A DNA stretch of 39,389 bases, from IMG/VR virus record IMGVR_UViG_3300044714_000054, positions 1-39,389 of that record. The stretch is one strand, 5' to 3'. Below the pieces are notes generated by a model. The model worked only from the letters and a program-made list of their open reading frames with translations. It was not told the origin of the DNA and did no database searches. Positions within the stretch are counted from its first letter, which is position 1, and each line of letters opens with the position of its first letter. Both the position numbers and the translations under genes were made by a program. Of this stretch, positions 1-39,389 are shown piece after piece. The stretch is from a virus.

Positions 1-1219
1 CGGTCCGGAACCGCTCGACCGCCGCTTGCATCCGGACGCGGATCGTCTCGTACCGGACGACGACCTCGTCGCCGAACTCGCGCGCCCAGTCGTCGATCTC
101 CGATTGCCAGAGCGGCGGGTCGAAGTAACCGCGCATCACGACGAAGCGCTCGAACGTCTCGGCGAGGATCGCGTCGACCTCGGCCTCGGGGACCTCCCAG
201 TACGGATCGTCGGCGGGCGCCTCCCACGCGGCGATGAGCTGCACGAGCCCGTCGTCGAGTCGGCAGCCGACGAGCGCGGTCGCGTCACCGACGCGCGAGC
301 CGTCAAAGCCGAGCGTGATCCGGTCGCCGGGGACGAACGCGTCGGCGACGGCGAGCGAGCGCCACTCTTCGCCGGTCAGCCACCACGGCTGAGCGCCGAC
401 CCACACGCCGCACGCGAACCGCGCCCACTGCCACGGGAGCATCGACGGCGAGTCGTGCCGCGCCGAGAGCGCCTCGATCGTCTGCCAGCTCGCCGGGTTC
501 GCGCGCTTGACGACGCGCATGTCGTCGAGGTCGTCGTCTTTCGAGAGCGACCATTCGTGCATCGCGAACGCGCCGTCAGCCGAGCGCGCGTGCATGTGGG
601 CGCCGTCGCGCTCGATCAGCGGGAGCTTCAGCGCCGCCGCGCGCATGAGCCCGAGCGGCGACATTTCGTGCTCGCCCGCCGTCGAGATCGTCACGAGCTG
701 CCCGTGCCTCGGGCCGAGACCGTCGCGGAGAATCCCGTACAGCCCGGCCGACCGGTGCCGGTGCATTTCGTCGAGCAGCCCGAGCGTCGGGATCACGCCG
801 TCCGCCGTGTCGACGTCGGCGGCGAGCACGCGCACCCGGCCCGAGTCGCGCCGCGAGCGGATCTCCCGGGTGCCGCGCCGGATCGCGACGCGGGCCTGCA
901 AGCCCTCCGAGCGCCGGACGAATCCCGCCGCCTGGTCGTACAGGATCGTCGCCTGATCTCGGCTCGCCGCGCCGACGATGCACTCGGCGTCGTTCGTCGA
1001 GATCAGGTGGAACAAACAGAGCGCGCCGAGCACCGTGCTTTTGCCGTTCTTTTTGGGCAGCAGGATTAGCGTTTCGATGACGCCCGCGAAGTAGTCGGCG
1101 AGCATCGCCAGCTCGTACGGTTCGAGCGTCATCGGCGCCCCCGAGTCGACGCGCAGGTGCGAGCAGAACCGGGCGAACAGCTCTAGGTCAGCCCGGCCGT
1201 TGTGCGCGCCGTTCGGCAA
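1..1219 (-). CDS. terL: Terminase large subunit, 3' end cut by window edge
   Basis: ATP-driven DNA packaging motor and nuclease that fills the prohead. About 406 residues are visible. A Walker A loop (LPKKNGKS) lies at about residues 54-61, Walker B ending in Asp-Glu (LGLLDE) at 146-151, and the coupling motif TISTAG at 177-182. The RNase H-like nuclease begins at GFDGSRVGDATA (304-315), with a second acidic site in YFDPPLWQ (365-372). The rest of the nuclease, probably 80-150 residues, lies beyond position 1. I chose a TTG start at 1219 behind a GAGG box. The first ATG (near residue 30) would remove the FCSHLRV segment that such terminases usually carry before the ATPase. It overlaps terS by 32 bases. 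Function is certain; the start is tentative. Confidence 0.93.
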   Translation of the reverse strand, partial: MPNGAHNGRADLELFARFCSHLRVDSGAPMTLEPYELAMLADYFAGVIETLILLPKKNGKSTVLGALCLFHLISTNDAECIVGAASRDQATILYDQAAGFVRRSEGLQARVAIRRGTREIRSRRDSGRVRVLAADVDTADGVIPTLGLLDEMHRHRSAGLYGILRDGLGPRHGQLVTISTAGEHEMSPLGLMRAAALKLPLIERDGAHMHARSADGAFAMHEWSLSKDDDLDDMRVVKRANPASWQTIEALSARHDSPSMLPWQWARFACGVWVGAQPWWLTGEEWRSLAVADAFVPGDRITLGFDGSRVGDATALVGCRLDDGLVQLIAAWEAPADDPYWEVPEAEVDAILAETFERFVVMRGYFDPPLWQSEIDDWAREFGDEVVVRYETIRVRMQAAVERFRT

Positions 1220-1739
1220 GCTCGTCCACCTCGGCGAACGGGTCGTCGGCGTCCGGCAAGTCGGCCTCGGGCGGCGGCGCCTCTTCGCGGACGCGGACCG
1301 ACACGCCGCCCCAGAGCGTCGGGTGCTGCCGTTCGAGCAGCCACGTCGCCGCGCGCCAGTCGTCGACCGCCGCCGCCGCGATCGACTCGACGAGCTGCGT
1401 CTGCCCGACCGCCCGCGCTCGCTCGACGCGGTCGCGCAGCTCGCGATAGGGCTCGTCCTCGGGCGCCTCGGATTTCGCCCGCCCGAGCCACTCGGCGAAG
1501 GTCGCCCGCGCGATCCCCGCCGCCCGGACCGCCACGTGCAGATAGTTGCCCGCCCGCAGCATGGCTTCGAGCCGGTCGAGCACGTCGTCGTCGAGCGCGA
1601 GCGCCTCGGGTCCGGTGCGCAGGTGCGCCCAGCAGCGATCGGTGCCGCCGTAGGCCGGATTTCCGCACGGCCCGCCGCGCCGGTTGAGCTGCGAGCACGA
1701 CGGCGGACCGGGCGGCGTCAATTTGGCGCTGTTTTCCAC
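1188..1739 (-). CDS. terS: Terminase small subunit
   Basis: Probable DNA-recognition subunit of the packaging terminase, 183 residues. A helix-turn-helix of the TerS type lies at about residues 64-88 (AGIARATFAEWLGRAK), followed by a helical region and an acidic C-terminal third. An N-terminal cluster, Cys15, Cys25, Cys36 and His39, looks like a small zinc-binding knuckle, which is common in actinophage small terminases. The start is GTG at 1739. A short GC hairpin (GGGCCG/CGGCCC) precedes it in the 43-base gap after the HNH gene. The gene immediately precedes and overlaps terL, which supports the call. Sequence evidence alone cannot show whether packaging is cos or headful. Confidence 0.85.
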   Translation of the reverse strand: MENSAKLTPPGPPSCSQLNRRGGPCGNPAYGGTDRCWAHLRTGPEALALDDDVLDRLEAMLRAGNYLHVAVRAAGIARATFAEWLGRAKSEAPEDEPYRELRDRVERARAVGQTQLVESIAAAAVDDWRAATWLLERQHPTLWGGVSVRVREEAPPPEADLPDADDPFAEVDELAERRAQRPG

Positions 1740-1782
1740 GGCCGGGTCACCGCCCGGGCCGAGTTTGCGGCCCGACCCCTTG

Positions 1783-2148
1783 CTATCCCGGCCTCACCGC
1801 GCGAGCGTGCTCGCGACGGTGACATCGACGGCATAGCGCGGCGAAGTTCTCGACGTCGAGAGCTTTCGGTCCGAAGAGTCCGAGCCCGTCGACGTGGTGC
1901 ACCACCACGGCCACGGTCGAGCAGCTCGGCGTCTCGCATCGCGGGTGCGCGTCGAGGTAGGCGCGGCTCAGCTTGCGCCATAGAACCGAGCGGGCATCCC
2001 GTGCCCCCGTGACACGGCGGGCACCCGCCGACCCTGCCCGGTGCCCGGGGCATACCGGCACACCCGGGGGCACCAGCACGGGGCACCCCGCCACGAGGCA
2101 CACCCCCCACGCCCGAGCGCGCCGCTCACTTAGACCGACGCCCCCCAC
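1783..2148 (-). CDS. HNH homing-type endonuclease next to terminase
   Basis: Metal-dependent HNH nuclease of about 121 residues. The signature is HHVDG (His84-His85), then N-F-A-A-L-C-R-R-C-H with Asn101 and His110. Structural zinc is probably held by Cys71/Cys76 and Cys106/Cys109. A further Cys pair near the N-terminus (GVCLVAGCP, then CPGH) resembles the treble-clef leader of phage HNH proteins. In many cos phages an HNH protein beside TerS is needed for terminase cleavage; that role here is inference. The frame stays open to 2343, but the upstream gene occupies 2126-2425, so GTG at 2148 is preferred. A GTG inside GVCLVAG is an alternative. Confidence 0.82.
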   Translation of the reverse strand: MGGVGLSERRARAWGVCLVAGCPVLVPPGVPVCPGHRAGSAGARRVTGARDARSVLWRKLSRAYLDAHPRCETPSCSTVAVVVHHVDGLGLFGPKALDVENFAALCRRCHRREHARAVRPG

Positions 2149-2425
2149 CCCTGCCCCGATAGATCGCACCGACCGAGCCGTACACGTGGCGGATCGCGCG
2201 GTCGACGTGGCGCAGGGACCCGGCCGTGTTCGAGCGGGCGGCGTACGTGCGAGCAGCTCGGGCTCGGGACTTCGGCCGGATCGGGTAGCTCGGGCGCTTG
2301 CCTCGATCAGCACCGGCGCCCTTCGGATATGCGTAGTTCGCACCCGACCACGTCTTCGTCACCCGCAGCCCGTACTCGCGGGTCGAGAGCTTCTTAGCCG
2401 GGCGCCTGCGCTTAGCGGCGGGCAC
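2126..2425 (-). CDS. Small basic phage protein, YPI/HxR-type motif
   Basis: 99 residues, strongly basic, with an N-terminal run of Arg/Lys. The C-terminal half (YPIRPKSRARAARTYAARS, then LRHVDRAIRHVYG) resembles short phage proteins with the pattern 'YPI-x-HARNALARV' (DUF6582-like). That resemblance is from memory and unverified. The ATG at 2425 overlaps the end of the PKD-protein gene by 14 bases, and its own stop overlaps the HNH start, so it sits inside a tight operon. Such proteins are often found near head or terminase genes. No enzyme motif is visible and no function is assigned. Confidence 0.62.
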   Translation of the reverse strand: MPAAKRRRPAKKLSTREYGLRVTKTWSGANYAYPKGAGADRGKRPSYPIRPKSRARAARTYAARSNTAGSLRHVDRAIRHVYGSVGAIYRGRGGGRRSK

Positions 2426-3065
2426 GACGGCCTCGGGCCTCGGGGTCGGGCGGCGGCTCGGGGTCCTCGGACGCGGTCACGCTGACGCCGCGACTGCGCG
2501 GCGCCGACCACCGGCCATCGACGAGCCGGACGCGGAGCTGCCACACGTACGGCCCCGGCGTCAGCAGCCCGAGCGGCAGCACGGGCGCGCCCTCGACGGT
2601 GGCCCCCGGGGGCATGATCTGCGTCCACTCGTTCGCCTCGACGAACTCGGCCGGGGTCGAGGTCGAGGTGAGCGTGACCGGGTCGGCGTCGGTCGGCGCG
2701 GCCGGGGCGATCGTGAAGTCGGCGACCGGGTCGGGGATCGGCGACGGCGGGTCGCCGGGGAAGTCCCAATACACCGGCAGCGACGCGCCCTCGTGGTCGA
2801 CGCGCATCGGCAGCACGTTGAAGCGGCTCGACGCGCCGAACACCGGCCCGAAGCCCGGCATATTCGCCGAGATCATCACCCGTATGTCGTGCTGCGGCTC
2901 GGCGTACGTGTGCGGGCTCGGCCCGCCGTTCGTCCCGTCGCCCCAGTCGATCGCGAGCGGCGCGATCGGTTGCCCGACCGGATCGACGACCGCGATCGCG
3001 ACCGGCTCGCGGGCGACGACGGTGCGGTCGGTGAGCAGATCGACACGGCATCGCTGCGACGGCAT
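2412..3065 (-). CDS. PKD/Ig-like domain protein
   Basis: 217 residues. A PKD-type beta-sandwich is indicated by AIDWGDGT at residues 38-45 followed by HTY at 52-54. A second Ig/PKD-like unit spans about 113-197 (VADFTIAPAAPTDADPVTL to GVSVTASE). The last 20 residues are Pro-rich and then Arg-rich. There is no signal peptide or membrane helix. PKD and Ig-like folds on virions usually mediate weak carbohydrate or surface binding, so a decoration or adhesion role is plausible but inferred. It is the first gene of the minus-strand packaging operon and starts at ATG 3065 facing the divergent control region. A related WGDGS segment occurs in this phage's tail sheath. Confidence 0.68.
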   Translation of the reverse strand: MPSQRCRVDLLTDRTVVAREPVAIAVVDPVGQPIAPLAIDWGDGTNGGPSPHTYAEPQHDIRVMISANMPGFGPVFGASSRFNVLPMRVDHEGASLPVYWDFPGDPPSPIPDPVADFTIAPAAPTDADPVTLTSTSTPAEFVEANEWTQIMPPGATVEGAPVLPLGLLTPGPYVWQLRVRLVDGRWSAPRSRGVSVTASEDPEPPPDPEARGRRARR

Positions 3066-3160
3066 GGGCGCGGATTCTGGCCCGTTGATATGGCGGAAAA
3101 CTTTCTCGCCAGCGTGTAACTAATAGGGCGCAGCGGCGTACTATATATAGACACGCACAC
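3066..3160. promoter_or_regulatory. Divergent AT-rich promoter region
   Basis: This is one of the few AT-rich patches in the window. It includes a TACTATATATAG stretch around 3138-3150 that could supply a -10 box in either direction: left for the PKD/HNH/terminase genes and right for the small-gene operon at 3419. An imperfect dyad (GGCGGAAAACTTTCTCGCC, about 3089-3107) lies nearer the minus gene. No convincing -35 box is visible, so strand and exact boxes are not assigned. Confidence 0.4.
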
Positions 3161-3224
3161 GACAGAGAGCCACCGACACGAGAAACCAAAACCGACATAA
3201 CCGCGCAACCGACCAGAGGTCGCG

Positions 3225-3345
3225 GGAGGCACCAGTTGCCGGGTCCCGGATGAGTAAGCCGGGGGTGAGTCGCAAGAGCGGCGAAACGCAAGCCTCGCAC
3301 GGGGTCGCCGCTCAGCGGCTAGCGCATAGCGCCGACGTTCCCAGT
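3225..3345 (+). ncRNA. Candidate structured leader RNA of the plus operon
   Basis: A non-coding leader of about 120 bases with several possible stems on the plus strand. GGCA/TGCC closes a small loop at about 3229-3241. CCCGG/CCGGG (3245-3249 with 3259-3263) has a nine-base loop. A perfect eight-base stem AGCGGCGA/TCGCCGCT (3277-3284 with 3305-3312) encloses 20 bases. A GCGC-ATA-GCGC stem follows. I do not recognise a known riboswitch class. It ends about 75 bases before the first gene. A 68-codon plus-strand frame crosses it, but its codons are unlike the neighbouring genes and it runs through the real start at 3419. It could also be a processed small RNA, or chance GC pairing. Confidence 0.35.
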
Positions 3346-3418
3346 ACAGACCGCGCGACGAGGCTCGCGACACAAAACCCCCTGATTGACCCCCCTCCCC
3401 CTCCCGAAAGGAGACCAC

Positions 3419-3625
3419 GTGCCCCGCACGAAAATCGCCCGCAAGGGCTTCCGTAAAGCGCCCGCCCATATCCGCGAGCGCGCCGAGGGTCTGCTGACCG
3501 CAGCCCCCCACGCCCGGCACGCCGAGCTGCGGACCGCGACCTACTGCGGTCCGAACTCAGCGGGCGATCGCGGCGACTGGGTGCTGCTGATCAACGGCCT
3601 GCCCGCGACGACGATCGCGGCCTAG
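3419..3625 (+). CDS. Small basic hypothetical protein
   Basis: 68 residues, starting at GTG 3419 behind a textbook AGGAG ribosome site (CGAAAGGAGACCAC). It is basic at the N-terminus (PRTKIARKGFRKAP) and ends GLPATTIAA. The middle contains YCGPNSAGDRGDWVLLING, which looks like a small beta-hairpin. No zinc ligands, signal or membrane helix are present. It is the first gene of the plus-strand accessory operon and so the first to be translated from that transcript. Function unknown; the real start rather than an upstream in-frame ATG is set by the ribosome site. Confidence 0.65.
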   Translation: MPRTKIARKGFRKAPAHIRERAEGLLTAAPHARHAELRTATYCGPNSAGDRGDWVLLINGLPATTIAA

Positions 3626-3639
3626 CTTCACCTCCCACG

Positions 3640-3661
3640 GGCTCGGCCATCCGGCCGAGCC
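3640..3661 (+). promoter_or_regulatory. Intercistronic hairpin before the 3685 start
   Basis: A perfect nine-base inverted repeat GGCTCGGCC/GGCCGAGCC with an ATCC loop. It ends 23 bases before the ATG and is followed at once by the C-rich/GAAAGGA/C-rich start module. No T-tract follows, so it is unlikely to be an intrinsic terminator. Confidence 0.6.
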
Positions 3662-3684
3662 TCTCCCCCGAAAGGACCCCCCGA

Positions 3685-3918
3685 ATGGACGCCTTCACCG
3701 CCCTCGACCCGAACGCCACCCCCGAGCAGCGCCTTCGCGAAATCGCCGAGGCGATCCACTCGGCCCGCACGCTTGAGTGGAACGCCTCACAGATGAACGA
3801 CGCGCGCGGCGTCTTCGCCGCTGGCCGCATCCTCGACGGTCTCTACGCCGAGCGCGACGCGATCGTCGCCTCGCTGATGAGCAACCCGAACTACGTCGGC
3901 TCGCCGATCCACTACTAA
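3685..3918 (+). CDS. Small acidic hypothetical protein
   Basis: 77 residues, mostly alpha-helical by eye: QRLREIAEAIHSARTLEW, then a second helix through AAGRILDGLYAERDAIVAS. It ends NYVGSPIHY. The start at ATG 3685 follows the repeated module (CCCCCGAAAGGA, six Cs, GA). Two amphipathic helices of this size suggest a helical-hairpin binding protein, but no family is recognised. It lies second in the accessory operon between intercistronic elements. Confidence 0.66.
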   Translation: MDAFTALDPNATPEQRLREIAEAIHSARTLEWNASQMNDARGVFAAGRILDGLYAERDAIVASLMSNPNYVGSPIHY

Positions 3919-3946
3919 CCGCCACCCCCTGAGAGGACCCCCCGAT

Positions 3947-4189
3947 ATGACCCAGATTTCACAGAACCCCCGCATCGTCGGCAAGGCTCGCGACGCGGGC
4001 CGAAACGTCGTGCACACGGTCGAGGTCGACGGCCGCGTCGTCGCGACCCGGCGCAGCGCCCACCGCTACGGCTACGCGATCGGCTACTGGACCCGCACCC
4101 CGAGCGGCCGGACCGTCGTCGTCTCGCGTTGGTCGCGCAGCCCGCAGTGCACCGGGTCGAGCTTCGCGATCCGGATCGAGGACGCATGA
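3947..4189 (+). CDS. Small basic hypothetical protein
   Basis: 80 residues, rich in Arg and aromatic residues (RYGYAIGYWTRTPSG). The pattern of alternating hydrophobics (NVVHTVEVDGRVVATRR) suggests a compact beta-sheet protein, perhaps nucleic-acid binding because of its charge. ATG 3947 follows the operon's standard start module (CTGAGAGGA then Cs and GAT). Its stop overlaps the next ATG as ATGA, so the next gene is translationally coupled. Function unknown. Confidence 0.66.
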   Translation: MTQISQNPRIVGKARDAGRNVVHTVEVDGRVVATRRSAHRYGYAIGYWTRTPSGRTVVVSRWSRSPQCTGSSFAIRIEDA

Positions 4190-4461
4190 CGGTCGCCCGC
4201 ACGCATACCGAGATCCTGATCGAGCAGCTCGACCGGCGCACGAAAGCCCTCGCGGCGATCCTGCGCCGGATCGAGCGGCGCGAGCTGACCGGCCGGAACG
4301 GCAAAGCGACCGAGTTCGCGATCCAAGCGAACCTCGACAACGGTCGCCGCCTCGTCCGCGAGCTTTGCGATCAGCCCGAGGAATACGCCCCCGAGACCGA
4401 GATCGCCGCGCCGATCGACCGCTTTTGGAAGGTCGAGCGCCGCGCGCTCGGCCTCCACTAA
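4186..4461 (+). CDS. Small helical hypothetical protein
   Basis: 91 residues. The ATG at 4186 overlaps the previous stop (ATGA) and no C-rich start module is present, so expression should depend on translational coupling. The sequence is charged and helical throughout (HTEILIEQLDRRTKALAAIL, later LDNGRRLVRELCDQPEEY) with coiled-coil potential in residues 5-35. The frame is open 19 codons further upstream, but that would overlap most of the coding end of the 3947 gene. Function unknown. Confidence 0.62.
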   Translation: MTVARTHTEILIEQLDRRTKALAAILRRIERRELTGRNGKATEFAIQANLDNGRRLVRELCDQPEEYAPETEIAAPIDRFWKVERRALGLH

Positions 4462-4487
4462 ATCACCCCCTGAAAGGACCCCCCGAT

Positions 4488-5096
4488 ATGAACTTCCCGA
4501 CTACCTCAATCACTGATCTCCCGGTCGGCGTCATCGACGCCCCCGGCCCCGTCGTCGAGTCGCCCGAGCCCGGGCAGCTCGTCGTCATCCCGTCACGCGG
4601 GCGCTATCGCCTCGCTCGGGTGACGAAGGTCGGCCCGAAGCGCGTCACGGCCGAATACACGACGCCCGGCGCGATCGACGAAGCATGGAAGATCGCCTCG
4701 CGCAGCCGGGTCGCGCGCCTCACCGGCGAGGCGACGCACGAAGAGAAACTCGCCGCCCGCTACGCCGCCGAAGCGGACGTCGTCGAGGCTCTCGACCTCG
4801 CGACCGATCACCTCGACGGCGACGCGAAGTGGGTCGCCTGGAGCGAACTCCCCGAGGCATACCGCGCGGTCGGCGACCGCCCGAACAACTACAGCGGCCG
4901 GACGATGATCTTCTCGGCCGAGCAGCTCCGGGCATGGGCGGTCAGCTCGCGCGAGAGCGCCGCCGCGAAGCGCGCGCAGCTCGACGAGGCTCGCGAGTAC
5001 GACGCGCTCGCGCTCGACGTCAAAGCGCGCCGGTACGTGCACAAGACGACGAAGAACGTCGCCCGCGCCGACGTGCACGAAGTCCCCGCCCCCTGA
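4488..5096 (+). CDS. Hypothetical phage protein with N-terminal SH3-like barrel
   Basis: 202 residues, the largest product of the plus operon. Residues about 27-60 (GQLVVIPSRGRYRLARVTKVG, then VTAEYTT) look like a small SH3/KOW-like barrel. The C-terminal half is helical and charged (SRESAAAKRAQLDEAREYDA). ATG 4488 follows the standard start module. Actinophages often carry small 'regulator of charge and tRNA-like barrel' proteins of this shape, but no specific function can be given. Conserved composition and third-position GC support that it is coding. Confidence 0.7.
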   Translation: MNFPTTSITDLPVGVIDAPGPVVESPEPGQLVVIPSRGRYRLARVTKVGPKRVTAEYTTPGAIDEAWKIASRSRVARLTGEATHEEKLAARYAAEADVVEALDLATDHLDGDAKWVAWSELPEAYRAVGDRPNNYSGRTMIFSAEQLRAWAVSSRESAAAKRAQLDEAREYDALALDVKARRYVHKTTKNVARADVHEVPAP

Positions 5097-5104
5097 CCAC
5101 GCGT

Positions 5105-5128
5105 GACCCGGGCCGACCGGCCCGGGTC
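5105..5128 (+). promoter_or_regulatory. Intercistronic hairpin before the 5162 start
   Basis: A perfect ten-base inverted repeat GACCCGGGCC/GGCCCGGGTC with a GACC tetraloop, followed by the C-rich/GAAAGGA/C-rich module. It begins nine bases after the stop of the upstream gene. No T-tract is present. Confidence 0.6.
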
Positions 5129-5161
5129 GCCGTTCACCCCCCTGATCGAAAGGACCCCCGA

Positions 5162-5539
5162 ATGACCCTCGATATCCGCACTCTGACCGGCGACGAACTC
5201 GGCCGCGAGATCGCCCACGCCCGGAACCGCCGCGACGCGTTCGCGGCCGGGCGCGAGCCCGCCGAGGTGCTGACCGCGCTGCGCGAGCTGCTCGACGAGC
5301 AGACCCGCCGCCGCGAGGCTCGGCGCCAGTACGACGACGCCCTCGACAACTACGGCGAGCGCCTCGCCGAAGCCGGATCGAGCGCGTTCATGCTGTACGG
5401 CAATTCGGCCGACGCGATGACCGTCGCCCGCTCCGAGGTCGGCCCTGAGCCGCGCCCCGAAGACTTCGGGCTCGTGCCCGAACCGCCCCGCCCAGCTCCG
5501 GCGCCCGCGCCAGTCGACCCCTCCGATATCCCGTTCTAA
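5162..5539 (+). CDS. Helical protein ending in an SSB-like acidic tip
   Basis: 125 residues. The first 70 residues are charged and helical (GDELGREIAHARNRRDAF, then LRELLDEQTRRREARRQYD). The C-terminal 35 residues are a Pro/Ala linker ending DPSDIPF. That ending closely resembles the conserved DDDIPF tip with which bacterial single-strand-binding proteins recruit repair and replication partners; this phage's SSB-like protein at 17000 ends EDDDIPF. There is no OB-fold here, so it may be a partner-binding mimic rather than a DNA binder (inference). The start follows the standard module at ATG 5162. Confidence 0.66.
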   Translation: MTLDIRTLTGDELGREIAHARNRRDAFAAGREPAEVLTALRELLDEQTRRREARRQYDDALDNYGERLAEAGSSAFMLYGNSADAMTVARSEVGPEPRPEDFGLVPEPPRPAPAPAPVDPSDIPF

Positions 5540-5554
5540 CCCCCCCACCGACAC

Positions 5555-5583
5555 GCGCGGCCCGGACCCTGACCGGGTCGCGC
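5555..5583 (+). promoter_or_regulatory. Intercistronic hairpin before the 5609 start
   Basis: Eleven-base stem GCGCGGCCCGG/CCGGGTCGCGC (one G-U pair) with a seven-base loop, again directly followed by the C-rich/GAAAGGA/C-rich start module and lacking a T-tract. Confidence 0.55.
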
Positions 5584-5608
5584 TCACCCCCCCGAAAGGA
5601 CCCACCCG

Positions 5609-6037
5609 ATGACCTACCCGACCCCCACCCGAAACGAACTCGTGACCGCCGCGCAGCTCGCCGACGCCGTGCTCTCGATCCTGACCATGTACGACGACCA
5701 GCGCCACACGCTCGGCCATGATTTCGGCTGCGGCCAGCGTGCGCACGAGCTGATCCGGGTACGCAAAGAACGTGAGCACGCGATCACGAACGCGCACCGG
5801 TTCGGCTACGGAATGGGCCTCGGCGATCTCGCCGCGACGCCCGACCAGATGCGCGAGGCATTCGTCCGGCTCTCGACCGAGCGTCTGCGCCGGTACGACC
5901 GCGACGCGCACACGAGCCGGACCTACACGCTGGCGCTGCGCGCATGGCGCGTCGTACAGCGCGAAGTCGAAGCGCAAGTGAAGAGCGCCGAGCGCGCGTT
6001 ATTGGAAGCGAGGAACGCGGTCCGCCCGTCGAGCTGA
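5609..6037 (+). CDS. Hypothetical helical protein
   Basis: 142 residues, predicted almost entirely alpha-helical and rich in Arg, His and Tyr. Features are QLADAVLSILTMYDDQRH at 16-33, a single Cys in HDFGCGQRAHELIRV, and a long C-terminal helix (RVVQREVEAQVKSAERALLE) with coiled-coil character. No catalytic motif is visible. ATG 5609 has the repeated start module. Last but one gene of the plus operon. Function unknown. Confidence 0.66.
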   Translation: MTYPTPTRNELVTAAQLADAVLSILTMYDDQRHTLGHDFGCGQRAHELIRVRKEREHAITNAHRFGYGMGLGDLAATPDQMREAFVRLSTERLRRYDRDAHTSRTYTLALRAWRVVQREVEAQVKSAERALLEARNAVRPSS

Positions 6038-6072
6038 TCAAGCTCTTCAAATAGGCCGCTATGACGACGTGA

Positions 6073-6100
6073 ACGGGGCTCGGCGTGAGCCGAGCCCCGT
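6073..6100 (+). promoter_or_regulatory. Long perfect hairpin before the 6136 start
   Basis: Twelve-base perfect stem ACGGGGCTCGGC/GCCGAGCCCCGT with a GTGA (GNRA-type) tetraloop, 36 bases after the stop of the 5609 gene. It is followed by C-rich sequence and a GAAAGGA ribosome site. This is the strongest of the four intercistronic hairpins. A CTGATT follows rather than a T-run, so partial termination is possible but unproven. Confidence 0.6.
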
Positions 6101-6135
6101 CCCCCTGATTGGTCCCCCGAAAGGAACCGCCCCGC

Positions 6136-6342
6136 ATGATGACACCTCGACCCCTACTCACCGCCGCCGACTGCGCCGAGCTGCTCGGCGTCAAGCGGCG
6201 GCAGGCTCAGCGGCTCGCCGAGCGCGCCGACTTTCCGAAGCCGTACGCGGTGACGCCCTCGGGCCTGAAGCTCTGGCGCCCCGATGACGTCCAGCGCTAC
6301 GCCAACGCGCCCCGCCGCGTCGGCCGACCCGCGACAAACTAG
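6136..6342 (+). CDS. AlpA/MerR-like helix-turn-helix protein
   Basis: 68 residues forming a single winged-helix DNA-binding domain of the AlpA/excisionase (HTH_17) type: LLTAADCAELLGVKRRQAQRL is the HTH, then FPKPYAVTPSGLKLWRPDDV is the wing and the characteristic 'W-R-x-x-D-V' segment. Tandem ATGs at 6136 and 6139 lie behind GAAAGGA. Proteins of this class act as excisionases or transcription regulators. It could be a recombination directionality factor for the serine integrase or a regulator of the operon it closes; neither can be read from sequence. The intrinsic terminator follows 11 bases after its stop. Confidence 0.82.
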   Translation: MMTPRPLLTAADCAELLGVKRRQAQRLAERADFPKPYAVTPSGLKLWRPDDVQRYANAPRRVGRPATN

Positions 6343-6353
6343 CCTCGCCCCTT

Positions 6354-6395
6354 AGCCCCCGGACCGCCTCGGCGCGGTCCGGGGGCTCTTTTTTT
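6354..6395 (+). terminator. Intrinsic terminator of the plus operon
   Basis: Perfect 13-base stem GCCCCCGGACCGC/GCGGTCCGGGGGC (plus a closing A-T pair), six-base loop, then CTCTTTTTTTG. It is the only classic stem plus T-tract I saw in the window. Placed just after the HTH gene, it should stop the accessory transcript. Confidence 0.93.
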
Positions 6396-6495
6396 GTGCC
6401 CGCAGCCGGGCCAGCTCTGCCCTCACACGCGACGTAAGCCGCTCTAAGGGATCGGTCAGGTCACGCGGCCTAGCAGCCGCGCGCGGCGCGGGGTC

Positions 6496-6521
6496 GCCCC
6501 CAGTGCGCCCCCAGTGCGCCC
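6496..6521. repeat. Two tandem 11-base repeats
   Basis: GCCCCCAGTGC is repeated twice head to tail, with the start of a third copy (GCCC), ending at the stop of the 30-residue membrane peptide gene. Its meaning is unknown. The preceding stretch (6396-6495) shows no gene. Confidence 0.6.
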
Positions 6522-6613
6522 TAGACGGCAAATCCGAGGATGCGCAGCAGGAACAGCAGCACGACGACGAAGACGACGAGGTACAGCAGCACGAAGAGCG
6601 GGTCGGTCCTCAT
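6521..6613 (-). CDS. 30-residue single-span membrane peptide
   Basis: ATG at 6613 to TAG at 6521. The peptide begins MRTDPLF and is then almost entirely hydrophobic (VLLYLVVFVVVLLFLLRILG), a single transmembrane helix with a negatively charged N-terminus. A GGGG box lies three bases before the ATG, so the ribosome site is weak. It lies 66 bases downstream of the collagen-like gene on the same strand and may share its transcript. The dense Val/Leu/Phe content in a high-GC background makes a chance frame less likely, but it is short. It could be a toxin-like peptide, an accessory lysis peptide or a superinfection-exclusion peptide (inference). Confidence 0.5.
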   Translation of the reverse strand: MRTDPLFVLLYLVVFVVVLLFLLRILGFAV

Positions 6614-6679
6614 AACCCCACTGGACTACCCAACACGGGGACGCCCCACGCAGACGAGCGCGGAGCGCCCCCGGATCGG

Positions 6680-7387
6680 TCAGAACGTGATCGCCGTCCC
6701 GAACATCGAACAGACCGCGTTTCCGAGCCCGTTCGCGCCATCGGCGGCGTCAGTGGCGCCGACTTGAATCGTCGTCACGTGCCCCGCGTTTGAGATGTAT
6801 TCCAGCTCGGTCGAGGCACGGTTCGCCGCGCTCGACACCGGCGACATAAGCACCTCGAACGTCGTATTGGCGAGACCGAATCGCGTAATGATCGAGAACG
6901 CGAGACCCTCGCGGACGTCGAGCACGCCGGGCGCGACGTCGGTCGCCTGAGCGATCAGCGTCAGCCGTCCGGCCGCGTTGCACGACGCGTTTAGGTCGAC
7001 GCCGTCGAGGTGCGCGACCGTGCTCTCGGCCGTCGACGGGTCGGCGGCGTAGTGGAACTCTTCCGCGTTATTCCCACCGGGACCGGCCGGGCCGATCGGA
7101 CCCGGGTCGCCCTGCGGGCCAGCGGGACCGGTAGCGCCGACCGCGCCAGCGGGACCAGCGGGACCGATCAGACCTTGCAGCCCCATCGGCCCAGCCGGGC
7201 CAGCGGGACCGACCGGACCGGCCGGACCCGGGAAGCCGCGCGGACCGCGCGGACCCTTGACGACCTTCGCCGGGTGCGCGGCGTAGCCGCCACCGGCAGG
7301 CATCGCCGACGCAGCGGCGACGCCGACCAGACAGAACGACGCGACGAGCGCGAGCGTGATCGACGCTCGCCTAGCAAACAGCTTCAT
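6680..7387 (-). CDS. Secreted collagen-like protein
   Basis: 235 residues. A clear signal peptide ([18 protein letters not shown], then [12 protein letters not shown]) covers residues 1-29. Next come about 60 residues of Gly-X-Y collagen repeats ([19 protein letters not shown]...), and then a 130-residue globular C-terminal domain with two Cys (ASC and AVC), suggesting a disulfide. Secreted proteins with this layout are known in host genomes of the Actinomycetota, so it resembles a lysogenic-conversion gene rather than a virion part. It stands alone on the minus strand between a plus-strand terminator and the next operon's end. ATG 7387 follows a GAGGGG ribosome site. Distinct from the phage's collagen-like tail fibre. 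Confidence 0.8.
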
Positions 7388-7580
7388 TTCTTACCCCTCT
7401 TGTTTGAACTGCGAAGACCCAACATTGCCCCGGCCACGAGCAAGCTCGTTCGATGGCCCACCCCCTAGAGATTTGCCCCTTGCTACCGGCGCCCACCGTG
7501 CCGGACGCCCCCGACGCGACCGAAGCCGTTCTAAGCCGCCGACGACCGCCCGAGACCCCTAAGCCGCAGACGGCGGGAAC

Positions 7581-7613
7581 GCGCCGGAGCGCGCCGCGTG
7601 TGCGCTCTGGCGC
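7581..7613 (-). terminator. Hairpin directly after the 7615 stop
   Basis: Twelve-base stem GCGCCAGAGCGC/GCGCTCCGGCGC (one G-U pair) with a nine-base loop, starting two bases after the stop codon that ends the minus-strand operon. No T-run follows, so it would be a GC-type or 3'-end-stabilising hairpin rather than a classic terminator. The remaining 7388-7580 holds the upstream region of the collagen-like gene; no clear promoter boxes were found. Confidence 0.5.
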
Positions 7614-7614
7614 C

Positions 7615-7917
7615 CTATTTCCTCGAGGTCGGCGCGGGGAAGATCGGGTCGTCTTCGACCGCGTGATCGGCGCCGACGCGGTACACGTCGCCGGTCGTCT
7701 TCCAGATCGCGAACTCTTCGCCGCCGTCGAGCGTCACGAGCAGCCACGGCCCGGCCGGGAGGTCCCACGCCCGATACGGCTCGGTCGCCCGGTTGCCGTG
7801 CTCGTCGACGTCGTACGCGTAGATCGGGTGGGGGAGCTGCGCGTCGACGCTCTCGACGTCGCGCTCGGGCATCGCCGCGAGCAGCCGGTCGAGCCCGAGC
7901 CGCGCCGGGGACGTCAT
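7615..7917 (-). CDS. Hypothetical protein, last gene of small-gene operon
   Basis: 100 residues, ATG at 7917 overlapping the previous stop as ATGA. The centre (GPWLLVTLDGGEEFAIWKTTGDVYRVG) looks like a small beta-sheet domain in which a Trp-Lys pair follows a 'GGEEFAIW' strand; this is a pattern seen in short actinophage proteins of unknown function. It is acidic overall with a Pro-rich end (FPAPTSRK). No zinc ligands, unlike its neighbours. Confidence 0.66.
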   Translation of the reverse strand: MTSPARLGLDRLLAAMPERDVESVDAQLPHPIYAYDVDEHGNRATEPYRAWDLPAGPWLLVTLDGGEEFAIWKTTGDVYRVGADHAVEDDPIFPAPTSRK

Positions 7918-8192
7918 CGCGTCGGGATGCAGCTCTGACACGTCACGCGGACGCCTGCCGGGAAGTCGGGGTCGCACTCGACCGGAGCGCCGCACACGAG
8001 GCACGGCCGGACGTCGAGCGGCTCAGAGCCCCAGAGGTCGACGTCGGTCTCGCACGCCTCGCAGTGCCCGAGCACCGGGAAGAGCTGCCCGGTCGCGAGC
8101 TTCGGGACGGCCACGAGGTAGAAGTCGGTCGAGCCGCAGTCGGCACACGGCCGGACGTCGCGCAGCACGACGGCGTGCGGCTCGTCGCTCAC
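7914..8192 (-). CDS. Double zinc-ribbon mini-protein
   Basis: 92 residues with four Cys pairs: Cys16/Cys19 (CADC), Cys44/Cys47 (CEAC), Cys64/Cys67 (CLVC) and Cys85/Cys88 (CQSC), giving two rubredoxin-like or zinc-ribbon knuckles in tandem. GTG start at 8192 overlaps the previous stop as GTGA. Zinc ribbons of this kind commonly bind nucleic acid or act as protein adaptors. No catalytic residues are seen. Confidence 0.7.
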   Translation of the reverse strand: MSDEPHAVVLRDVRPCADCGSTDFYLVAVPKLATGQLFPVLGHCEACETDVDLWGSEPLDVRPCLVCGAPVECDPDFPAGVRVTCQSCIPTR

Positions 8193-8473
8193 TCGATCAA
8201 GTCCCCGACCATCGCGCAGTCGTCGCCGTGCTCGGAGATCCACGCCGGGACCGCGTACGGCCCGAGCCCCTCGTCGGTCCGGATCATCGTCGGCTCGGGC
8301 TCGCACGTGCAGCCGAGCGCACGGCAGAGCGCGACGGCCTCGGCGCGCAAGCTCAGCACGACTTGCTCGCGCACGAGCGGGTCCCGGTTGCCCGCGTTCG
8401 CTCGGGCATAGGCGCCCGGCCCCATCACGTCGTCGACCGACTCGCGCGCCACGGCGTACAGCTCGTCGCTCAC
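8189..8473 (-). CDS. Hypothetical protein
   Basis: 94 residues, GTG at 8473 overlapping the upstream stop. Helical N-terminal half (AVARESVDDVMGPGAYARAN, then LREQ-like VREQVVLSLRAEAVAL), followed by a C-R-A-L-G-C-T-C cluster and a C-terminal HGDDCAM that could complete a metal site. Begins VSDELYAVA, similar to the VSDEPHAVV start of the next gene downstream, so the two may share an ancestral 5' end. Function unknown. Confidence 0.6.
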   Translation of the reverse strand: MSDELYAVARESVDDVMGPGAYARANAGNRDPLVREQVVLSLRAEAVALCRALGCTCEPEPTMIRTDEGLGPYAVPAWISEHGDDCAMVGDLIE

Positions 8474-8715
8474 ACCCGCGCCCCCGCCGCGATCAGCTCG
8501 GCGAGCGTGCACACGGCGTCGATCGGGTCGACGCCGTGACAGACGAGCGGGTGCCGGAGCGGGTCGGCCATCACCTGCGCGACCCAGCGGCGCTCGTAGC
8601 GCGACAGCTCCAGCCGGGCCGGGGTCCCGTGGCGCCGGTTGTCGAGCCGACGCAGCACGGTCTCGATCACGTCGATCGCCTCGACGAACGCGACCGCCCG
8701 CTCGTCGTCGATCAC
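8470..8715 (-). CDS. Hypothetical helical protein
   Basis: 81 residues starting at GTG 8715, which overlaps the preceding TGA. Mostly helical: VAFVEAIDVIETVLRRLDN, then LSRYERRWVAQVMADPL, and a last helix DAVCTLAELIAAG. It resembles a small helical-bundle binding protein. No motif allows a function. Gene order and coupling support that it is translated. Confidence 0.58.
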   Translation of the reverse strand: MIDDERAVAFVEAIDVIETVLRRLDNRRHGTPARLELSRYERRWVAQVMADPLRHPLVCHGVDPIDAVCTLAELIAAGARV

Positions 8716-9014
8716 CGCCGCACCGCCTCGCACTCGCGGACGGCCGCGACCCAGCGATCGTGACCGGCCTGCGCCGCGATCCGGTTCGGATAGCGCTCGC
8801 CCACCTCGTGCAGCTCGCCGCCGAAAACCATCGTTTCGTAGATCAGCGGAACGCCACGGCCGAACGAGTAGTCAATCCCGAGCCAAACGGTCGAGACCTC
8901 GACATCGCCGAGGACGTCGAACGCGACGAGACGATCGGGGCTCGCAAACAGCGCGCACCACTCCCGGAAGGTCTCGATCGGCTCGCCGTCGAAATCGAAC
9001 TGACCCGTGGGCAC
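8712..9014 (-). CDS. Conserved-type phage protein (WLG...ETMVFGG)
   Basis: 100 residues, GTG at 9014 overlapping the previous TAG. The stretch TVWLGIDYSFGRGVPLIYET followed by MVFGGELHE, then RYPN and AQAGHDRWVAAV, matches a pattern I associate with a small protein family widespread in actinophages and of unknown function. The family memory is unverified. It is well-folded-looking alpha/beta, with no zinc ligands. Probably real, because codon bias and coupling agree with its neighbours. Confidence 0.72.
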   Translation of the reverse strand: MPTGQFDFDGEPIETFREWCALFASPDRLVAFDVLGDVEVSTVWLGIDYSFGRGVPLIYETMVFGGELHEVGERYPNRIAAQAGHDRWVAAVRECEAVRR

Positions 9015-9454
9015 TAGTCGCCCCAGTACCGGCGCGAGTCGTCGGGCGAGTCGGGCGGGAACGTCGACGGCTCGCGCGCCCAGCGGTAAAACGCGATCCA
9101 TTGCAGCGACCCGTCGCACGCCTCGGCGACCTCGACGAGCAGGTAACGCGCCTCGCGCGGCATCGGCACGCGGTCGGGTATGTCCAGCTCCGAGCCGCCG
9201 ACGATCTCCCAGTGCTCGCCACGTGTCGGCGACTGAAACGGCGCGACGCGGATCTCTGACCAGATCGGGGGCACGAAGAACGTCCGGTCGACGTCGCCCG
9301 CAGCCGGACCGCCGACGAGCCGCGCCGCCCACGGCTCGACGCGCTCGGGGATCTCCCACGAATGCGGCGCCTCGTGCCCAGTGGCGAGGTGACACGCGAC
9401 GAGCGTCCCGTGCCACGGGTGCCCCTCGGGTGGGCGCAGGTTGCACGCGGTCAT
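9014..9454 (-). CDS. Hypothetical protein with CNLRPPEGHPWHG start
   Basis: 146 residues, ATG 9454 overlapping the upstream stop. The N-terminus holds Cys4, His11/His14 and CHLATGHEAPH, which looks like a small metal-binding knuckle of the type 'C...H...C-H...GH...H'. The rest is beta-rich and ends DSPDDSRRYWGD. No enzyme motif. Its TAG overlaps the next gene's GTG by one base, so termination and restart are likely linked. Confidence 0.66.
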   Translation of the reverse strand: MTACNLRPPEGHPWHGTLVACHLATGHEAPHSWEIPERVEPWAARLVGGPAAGDVDRTFFVPPIWSEIRVAPFQSPTRGEHWEIVGGSELDIPDRVPMPREARYLLVEVAEACDGSLQWIAFYRWAREPSTFPPDSPDDSRRYWGD

Positions 9455-9669
9455 ACGTCGCGATAGTCGAGGTGCGGCACGCCCGCGATCACCATCGCGC
9501 CGCAGTAGGGGCAGTGGTACTGACCGAGCGGCACGCCGACGAGCTGCTGCGGCTCCCACGGCCACGGGCAGCGCTCGCCCTCTTCGTTCAGCGGCGCGTC
9601 AATGTCGAGCCGCTCGGCGAGGTTGATCGCGGTCGCGTCGGCGGGCTCGATCTCCGACCAGAGCGTCAC
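9451..9669 (-). CDS. Zinc-ribbon protein (WPWEP...YHCPYCG)
   Basis: 72 residues, GTG at 9669. The C-terminal half reads CPWPWEPQQLVGVPLGQ, then YHCPYCGAMVIAGVPHLDY. Cys-x-x-Cys plus a following His forms a zinc-ribbon half site, with CPW as the probable partner. I recognise this as a very common short family in actinophages, function unknown, often beside other zinc mini-proteins as here. Confidence 0.75.
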   Translation of the reverse strand: MTLWSEIEPADATAINLAERLDIDAPLNEEGERCPWPWEPQQLVGVPLGQYHCPYCGAMVIAGVPHLDYRDV

Positions 9670-9911
9670 GGCGGGAAGCCCTCGGCGACGTCGTACGCGC
9701 CCGGCAGGATCTCGATCGGCGGGGCGCCGACCTCGGCGCGTAGCTCGTTGAACTTCGCGATGCACTCGGCGCAGACGGGGCGCTTTATGCCGGTCGCGAC
9801 GACCCGGCCGCGCTCGTCGACGGGGATCGACGGCACTAGCTCGGGGTTGAACACGAAGACGGCCCGGCAGATCGCACACGGTCCGGCCGCGAAGTAGCCG
9901 CCCTCGGTCAC
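9666..9911 (-). CDS. Zinc-ribbon mini-protein (CAIC...CAEC)
   Basis: 81 residues, GTG at 9911 overlapping the previous stop as GTGA. One clear zinc ribbon: CAIC near residue 12 and CAEC about 40 residues later, with the intervening VFNPELVPSIPVDERG and KRPVCAECIAKFNELR pattern common to small actinophage proteins. Probably a nucleic-acid or adaptor zinc protein; precise function unknown. Confidence 0.75.
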   Translation of the reverse strand: MTEGGYFAAGPCAICRAVFVFNPELVPSIPVDERGRVVATGIKRPVCAECIAKFNELRAEVGAPPIEILPGAYDVAEGFPP

Positions 9912-10087
9912 TGATCCCCTAGCGCCGTTTCGAGCAGATCTCGCACCTCGCAAACGAGACTCGTACGCTCGGGCGCGAGCGCCGACGCGATCAGCTCGAC
10001 CGACTCGCGCGCCGCGTGCTCGACGTCTTGAAGCTGGCGCATCCGCCACGTCGGGACGTTCATGTGTTCATCGTCCCCGCGCGGCAT
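9908..10087 (-). CDS. Small hypothetical helical protein
   Basis: 59 residues from ATG 10087 (MPRGDDEH); an internal ATG at 10063 (MNVPTWRM) behind a GGGGA box is an alternative. The rest is helical: WRMRQLQDVEHAARESVELI, then TSLVCEVRDLLETALG. It follows a region of strong inverted repeats, so start choice may depend on RNA structure. Function unknown. Confidence 0.5.
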   Translation of the reverse strand: MPRGDDEHMNVPTWRMRQLQDVEHAARESVELIASALAPERTSLVCEVRDLLETALGDQ

Positions 10088-10089
10088 GA

Positions 10090-10275
10090 TCAGCGGCGGC
10101 TCTCCGGATTTGGCGCCGGTCCAATGGGGGCTAGGGCACGACGCCGTCGACGAAATCCGTTCCGAGGTCCGGAGAGCCGCCACTGAGCGCCCCACCGACC
10201 ATACGGAAGAGCGGCGCGGCGCCCGTCGCAATACGAGCGCCGCGCCCCCGGTCCCGTGTTCCCCTCCCAGCTCAT
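10090..10275 (-). CDS. Possible coupled micro-ORF in a structured gap
   Basis: A 61-codon frame from ATG 10275, overlapping the previous stop as ATGA, to TGA at 10090, three bases before the next ATG. That fit suggests a coupled gene. However, the product is Arg/Trp/Gly-rich with no recognisable fold (PYGRWGAQWRLSG, RRRRRALAP), and the interval also holds two strong inverted repeats. It may be a leader or spacer RNA rather than a protein. Confidence 0.35.
   Translation of the reverse strand: MSWEGNTGPGARRSYCDGRRAALPYGRWGAQWRLSGPRNGFRRRRRALAPIGPAPNPESRR
10095..10181 (-). repeat. 14-base inverted repeat enclosing 59 bases
   Basis: GGCGGCTCTCCGGA at 10095-10108 and its exact reverse complement at 10168-10181. 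In RNA this makes a continuous 14-base stem just before the ATG at 10087. The right arm is followed by a second hairpin (10213-10246). Confidence 0.75.
10213..10246 (-). repeat. Ten-base perfect hairpin
   Basis: GGCGCGGCGC/GCGCCGCGCC with a 14-base loop, 26 bases after the stop of the 10272 gene. It could terminate or stabilise the upstream transcript; no T-run. Confidence 0.55.
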
Positions 10276-10745
10276 CTAATCCCGGTGCTACGTCGCCACT
10301 GGCGCCGGAGCGCGTTCCCGATCTCCGGCGCGGCGCCCGACCCGAACTCGCCCAGCTCGCGACAGAGCCGAAGCCGCTGCGCCGGATTGAGCCGCTCGAA
10401 CGCGCTCTCGAACGTGCGCGAGAGGTCGGGGTTATCGAGCAGCGCGTGCCCCATCGACGTCAGCCGCCACGACTGCGACCAGCGCCAGCCCCGCGCGTCG
10501 GTCGACTCGACCTTTTCGCGGTCGCCCTTTTCGAGCCAGCCGTACCGGCGCAGCCATCCGAGCCTGATCCCGATCCCCGAGCGCTCGGGCGCGTCGAGAT
10601 CCTCGCCGAGCTGCGCCCGGACGCCGTACGTGGTCGCCCAGCCGTTCTCGTCCGCGAGGTCGTCGACGATCCCGAGGATCTCGGGGTCCGAGATCCCGAA
10701 TAGCGTCGCGTCGACTCGACCGTTGTTCCGGCGCCTTGCGGTCAT
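10272..10745 (-). CDS. Winged-helix phage protein
   Basis: 157 residues. ATG 10745 overlaps the previous stop as ATGA. Residues about 17-60 contain FGISDPEILGIVDDLADENG followed by a SGIGIRLGWLRRYGWLEKG helix, a layout typical of winged helix-turn-helix proteins seen in actinophage early operons. WRLTSMGHALLDNP follows as a second small domain. Probably a DNA-binding regulator. The C-terminal tail is Arg-rich. Confidence 0.72.
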   Translation of the reverse strand: MTARRRNNGRVDATLFGISDPEILGIVDDLADENGWATTYGVRAQLGEDLDAPERSGIGIRLGWLRRYGWLEKGDREKVESTDARGWRWSQSWRLTSMGHALLDNPDLSRTFESAFERLNPAQRLRLCRELGEFGSGAAPEIGNALRRQWRRSTGIR

Positions 10746-11239
10746 TTCTCGTTCAGCGTCTCACGGGTCAGCCGGAAGAATTTCTGAATCCCGTCTTGCC
10801 GGGCGAGCCGGATCACGTTCGCTTGCCGGAGCTGCTCGAACGCGACCGCCATCTTTGACGAGTGCGCCAGCGCCCCCGTGAGCTGCCCCCGGATATCGAC
10901 TTGCCGGAACTCTTCGTGATCCTCGGCGTATGCGCGGATCGTCGCCTCGATCTTTTCCATCGCCTCGGGTCCGACCTTCGACTGCACCGGCCGGACCTTC
11001 TCGCCCGACGCGGTCGCGGGCTTCGGCTTGCGCCCGAACCTCGGACCCTCGCCCTTCAGATCGCGGATCGCCTTCTCGTAGCGCTTCGTCAGCTCGTCCA
11101 GCTCGGCCAGCTCGGCGCGGAGCGCCTGCGCCCGGCCCTCTTGCCCGTCGAGCTGCGCCTGAATCCGTGCGACCTCTTGATCGACGAACGTCTGAGCGAG
11201 CCCGTTCGTCGACGCGACCCGATCGTGTACCTCTGGCAT
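10742..11239 (-). CDS. Coiled-coil plus winged-helix DNA-binding protein
   Basis: 165 residues from ATG 11239, behind an AAGGGAAGGA ribosome site; a GTG ten codons upstream is less likely. Residues 15-65 form a charged coiled coil (EVARIQAQLDGQEGRAQALR, then AELDELTKRYEKAIRDL). After a basic linker (RFGRKPKPATASGEK) the C-terminal 70 residues look like a winged helix (MEKIEATIRAYAEDHEEFRQ to VIRLARQDGIQKFF). Likely a dimeric DNA-binding protein. It is the first gene of the minus operon leading to 7615 and starts just below the 11258 palindrome. Confidence 0.72.
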   Translation of the reverse strand: MPEVHDRVASTNGLAQTFVDQEVARIQAQLDGQEGRAQALRAELAELDELTKRYEKAIRDLKGEGPRFGRKPKPATASGEKVRPVQSKVGPEAMEKIEATIRAYAEDHEEFRQVDIRGQLTGALAHSSKMAVAFEQLRQANVIRLARQDGIQKFFRLTRETLNEK

Positions 11240-11257
11240 TTCGCGCGTCCTTCCCTT

Positions 11258-11272
11258 CGTGTGTTGCACACG
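11258..11272. promoter_or_regulatory. Perfect 6-3-6 palindrome upstream of the 11239 gene
   Basis: CGTGTGTTGCACACG, two six-base arms around TTG. It lies 19 bases before the ATG at 11239 and is a good operator candidate. Related CTTGCAC-bearing words occur at 11329 and 19750-19935. Confidence 0.5.
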
Positions 11273-11305
11273 ACGGCTCTACGAAGGGACGAGAGCCGCC
11301 GTGCG
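11267..11305. repeat. Imperfect 14-base inverted repeat
   Basis: CACACGACGGCTCT pairs with AGAGCCGCCGTGCG in 12 of 14 positions around an 11-base loop. It overlaps the palindrome at 11258 and lies between the divergent genes. Confidence 0.5.
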
Positions 11306-11448
11306 CGATCTCACCGGTAAATTGCGCCCCGTGCAAGCACACGACGCAGGGGCGCACCATAGCGAGAGTCGCGGCGGCATGTGGGAAGATCTGCGCGCGC
11401 CCGAGCTTTAGCCCCGTAAAACCTACGCAAAGCTCCCCGTCCGGCTCC

Positions 11449-11496
11449 GTATACCGAAGCGCGAATGACTGACCTCCCATTCGCGCATTGGTATAC
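11449..11496 (+). other. attP: Predicted attP of the serine integrase
   Basis: A 48-base dyad: GTATACCGAAGCGCGAATG (11449-11467) and CATTCGCGCATTGGTATAC (11478-11496) match as inverted repeats in 17 of 19 positions around a ten-base centre (ACTGACCTCC). Large serine integrases are known to use roughly 48-50-bp attP sites with symmetric half-sites and a non-palindromic central dinucleotide, usually beside int. The geometric centre here is AC at 11472-11473. It ends 41 bases before the integrase start. It could instead be a regulator's operator. Confidence 0.65.
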
Positions 11497-11497
11497 T
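11469..11497 (+). promoter_or_regulatory. Integrase promoter inside attP
   Basis: An extended -10 (TGGTATACT, hexamer TATACT at 11492-11497) and a -35 CTGACC (11469-11474, four of six matches to TTGACA) are separated by exactly 17 bases. Transcription should begin near 11504, giving a leader of about 34 bases. The box pair straddles the predicted attP crossover. Confidence 0.6.
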
Positions 11498-11537
11498 TGC
11501 TCTCGCAGCGCCCACCCCCTGAAAGAGAGCCCCCCGA

Positions 11538-12899
11538 ATGAGACTTGACCACGTCATCCGCACGAGCCAGCGCAAGCAAGACGCGCTGAGCCCGCGCCAG
11601 CAGCGCCGTATCGCCGCCGACTTCGAGCGACGCACCGGGCACGAGGTCGTCTTCGTGCACGACTCCGGCCGGAGTGAGTCGGGTAAGACGATGGACCGCG
11701 CCGCACTGCGCCTGCTGCGCGAGCGGGTCCGCGCCGGTCTGACTGACGGCGCGTTCCTCTCCTACCTCGACCGCCTCGGGCGCGCACCGATCGAAGAGTC
11801 GATGACGTTCGTTCGCGGGCTCGTCGAGCTTGACGGCGGGAAGCTGCTCGCCGCCGACTGGAGCGACGAGCCGATCGACCTCGCCCGCCCCGACGTCGAA
11901 GACATGCTCGTCTTTCGGTTGCAGATGAATCGGTCGATGTGGAACAAAGCCGCCGCGCGCCAGCGCGACAACAAACGCGACTCGCTCGCGGCCGGAAAGT
12001 TCATCGGCCCGACGCCGTTCGGCTATCGCAAGGTGAAGGGTCGGCTCGTGCCCGACGAGCAGTGGGCGCCGGTCGTGCGCGAAGCGTTCGAACGCGCCGC
12101 CGCTGACGGCATCGACGCCGCCCGCGACTACCTGCTCGACGTCGCGCCGGACGAGCGCATCTGGCGCTCGGACATGGTTCGGAAACTGCTCGCAAACCGG
12201 ACCTATCTCGGCGAGCACGCGAAGCGCGGGCTCGTGGCGGGCACCCATCCCGGGACGGGCGAGACGATCCCCTACAAGCGGCACGCGGCGCTCGTCGACC
12301 CCGAGACGTTCGACGACGCCCAGCACGCCCCGCGCGGCCGTCGCTCGAACAGCGACTATCTGCTCTCGGGGCTCGTGCGCTGCGAGTGCGGGGCGAACCT
12401 GATCGGGCAGTGGAACCTCGGCAAAGCGCCTCGGTATCGGTGCACTCACAGCCACGCGACCGTGCTCGCCGCGCCGCTCGACGAGCAGGTGCGCCGCGAC
12501 TGCGCCGAGGTACTCGCCGACGACGAGGTGCGCAAGCGCTTGCAGCCGGAAGGTCTCGACGAAGCCGAGGACGCGATGCGGGCGGCGATCGCCGAGCGCG
12601 ACGCCTTCGTGATCGCCACGAGCGCGCTATCGAGCGACTTCGGCGCGCATATCGCGAAGCTCGACGCCGCCGCCGTCGCGACCGAAGCCGAGTACCGCCG
12701 TCGCCTCGGACGGGCGAAAGCGGTCGAGCGCCTGCCTGCCGCCGACCGGCTCGACGACGACGACGAGCTGCGCCGGGGGCTAGCCATTCTTCGGTCGCGG
12801 GGGATGACGTTCGAGCTTCGGCGCGCGCCGGGTCCGCTTGCCGACCGGGTGACGCTTGTCGACGACGTCGAAGACGGACCCGGGGCTCTCGCGGCGTAG
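11538..12899 (+). CDS. int: Large serine recombinase (integrase)
   Basis: 453 residues. The N-terminal resolvase domain carries Arg8-x-Ser10 (IRTSQRKQD), with Ser10 the predicted nucleophile, and YLDRLGR at 76-82. The recombinase domain begins at AAGKFIGPTPFGYRK (151-165). A zinc ribbon lies at about 276-307 (LLSGLVRCECGANLIG), then a coiled-coil stretch near 340-410. The length fits the large serine integrase family, which integrates phage DNA by a double-strand-break mechanism. The ribbon is unusual: C-x-C at 282/284 is followed by CTHSH at 302-306, so His may replace the last Cys. ATG 11538 follows the operon-style GAAAGAG start module. The last 120 bases overlap an opposing small gene. 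Confidence 0.95.
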   Translation: MRLDHVIRTSQRKQDALSPRQQRRIAADFERRTGHEVVFVHDSGRSESGKTMDRAALRLLRERVRAGLTDGAFLSYLDRLGRAPIEESMTFVRGLVELDGGKLLAADWSDEPIDLARPDVEDMLVFRLQMNRSMWNKAAARQRDNKRDSLAAGKFIGPTPFGYRKVKGRLVPDEQWAPVVREAFERAAADGIDAARDYLLDVAPDERIWRSDMVRKLLANRTYLGEHAKRGLVAGTHPGTGETIPYKRHAALVDPETFDDAQHAPRGRRSNSDYLLSGLVRCECGANLIGQWNLGKAPRYRCTHSHATVLAAPLDEQVRRDCAEVLADDEVRKRLQPEGLDEAEDAMRAAIAERDAFVIATSALSSDFGAHIAKLDAAAVATEAEYRRRLGRAKAVERLPAADRLDDDDELRRGLAILRSRGMTFELRRAPGPLADRVTLVDDVEDGPGALAA

Positions 12900-12965
12900 C
12901 CCTTCGAGCACCGCGTCGAGCAGCGCCGCCCGGGCGCGCTCGCGGAGATCGGGCGGGATCGTCAC
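12780..12965 (-). CDS. Small basic protein antisense to the integrase end
   Basis: 61 residues. GTG 12965 overlaps the previous stop as GTGA, continuing the minus operon. An N-terminal helix (IPPDLRERARAALLDAVLE) is followed by a Lys/Arg/Pro-rich tail (KRTRRAPKLERHPPRPKNG). The 3' 120 bases are antisense to int. The coupled start supports translation, but the overlap with a confident gene lowers certainty. It could help bind nucleic acid through its tail. The minus operon has no visible terminator before it. Confidence 0.5.
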   Translation of the reverse strand: MTIPPDLRERARAALLDAVLEGLRRESPGSVFDVVDKRHPVGKRTRRAPKLERHPPRPKNG

Positions 12966-13183
12966 GCGACGGCCCGCCCTTTTTCGTGCTCGACGTCGGC
13001 GATCACCTCGTCGAGCGTGAGCTGCCGAAAGTGCGCCGCGCCGACGTGCCGGGCCATGTTGCACGGCCGCAGCTCGCGCTCGCACCAGAGGCACCGGCGC
13101 CGCGTCATCCCGCCGACGACGAGCGCCGCAAGCGTCGAGTCGCCGTTGAAGTGGTCGAGCCAGTAATCCGGGTCGTCGATCAA
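12962..13183 (-). CDS. C2H2-like zinc-finger protein
   Basis: 73 residues. CLWCERELRPCNMARHVGAAH gives Cys-x2-Cys-x11-His-x4-His, close to the classic zinc-finger spacing, and is followed by a helix (LDEVIADVEHEKGRA). The start is TTG 13183, overlapping the previous stop as TTGA. A single finger of this type usually binds DNA or mediates protein contact; phage examples are known. Function unassigned. Confidence 0.68.
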   Translation of the reverse strand: MIDDPDYWLDHFNGDSTLAALVVGGMTRRRCLWCERELRPCNMARHVGAAHFRQLTLDEVIADVEHEKGRAVA

Positions 13184-13476
13184 TGTCGCCGCCGATTGGT
13201 CTCGAAGCCGCCGATCGGGATCGCGCGCACCGACTGCGGCTCGTCGGGTTGGGGCTCGAAGCGCCGGTCGGCCTTGCGCCTCGCGGCGCGCAGCTCGTCG
13301 AGCGCCTCTTCGTCGGCCTCGGTCCGCGCCTTCACGCGCTCGTCGAGCGCGATCCCGTCGCGGAGAATGATCGCCCGCGCCTCGTCCTCGGTGTAGCCGT
13401 CCGCGATCAGTCGCTCACGGCGGCGCTTGTTCCGGACCCAGTTGCGCCGCTTGATCCGGTTGCGTTGCGTGGTCAT
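13180..13476 (-). CDS. Highly basic helical protein
   Basis: 98 residues. ATG 13476 lies four bases before the previous stop (ATGG overlap). The N-terminus is extremely basic (QRNRIKRRNWVRNKRRRERL), then GYTEDEARAIILRDG and a charged helix (TEADEEALDELRAARRKADR). A UBA-like 'GYTEDEARAII' turn is present. Likely nucleic-acid binding by charge; no specific family recognised. The open frame extends further upstream, but only this start fits the gene overlap pattern. Confidence 0.62.
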   Translation of the reverse strand: MTTQRNRIKRRNWVRNKRRRERLIADGYTEDEARAIILRDGIALDERVKARTEADEEALDELRAARRKADRRFEPQPDEPQSVRAIPIGGFETNRRRH

Positions 13477-13829
13477 GGCAGCCGCCGCCACCGGACCGGG
13501 CAAAGGTCGGTGCACGAGATCGCCGACCGTAGATTCACGTTCAGGTCGAACGCCCGGCCCGCGACGTATGGCCCGTGGTCGTCCATCGTCCCGACCGCGC
13601 AGCCGACATAACAGAACCGGACGCGAGCCCCGCACGGTAGAAAGAGGCTCGCGAACCGACTCCCCAGTTGCGCGCTCACCCCGCACGCGCCGATCCCGCC
13701 TTGGTCGTACCACGACGCGATCGAGGTCTGTAACGGCGGCGGCGGGTCAAAGTTGCGCCGGTGCGTGTGCGCCAGCGCGCTACCGGCGACGCCGACGACG
13801 GCCGCGAGCAGCCCGGCGAACGCGGTCAC
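13473..13829 (-). CDS. Secreted RlpA-like double-psi beta-barrel protein
   Basis: 118 residues with an N-terminal signal segment (MTAFAGLLAAVVGVAGSALA). It is followed by the RlpA/expansin-like core: SIASWYDQGG (36-45), LPCGARVRFCY (64-74) and DDHGPYVAGRAFDLN (83-97), whose Asp-x-Gly-Pro and Asp-Leu positions match the family pattern. Six Cys suggest disulfides. RlpA-type domains act on cell-wall glycan or bind it, so a role in wall remodelling during infection or lysogeny is plausible. Finding it inside a recombination operon rather than the lysis cassette is unusual. ATG 13829 overlaps the previous stop as ATGA-type. Confidence 0.75.
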   Translation of the reverse strand: MTAFAGLLAAVVGVAGSALAHTHRRNFDPPPPLQTSIASWYDQGGIGACGVSAQLGSRFASLFLPCGARVRFCYVGCAVGTMDDHGPYVAGRAFDLNVNLRSAISCTDLCPVRWRRLP

Positions 13830-14011
13830 GAGCCCGCCTCTACCGGCACGCGCTCGACCGCGACGCGTACTACCACCTCGACCACCGCGACGGCTTCAGG
13901 CTCGGCGTGGACGATCAGAGAGGCATCCCAGCCGTCCCGGCGAAGATCCTCGGCGAGCGGGCCGACCCGGCGCAGGCACGCCTCGACCATCGCTTGCAGC
14001 GGCTCGATCAA
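13826..14011 (-). CDS. Small acidic hypothetical protein
   Basis: 61 residues. TTG 14011 overlaps the previous stop as TTGA. The sequence is EPLQAMVEACLRRVGPLAED then LRRDGWDASLIVHAEPEAVA and a strand-rich VVEVVVRVAVERVPVEAGS. A short alpha/beta fold with one Cys. The start could also be upstream in-frame, but coupling favours this one. Function unknown. Confidence 0.55.
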   Translation of the reverse strand: MIEPLQAMVEACLRRVGPLAEDLRRDGWDASLIVHAEPEAVAVVEVVVRVAVERVPVEAGS

Positions 14012-14238
14012 AACAGCCCCGCTTGCCCGACAAGCCCGGACCGTTCCATCCGCAGCGCGGACTCGTGGCAGACCGGATGCGCGACCCGGCCCGAGTAACG
14101 CTTGCCCGGCCCCCGGACCGCGTTCGCGCCACCGGCGCCGCGATCGACCTCCCACGCGCTCGACAGCTCTCGGGCGCACTTGCCGCGCACCGGCTCGCCG
14201 CAGAACACGCACAGCCCTTGCCGGTCATCTAAAGGCAT
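14008..14238 (-). CDS. Small zinc-binding protein
   Basis: 76 residues. Ligand candidates are CVFC near residue 10, a Cys in RGKCARELS, then AHPVCHE near residue 55. The middle follows the 'SAWEVDRGAGGANAV...SGRVAHPVC' pattern that I associate with common actinophage zinc proteins. ATG 14238 overlaps the RusA gene stop by 14 bases. A DNA-binding or adaptor role beside the resolvase is possible, unproven. Confidence 0.68.
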   Translation of the reverse strand: MPLDDRQGLCVFCGEPVRGKCARELSSAWEVDRGAGGANAVRGPGKRYSGRVAHPVCHESALRMERSGLVGQAGLF

Positions 14239-14695
14239 AGACCACCGCCGCGAGCCGCTCGGGCTCGCCGTACAGCTTGCGCAGCCGCAGCTCGCAGATC
14301 TGCGCGTCGTCGGCGATCAGGACGCCGGTCAGCGCGTCGAGCGCGCAGCGCGCGAGCTTGTCGAGGTCCGGCATCGTCAGCATGTGCTCGGGCGCCGAGT
14401 CGCGCAGCCGCTTCGCGTTCCGGCCCGAGCCGTAATGGCCCTTCGGCCGGGCGAAGTAGAACGACATTTCGACGAGCACGCCGCCTCGGATCAGCGGCGG
14501 CACGACGCCGTCGCGCTGGACCGCTTGCACGGCCGCGTCCGAGACGAGCCGCGCCCACGGCGCCGCGTTCTTATTCGAGTCGACGAGCACGATCGCGCCG
14601 CCGCCCGCCTTGCGCTTGATCGGTAGCGCGCGCTTCGAGCCCTTGCCCTGCGCGCGGCCGAAGACGACGAACCGGATCGCGTCGGCCTCGATCAC
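14225..14695 (-). CDS. rusA: RusA-type Holliday junction resolvase
   Basis: 156 residues, the usual RusA size. Core motifs: VVFGRAQGKGSKR near the N-terminus, then MPDLDKLARCALDALTG (108-124) and LIADDAQICELRLRKLYG (126-143). The family's essential acidic residues and Lys map to Asp110/112, Asp120, Asp129/130 and Lys140. It cuts four-way junctions made during recombination or packaging of branched DNA. GTG 14695 overlaps the preceding stop as GTGA. In its operon it sits with SSB-like and annealing proteins, consistent with a recombination-dependent replication module. Confidence 0.9.
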   Translation of the reverse strand: MIEADAIRFVVFGRAQGKGSKRALPIKRKAGGGAIVLVDSNKNAAPWARLVSDAAVQAVQRDGVVPPLIRGGVLVEMSFYFARPKGHYGSGRNAKRLRDSAPEHMLTMPDLDKLARCALDALTGVLIADDAQICELRLRKLYGEPERLAAVVYAFR

Positions 14696-15273
14696 GCCGC
14701 GATCGCCTCGATCTCGGGCGGCGGGTACAGCAGCGCCAGCGGGACGCCGAGCGCGACTGCGAGCTTGTCGGCGACGTCGATCCGCACGCGGCGGCTCTCG
14801 CCCGAGAGCAGCCGGGTGATCGTGCGCTCGGGGACGCCCGACTTCAGCGCGATAGTCGTCAGCTCGCCCCGGCGCCTGCGCAGCTCGTGCACGATCGGGT
14901 CGCGGGGCAAGAGCACGCGTTCGACGCGGTCGATCACGCTCGGCCGGTGGCGCTCGTAGATCCGCATCCCGGCCGCGCGCCGTCGCGCCTCGGCGCGTAT
15001 CCGGTTGTACTCGCGCCGCGCCTCGCGCTGCTGCTCGGTCATCTGCCCCCGGTATTCGCGCTCGTATGAGCGCTTGCACGCGTGGCAATAACTGAAGAGC
15101 CCGTCGACGCTATGGGCGCACGGCCGGAAGTCGCACACGTGCCGCCAGTGCCCGCAGCGGGCGCAGAACTTGCGCCCGAGGACGACCGGATTTACCCGCT
15201 CGCCGATGAACCGCCCGGGGGTCGTCTGCGCCCGTCCGGCTGCGCCGCGCTGGAGTCCGATCCACACGCTCAC
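14692..15273 (-). CDS. Zinc-ribbon and XRE-family HTH regulator
   Basis: 193 residues. An N-terminal zinc ribbon (FCARCGHWRHVCDF, then SYCHACKR; Cys37/40 and Cys63/66) is followed by a very basic helix rich in Arg (about 75-105). The C-terminal XRE helix-turn-helix spans about 131-185, with the recognition region ALKSGVPERTITRLLSGES and LAVALGVPLALLYPP closing it. A DNA-binding regulator with two nucleic-acid-binding modules. GTG 15273 overlaps the previous stop. The joining of both domains in one chain is uncommon. Confidence 0.8.
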   Translation of the reverse strand: MSVWIGLQRGAAGRAQTTPGRFIGERVNPVVLGRKFCARCGHWRHVCDFRPCAHSVDGLFSYCHACKRSYEREYRGQMTEQQREARREYNRIRAEARRRAAGMRIYERHRPSVIDRVERVLLPRDPIVHELRRRRGELTTIALKSGVPERTITRLLSGESRRVRIDVADKLAVALGVPLALLYPPPEIEAIAA

Positions 15274-15458
15274 GACGCCCGCCTCGCTCGGAGCTTCGCC
15301 GGGTCGAGCGGCTTCGTGGTCAGGTGCCAGAACCCGCAGAACTCGCACTGATAAGCGCGGAGGTACGCGACGCGCCGGGTCGCCCTGGTCGCGGCCCACA
15401 TAGCCGACTCGCGCTCGCCGAAGGTGGCTTTGCCGGTGCGGACGCAGACGACCTTCAC
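15270..15458 (-). CDS. Small zinc-binding protein (CEFCGFWHLT)
   Basis: 62 residues from GTG 15458, coupled to the previous stop. The pattern VRTGKATFGERESAMWAAT followed by LRAYQCEFCGFWHLTTK matches a small actinophage family with one Cys-x-x-Cys and a nearby His. Another Cys (VKVVCVRTGK) may complete a four-ligand zinc site. Probably a nucleic-acid binding adaptor; function unknown. Confidence 0.72.
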   Translation of the reverse strand: MKVVCVRTGKATFGERESAMWAATRATRRVAYLRAYQCEFCGFWHLTTKPLDPAKLRARRAS

Positions 15459-15655
15459 AAGTCGGCCCCCCGGATGAGCATCACGGCGCCGGTCTCGTCC
15501 TCGATCTCGACGAGCCCCTTCCCGGCGTACACGCGGAGCGTCAGCCGGTGCCCGGTCGGGAGCGTCTTCGTCGTCGCCGAGAGCGAGTCGAGGTCGAAGT
15601 ATTCGAGCGTCTCGATCAGCGCGTCGACCATCTGCCCGACGCCTCCCGGGCTCAC
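15455..15655 (-). CDS. Small acidic hypothetical protein
   Basis: 66 residues from GTG 15655. A helix (VDALIETLEYFDLDSLSATTK) leads into two strands (HRLTLRVYAGKGLVEIEDETGAVMLIRG). It ends RGADL. Acidic and compact, with no catalytic or zinc ligands. Coupled on both sides by overlapping stops and starts. Function unknown. Confidence 0.6.
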   Translation of the reverse strand: MSPGGVGQMVDALIETLEYFDLDSLSATTKTLPTGHRLTLRVYAGKGLVEIEDETGAVMLIRGADL

Positions 15656-15774
15656 GAGCGCCCCCTACCGTCCAACCGTCCACTATCTACGGAGTACGCG
15701 CGCGTAAACCAAATTCGCGAGAGCGGAAAGCTCTCGCGCGTTAGAGCGGTTATCGACGGTTGAGCGGTAGTCAT
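15652..15774 (-). CDS. 40-codon coupled micro-ORF
   Basis: ATG 15774 overlaps the previous stop (ATGA) and its own TGA overlaps the next GTG, so it is coupled on both sides. The encoded peptide (ALTRESFPLSRIWFTRAYSV...) has no known pattern. It contains palindromic DNA (15695-15738) and is AT-richer than its surroundings, so it may be a regulatory insertion that stays in frame. Translation is uncertain. Confidence 0.4.
   Translation of the reverse strand: MTTAQPSITALTRESFPLSRIWFTRAYSVDSGRLDGRGRS
15695..15738. promoter_or_regulatory. Palindrome plus hairpin inside the micro-ORF
   Basis: TACGCGCGCGTA (15695-15706) is a perfect 12-base palindrome. CGCGAGAGC/GCTCTCGCG (15716-15724 and 15730-15738) is a perfect nine-base stem with a GGAAA loop. 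Together they mark a likely operator or RNA processing site inside the operon. Confidence 0.45.
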
Positions 15775-16583
15775 GCTTCGGCCCCGCCGTCGACCGTCTC
15801 GATCAGCTCTTCGGTGAGCTGATACAGCCACGCCTTCGGGTGCGGCGGTCGGTAGTCCTGAAAGTGCCGGGCGACGACGCCGATCTCTTGCAGCTTCGAG
15901 CGCAGCGTCGAGTGCGACAGCGGCTCGACCCCGAGGACCCATCGCAGATAGGTCGCCGCCTCGCCCATCCGCACCCACTGCTCGCCGGTGTCTTTGTCGA
16001 CGAACCGGATCGGGCGCCGCTGCCAGCGGTCATCGCCCGGCCGGAGCATCGACATCGCGTCGGGCTTCGTGAACTCGCCTTGAGACTTGATCGCGACTAG
16101 CGCGTCGTAACGGCCATCGGGTAGCAGCGTGTGCCCGTGCATCGGCGCCGTCCCGACTAAGAGCTGCTCGACCGACTTCCGGGTCTCGTAGCGCTCGTCG
16201 TACTCGGTCAGCACCGCGCCGAGCCGACAGAGCGCGACGCAGAAATCCTCGACCTCGCCGCCCGTCAGGTGCGGGACGTCGAGCCACCCATCGGTGACCG
16301 TCGCGATCGTCGTGCGCGGCGTCTTGAAGAGATCGCGCTGCGCCCTGAAGCGGTACGAGCGCGAGTCGCGGCCGTTCTTTACGTGCAGCGTGCACGGGTC
16401 GGCCGGGTCGCGACCGGTGCGGTCGAAGTTGGCAACCGACCAGCCGGGCTCGGGCCGGACCGCCCGCGTCAGCCACCCCCGCAGTAGCTCGGGGTCGCGC
16501 TCGCCGGGCAGATAGGGCAGCGTCCCGCGCGGTCGCGGCTTCGCCTTCGCGATGTCGAGGTCGCGTTCGACGACGTCTTTCAT
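15771..16583 (-). CDS. Conserved-type actinophage protein, replication module
   Basis: 270 residues from ATG 16583, overlapping the previous stop. The pattern runs LRGWLTRAVRPEPGWSVANF, RSYRFRAQRDL, VTDGWLDVPHLTGGEVEDF, PDGRYDALVAIKSQGEF, then WVRMGEAATYLRWVLGVEP followed by LSHSTLRSKLQEIGV. I associate that layout with a conserved hypothetical family in Streptomyces-type genomes and phages; function unknown. The C-terminal 70 residues look like a winged helix. Its place beside a zinc primase-like gene suggests a DNA replication or primosome role, which is inference. Confidence 0.68.
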   Translation of the reverse strand: MKDVVERDLDIAKAKPRPRGTLPYLPGERDPELLRGWLTRAVRPEPGWSVANFDRTGRDPADPCTLHVKNGRDSRSYRFRAQRDLFKTPRTTIATVTDGWLDVPHLTGGEVEDFCVALCRLGAVLTEYDERYETRKSVEQLLVGTAPMHGHTLLPDGRYDALVAIKSQGEFTKPDAMSMLRPGDDRWQRRPIRFVDKDTGEQWVRMGEAATYLRWVLGVEPLSHSTLRSKLQEIGVVARHFQDYRPPHPKAWLYQLTEELIETVDGGAEA

Positions 16584-16981
16584 GCGAGCGCCGCCGTCAG
16601 TTGGTCGTCGGTGCACCCGGCCGAGCAGCCGTCGACGCGCACACGCGGCGGGTTGTCGAGCAGCCGGACGGCGACGGTCCCCTCGCGGCAGCTCGGGCAC
16701 CAGCCATAGAGCCACCCGCTGCCGTCCGCCCGAGTAAACACCGACCCGAGCCGGACCCCCGTCACGGCCTCGCCTGACGCCTCCAGAGCGGCCCAGACGC
16801 GCTCGTGCAGCCGCTCGTAAGGGTTGGGCCTCCGGCGCGGCGCCGGAGCGCAGCGGGGCGCACGTGCGGTCGTGCGCGCCTCGGGCAGCAGCCCGTAGCA
16901 GTCGAAGCAGAGGACGGCACCCGCCGCGACCGAGAACGCGGTCCGGCGTCGGCGAGATCCGCAGCGGGTGCACGGTTCCAT
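16580..16981 (-). CDS. Primase-like zinc-binding protein
   Basis: 133 residues with two four-Cys sites: Cys4/Cys7 with Cys25/Cys28 (CTRC, CFDC), and Cys95/Cys98 with Cys119/Cys123 (CPSC, then GCSAGC). The second site, with W-C-P-S-C-x-E-G-T-V-A-V and GCSAGCTDDQLTAAL, resembles the CHC2-type zinc domain of primases, in which zinc helps read template DNA. No catalytic primase domain is present, so it may be a separated zinc module or an adaptor. ATG 16981; it lies 18 bases below the SSB-like gene. Confidence 0.65.
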   Translation of the reverse strand: MEPCTRCGSRRRRTAFSVAAGAVLCFDCYGLLPEARTTARAPRCAPAPRRRPNPYERLHERVWAALEASGEAVTGVRLGSVFTRADGSGWLYGWCPSCREGTVAVRLLDNPPRVRVDGCSAGCTDDQLTAALA

Positions 16982-16999
16982 CGGGAGCGCGCGCCCCGC

Positions 17000-17485
17000 C
17001 TAGAACGGTATGTCGTCGTCTTCGGCGGCGGGCGCCGTCCCGCCTCCCGGCACGGGTACGGGGGGCAAGTCGGACGTGTCGGTGCCGAGGTCGTCGAGGC
17101 TCGACAGCGCGGGGTCGTCGGCGGTCCCGAGGACGTCGACATTGATCCACGACGCGCCCGCCTTCGTCTCGACCCGATAGACGGTCCCGATGCACTCGGA
17201 CAGCTCCAGCTCTAGCCGCTCGTCGTCGAGCTGGATCTTTCGCCACTGCCCGTTAGCGAGCCCGATCCCGTCGAGAAAGTCGCCGGTAAAGCGCATCTGC
17301 TGACCGTCGAACCCGAACCACGTCGTCCAGTAGTACGACTGCCGGGTGCCCTGCCATTCGGTGACGAGCTTCGTCCCGTTGCGCGTGTCGACGAGCTTTG
17401 CCCGCACGAGCGCCGCTTCGTGCACGCCGTCCGGGGGCTCGGTGCCGCCGCCGTCTTGGAGCTGGCCGTAGTCGATGTCGGGCAT
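17000..17485 (-). CDS. SSB-like protein with DDDIPF tail
   Basis: 161 residues. The first 125 residues are strand-rich (VHEAALVRAKLVDTRNGTKL, then TTWFGFDGQQMRFTGDFLDG), compatible with an OB-fold of the phage SSB or DUF669-like kind. A flexible linker (Gly/Pro, residues 135-154) leads to EDDDIPF at 155-161, the conserved acidic tip by which SSBs recruit partners. Single-strand binding is inferred from the tip, length and neighbours (annealing protein, RusA). ATG 17485. Alternative: a recombination mediator with an SSB-type tail. Confidence 0.72.
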   Translation of the reverse strand: MPDIDYGQLQDGGGTEPPDGVHEAALVRAKLVDTRNGTKLVTEWQGTRQSYYWTTWFGFDGQQMRFTGDFLDGIGLANGQWRKIQLDDERLELELSECIGTVYRVETKAGASWINVDVLGTADDPALSSLDDLGTDTSDLPPVPVPGGGTAPAAEDDDIPF

Positions 17486-17486
17486 G

Positions 17487-18296
17487 TCAAGTCATCCAGT
17501 CGGCATTAGCGCCGGGGTCGTCGGGACCGGGGTCGACCTCGTCGGGGTCGTCGGGGACGACCTCGGCGGGCGGCGGTTCCGGCTCGGGCGGGGTCGACGA
17601 GACCGGCGCTGTGGGCTCACCTGCGGCCGTCTGCGGCGCTTGCGGGGTCGTGTCCTTCGGACGGTCCGCCCACCACGCCCACGCGCGCAGAGCCGCCCCT
17701 GCGTCGCCGGGGATCGCGCCGCCGAACCGGCGCTCTAGGACGACGACGAACCGGTCGGCGTCGACGTCGGGCGCCAGCGAGCGCAGCGAGGTCGCGAGGT
17801 CGAGCTTCGCGGTCGAGTCGAGCACGTCGCCGTCGACGACCTCTTCGGCCGACACCTGCCCGAACCCGATCAGGTTCGAGATCGCGCGATTGACCGCCCG
17901 CGTGACCGCCGTCGCCGGTAGATCGTGCTCGACCTTCAGCCGCCCCTTATCCGACGCGAAGCGCGGCTCGGTGATCGAGCACGCGCCGTCGCCGTCCGCG
18001 TGGCGCCCGTTCGGGTGCGTGGCCCGCGCCGTCGCGTACGCCCGCAGCAGCTCGCCCTCGGCGCCGCGCTCGACGCGGGTCGGCCCGACCAGCTCGGTCG
18101 ACACGCCGTAGAACGTCGCGAGCTTCGCCCAGCCGCGACGCTTGACGAACGAGCCCGGCTTGCCGGGTTGGCCCTGCCAGTCGTCCGGCGTGAGCACGCG
18201 CCGGGTCAGCTCTTGATACTGCGTCATCGCCTGCTCGGCTGCCTCGGGGGACATCGGCAGCAGCGGCTCGACGTGCACGATCTCGGCGGTACTCAC
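17487..18296 (-). CDS. Rad52/ERF-like single-strand annealing candidate
   Basis: 269 residues from GTG 18296, overlapping the previous stop. The core (about 50-155) reads FVKRRGWAKLATFYGVSTEL, then LRAYATARATHPNGRHADGD and HDLPATAVTRAVNRAISNL followed by IGFGQVSAEEV. This 'ATA-TRA-NRAIS' pattern resembles small annealing-type proteins of phages and archaeal viruses, which anneal complementary strands. The family assignment is from memory and uncertain. The C-terminal 45 residues are a Pro/Glu/Asp-rich linker. Its neighbours, an SSB-like protein and RusA, fit a recombination module. Confidence 0.55.
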   Translation of the reverse strand: MSTAEIVHVEPLLPMSPEAAEQAMTQYQELTRRVLTPDDWQGQPGKPGSFVKRRGWAKLATFYGVSTELVGPTRVERGAEGELLRAYATARATHPNGRHADGDGACSITEPRFASDKGRLKVEHDLPATAVTRAVNRAISNLIGFGQVSAEEVVDGDVLDSTAKLDLATSLRSLAPDVDADRFVVVLERRFGGAIPGDAGAALRAWAWWADRPKDTTPQAPQTAAGEPTAPVSSTPPEPEPPPAEVVPDDPDEVDPGPDDPGANADWMT

Positions 18297-18502
18297 GACA
18301 TCACCTCGGCCTCGGCCTCGCGCTCGTGCTCGCGCTCGACGGCCCTCGCCTGCGCCTGGTCGATCAGCTCGTCGCGGACCCTCACCCACTGGTCGATGCG
18401 GTCCCGCGTCGCGTCGAGCTGATCTTGCAGCTTTGCCTCGCGCTCGCGCCAGCGAGCGACCTCGCGGTCGGCAACTGCGACCGGAGTTAGTCGACTAGTC
18501 AT
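18293..18502 (-). CDS. Small coiled-coil protein
   Basis: 69 residues, ATG 18502 overlapping the previous stop as ATGA. Nearly all a charged amphipathic helix: VADREVARWREREAKLQDQL then DATRDRIDQWVRVRDELIDQ, ending in a Glu/Arg-rich tail (EREHEREAEAEVMS). Likely a dimeric coiled coil, perhaps a partner of the annealing protein next to it. No specific function. Confidence 0.62.
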   Translation of the reverse strand: MTSRLTPVAVADREVARWREREAKLQDQLDATRDRIDQWVRVRDELIDQAQARAVEREHEREAEAEVMS

Positions 18503-18999
18503 TGCGTCCTCTCTTCGGGTGCGGGCAGCAGCTCGACCGAGCGCTCGATACGCAAGCGACCGCCGCCCTTTTTTCGCCACACAAAGCAGCGCTCGACGGC
18601 AGCCTTTGCCGGGCCGGATAGGCGCCCGGCGATGCGGAGCGCCTCGCGCCCCGACACCGTCGTCTCGTGCCGGATTACTTCGGTCACCTCGGCGGCATGC
18701 ACGACGCCGTCGTCGATCAGCTCGCGCAGTACCCCTTCGAGCGCGTCCGCGTCCCACTCGCGCACGTTGCCGCTGGCGATCTCGACTTCCCACGGTCCGA
18801 TGACCGCGAGCTTGCGCCCGCGCAGATCCATCCGCCGACGCAGCTCGACCTCGACCACGTCCTCGGCCTCGCGCAGCGCGGCGCGGCGCTCGCGGATCGC
18901 GACGAGCGCGTCGACGAGAGCTTCGGCCGGTTGTGCGTCGAGCCGCTCTAGCAGCTCGCCGGTGACGGGGTTTACGACGCCGACGTCAGTGCTGGACAC
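18499..18999 (-). CDS. Hypothetical phage protein
   Basis: 166 residues from GTG 18999. Begins NPVTGELLERLDAQP, then a long helix (EALVDALVAIRERRAALRE, EDVVEVELRRRMDLRG) and a beta-rich middle (RKLAVIGPWEVEIASGNV). It resembles a recurring unknown protein placed beside annealing proteins and nucleases in actinophages. Basic C-terminal KKGGGRLRIERS. Function unassigned. Confidence 0.65.
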   Translation of the reverse strand: MSSTDVGVVNPVTGELLERLDAQPAEALVDALVAIRERRAALREAEDVVEVELRRRMDLRGRKLAVIGPWEVEIASGNVREWDADALEGVLRELIDDGVVHAAEVTEVIRHETTVSGREALRIAGRLSGPAKAAVERCFVWRKKGGGRLRIERSVELLPAPEERTQ

Positions 19000-19162
19000 C
19001 GGGAGGTCGCTCGCGGTGGTTGGCAGTCGTCGGTGCCAACCGCCGCGCGACCTCGTCTTCGTCGAGCCCCGGGCGATCCGCCCGGTACTCGTGCCAAGCG
19101 ACGAGGATCACCGCGACCAAAACCCAAATACCGACCGCGACGACCCAGAGCGCGAGCGTCAT
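18986..19162 (-). CDS. Small single-span membrane protein
   Basis: 58 residues from ATG 19162. Residues 2-26 (TLALWVVAVGIWVLVAVILV) form one transmembrane helix; the rest is a charged cytoplasmic tail (HEYRADRPGLDEDEVARRL). The start lies three bases before the XRE gene stop, in the first operon genes after the regulator. It could act in superinfection exclusion or signalling (inference). Confidence 0.62.
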   Translation of the reverse strand: MTLALWVVAVGIWVLVAVILVAWHEYRADRPGLDEDEVARRLAPTTANHRERPPGVQH

Positions 19163-19164
19163 CA

Positions 19165-19620
19165 CTACGCCGCGTCGTCGTCGTCGTCGTCGTCGTCTTC
19201 GCCGAGATAGAAATCCAGCGTCCCGCCGATGTGCGGGATCAGCTTTAGGAGGTTGACGGCGCTGCACGCGTGCTCGCCTCGCTCCCATTTCCGGATCTGG
19301 CCCTCGTCCACGTCCGCGAGCTTCGCGAGCATGTACTTCGAGAGCCTCTTCGCCTCGCGCGCCTCGGCGATCTTGCGCCCGATGCGCTCGGCCCGGTCTG
19401 CGTTCTCGGTCACGGTTGACACCGGGTCACACCTAACCCGGTTCGAGCGCCTCTGATAAGAGCCACGCGTGACCCCGGTCACGGCCGTTTCGCCCGCACT
19501 TTGCGGCCTATTCCGCCGAAGCTTCGACTCGACGAGTGCGAGCCAGCCGCGCTCGTGGTCCGACGCCGGGTGCTGCGTCTCGTCGACGATGACCACGTCG
19601 AAGATCGGCTGAATGCCCAT
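19165..19620 (-). CDS. XRE-family regulator with poly-Asp tail
   Basis: 151 residues from ATG 19620, which has a strong GAGAGG ribosome site; a shorter form from GTG 19413 would contain only the XRE domain. The DNA-binding domain reads RIGRKIAEAREAKRLSKYML then LAKLADVDEGQIRKWERGE. The C-terminus is eight Asp, encoded by a GTC/GAC triplet run. The first 65 residues lose typical coding bias towards 19430-19500, where palindromes also lie, so the N-terminal extension may be a control region in frame. It heads the early minus operon, so a Cro-like role is plausible. Confidence 0.7.
   Translation of the reverse strand: MGIQPIFDVVIVDETQHPASDHERGWLALVESKLRRNRPQSAGETAVTGVTRGSYQRRSNRVRCDPVSTVTENADRAERIGRKIAEAREAKRLSKYMLAKLADVDEGQIRKWERGEHACSAVNLLKLIPHIGGTLDFYLGEDDDDDDDDAA
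19408..19482. promoter_or_regulatory. Operator-like repeats of GGTCAC
   Basis: GGTCAC lies at 19408, 19425 and 19477, the last in a near-palindrome GTGACCCCGGTCAC (19469-19482). The first two are 17 bases apart. TTGACA also occurs at 19416. A repressor-binding region overlapping the XRE gene's 5' part is likely. Confidence 0.45.
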
Positions 19621-19749
19621 ACGCTCTACCTCTCGACCTCGCCTCTGACCGGTTCCCCGAGCGCCCGGCCGAGTAGCTCGGGGGACGACCGCCGCGCCCC
19701 CCACGGTCACGACGCCGTCGCGTCCCATTCTGCACCTCGGTTGCCGGTC

Positions 19750-19935
19750 GTGCAAGCGCGATCGGGAAATTCGTGCGCGCCGCACCGGCGTCACGGGTGC
19801 CGACGCCCCGGCGCCTAGTTTTCGGTTGCGTCGGATCGGGTACTTGCCCCGCCAATCCCGTGCACTTGCACCCTCTTGTCCGACACTCACCGTACGATTA
19901 CAAATCTCTAATGAATCGCCCCGTACGCTTGCACC
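19750..19935. promoter_or_regulatory. Cluster of CTTGCAC operator words
   Basis: Three related words: 19750-19760 (minus, CGCGCTTGCAC), 19859-19873 (CGTGCACTTGCACCC) and 19922-19935 (CGTACGCTTGCACC). The last two flank the 19911 gene's promoter. The same word at 11329-11343 (minus, CGTGTGCTTGCACGG) lies upstream of int. The rest of 19621-19910 has no further gene that I can support. Confidence 0.4.
19876..19904 (+). promoter_or_regulatory. Promoter for a leaderless repressor transcript
   Basis: -35 TTGTCC (19876-19881) and -10 TACAAA (19899-19904) with a 17-base spacer. The expected start of transcription is at or within a base or two of the A of the ATG at 19911. No ribosome site precedes that ATG, which fits a leaderless mRNA, common for actinophage repressor genes. 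Confidence 0.65.
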
Positions 19936-20246
19936 AGATGCACGAGCTGCTGCCCCACCTCGCGCAAGCCGCCCGCGAAGCTCGGCTCGCGGCGGCGCTC
20001 ACATACGCGCACGTCGCCGTGCACGTGCGCAAGAGCGACGGGTCGGTCGGCGTCTCTGAATCGACGCTCTCGCGCTTCGAGCGGGCGAAGCACTGGCCCG
20101 AGAATCCCGACGTCCTGCTCGCGGCCTATGCGACCGCGCTCGGCGTCCCGGTGCGCGAGCTATGGGCGCGGGCGCTCGACGGCCTGCCGGAAGGATCAGT
20201 CGGTCGCGTCGATAGTGATCGTGACCGTCGCCGTCGACGGTCGTAA
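19911..20246 (+). CDS. HTH repressor candidate, leaderless
   Basis: 111 residues. Helix-turn-helix of the XRE type: LAQAAREARLAAALTYAHVA, then SESTLSRFERAKHWPENPD and AYATALGVPVRELWARALDG. C-terminal tail is Asp/Arg-rich. It is the only plus-strand gene between two long minus operons, opposite to the XRE gene at 19165, the arrangement of a temperate-phage switch. The ATG at 19911 has no ribosome site and coincides with the predicted transcription start. Likely the lysogeny repressor; a Cro-like or arbitrium-style role cannot be excluded. Its 3' end overlaps the opposing 20196 gene by 51 bases. Confidence 0.75.
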   Translation: MNRPVRLHQMHELLPHLAQAAREARLAAALTYAHVAVHVRKSDGSVGVSESTLSRFERAKHWPENPDVLLAAYATALGVPVRELWARALDGLPEGSVGRVDSDRDRRRRRS

Positions 20247-20375
20247 GCGGACGTCGGCCGCGACGCGGTCCTCGGTGATCGACCGGACGCGGACCTCGGT
20301 CACGGCCGCGCCGAAAGCTCGAATCGCCGCGTCGAGCGCGAGCATCCCCCGCACGGTGCGCTCGAACTCGTTCAC
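20196..20375 (-). CDS. Small hypothetical protein at the lysis-operon end
   Basis: 59 residues from GTG 20375, overlapping the lysin stop. Strand-rich (VTEVRVRSITEDRVAADVRL, then STATVTITIDATD). The last 51 bases are antisense to the repressor gene end. Coupled to the endolysin, so it may be a lysis accessory, but no motif is visible. Last gene of the 39-20 kb late operon; no intrinsic terminator was found after it. Confidence 0.5.
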   Translation of the reverse strand: MNEFERTVRGMLALDAAIRAFGAAVTEVRVRSITEDRVAADVRLRPSTATVTITIDATD

Positions 20376-21280
20376 GGCTTCGGCGCGAACAGCGCCAGCC
20401 CCGCGATCGACTTCCCCGGCGCGCCGCCCGCCCAGCTCGACGAGCCCTTCGCCTGCCACGTAAACGCGACGCTGCCGTCGTCGAGCACGACGAACACGTG
20501 CAGGTTGCCGTTTGCCGCCTTGCCCGCCGTCACCCCTCGGATCTGCCGCCCGGACGGTGCGGGCGCGAACGGTGCGAGCCCGGCGATCCGCTTCCCGGCT
20601 TCGCCGCCCGACCAGCTCGTTTTATCCCTCGGCTGATAGGCGTAGAACAGCGCCCCCGGTCCGGCCGCGAACACGTGCAGCGCGCCGTTATCGGCCACGG
20701 CCGACGCGGTCATTTCCTCGGCCTCGGCCTCGGGCGCAGCTCCGGCGCCGGGGAGCACGGCGGTCGGCCCGAGCCCCTTCGCCCGCGCATAGCGCGACTG
20801 GCGATCGGAGAGCCCGTTTAGCCCGCCGTTGATCCGGCGCGTCGCGGCGGTCACGTCGCCGGTGTCACTGATCCCGTTTAGCCCGTTCGCGTGCCACCAC
20901 CACGCCGACACGCGGAAAGCGTGCTGCGGCTCGGCGGCGATCTGCGGCCGGTTCACTAGGTCGAGCTTCAGCGCCGCCCCGGCCTGCGTGTAGTTGTAGC
21001 GGCCGGTGATCTGAATCGGCCCCCGGCCCTTGTATCGCTTGCCGTCGCCCGGCTGCGTATTGCCGAGATCCTTCCGGCCCTCGTACGCCGACCCGTCTGC
21101 GATCTCTTCGAGGTAGCGCAGCGAGAGTGACTCGTGCCCCACCTGCGCGAGCCACATCCACGCCCGGTTTGCGTTCGTGATCTGAAACTCGCGCATCGCC
21201 GCGTCGTTATGCGGCAAGTACGCCTGCGCCGTCGACCGGGCTAGCCCCGGCATCGCGGCTAGCAGCGTGTCGACGTTCAC
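20372..21280 (-). CDS. GH19 chitinase-like endolysin with C-terminal propeller repeats
   Basis: 302 residues from GTG 21280. The GH19-type catalytic domain spans about 1-185: WMWLAQVGHESLSLRYLEE contains candidate acid Glu50 and Glu58-59, and YKGRGPIQITGRYNYTQAG (83-101) is the family signature. These enzymes cut the glycan strands of peptidoglycan. The C-terminal 100 residues carry two propeller-like units (FAAGPGALFYAYQPRD..., FVVLDDGSVAFTWQAKG), each with GGxxGKxIAGLAxFAP. The same units end the amidase encoded just upstream. Together with that amidase it would break the wall after holin action. Confidence 0.85.
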   Translation of the reverse strand: MNVDTLLAAMPGLARSTAQAYLPHNDAAMREFQITNANRAWMWLAQVGHESLSLRYLEEIADGSAYEGRKDLGNTQPGDGKRYKGRGPIQITGRYNYTQAGAALKLDLVNRPQIAAEPQHAFRVSAWWWHANGLNGISDTGDVTAATRRINGGLNGLSDRQSRYARAKGLGPTAVLPGAGAAPEAEAEEMTASAVADNGALHVFAAGPGALFYAYQPRDKTSWSGGEAGKRIAGLAPFAPAPSGRQIRGVTAGKAANGNLHVFVVLDDGSVAFTWQAKGSSSWAGGAPGKSIAGLALFAPKP

Positions 21281-22179
21281 GGCCGGGGCGCGAACGGAGA
21301 GAGCGCCGCGACGCGTCCCTGCTGCCCGCCCGACCAGCCCGTCTGACCCTTCCCCTGCCACGTGTACCACGTCGACCCATCGTCGAGCGTGGCGAACACG
21401 TGCAGGTTGCCGTTAGCGGCCCGCTCGGCGGCGACGCCCCGGATCGTGCGCCCCTGCGGCGCCTCACAGAACCGGCGCAGCCCGGCGATGCTCTTCCCCG
21501 GCGCGCCCCCGTTCCAACTGTTCTCGTTCGGGCGCTGCCACGTATCCCAGATCGTCCCGCGAGCGGGACCGACGACGAACACGTTGAAGACGCCCGAGTC
21601 GGCTAGGCAAGTGGTGATCATTTCGACCTCGTCGATCGTCGGTGGTTGTTCAGGTGCGACGCCGCCCGTCGCGGGCATCCCCGCCCGGACCCACGCGTAC
21701 AGGTCCGGCCCCGGGCAAGCGGTCGAGGTGACGTCCCGGTGACCGTTCATCGTCAAGCGCCGCCCAGACACCGTGCACAGCCACTCGTAAAGCGCCCGCA
21801 CTGAGTTTCGAGCAGCTTGTGACAGTGGCGCGGTCGGGGTCCCCCCGGCCGTCGACGGCTGAAATACGCAGCAGCTCCAGCCGTCGATATTCGCGTTGTT
21901 GTTCCCGTTCGCCGGACCCCGGACGTCGCGCCCGCACCCCTCGAAGAGCGTCCCGCTCTGACCGCATAGGAAGTTGTACGCGGGCGCCGCCTCGCTGCTG
22001 ATGCTGCTCGCGTGCATCCGCTCGATATCCCGGCACCACTGCCGCTCGTCGCGGGTCGACATCACCGGCCAGTGGACGACGAACCGCCGCCGCTGCGACG
22101 GCGAGACGCCACGATTCCCGGCGACTCGGGTCGCGGCGCCCCACGACGCCCGGGAGACGATCGGCGGCTGAGCGCTCAT
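21277..22179 (-). CDS. N-acetylmuramoyl-L-alanine amidase endolysin
   Basis: 300 residues from ATG 22179. An Amidase_2/PGRP-type zinc amidase occupies residues 5-170: SRASWGA, FVVHWPV with His36, AYNFLCGQSGTLFEGCGRD, MNGHRDV with His147, and TACPG with Cys155, giving the His/His/Cys zinc set. It cuts between MurNAc and the stem peptide. After a Pro linker (PPTIDEVE), residues 186-300 hold two propeller-like units that closely match those at the end of the GH19 lysin. The gene is coupled to the acidic small protein upstream (TAATG overlap). Confidence 0.88.
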   Translation of the reverse strand: MSAQPPIVSRASWGAATRVAGNRGVSPSQRRRFVVHWPVMSTRDERQWCRDIERMHASSISSEAAPAYNFLCGQSGTLFEGCGRDVRGPANGNNNANIDGWSCCVFQPSTAGGTPTAPLSQAARNSVRALYEWLCTVSGRRLTMNGHRDVTSTACPGPDLYAWVRAGMPATGGVAPEQPPTIDEVEMITTCLADSGVFNVFVVGPARGTIWDTWQRPNENSWNGGAPGKSIAGLRRFCEAPQGRTIRGVAAERAANGNLHVFATLDDGSTWYTWQGKGQTGWSGGQQGRVAALSPFAPRP

Positions 22180-22325
22180 TACGCGACCTCGGCGGGACCC
22201 ATGCCATGCGTGTCCCCCTCGTCGGGCTCGCCCTCGGGCTCGGGCTCCGGCGCGGGTTCGGGTTCGGGCTCGGGCTCCGGCACGGTCTCGGTCTCGTCGG
22301 GATCGGGGAGCTGCGTTTCACTCAT
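22179..22325 (-). CDS. 48-residue Pro-Glu repeat protein
   Basis: ATG 22325 to TAA 22179. After SETQLPDPDETETVP it is mainly PEPEPEPEPAPEPEPEGEP, then a short tail ending AEVA. Very acidic and probably extended. It lies between a holin-like gene and the amidase with overlapping starts and stops on both sides, so it is part of the lysis cassette. It may be a spacer or wall-binding peptide; no enzymatic role is visible. Confidence 0.55.
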   Translation of the reverse strand: MSETQLPDPDETETVPEPEPEPEPAPEPEPEGEPDEGDTHGMGPAEVA

Positions 22326-22566
22326 CGCTCTTACCTCCGTCGTCGTCGTCGTCTTCGCCCGGGTAGTCCCGGCGCGGGTGGTGCGTCCCTAAATACGTCG
22401 CCACGGCGCCAATTGCAGCACCGAGGACGGTCGAGAGCAGCGTCGTTTCGTCCCCGCTGAACTCCCGGTGAGAGATCGCCGCGCCCGCCGTCGCGACGAC
22501 CACCGCGAGCATTACGCCCGCCGCGAGGACGAGCGCCGCCAGCCCGGCGAAGTCGTGGCGGTTCAC
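22318..22566 (-). CDS. Holin-like membrane protein with acidic tail
   Basis: 82 residues from GTG 22566. Two transmembrane helices (about 7-31, GLAALVLAAGVMLAVVVATA; and 42-58, LLSTVLGAAIGAVATYLG) and an Asp-rich cytoplasmic tail (DDDDDGGKSDE). Small two-span proteins beside lysins usually act as holins, making the membrane holes that release endolysins. A second holin-like gene lies directly upstream, so one may be an antiholin. Confidence 0.72.
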   Translation of the reverse strand: MNRHDFAGLAALVLAAGVMLAVVVATAGAAISHREFSGDETTLLSTVLGAAIGAVATYLGTHHPRRDYPGEDDDDDGGKSDE

Positions 22567-22763
22567 GGCTCAGAGCTGCCCCCGGTCGGGGTCACCAGCT
22601 CGCGGATACCGAGCGCCGAGACGAGCGGCGCCGCGACGCCCGCGATCGTCGCCGTGTCCCATTTGTCGCCGGTCGCGAGCGTGATCACGACGAGCGCGAT
22701 CGAGGTGATCAGCCCGAGGAAGACGGCGGGTTCGTGCCATACGCGGCGCGCGATCTCGCTCAC
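22563..22763 (-). CDS. Second holin-like membrane protein
   Basis: 66 residues from GTG 22763. Two hydrophobic stretches (AVFLGLITSIALVVITLATG, then TIAGVAAPLVSALGIREL) suggest two spans. The GTG overlaps the preceding stop as GTGA, and its own TGA overlaps the next GTG the same way. Pairs of small membrane proteins next to lysins often are holin plus antiholin; which is which is not seen here. Confidence 0.68.
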   Translation of the reverse strand: MSEIARRVWHEPAVFLGLITSIALVVITLATGDKWDTATIAGVAAPLVSALGIRELVTPTGGSSEP

Positions 22764-22999
22764 GACTCGACCTCGCGCGGCGGCGCGTCGATACGGGGGT
22801 GGCGGTCCTCGGGGACGACATACGGGAGCGCGCCCAGCGGCGGCGACTTCGACAGGGACGCGCCGAGGATCTGCGCGCCGGGGTGCAGCTCCCAGTCGGC
22901 GACGAGGTCGACCAGCTCTTCATAGGTCGCAACGGTGCCGCCGATGACGATCGTGTAAGTGAAGTCACCCGGGGGAAGCTCTGCTCTCTGGTCGGCCAT
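22760..22999 (-). CDS. Small acidic hypothetical protein
   Basis: 79 residues from ATG 22999, behind a strong AAAGGAG ribosome site; an upstream GTG at 23029 is less likely. ELPPGDFTYTIVIGGTVATY then EELVDLVADWELHPGAQILG suggests a small beta-alpha fold. It separates the tail-collar gene from the holin pair. Function unknown. Confidence 0.62.
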   Translation of the reverse strand: MADQRAELPPGDFTYTIVIGGTVATYEELVDLVADWELHPGAQILGASLSKSPPLGALPYVVPEDRHPRIDAPPREVES

Positions 23000-23013
23000 G
23001 CTCTCGGCTCCTT

Positions 23014-23646
23014 TCACGTCTTTATCCACACGTTCACGCCGACGAACGGCGGCAGGTTGTTATGCGGCTGATTGCCACCCTCGCCAGCGATCGCGTGAAG
23101 GTGGTCGATGCTCCGGTCCATTCCGGCGCTCTGCCCAGCGACGGCGAAGTTGAAGCCGCCCTGGTGAATCTCACCGCCAGCGGTCCACAGGTTCATAAAG
23201 GCAGCTCCGGCAGGGACCCAATGCGTGTGATCGAGACCCCGGTCGGCGGCGGCGGTCGTGCCGCCGTGCGCGTGGTGCGGCATTTCGGCACCGGTGAGCG
23301 CGACCGCCGCCGCGCCACCGGCCACGCCGCGACCCTCGGACGTGGCGCCCATCGGGAACCGGTCGATGAAATTCGGCAAGTTGAAGGTCAGCGCCCCGTC
23401 ACCGACGCCATAGGCGACGCCGATCGCGGCAAACAGCGCCGGATACAGCGCGCGGTCGACGGCGCGGCCGTCGCACACGAGCCAGCCTTCGGGCGGATTC
23501 TGCGCGGCCGAGATCTTCAGGTCCCCGGGAAAGAACATTCCGGCCATACGGTCGAGCGCCTGCGCGAGCGCCTCGATATCGACCGGGACGTCGGCCGGGA
23601 GATCGTCAGTCGGGAACGGCAGCTCGTAAAGGTCAGTTGTCGGCAT
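23014..23646 (-). CDS. Tail-collar domain fibre protein
   Basis: 210 residues from ATG 23646. The collar pattern PGDLKISAAQNPPEGWLVCD then GVGDGALTFNLPNFIDRFPM, with repeated His (MPHHAHGG, LDHTHW), and the end GGNQPHNNLPPFVGVNVWIK match phage tail-collar proteins that join fibres to the baseplate. A second, related collar domain lies in the large fibre at 25924. ATG overlaps the previous stop. Likely a short tail fibre tip or adaptor. Confidence 0.8.
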   Translation of the reverse strand: MPTTDLYELPFPTDDLPADVPVDIEALAQALDRMAGMFFPGDLKISAAQNPPEGWLVCDGRAVDRALYPALFAAIGVAYGVGDGALTFNLPNFIDRFPMGATSEGRGVAGGAAAVALTGAEMPHHAHGGTTAAADRGLDHTHWVPAGAAFMNLWTAGGEIHQGGFNFAVAGQSAGMDRSIDHLHAIAGEGGNQPHNNLPPFVGVNVWIKT

Positions 23647-24331
23647 CGGGTTCTTCCCCTCCACTCGGGATCGGCCGACGCAAGCGCATGTCCTCGTAAT
23701 TCACATACGCGGCCCGCGCGTCGGCATAGGTCGGGTGGCGCTCGCGGACCATCCGGTACGTCTGACCCGAGCGCACCTCGTAGATCAGGGTCAGCCCTGC
23801 GGGCTTCGCCGCGAGCAGCGCCGCCTCGACGAGCGCCGGGTCGTGCTCGTCAAAGTCATAGGTGAACACGCGGAACGCGTACGCGTCACCCCCGGCGCGC
23901 TCTTCGAGGTAGATCGTCCCGTCCGGGGGCAGGAACCGGCGCACCGCTGCCGCCATCGCGGCGCGCGTGCCGCGCCAGAGTCCGGGCGAGCGCGGGCCGA
24001 TCAGGTTCCGCAGATCGACGTCGTCGATCGCGTCCCATCGCCGGATGCCCGCCCACTGCGCGAGCACTCGCAGCCACGGCGACGGGCAGCGGTTCGGGCT
24101 CGCGAGCGCGGTCCATCCGGGGTTGCCCTGGTCGTCGTCGCGGACCATCGTCGAGACCGGGTCGAGCAGGATCGAGAGCGCGGCGCAGTAGCGCGCCCAC
24201 GCCCAGCCGTTGCGCGGGTCGCCGAACGCGACCGGCTGCGTCTTCGCGTAGTAGTCGCGGCCGGTGTCGCCGAGGTCGAACGGCGGCTCGTCGATTTCGA
24301 GCCGCGCGGGGACAGAGCGCAGCTCGGTCAC
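23633..24331 (-). CDS. Tail protein, P2 gpI-like baseplate component
   Basis: 232 residues from GTG 24331. Layout agrees with the P2-type tail protein I family: WARYCAALSILLDPVSTMVR, ALASPNRCPSPWLRVLAQWA, IDDVDLRNLIG and a WRGTRAAMAAAVRRFLPPDG helix-strand stretch, followed by FDEHDPALVEAALLAAKPAG, LTLIYEV. It sits right after the baseplate J-like gene as in myophages. Likely connects baseplate wedges to fibres. Acidic C-terminus. Confidence 0.8.
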   Translation of the reverse strand: MTELRSVPARLEIDEPPFDLGDTGRDYYAKTQPVAFGDPRNGWAWARYCAALSILLDPVSTMVRDDDQGNPGWTALASPNRCPSPWLRVLAQWAGIRRWDAIDDVDLRNLIGPRSPGLWRGTRAAMAAAVRRFLPPDGTIYLEERAGGDAYAFRVFTYDFDEHDPALVEAALLAAKPAGLTLIYEVRSGQTYRMVRERHPTYADARAAYVNYEDMRLRRPIPSGGEEPDADN

Positions 24332-25587
24332 TGTGTATTCACCTCGCCCTCGATCTCGCCCGGGCGGGGGAGCGTCGTCGGCCCGCTCAGCTCGTAGTCC
24401 TCGGTCTCGCCGTTGATAGTGACCCAGTCGACGCGGTCGACGCCTCGGCAGCGGTCGAGTAACCCGATCAGGTTGTTTACCCAGATCGTTTGACGGCCCG
24501 GCTGCGCGCCGCCCACGGGCGGCGGGATGACCTCGCCCGCTGCGGTCCCCGGCGAGGTCGTACCGAGCCGGAAGTTTCCGGGCTCTAGCTCTTGCCGGAT
24601 CGCGTCGGTGCAGATGTCGAGCACGACGTCGGGGTCCTGCTCGACGAACGCGGTCACCGCGAACTCGACGTCGACCGGGTCGTACAGCGGGTCGAGGATC
24701 GGGACCCGAAAGTTGATCTCGCGAGCTTGTTCGAGGCTCGTCCGGATCGTGTCTTTCACTCCGGCCGGTAGCCGCTCGCCGAGCCGGTCAGTGACGACGA
24801 GCGCGACTTGCCGCTGATGTCCCCATGTCCCGTCGCTCGGCTCGAAGCCGTCCATCGCGACGGCGCGGCCGACGCCGGGCACCTGGAGCGCGAGCAGCGC
24901 GAAGTCCCACGGCAGCACCGGCCGAAACGCGATGATCCGCAGCAGGTTCGAGAGCGTGTCTAGGTAGTCCTCGACCGTCTGCCCGTCGTCGCCGTCGACG
25001 GTCGGCCGGGTGATCTCGACGGCCTGGACCCAGTCGATCGGGTCCGAGACCTCGCAGAGTCCCTGAAGCCCGTTCGCGTCGGCGCCCTCGATCACGGCGA
25101 CGACCTCGACGTTGTCGATCATCACCTCGCCGGGCTCGATCACGCCGCCGCGCAGCACCTCGAAGCCGACGCGGTCGTCACCCGCCCGGTCGATCGTGAT
25201 CTGTAACCCCGGCCGGACCGAGTAACCCCGGTCGTCCTGCGCGGTCCAGCGAGTGACTCCGAGCGCGGGCGCCGGGATGCGGCGCGGCAGCCCGAGCACC
25301 TCCGAGCCGAACGTCGCGAAGATCGCGTTAGGGACGTCCCGAGCGAGCGCGCGCACCTCGGCCGCGACCTCGGCGAAGCTCTCGACGAGCCACGTGTCGG
25401 GGTTGCCGTCGTGCGCCTCCCAGCCGGTCACCCGGCGCGCGAGGTCGTCGAATACCTGCGTCGCGATCACCTGCTGATCGGTCTCGATATCCGGCCCGGT
25501 GAAGCCGACGTCGGCCTCGGCTAGATCCCGGTTCGGATCGAGGATTTCTTCGGGGTCGAACGCCCCGCGCGGCGCTAAGAAGCTCAC
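24328..25587 (-). CDS. Baseplate J-like protein
   Basis: 419 residues from GTG 25587. Gp47/J-type baseplate wedge: VATQVFDDLAxR-style start, ESFAEVAAEVRALARDVPNA, a central domain with DDGQTVEDYLDTLSNLLRII, then FRPVLPWDFALLALQVPGVG, RAVAMDGF and a C-terminal domain with DPLYDPVDVEFAVTAFVEQD. These motifs recur across contractile tails. Coupled to the W-like gene upstream and the gpI-like gene downstream. Supports a contractile injection machine. Confidence 0.9.
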   Translation of the reverse strand: MSFLAPRGAFDPEEILDPNRDLAEADVGFTGPDIETDQQVIATQVFDDLARRVTGWEAHDGNPDTWLVESFAEVAAEVRALARDVPNAIFATFGSEVLGLPRRIPAPALGVTRWTAQDDRGYSVRPGLQITIDRAGDDRVGFEVLRGGVIEPGEVMIDNVEVVAVIEGADANGLQGLCEVSDPIDWVQAVEITRPTVDGDDGQTVEDYLDTLSNLLRIIAFRPVLPWDFALLALQVPGVGRAVAMDGFEPSDGTWGHQRQVALVVTDRLGERLPAGVKDTIRTSLEQAREINFRVPILDPLYDPVDVEFAVTAFVEQDPDVVLDICTDAIRQELEPGNFRLGTTSPGTAAGEVIPPPVGGAQPGRQTIWVNNLIGLLDRCRGVDRVDWVTINGETEDYELSGPTTLPRPGEIEGEVNTQ

Positions 25588-25931
25588 GTCACACCCGCCT
25601 CTGTCAGCTCGAACATGGCCCGCAGCCGCATCACGGCCGGGTCGGTCGGATCGAAGTCGCCCTCGACGATCGGGCGGGCTCGCGGCTCGGCGTCCTCGAT
25701 CGCGAGCTGGAGCTGCGAGCGCGCCAGCTCGGCGCTCGGCGAGAACTCCAGCCGGTCGGGTCGGCCGAAGCCGGGGAGCGTCGAGCGCTCGCCTGCGCGG
25801 GTGCGCACGACCAGCTCGACACAGTCGGCGATCTCGGCCTCTGAGCCCTGGAGCGTGGTCGCGGCGTGCGCGCGGCCGTCGCGCGTGCGCTCGAAGCGGA
25901 ACGGGATCGCGAAGTGACGCGGGTCAGGCAT
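25584..25931 (-). CDS. Baseplate wedge protein W (gp25-like)
   Basis: 115 residues from ATG 25931, the usual gp25/W size. The conserved lysozyme-like fold is visible in [33 protein letters not shown] and [20 protein letters not shown]. It binds the J-type protein to form baseplate wedges. Contiguous with the J-like gene. A diagnostic of contractile tails. Confidence 0.9.
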
Positions 25932-28299
25932 GTAACAGCCCCTCGATCGTGGTCGGGCCGGGTTCGATGACGGTGCCGGGCGCGAGCGGGGTTACGAACG
26001 TCACCTCGATATACGTGTGCATTTCGCCGCCGCCGACGTTGGTCGCCATGTCGGTATTGCGGTTCGAGTAGCCGCCCATCCCGCCGAGCCGCTGCCCGGC
26101 GCGCAGCGGCACGGTCCCGTCGATCGAGAACGTCGCGAACGGCAGCGGGTTGCCGACCATCTGCGCGGGGACGTAGCCCATCCTGACGAGCTGGAAACCG
26201 CCGTCGACCGCGACCCCGAGCAAAAAATAAGTGTCCGGCTGCCCGACCGTGTGCGAGATCGCCCACGAGATAATCGCCCGGTAGTAACCGTCGACGGGGG
26301 CGACGTATTCCTCGCCGAGAAATAGCGAGGCATCGCCGCCGCCCGGCGTGTCATAGGGCAGCCGTGCGAACTGACCGGAAGCGAGCGAGAACGCCGCCGC
26401 CCGGTAGCGCCGCGCGTAACGCGGGTCAAAGCCAGCGGGACCCCGGTCGCCCTGGTCGCCCTTATCGCCCTGGTCGCCCTTGTCGCCAGGGTCGCCTTTA
26501 TCGCCCGGGTCACCCTTCGGGCCGGTGGCGCCTGGTAGCCCGATGCCGGGCTCGCCGGGGAAGCCCTGCTCGCCCTGGTCGCCCTTCGGCCCCTGCACGC
26601 CGGGCGGGCCGATCGCGCCCTGATCGCCCCGGTCACCCTTCACACCTTGCGGACCTTCCGGGCCGGTATCGCCGATTTCGCCCCTCTGGCCCTCTGGCCC
26701 GGCCTCTCCGGGCACGCCCTGCGGTCCTGCTGGCCCAGTGTCACCCGGGGGACCCGTGGCCCCAGACGGCCCCAGATCGCCTCGGGGACCCTGCTCGCCG
26801 GTGTCGCCCTTCGGGCCTGCCGGACCGCCCGGCCCCTGCGCGCCGGGCGGGCCGACGAGGTGATCGCCGTCGATGACGACGCCGCGCACCTTGACGATGT
26901 ACGCGAGCCGGACGTACGGGGGCAGCGTGTTATGCGGCTGCCCGCCGCCCTCGGGAACCACGCCGAGGTAAGCCCACTGTTGCTCTAGGCCGGTGAGAGC
27001 GAACGGCACGGCCGTATCACCCACCGCCATCGAGTCGGCGCGGAAGTAGTAGCTCGTCTCGTCCCGCTTGTGCTCGTGGCGCGGCATTTCGTCGATCGTC
27101 AGCGTGTGATCGCGCTCGCCGCCGATCTCGCCGAGCTGCCCGCCCGAGAGCACGAACCGGTCGCGGAGATCCGGCACGGTGAACGTGCGCGGGTCGCCGT
27201 TGAGATCGACCGACCAAAGCGGGTTGCCCGCGAACCACTCCGTAACGGCGAAGTTGAAGCCCTGGAGATAGTCGAACTGCTCCAGCCGCCGCCCGTCAGC
27301 GAGCACGAAGTCGTCGGGGATCGTGCGCCCGGTCCACGCGATCACGCTCCCGACTAGAGCCGTCTCGTGCCCGACGCCGTCCTGCCCGCGATCGCCCTGC
27401 GGCCCCTGCGCGCCGGTCGGTCCGGCCGGTCCGATCGGCCCGTCAGGTCCGGCCGGGCCGGGCAAGCCGGGAGCGCCGTCGACCCCGTCGACGCCGTCAG
27501 CGCCGGGCGGACCGGTCTCGCCGGGCGGGCCGACCGGCCACTCGTCGACGGTCTCGGTGTCGAACTCGATGTTGAATCCGAAGTAACCCGGGTCGCCAGC
27601 CGTCGCGTGTACCTGCCCGTCCGCATACACGGTGACCCGGCCGTGGGCGCTCGCGTTTGTGTCGATGCCGTACAGCAGGTTGCCCGGGGGGCGATACCCC
27701 TCGGGGAGCACGAACATCGCGGCCGTGATCGAGCCAGCGACGCCCGCCGCGAGCCCCCGGATTGTCACCTTGCCGTCCGGCCACTTCCGGAAGCTGACGG
27801 GCGACCACTCGCCGCTGAGGTCGTAGTTGCCCCAGCTATTCAGCCAGATCGGCTCGCCGGGGTCGCCGACCCTGCGCCACGGTTCGAGAATCACGTCCGA
27901 GCTTGTGCCGGGCGGGCCGGTGTCACCGGTGGCGCCGGTGTCACCCTTCGGCCCCTGCGCACCGACCGGCCCGCGCGCGCCGTCGACGCCTTGCGGACCC
28001 TCCGGTCCGAGCGGTCCGATCGGGCCGGGCACGCCTTGCGGGCCTCGGTCGCCGGTCACCTTCGGCGGGTTGAGCCAGAGCCGCCCCCGGTTGGTCATCG
28101 TCGCGATTACGTGGTCGCCGACCTCGACGCCGAGGTCACGCGGCAGGCACGGCCCCCACCGTAGATCGGGGTCGTATCCCTTGATCACGACCCACGGCCC
28201 GCGCGCCGTGATCCGGGTCACCTCGGCTTCCCAGCCTTGCGCGTTGCCGAGCGCGGTCGGGACCGGCTCCGGCGTCAAGAGCTGATCGAGATCCGGCAT
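25924..28299 (-). CDS. Tail fibre with collagen-like, collar and C1q-like domains
   Basis: 791 residues from ATG 28299 (TAATG overlap). N-terminal OB-like domain ([17 protein letters not shown]), then Gly-X-Y collagen segments at about 83-131, 257-309 and 482-623, a tail-collar domain at 315-475 ([47 protein letters not shown]), and a C-terminal beta-sandwich (630-791) with [13 protein letters not shown] and [12 protein letters not shown], resembling C1q-type receptor-binding heads. The collagen parts should form trimeric rods. Host attachment is the likely role. Distinct from the secreted collagen protein at 6680. Confidence 0.85.
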
Positions 28300-29666
28300 T
28301 ACATACCCGCCCAGTGCCGCGCGGTGAATCCCCCGGACGAGCGCGAGCCCGAGTGCAACTTGCCGCCCGAGCCGCCGCCCGTGTCAAATCTGAACATCGG
28401 GAAGCCGTGAAACTGAAGCCAGATATGACCCGCGTTCGTCCAGACGGTCACCCGCTGCCCGCGCCCGCTCTGGCCCCAGCCGAGAAAGTTTCCCGACACC
28501 GGCGCCCACTTGCCCCAGCTCGCGCCGCCCGGCAGCGGGACGCCCGCCGAGAGCAGCACCCACGACACGCCGCTAGAGCAGTCGGCGCTCGGCGGGCGCT
28601 GGACGAGCGTCCGCTGCGTGAGCCGGTAGACCCAGCCGAAGCTAGTCGCCCGCTGCGCGGCGGCGTAGACCTTCGAGGCGAGCGACCCGTCGCCGCCGAG
28701 GTCGGCGCCGCCGCCGCCGACCGACTGTTCCATCCCGCCGACCGTCACGCTCTCGGTCTGCGGCGCGGGCTCGGGGAGCTTCGCGACGGGGCGCGTCAGG
28801 GTCAGCTCTAACACGTTCGAGGTGAGGTCGCGCCGGGTCGTCGCGACGATCCACTTACCGTCTGCGGGACCCTCGTCGACTATCTCGACGATGTCGCCGA
28901 CCTTCAGCGCGTAGCGCCCGATCACGATCCGCAGCGTCGCCTCGGCCGCATCCTTGCGCGTCTCGAACTCGAACGAGAGCGACAGCACGCCGCGCGAGGT
29001 CTCACTGATCCGCGCGATAGGGGGGTGAGCACTCAGCCAGTTATCGGAGACGTACCAGAGCCCGCCGTTTGTCACATATCGGCGCCAGCCGACCTCGTCG
29101 GCGAGCCGCCCGATGCACGTCCACGAGTCCTCTTTGCGGTCGGCCGTTCCCCGAGAAAATTCATACGGGAGGTCGCGCGTTTCGGTGAACGAACCGCCGC
29201 CGTCGCCACTGACGCCCGAGACGTCGGCGAGCCCGCCGACGCCCGCGAAGTGACGAGCTGCGCGCATCGCCTCGCCGTACCACGGCGCGGGCGCGTTCGG
29301 GTGCGCCGAGCGCTGCGTCTTGTGTGACGCCGTGAGCCAGCCGAGCCCCTGCCGCCGATAGGGGAGATAGATCGACAGGAACTTGTCGACGGCATAGCTC
29401 GGCGTCGTGATCTGCGCGGCCGTGCCCCAGCCCATCGACGGCCGTTGCTGATAGAGCCCGAGCGAGTCGCGGTCGCCGAAATTGATATTGGTCACGCCCG
29501 ACTCTTGGATCGCGGTCGCGATGGCGCCCGCCGCGCTCTCTAGGTCGCCGCCCTTCGCCTGCGTGCGCTGTGTGATTAGCGCCATCATCTGCGCCTGATG
29601 CTCGTTCGCTTTCTTACCCTTGACGGTGAGATTTCCCGCCCGGATATGCTCGGCCCACGTCGCCAC
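28299..29666 (-). CDS. Baseplate hub with two peptidoglycan-hydrolase domains
   Basis: 455 residues from GTG 29666. N-terminal transglycosylase-like domain ([20 protein letters not shown]; candidate Glu55; QQRPSMGWG). The middle (about 165-300) has hub-type beta strands ([20 protein letters not shown]) as in gpD/gp27-like hubs. C-terminal NlpC/P60-like domain with nucleophile Cys363 ([20 protein letters not shown]) and His414 ([11 protein letters not shown]). It should puncture or thin the wall during injection. Two hydrolase domains on one hub are unusual. Gene order places it just after the tail fibre start. Confidence 0.8.
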
Positions 29667-29670
29667 TGCA

Positions 29671-30144
29671 CTAGGTCCCCGGTCCCGCGATCGGCTGCTT
29701 AGCGTTGCGCTCGGGGCACCAGAACGGGATCGTGTATTCCTTCGGCTCGCGCACGAGTGACTCGACGAACGCGGCGCGGCTCGTGTTATCCCGGTTCGCC
29801 TTCTTCGGCGAGTCGTACTGGCGCAGAATGTTCACCGCCGCCTCTTCAAAGATGAGCGTCAACTGATTCCCCTCGCGGGCGACGCGCACGAGCACATAGC
29901 GCACGGCGTCGAGCATTAGCGTCGCCTTCGTCTTGACGATGTTCGAGCGCAGCAGCCCCCGGCCGGGGTCGCGGACGACGATCGTCACCGTGCCCGCGCC
30001 CTCGATCGTGTTCTCGTGCACGGCGCTCGTGGTCGCGCGGGAGAGGTTCGCTTTCACCCCCCGATCGCCGGTAATCACAAGGTCGCCGAGGTCGAGCGTG
30101 CGAGCTGCGGACGGCTGCGCGGTCTGGAGCTTGATCGGCGGCAC
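29671..30144 (-). CDS. Baseplate hub subunit, gp27-like N-terminal part
   Basis: 157 residues from GTG 30144. Strand-rich, with ANLSRATTSAVHENTIEGAG, TVTIVVRDPGRGLLRS, then ATLMLDAVRYVLVRVAREGN and LTLIFEEAAVNIL. In actinophage myotails a separate small subunit of this type precedes the hydrolase hub and completes the gp27/gpD-like barrel. No enzyme motif. Position supports the assignment, sequence only weakly. Confidence 0.6.
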   Translation of the reverse strand: MPPIKLQTAQPSAARTLDLGDLVITGDRGVKANLSRATTSAVHENTIEGAGTVTIVVRDPGRGLLRSNIVKTKATLMLDAVRYVLVRVAREGNQLTLIFEEAAVNILRQYDSPKKANRDNTSRAAFVESLVREPKEYTIPFWCPERNAKQPIAGPGT

Positions 30145-30855
30145 TTACTTACCCGGGACCTTGATCTTTTTGCCGACCGGGAACTTTTTGTCGTCGATCT
30201 TGATCCCCCGCATCGGCGGGTTCAGCTTCTCGATTTCCTGCCACCGGCTCGCGCGGCCGAGTGTTTTCTGCGCGATCTTTTGGAGGTCGTCACCCCTGAC
30301 GATCGTGTATTGCTTGGTCGGGACCGGGGTCGCCGCCGCGCGCGGGAGCTTCGCCAGCTCGTCGGGTTGTATGTATTCGAGCAGGTGCAGCGTGCAGAAC
30401 TGACGCATCCGCTTACCGGTGACGACGTCGCGGATGCACTCCCCATAGTCGATCTGCGTGATCGCCCACTGACGGCCCCAGTGGGGGATAGGGCCGATCA
30501 CGCGGACGGTCAGCGGCTCGTCGGCGAACTGTTCGAGGACGTCGATATGCGGCTCGATCCAGAGCCCGCCCCCGGGCCGGGTCACCCACCCCTCGATCAG
30601 TATGTGCAGCTCTAGGGTTTTGTTCCGGCGCCCGCGCCACTCGGTTATGCCCGCGTCGCGCGGCCGTTCGAGCAGCTCCCACTCGGCGCCCGAGCCGGTC
30701 GGCACGGCGCCCTCTTCCTGTAAGAGCGCCACGAGCGACGGCCACCCCCGCCACGCCTGGATGATCACGTAATGCCCGCCGATCAGCCATCCGGCCCAGT
30801 TGTTTTGTGCGGCGTGATCAGGGACGCTCGGCGGGTTCGGATACTCGTAGGGCAC
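30145..30855 (-). CDS. LysM-containing tail protein (gp53-like)
   Basis: 236 residues from GTG 30855, which overlaps the tape-measure TAG. N-terminal tail-type domain (AGWLIGGHYVIIQAWRGWPS, LELHILIEGWVTRPGGG). C-terminal LysM: QYTIVRGDDLQKIAQKTLGR then IEKLNPPMRGIKI, ending KKFPVGKKIKVPGK. Proteins of this type bind peptidoglycan in the tail tip and link hub and tape measure. A LysM following the tape-measure gene is standard for contractile phages. Confidence 0.82.
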   Translation of the reverse strand: MPYEYPNPPSVPDHAAQNNWAGWLIGGHYVIIQAWRGWPSLVALLQEEGAVPTGSGAEWELLERPRDAGITEWRGRRNKTLELHILIEGWVTRPGGGLWIEPHIDVLEQFADEPLTVRVIGPIPHWGRQWAITQIDYGECIRDVVTGKRMRQFCTLHLLEYIQPDELAKLPRAAATPVPTKQYTIVRGDDLQKIAQKTLGRASRWQEIEKLNPPMRGIKIDDKKFPVGKKIKVPGK

Positions 30856-32384
30856 TAGCGCCTCGCCTGACTCGTCGCGGTCTCTTTCGCGATCACGCGC
30901 GCCAGCTCGCGGCCCTCGACGTCGAGGTGCACGTGTATTTCGCCGAACGCGCCGCGCATGTCGACGCCCGGCGTCGTGCCCGCCTGGAGCGGGGTCACCC
31001 GCGAGCCGCCCGGGAGCTGGAGCAGCTCGGGACCGGCCTCGCCGACGAGTGCGAGCCTGCCGCCCGAGCCGATCGTGCCGCCGTGCTGCAAGCCGACCGC
31101 GCCGCCGACTGCGCCCGCCGCCGAGCCGATCGCGCCGCCCACCTTCCCGAGCACGCCGCCGACCGCGTCGGCGACGCCCTTCGCCGCGTCGACCAGCCCC
31201 TTGATCTTCCCGATCACGGCGTCGATCACGCCCATGATCTGATCCTTGAACTTGATAAACGCGGCGACGACGAGACCGATCGGGCCAGTGAGCGCGAGGA
31301 TCACCACGCCGATCGTTTTCCAATTCGACTTTATGAAATTCACCACGGCGCCGACGACCGTCTTTATGCCGTTGAAAGCCGCGTTGACACCGTCGCGGAA
31401 CCACGACACGTTTTTGTAAACGGCCACGAGCGCGGCCCCGAGCCCGACGAGCGCGATCACCACGAGCCCGACCGGGTTCGCGGCCATCGCGATATTGAGC
31501 GCGATTTGTGCGGCGGTCACGGCGGCGATCGCGATCGCGATCGGGGGGAGGATCGTCTGTAACAGCTTCGAGTTACCGACAAACTGCGAGATCGCCTGGA
31601 CGACCGGCAGGATCGCCGACGCGGCCGAGACGAGAATCGGCATTAGCGCCGTACCGATCGAGATCTTCAGCCCGTCAGTGGCGGCTTTCATTTCGCGTTG
31701 TGTCTTCGCCAGCTCCAGCCCCTTTTTCACGCCCTGCTCGTCGAGCGTGAGCCCGTATTTCTGCATCGTCGCCATTTGCTCTTGGATGCCCTCGCGCCCG
31801 AGGTTGAGCAGCGGCAAGAGCGCCTGCGACTGACGGCCGAAGAGCTGCTGCGCGATCGCCGCTTTGTCGGCCCCGGCCGGGAGCTTCTCGAACGCGTCGG
31901 CCGTGGTCAGCAGTGACTCTTCGAGTGACTTTCCCTTGAGCTGATCGGCCGAGACGCCGATGTCGGCAAACGCCTTAGTCGCCGCCTTCGAGCCCGACTC
32001 GACGGCGCGGAGCTGCTTGGAAAAAATCGTGAACGACTTCGTCAGCGTCTCGGTCTCGATCCCGCGCGACTTCGCCATTGACACCCACGCGCTCGCGCTC
32101 TGCGTGTCCATCCCCGTCTGACGTGTCATTAGCGCGGTCGACTTCGCGAGCTGCGCGGTCTGGTCGGCGGCGTCCTTGAGAAAGCTGTATCCCTTGCGCA
32201 CGGCGATCGCGCCGCCCGCCGCGACGGCGAGCTTGCCCGCCATGCTCTTGAAGCCCGAGCCCGCACCCTCGGCGGCGGTCCCGGTGTCTTTCGCGGCGGT
32301 CCCGACGTCGCGGATCTCTTTCGCGCCCTGCTGCCCGTTGCGGACGTCGACGAGGATCTCCAGCGTCGAGCGGCTATCAGGCAC
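30855..32384 (-). CDS. Tail tape-measure protein
   Basis: 509 residues from GTG 32384. N-terminal charged helices (AKEIRDVGTAAKDTGTAA) lead into an Ala/Gly-rich region, repeated amphipathic helices (QTGMDTQSASAWVSMAKSRG, TLTKSFTIFSKQLRAVESGS), strongly hydrophobic stretches near the centre (PIAIAIAAVTAAQIALNIA, VIALVGLGAALVAVYKNVS) and a Gly-rich end (GKVGGAIGSAAGAVGGAVGL). At roughly 0.15 nm per residue it predicts a tail of about 75 nm, an inference. It sits after the chaperone pair and before the LysM protein, as in other contractile phages. Confidence 0.9.
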   Translation of the reverse strand: MPDSRSTLEILVDVRNGQQGAKEIRDVGTAAKDTGTAAEGAGSGFKSMAGKLAVAAGGAIAVRKGYSFLKDAADQTAQLAKSTALMTRQTGMDTQSASAWVSMAKSRGIETETLTKSFTIFSKQLRAVESGSKAATKAFADIGVSADQLKGKSLEESLLTTADAFEKLPAGADKAAIAQQLFGRQSQALLPLLNLGREGIQEQMATMQKYGLTLDEQGVKKGLELAKTQREMKAATDGLKISIGTALMPILVSAASAILPVVQAISQFVGNSKLLQTILPPIAIAIAAVTAAQIALNIAMAANPVGLVVIALVGLGAALVAVYKNVSWFRDGVNAAFNGIKTVVGAVVNFIKSNWKTIGVVILALTGPIGLVVAAFIKFKDQIMGVIDAVIGKIKGLVDAAKGVADAVGGVLGKVGGAIGSAAGAVGGAVGLQHGGTIGSGGRLALVGEAGPELLQLPGGSRVTPLQAGTTPGVDMRGAFGEIHVHLDVEGRELARVIAKETATSQARR

Positions 32385-32577
32385 GGCGCCGCCCCCGGAA
32401 CATGCGCCGGAGCATTTCGCCGAGCGCGTTCGCGTTCGAGGTCGCCTGGTTATCGCGCTGCGTTGCGTGCAGCTCGATCGTGCGCACGAGGACCCGCGAC
32501 CAATACAGCCGCTCGACCATGTCGCCATACACGAGTCGCTCGGCCGGAACTCCGAGCAGGCACGCGGTCGCGATCAC
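32377..32577 (-). CDS. Tail assembly chaperone, T-type part
   Basis: 66 residues if started at GTG 32577, but the frame is open to 32649 and lies one base back from the preceding gene. A -1 slip at GGGGGAA (32607-32601) would join it to the G-type protein as a fused product of about 273 residues. Contains IATACLLGVPAERLVYGDMV, then ERLYWSRVLVRTIELHATQR and a basic end. The known G/GT system in tailed phages uses exactly such a shift. The separate start may not be used. Confidence 0.65.
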   Translation of the reverse strand: MIATACLLGVPAERLVYGDMVERLYWSRVLVRTIELHATQRDNQATSNANALGEMLRRMFRGRRRA

Positions 32578-32579
32578 GT

Positions 32580-33197
32580 CTACGCCCCCGGCGCTGGCGA
32601 TTCCCCCGAGAGCGCCTCGACGACCTCCGGCGTCTCGCCCTGCAACCACTTCACATAGGCGTCGGCGTGCGCGCCGATCGCCATCGCCGCTTTCACCCGC
32701 GCGTCGGCGCCGGGCGGCGCAAACAGCGCGTAAACGACGTCGCGGGCCGAGTCGACGCCGAGCCCGAGCGCATCCGAGAGCCGCTTGTCGTACCGGACGC
32801 GCTCGCCGTCGACGATCGGCCCCCAGTCGTCGCCCTCGTCGGCGCGGCCGAGCACCTCTTCACACCCGGCGATCATTAGGTCGACGTTCGCCCGGGCCTG
32901 CGACTGCGAGTCGTTCGCGTTGACTGCGTTCGTCACGAGCCGGTCGAACGAGCGCTCGTCGGGGTAGCGGTAGCGCGCCGCGAGCTTGCCCGCCCAGAGA
33001 CCGCGCGGCAGCTCGATCGTCGTGTGCGTGCGCCGGGCGATGCGCGCGTGCTGCGCCCGCAGCTCGGCGATGAGTGACGACGCGGGCTCGGCGGGCGAGG
33101 TCTCGATCGGGCGCGGCGCCTCGGCGAGCCCGGGCAGCTCGCCGCGCACGCGGTCGTACAGCTCGCGGGCGCCCTCGGGGAGATCGGCGGGGCTCAT
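32580..33197 (-). CDS. Tail assembly chaperone, G-type
   Basis: 205 residues from ATG 33197, overlapping the tube stop as ATGA. Helix-rich: DLPEGARELYDRVRGELPGL, then SLIAELRAQHARIARRTHTT, AKYRYPDERS and GLGVDSARDVVYALFAPPGA. The middle matches the helical scaffolding chaperones that bind the tape measure before tail polymerisation. It is followed by the T frame with a slippery run near its end, which confirms its identity by position. Confidence 0.78.
   Translation of the reverse strand: MSPADLPEGARELYDRVRGELPGLAEAPRPIETSPAEPASSLIAELRAQHARIARRTHTTIELPRGLWAGKLAARYRYPDERSFDRLVTNAVNANDSQSQARANVDLMIAGCEEVLGRADEGDDWGPIVDGERVRYDKRLSDALGLGVDSARDVVYALFAPPGADARVKAAMAIGAHADAYVKWLQGETPEVVEALSGESPAPGA
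32601..32607 (-). promoter_or_regulatory. Candidate -1 frameshift slippery site
   Basis: Read on the minus strand, codons TCG-GGG-GAA form GGGGGAA. A one-base backward slip keeps a Gly codon in the P site and enters the T frame (GGG-GGA). No downstream stem was required for the reading, but the GC-rich sequence could fold. The heptamer is weaker than the classic XXXYYYZ form. Confidence 0.5.
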
Positions 33198-33604
33198 CCG
33201 AGCGACACGGTCGCCGGTGTCATTTCCAGCTCTAGCAGCGCGGCGTCGGTCGCGTTCGAGTCGTGCTCGGGCGGGGCGCATCGCTTGTAAGTGCCCCAGT
33301 AGATCAGCGGCGGTCCCCAGCCGTTGCCGTCCTGGTCGAGCGGGTATTTGACGACGATCATCGGCCACTTACCGGCGCCGTCGAGCAACTGCGCTTCGAG
33401 CCACGCGTCGCCGAGGACGCGCAGCCGGGACACGACGATGTTGTCGATCTCGGACACGCCCCCGAGCGTGATCGTCTGACCCATCCCGCCCGGGTGCCAC
33501 TTCACCTCGTCCGAGTCGACGCCCCCGCCGCTCAGAGTGTCAAACGTGCCGACGTGCCCGATCGGGCCGATCGCCGCGTGCACTAGAAACTGCTTAGTGA
33601 GCAT
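33194..33604 (-). CDS. Tail tube protein
   Basis: 136 residues from ATG 33604, behind a strong AGGAGGAAAG ribosome site. Beta-rich (HVGTFDTLSGGGVDSDEVKW, ITLGGVSEIDNIVVSRLRVL, WPMIVVKYPLDQDGNG). Size and position directly after the sheath gene match the tube subunit of contractile tails, which forms the inner conduit for DNA. Very strong ribosome site fits high expression of an abundant structural protein. Confidence 0.85.
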   Translation of the reverse strand: MLTKQFLVHAAIGPIGHVGTFDTLSGGGVDSDEVKWHPGGMGQTITLGGVSEIDNIVVSRLRVLGDAWLEAQLLDGAGKWPMIVVKYPLDQDGNGWGPPLIYWGTYKRCAPPEHDSNATDAALLELEMTPATVSLG

Positions 33605-33616
33605 GTGACTTTCCTC

Positions 33617-35398
33617 CTAGACCAGCGCCTCGGTGATCGCCTGCTTGACCACCTGGATCTCGACCTCTTCGCCGAACGGCGCCATGCGCAGCACGATCAC
33701 CGCGCGGATATAGCCGTCTGCGATCGACTCCGGCGTGTTCACCGTGTCGTCAGTGACCACCCGGCACGCCTCGTCGAACGTGTCGCCGTACAGCGCGTCG
33801 GGCCAGTAGTCGCCGCACATGCCCGACAGCTCGCCCCGGAACCGGTCGAGCGTGCGCCCCCGGCCGTCGATGTTCTCGAAGACGTAGCGCTCGGCGATCT
33901 CGTCGCCGCGCGCCTTGATCGCCATCGCGAGCCGGACGTTTGAGAGCAGCAGCCAGCCGCGCTCGGGACCCTGCGGGTCGACGAGCGAGCGGAAGCCGTA
34001 GCCGCGCACCGTGCCCTGCACGATCCGCGCCGTGTTCACCCCGGCCCACATGAGCCGCTCGCGCTCGTCGTCTGACCATTCGCGCTCTAGCGCGACGGCG
34101 AAGCGCGACTGCCCGAAGCTGCCAGCGGGCGCGCGGTTCGGGTTGCCGAGCGCGTCGAGCCGCGCGGTCATGCCGGATTGCAGCCCCGACCACGCGACGA
34201 GCCGCCGCGTGGCGGTCGCCCTGCCGGGAACGACCGCGCGCGGGTCGAACAGCCCGCCATAGCGAGCCGTGTCGAGCGCACGCAGCGAGCGAACGTGTGC
34301 CGTCAGCCCGGCCTCGTCGAGCGTCGGGCTCGCGTCGAGGTACGCGACCCGGTTCCCGGCCTGAGCTGCACTCAAGAGCGCTTCGTGCTGCGGCGCCGAC
34401 GTCTTCCCGGGCGCCGTGAGCTGGCCCGGCCCGAGCGTGTCGGGGATCGACATCGCCGCGTCGAGCAGCGCGTACGGATCGACGACGGGGACGGTCCCGT
34501 CGTCACCCCCTGAGAGGTCCCACGCGCCCCCCTGGAGCGCTGCGTCGAGGTCGGTCGACTCGATCATCACGGCCTCGCTCGTGACCGCCCAGTCGGCCAG
34601 ATCGGCGACCGTGACGAGGGTCGCTAGCGAGCGCTCGATCACCCGGGCCTCGCGCATCACGACCGCCGCATAGGCCGGGTCGGGAGCGTCGACGTCGGCC
34701 GCGACGACGTCGAACGGGTCAGACGTGCCGGTCCGGCCCTCGTCGTCCTCGACCGTGATCACGACCCCCGACGCCGCCGCCGAGTAGATGTGCGACCAGC
34801 CGACCACGCTCGAACCGTCGCCCCAGTCGATCGAGGCGATCTCGGAGAGCTGCACGCGGCCGTCGTCGTCGTCGACCCAGATCAGGATCGACCCGCCGAT
34901 CGTCGCCGCGCCGTCGTCGTTCAGCCCGGCCCAGATGTCGATCGTCAGCTCGTCGGCGGCGCCCTCTTCGCGTGTCTTCGGCGCGGTTGTGAGTGTCAGT
35001 CGCCGTTTCGGCTTTCGCGCCTGCTCGGCGTACGGGCGCAGCCCGGCCGCGCCGACGATCGCGAAGGTGAGCCCGTCGCCCCAGACGCCGACGTCCTGCG
35101 AGGTCACGGTGAACGCGCCGTCAGCGTCGGCGGTCGCGGCGACGGCGCCATCGGTGAGCCGCTTCACGTAGCAGCGCGCGCCGCCGTCGCGGAAGAAGCT
35201 CTCGACGGCGTCGAATACGTGCGGGGGGTTGATCCGCGCGCCGAAGCGCTCGCCGAAACTGTCACCCGAGCGCACGAGTGTCGGCGCGCTCGGGCCGAAC
35301 TCGGTCTCGCCGACGACGAAGAGGACGTCGGTCGCGGTCGCCGCCCCAGTCGGCGGGAGCACGTCCGAGATAACGACATTGGTTCCGGGTCGGGACAC
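33617..35398 (-). CDS. Tail sheath protein with an inserted PKD-like domain
   Basis: 593 residues from GTG 35398. Sheath signatures: TDVLFVVGETEFGPSAPTLV near the start, SFGERFGARI, and in the C-terminal half VQGTVRGYGFRSLVDPQG, ERYVFENIDGRGRTLDRFR and the strand EEVEIQVVKQAITEAL at the end. Residues about 150-235 form an extra module (LTIDIWAGLNDDGAATIGG, IASIDWGDGSSVVGWSHIYS), matching the WGDG-x(n)-HxY pattern of PKD/Ig-like folds. The contractile sheath would display this domain on the outside. Confidence 0.92.
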   Translation of the reverse strand: MSRPGTNVVISDVLPPTGAATATDVLFVVGETEFGPSAPTLVRSGDSFGERFGARINPPHVFDAVESFFRDGGARCYVKRLTDGAVAATADADGAFTVTSQDVGVWGDGLTFAIVGAAGLRPYAEQARKPKRRLTLTTAPKTREEGAADELTIDIWAGLNDDGAATIGGSILIWVDDDDGRVQLSEIASIDWGDGSSVVGWSHIYSAAASGVVITVEDDEGRTGTSDPFDVVAADVDAPDPAYAAVVMREARVIERSLATLVTVADLADWAVTSEAVMIESTDLDAALQGGAWDLSGGDDGTVPVVDPYALLDAAMSIPDTLGPGQLTAPGKTSAPQHEALLSAAQAGNRVAYLDASPTLDEAGLTAHVRSLRALDTARYGGLFDPRAVVPGRATATRRLVAWSGLQSGMTARLDALGNPNRAPAGSFGQSRFAVALEREWSDDERERLMWAGVNTARIVQGTVRGYGFRSLVDPQGPERGWLLLSNVRLAMAIKARGDEIAERYVFENIDGRGRTLDRFRGELSGMCGDYWPDALYGDTFDEACRVVTDDTVNTPESIADGYIRAVIVLRMAPFGEEVEIQVVKQAITEALV

Positions 35399-35402
35399 GG
35401 CT

Positions 35403-36089
35403 CTACTCCTTGCGGGCGAGGGTCAGTGAGACGTCCGCTTGCAGCGGGCGCCGGACGATCTGGACGTCGGCGCGTTTCACACGCGGCCAGTCGGGCGGGT
35501 CGGTGGGATCGGGCGGGTCGGGCGGCGGTCCCCACGGTCCGCCCGGCCCGGCGCCGTACGCGAACGCGTCGGCGACGCTGACGACGAAGATCGCCTGCGC
35601 GGCGTACAGCGTCCGGGTATCCGAGAACGGGAGCACGCCGTAGCTCTCGTCGACGCAGTCGACGCCGAGCGCGAAGCCGTCGAGGCTCTGCTGCTGCGCG
35701 ATCAGCGTCCGCAGCGCGGCGACATAGATCAGCGCGTTTTCGCGGGTGCGGCGGCTCGACGCCGCCGAGGTGATCACGCCCGCCGCGAGCGACCAGCGGG
35801 CGAGCACGGTCCCGTCGCCCATCCGCTGCGGCGGGCCGGACCAGCCGGGCGAGATCACGACCACGACCGGCAGCCCGTCCTCGGGCCATTTCTCGAACTC
35901 GCTCGCGACGATGTACCCGCGCGGCTCGGGGAGCTTGCCGGGCTCGCGCCCGCGCTGGCGCGCCGCCTCGTCGACGTAGCGCGGGGTGAGTCGCTTCAGC
36001 GTGCGCAGCGCCGCGTCCTCGACGTCGGCGCCGGTGACGATCCGGCCGAAGACGGTCCCGGCCGGGCGCGGGTCGAGCGCCGCCGCCAC
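35403..36089 (-). CDS. Tail completion/terminator protein
   Basis: 228 residues from GTG 36089. Alpha/beta pattern with LKRLTPRYVDEAARQRGREP, LPVVVVISPGWSGPPQRMGD, then NALIYVAALRTLIAQQQSLD and a strand-rich end. The central Pro/Gly stretch (AYGAGPGGPWGPPPD) is unusual and may be a flexible insert. It lies between head-joining and sheath genes, where tail terminator proteins are found. Assigned by order and general fold; residue-level certainty is low. Confidence 0.68.
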   Translation of the reverse strand: MAAALDPRPAGTVFGRIVTGADVEDAALRTLKRLTPRYVDEAARQRGREPGKLPEPRGYIVASEFEKWPEDGLPVVVVISPGWSGPPQRMGDGTVLARWSLAAGVITSAASSRRTRENALIYVAALRTLIAQQQSLDGFALGVDCVDESYGVLPFSDTRTLYAAQAIFVVSVADAFAYGAGPGGPWGPPPDPPDPTDPPDWPRVKRADVQIVRRPLQADVSLTLARKE

Positions 36090-36496
36090 TTACTCGCCCC
36101 CCATGATGTGCTCTGCGAGCGTCTCTGCGACCTCGTGCGACAGCGCGGGGTCGTCGGGCATAACCGGGCGCCGCCCACTGACTATCGCCCCGTAGAACGG
36201 CGCGTCGGGCGCGTAGCGCAGCGTTGCCCCGTCGACGTCGACCCGGCCCGAGGTCAGCGCCGAGTGCAGCGCGCCCGAGAGCTGCAAGAGCGGGTGAGAA
36301 CCCCAGCGCTCGATCGTCGCCGGAGCGTGGCCCGGCCAGTCGCCCTCGCCGTGCCCGGCGAACCGGCGCTCGATCCGCTGCTGAAAGATCGACGCGAGGT
36401 CGGCGCTCGCGCCTGACGGCTGCTCGATCCGCCCGGCGATGCGGTCGCACTTCGCGCCCAGCTCGGCGCCGCCGCGTACGACGAGCCCGGCGCCTT

Positions 36497-36500
<4 letters not shown>
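36090..36500 (-). CDS. Phage virion morphogenesis protein, Mu gpG-like
   Basis: 136 residues from ATG 36500. The stretch IFQQRIERRFAGHGEGDWPG then APATIERWGSHPLLQLSGAL, HSALTS agrees with the Mu/HK97-type virion morphogenesis family, which fits between head and tail. It is followed by KKRR-free acidic helices. Coupled with the head-tail connector. Likely completes the head-tail interface. Confidence 0.8.
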
Positions 36501-37156
<656 letters not shown>

Positions 37157-37158
37157 TG

Positions 37159-38187
37159 TCAGCGCCTCGACTTCGTCGAGCGTGTGTCGGCCTCGGCCTC
37201 TTCGGCTTCGGGGTCGGCCTCGGGCTCGACATCGGCGCCCAGCTCGGCCGATGCGGGCGAGCGGAGGACGGCGAACGGGTAGCGCGTGGCAGCGTTCGGT
37301 GCCTCGTGCGTGATCGGATCGCCAACCTGGAACGCGAACCGCGCGACGACGCGGAGCGCGAGCATGTCCTGCTGCGGGAGGTTGTAAATCACCTTCCCAG
37401 CGGCGTCGGAAATCACCGCTTGATCGAGGATCTTGTACGTCATGTCTTGACGCACCCCGAGCAAGCCGTACTGATAGTCACCGGCGATGCCCTCGGCCGC
37501 GTTGACACCGGTCGGCCACATACCGCGCAGCGTGTAACGCGGGTCGATGCCGTAAACGTCGCTCACTGACACCTCGGAGAGCTGCACGCCGATCGAGCTG
37601 CGCACCTGCCGCAGCCGACCTTTGTACGCCCGCGAGAGCACGAGCCCCGACACGTCGAAGCCGTCGTTTTCGACGCGAGCGAACAGGTCGGAGAAATCTC
37701 CGGCGAGCCCGCCCGTGTCGGCCGTGTTCGAGCCGCGCGCGACGACCTTCCCGCGAGCGATCGCGGTCGGGACGATCGCGCCCGGCCAGCTCGCGGGCTT
37801 TTGGTCCCCGAAGTAGATCGCGCCGTCGAGCGCGCGACCGACCGCCTCGGCGACCATCGGCTGAACCGACGCCCAGATCGGGAACTGTGAGTCGTCGAGG
37901 ACGGCTTCGGGGATCGGGATGATCGACGCGATCTCTTCGGCGTCGAGGAACTTGTTTTCCCAGTTGACCTCGCTCGTCTGCTTTAGACCGGTGTCACCGT
38001 TCACGAAGTAAGCGAGCGGGAGAGCCGACACGACCGGGATGCGGCGCTGCTTTGCCGACATCGGGACGCGTCGGAAGAGTGACATCGCCGCAGACGCGTC
38101 GGCAATGTGCCCGATGATCTCGTTTGCAACGGGAACCGGGATCAGTGCATCGGCGTCGGCGCGGCTGATGATGTTGTCGAACGGCAC
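37159..38187 (-). CDS. Major capsid protein (HK97 fold)
   Basis: 342 residues from GTG 38187, with a GGAGG ribosome site. Typical HK97-type capsid: a helix after the start (FDNIISRADADALIPVPVAN), AAMSLFRRVPMSAKQRRIPV, the E-loop region and SSIGVQLSEVSVSDVYGIDP, then a long axis LRVVARFAFQVGDPI. The last 35 residues are acidic (EPEADPEAEEAEADTRSTKS), possibly a flexible tail. Forms the icosahedral shell. The scaffold gene precedes it. Confidence 0.9.
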   Translation of the reverse strand: MPFDNIISRADADALIPVPVANEIIGHIADASAAMSLFRRVPMSAKQRRIPVVSALPLAYFVNGDTGLKQTSEVNWENKFLDAEEIASIIPIPEAVLDDSQFPIWASVQPMVAEAVGRALDGAIYFGDQKPASWPGAIVPTAIARGKVVARGSNTADTGGLAGDFSDLFARVENDGFDVSGLVLSRAYKGRLRQVRSSIGVQLSEVSVSDVYGIDPRYTLRGMWPTGVNAAEGIAGDYQYGLLGVRQDMTYKILDQAVISDAAGKVIYNLPQQDMLALRVVARFAFQVGDPITHEAPNAATRYPFAVLRSPASAELGADVEPEADPEAEEAEADTRSTKSRR

Positions 38188-38263
38188 GGGGCAAACCTCC
38201 GTAGTGCTGCCTGGTCGGTTGTGCCCGCACCGCGCATCGCGCGTCGGCCGGGGAAACGGCGGG

Positions 38264-38878
38264 TTACGTCGCGCGACCCGCCTTGCGCCTGATCAGAGCG
38301 TCGAAGCCGCCCTGATCACCGGCCCCGCCATTGGCGAGCCGCGATCCGGCACCGAGATCGGCTCTGCGGACGCCGCGAGCCTGAGCGTCGCGCTCTAGGG
38401 CTTCGCGGAGCTGCTGCGCCTCGCGCGTCAGCCGCTCTTTCGTGTCCGCGTGTAGGTACTTCGCAAATTCGGGGATACCCTCGGCAGCGGCGACGTCCAT
38501 CGCGAGTTTCTCGCGCCGCAGCTCGGTCAGCTCTTGCTCGGCCTTCGTGCGCGCCTCGCGCTCGCGCTCGATCTCCGTCTTGTTCGCGTTGTCGATCTCC
38601 GCGAGCTTGGCTTCGGCGGCTTTCAGCCGGGCCTCGGCGTCGCGGCGCTCGCCGCGCTCGGTCCGGAGCATCGAACGCACGGCGTCGGGGTTGCGCGCCT
38701 CGGCGATCAGTACGCGCTCGGTGGGCGAGAACTCTTCGTCACCGGGCACCGGCGCCGGGGGACGCGTGTCCGGCGCCGGTGCCCCACTAGCCGGGGGTGC
38801 GGTCGATGCGGGTCCGGCCGGTGGTTGAGAGCCACTCGGGGGGGACGGGGGAGAGGTCGAGGTCGCGTCTTCGGTCAC
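38264..38878 (-). CDS. Scaffolding protein
   Basis: 204 residues from GTG 38878. Pro/Ser-rich start, then a long coiled-coil (RTERGERRDAEARLKAAEAK, IEREREARTKAEQELTELRR, LTREAQQLREALERDAQARG). Gly-rich C-terminus with basic end (LIRRKAGRAT). Highly charged coiled-coil proteins of this size next to the capsid are the usual scaffold, guiding prohead assembly and then leaving or being cut. The GTG overlaps the portal stop (TAGTG). Confidence 0.85.
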   Translation of the reverse strand: MTEDATSTSPPSPPSGSQPPAGPASTAPPASGAPAPDTRPPAPVPGDEEFSPTERVLIAEARNPDAVRSMLRTERGERRDAEARLKAAEAKLAEIDNANKTEIEREREARTKAEQELTELRREKLAMDVAAAEGIPEFAKYLHADTKERLTREAQQLREALERDAQARGVRRADLGAGSRLANGGAGDQGGFDALIRRKAGRAT

Positions 38879-39389
38879 TAGTCAGTCGGCGCCGAAGGTA
38901 TCGACAGCCCGGACGTGACCTCGGGCGCCGTGGGCGCCGCTGCCGCCGCTTCGTCGGCGAGCTGAGACCAGCGCTCGATCTCTTGCGGGCTCGCCCCGTA
39001 GCGCGCCCAGAGAGCCTCTCGGGGGACGCCTAGCGTCGACATCTTCAGCAGCGCGTCGACGAGCTGCGCTTCGGTCCGGCGCTCGGGGTCGGTCCAGATC
39101 GTCTCGGCGTCGCGGATCGCCGCTTTCTCGGTCTCGCCGACCGCGAGGAACGAGAGCCGGATCGACTCTTCCCACGGCTCGCCGTACCACCGATGTTTGC
39201 GCTTGACCTTCGAGACGAGCCCCGATTCCGACGCGCGGAGCGAGTCGCCAGACGGGTACTGACCGAGCCCGGCCGTCAGGTAGTGCGGCGGCGTGCGGGT
39301 CTGCGCGGCGATGTGCTGCACGATCATTTCGATCTGTTTGACGTAGCCGAGCCCCTCGTGCGCGCCCAGCTCGCCGAACTTCGCGTCGT
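38878..39389 (-). CDS. Portal protein (C-terminal part, SPP1-type), cut by window edge
   Basis: About 169 residues of the portal C-terminus are visible. The pattern IVQHIAAQTRTPPHYLTAGL, PSGDSLRASESGLVSKVKRK, HRWYGEPWEESIRLSFLAVG and DAETIWTDPERR fits the SPP1-like portal family, where the crown and stem helices follow. Portals are the DNA entry ring that binds the terminase. The missing N-terminal part (perhaps 300-350 residues) would run past position 39389 towards terL if the molecule is circular. Ends at TAG 38880-38878. Confidence 0.88.
   Translation of the reverse strand, partial: DAKFGELGAHEGLGYVKQIEMIVQHIAAQTRTPPHYLTAGLGQYPSGDSLRASESGLVSKVKRKHRWYGEPWEESIRLSFLAVGETEKAAIRDAETIWTDPERRTEAQLVDALLKMSTLGVPREALWARYGASPQEIERWSQLADEAAAAAPTAPEVTSGLSIPSAPTD

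Follow-up and report, generated by a model that had tools for sequence, protein, structure and literature searches.

A candidate integrase promoter overlapping the predicted attP of an uncultivated phage

A 48-bp imperfect dyad immediately upstream of a serine integrase gene (int) is very probably the attP of that integrase, and the int promoter likely overlaps it. We propose that the dyad is attP, that it contains the int promoter, and that integrase represses its own gene; for this explanation as a whole, we estimate a probability of about 0.62. The work concerns an uncultivated virus record of 39,389 nucleotides (IMGVR_UViG_3300044714_000054), which we refer to at its full length as the window. 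The sole close relative with an intact attP is IMGVR_UViG_3300050821_001792 (L002). The relevant features are as follows.

10742..11239, minus strand: divergent leftward gene, function unassigned; left boundary of a 298-bp gap
11449..11496, no strand: predicted attP, 48-bp imperfect dyad; best dyad of the window, with an equal-sized dyad at L002:1536-1583
11449..11467, no strand: left arm (P, distal to int), GTATAC-CGAAGC-GCGAATG
11469..11474, plus strand: -35-like hexamer CTGACC; spans the predicted crossover, not conserved in L002
11472..11473, plus strand: predicted crossover dinucleotide AC at the dyad axis; AC also at L002:1559-1560
11478..11496, no strand: right arm (P', int side), CATTCGC-GCATTG-GTATAC; would remain with int after integration
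11489..11497, plus strand: extended -10-like element TGG-TATACT; TATAC doubles as the outer integrase motif
11521..11529, plus strand: possible ribosome-binding site GAAAGAGAG, 8 nt upstream of the int start codon, assigned by eye
11538..12899, plus strand: large serine integrase, 453 aa; PF00239, PF07508; phrog_95 integrase, E=3.9e-41

RESULTS AND DISCUSSION

The dyad and the adjacent integrase gene

The dyad consists of two 19-nt arms, complementary at 17 of 19 positions, that flank a 10-nt centre (ACTGACCTCC). Its axis falls between 11472 (A) and 11473 (C). The score of 17/19 pairs (half-positions 6-24) is the highest among ~78,000 axes in the window, and the runner-up scored 15. Shuffled sequences never reached 17: dinucleotide shuffling of the whole window (40 replicates) peaked at 16, and 1000 shuffles of the surrounding 401 bp peaked at 15. 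The 39 kb contain just two copies of GTATAC, one at each end of the dyad. A serine-integrase attP is characteristically an imperfect dyad of ~50 bp with an outer and an inner motif and a central dinucleotide that is not palindromic, and all of these are present here. The first-pass annotation had described a 48-bp dyad at 11449-11497 and read it as attP. The dyad proved to be real, with an exact span of 11449-11496; the claimed end takes in a T just outside it. The attP reading gains strong support from the adjoining integrase gene, the same half-site and central AC in a relative, and the unintegrated layout of the surrounding DNA.

The integrase has the domain order of a large serine recombinase (N-terminal resolvase, recombinase, zinc ribbon). 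PF00239 (residues 7-146) and PF07508 (177-266) scored above their cut-offs, and the zinc ribbon PF13408 (275-306) fell slightly below, at 23.9 versus 25.3 bits. The catalytic serine is Ser10, which is invariant in an alignment of five sequences. The zinc ribbon of the window's integrase (residues 282-302) takes a C-x-C form (RCECG) that is common to the integrases of the window, L002, Maja, and L009; many relatives have C-x-x-C. A two-sequence profile gave no match among solved structures. int is a lone rightward gene flanked by leftward genes, and its promoter should therefore be within the 298-bp gap.

The window has linear ends that cut the terminase large subunit gene on the left and the portal gene on the right (terminase genes at 1-1739, portal gene at 38878-39327). 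We infer that the contig corresponds to an almost complete phage genome in permuted form, in which an internal dyad would represent the free form of the site, neither attL nor attR. Elsewhere in the window, a gene for a tail sheath (33617-35362) points to a contractile tail. There are also two collagen-like or tail-fibre genes, one in the tail cluster (25924-28299) and one isolated in the early region (6680-7387). The chitinase-class (GH19) protein encoded at 20372-21370 is probably an endolysin.

Conservation of the dyad and controls for its axis

We compared the dyad to its counterpart in L002, whose integrase is 61% identical to that of the window. A 48-bp dyad occupies the same place in L002, with 61 bp from axis to start codon versus 66 bp in the window. 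The half-site GTATAC-N6-GCGAAWG appears in all four arms of the two sites, with the outer GTATAC 19-24 bp and the inner GCGAAWG 6-12 bp from the axis, and AC lies at the axis of both. With the sequences in register, the two halves match at 15/24 and 18/24 positions, versus 5-11/24 in flanking blocks. DNA farther upstream is unrelated, and the left neighbour gene differs. The outer-motif distance coincides with the symmetric flanks required in Bxb1 attP (PMC3642061), and contacts over 50 bp of attP are expected for an integrase dimer (PMC3783163).

As a control, the blind axis finder used for the window was also run upstream of int in phiC31, TG1, and phiBT1. It returned TT in both phiC31 (X59938) and TG1 (AB251920), in agreement with the recorded core and crossover, and the axis it placed in phiBT1 (GT) fell within the recorded attP. 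When the dyad search was applied blindly upstream of further serine integrases, many showed no clear axis, and we therefore draw no general claim from it. The dyad is real, L002 shares its half-site and AC, and the axis finder recovers recorded crossovers; the dyad is thus very probably attP. A strong dyad (16/22, central GT) directly before a serine integrase gene in another viral contig (IMGVR_UViG_3300036832_000452, L154:3325-3380) is likely an attP as well.

A candidate int promoter within the dyad

CTGACC (11469-11474) and TATACT (11492-11497), separated by 17 bp, match a sigma-70-like consensus at 9/12 positions, with TGn before the -10; this consensus may not be that of the host. The pair is the only sigma-70-like site in 10801-13500 (2.7 kb), for which the shuffle mean was 0.2. 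When GTATAC was held fixed and the remaining bases were drawn from the intergenic composition, the chance of a 9/12 site was 1.3%, or 0.06% with TGn. The 298-bp gap contains two TAnnnT hexamers, and only the one at 11492-11497 has a -35-like partner; the other, at 11318 (TAAATT), has none. The dyad axis between 11472 and 11473 lies within CTGACC and the -10 lies in the right arm, as had been claimed.

The two promoter elements differ in their conservation. L002 has CACACA at the -35 position, and the -35-like hexamer of the window is not conserved. The right arm of L002 carries TGG-TATAC as the window does, with A rather than T as the sixth -10 base. TGn precedes TATAC only in the right arms of the window and L002 and in neither left arm. 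The window, L002, phiC31, TG1, and L154 each carry a TAnnnT hexamer 16-24 bp to the right of the axis and none in the left arm. This feature is not universal, as it is absent from the P' arms of phiBT1, Shady, and Heather. The promoter match is better than chance and its extended -10 is shared with L002, but the -35 is not conserved. These comparisons point to an int promoter that likely overlaps attP, and its extended -10 probably lies in the int-side arm.

One alternative, which we consider unlikely, accepts the site as attP but treats the promoter likeness as a by-product of GTATAC and places the int promoter elsewhere, for example at TAAATT 11318. Integration would then sever int from its promoter entirely. 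TATAC is within the integrase motif and also in the left arm, so TATAC alone is no evidence for a promoter, and the -10 box could arise as a side effect of that motif. TATAC is likewise found in L002, where the -35 and the last -10 base fail, and the promoter in the phiC31 record (163-190) is mostly left of the crossover (196-198). However, the 11318 site has no -35, a 9/12 match has just the 1.3% chance given above once GTATAC is fixed, and TGn stands before TATAC in the two right arms and neither left arm.

Comparison with phiC31 and TG1

An int promoter that overlaps attP is an arrangement already known from phiC31. In the Streptomyces phage phiC31 (X59938, NC_001978), the attP dyad is immediately upstream of the serine integrase gene, a promoter is annotated across the dyad, and a TTGAGT-17-TAGGGT pair also begins on the crossover. 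Within TTGAGT, the TT forms the crossover dinucleotide and the remaining bases are on the int side, so the phiC31 hexamer would survive integration; in the window, the first three -35 bases would be exchanged. The phiC31 attP lies within the int promoter region, and vector integration does not abolish int expression (PMC11784100). The systems differ in that int expression after integration is a measurement in phiC31 and a prediction here, and the phiC31 integrase is only remotely related to that of the window.

The attP of the Streptomyces phage TG1 (AB251920) measures 46 bp, with two imperfectly palindromic 19-nt arms and a 2-bp crossover on record. It is located 58 bp before int, and a TTGCTC-18-TAGCCT pair occupies the same position as the pair in the window. 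Unlike the window, TG1 has a central TT instead of AC and no annotated promoter, and the attP and integrase sequences are unrelated.

Proposed mechanism and the predicted effect of integration

In our model, an integrase dimer would bind the 48-bp dyad, with the outer motif of the arm next to int also serving as the extended -10 element TGG-TATAC. RNA polymerase and integrase would compete for the same attP DNA. Such competition would cause int to be self-repressed both on attP and on the hybrid site at the int side, where the P' arm is retained. A comparable arrangement is found in the KplE1 prophage, where the intS promoter overlaps the integrase-side attachment site. Self-repression by the integrase over its own promoter was measured in that system, in which an arm-type site lies over the -10 box (PMC2951348). 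KplE1 differs in that IntS is a tyrosine integrase that uses arm sites and a directionality factor, and its self-repression was demonstrated experimentally. We consider occlusion by bound integrase to be a likelier form of int control than feedback from integration.

Serine integrases require attB to share the central dinucleotide with attP. CTG/ACC would therefore become NNN/ACC upon integration, with NNN supplied by the host. Because int is to the right of the axis, the right arm and the -10 would stay with it. Integration would exchange only DNA left of the dinucleotide, and int expression may go up or down. With the extended -10 in the arm kept by int, integration would swap just half of a weak -35, and retention of the TGn-extended -10 leads us to expect a quantitative change in expression. 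The first-pass annotation had held that integration keeps the -10 and replaces the -35 side. The former would apply to the whole extended -10, but the exchange would affect just 3/6 of the -35 bases. Integration is probably not an on/off switch of int.

A further alternative, also unlikely, is that integration removes the -35 side, that int expression falls (or rises) as a result, and that this response was selected as a built-in switch. The position of the dyad axis within the -35-like hexamer favors this idea, as do state-dependent recombinase promoters in other elements. Recombinase transcription differs between the circular and integrated states of ICEKp1, ICEclc, and ICEEc1 (PMC13023037) because recombination alters the upstream DNA, and a circle-formed promoter for tnpX of Tn4451 is named in the title of a paper cited in PMC13023037 (Lyras and Rood 2000). 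The switch is shown or reported in those elements, whereas for the window it is no more than a possibility drawn from sequence; the ICEs are also conjugative elements at tRNA genes, not phages. Against a selected switch, the -35 is not conserved in L002, half of the hexamer and the entire extended -10 would remain with int, phiC31 int is still expressed once integrated (PMC11784100), and the three distant integrated relatives described below have a promoter-like pair across the junction. Since the overlap is known from phiC31 and integration does not switch off int there, a built-in feedback in the window is possible but unproven. Also unlikely is a dual role in which one site, with its outer motif identical to the extended -10 and its crossover in the -35, provides both self-repression and an integration-triggered change in integrase synthesis, the level after integration being determined by the host gene at attB. 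It is highly improbable that the dyad is instead a repressor operator or terminator: its position between divergent genes is common for operators, but no T run follows it, it is not among the terminator-scan results, it accompanies the integrase gene in L002 too even though the left neighbour there is a different one, and its size, two-module half-site, and central dinucleotide fit serine attP sites, including the 46-bp TG1 site. The terminator scan and the L002 comparison led us to reject both readings.

For attP with an internal, self-repressed int promoter, the window offers a clean case: the integrase-binding motif and the -10 box would be the same letters, which makes integrase self-control directly testable. 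It also supplies a well-bounded attP with the consensus half-site GTATAC-N6-GCGAAWG, together with its integrase, from an uncultivated phage. The two may constitute a new site-specific recombination pair.

Integrated relatives

We searched for integrated copies of the phage. An 8-residue pattern had no match in genome contigs, and a broader profile found only distant relatives there, the best with 31% identity over most of the protein and others with up to 36% over part of it. Genome-by-genome searches reached 38% identity at best, and neither this phage nor L002 turned up there as an integrated copy. A degenerate DNA pattern of the dyad had no match in viral contigs, and phage and plasmid collections contained distant integrases only.

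The nearest integrated relatives (34-38% identity) come from the class containing Candidatus Gaiellasilicea, which we take to be Thermoleophilia. Three of them (L115, L119, and L120, in genomes G308, G412, and G332) are integrated at the 5' end of efp, the gene for elongation factor P; the coordinates in L115 are L115:9757-9853. Host homology ends within the first codons, and the element provides a new efp start codon. These elements part efp from its native upstream DNA. On the int side of all three, TAnnnT follows 18 bp after TTGGTG, TTGGTA, or TTCGTG, and these hexamers are within efp. Such promoter-like pairs across the junction suggest, at 34-38% identity, that int is not necessarily disabled by integration. 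For the element in G308, a search across 80 kb did not locate the far junction from which its attP would be rebuilt. Because the cores of the efp-integrated relatives do not match ACTGACCTCC, we gave up predicting the attB of this phage from them.

A viral contig (IMGVR_UViG_3300025914_000096, L155:5700-5770) contains 17 bases identical to the efp start (CCGTTCTTGAACTGGTT). These bases sit between the arms CCGATATGG and TACCGTATCGG, ~270 bp before a serine integrase gene. This site is likely the attP of an efp-targeting phage.
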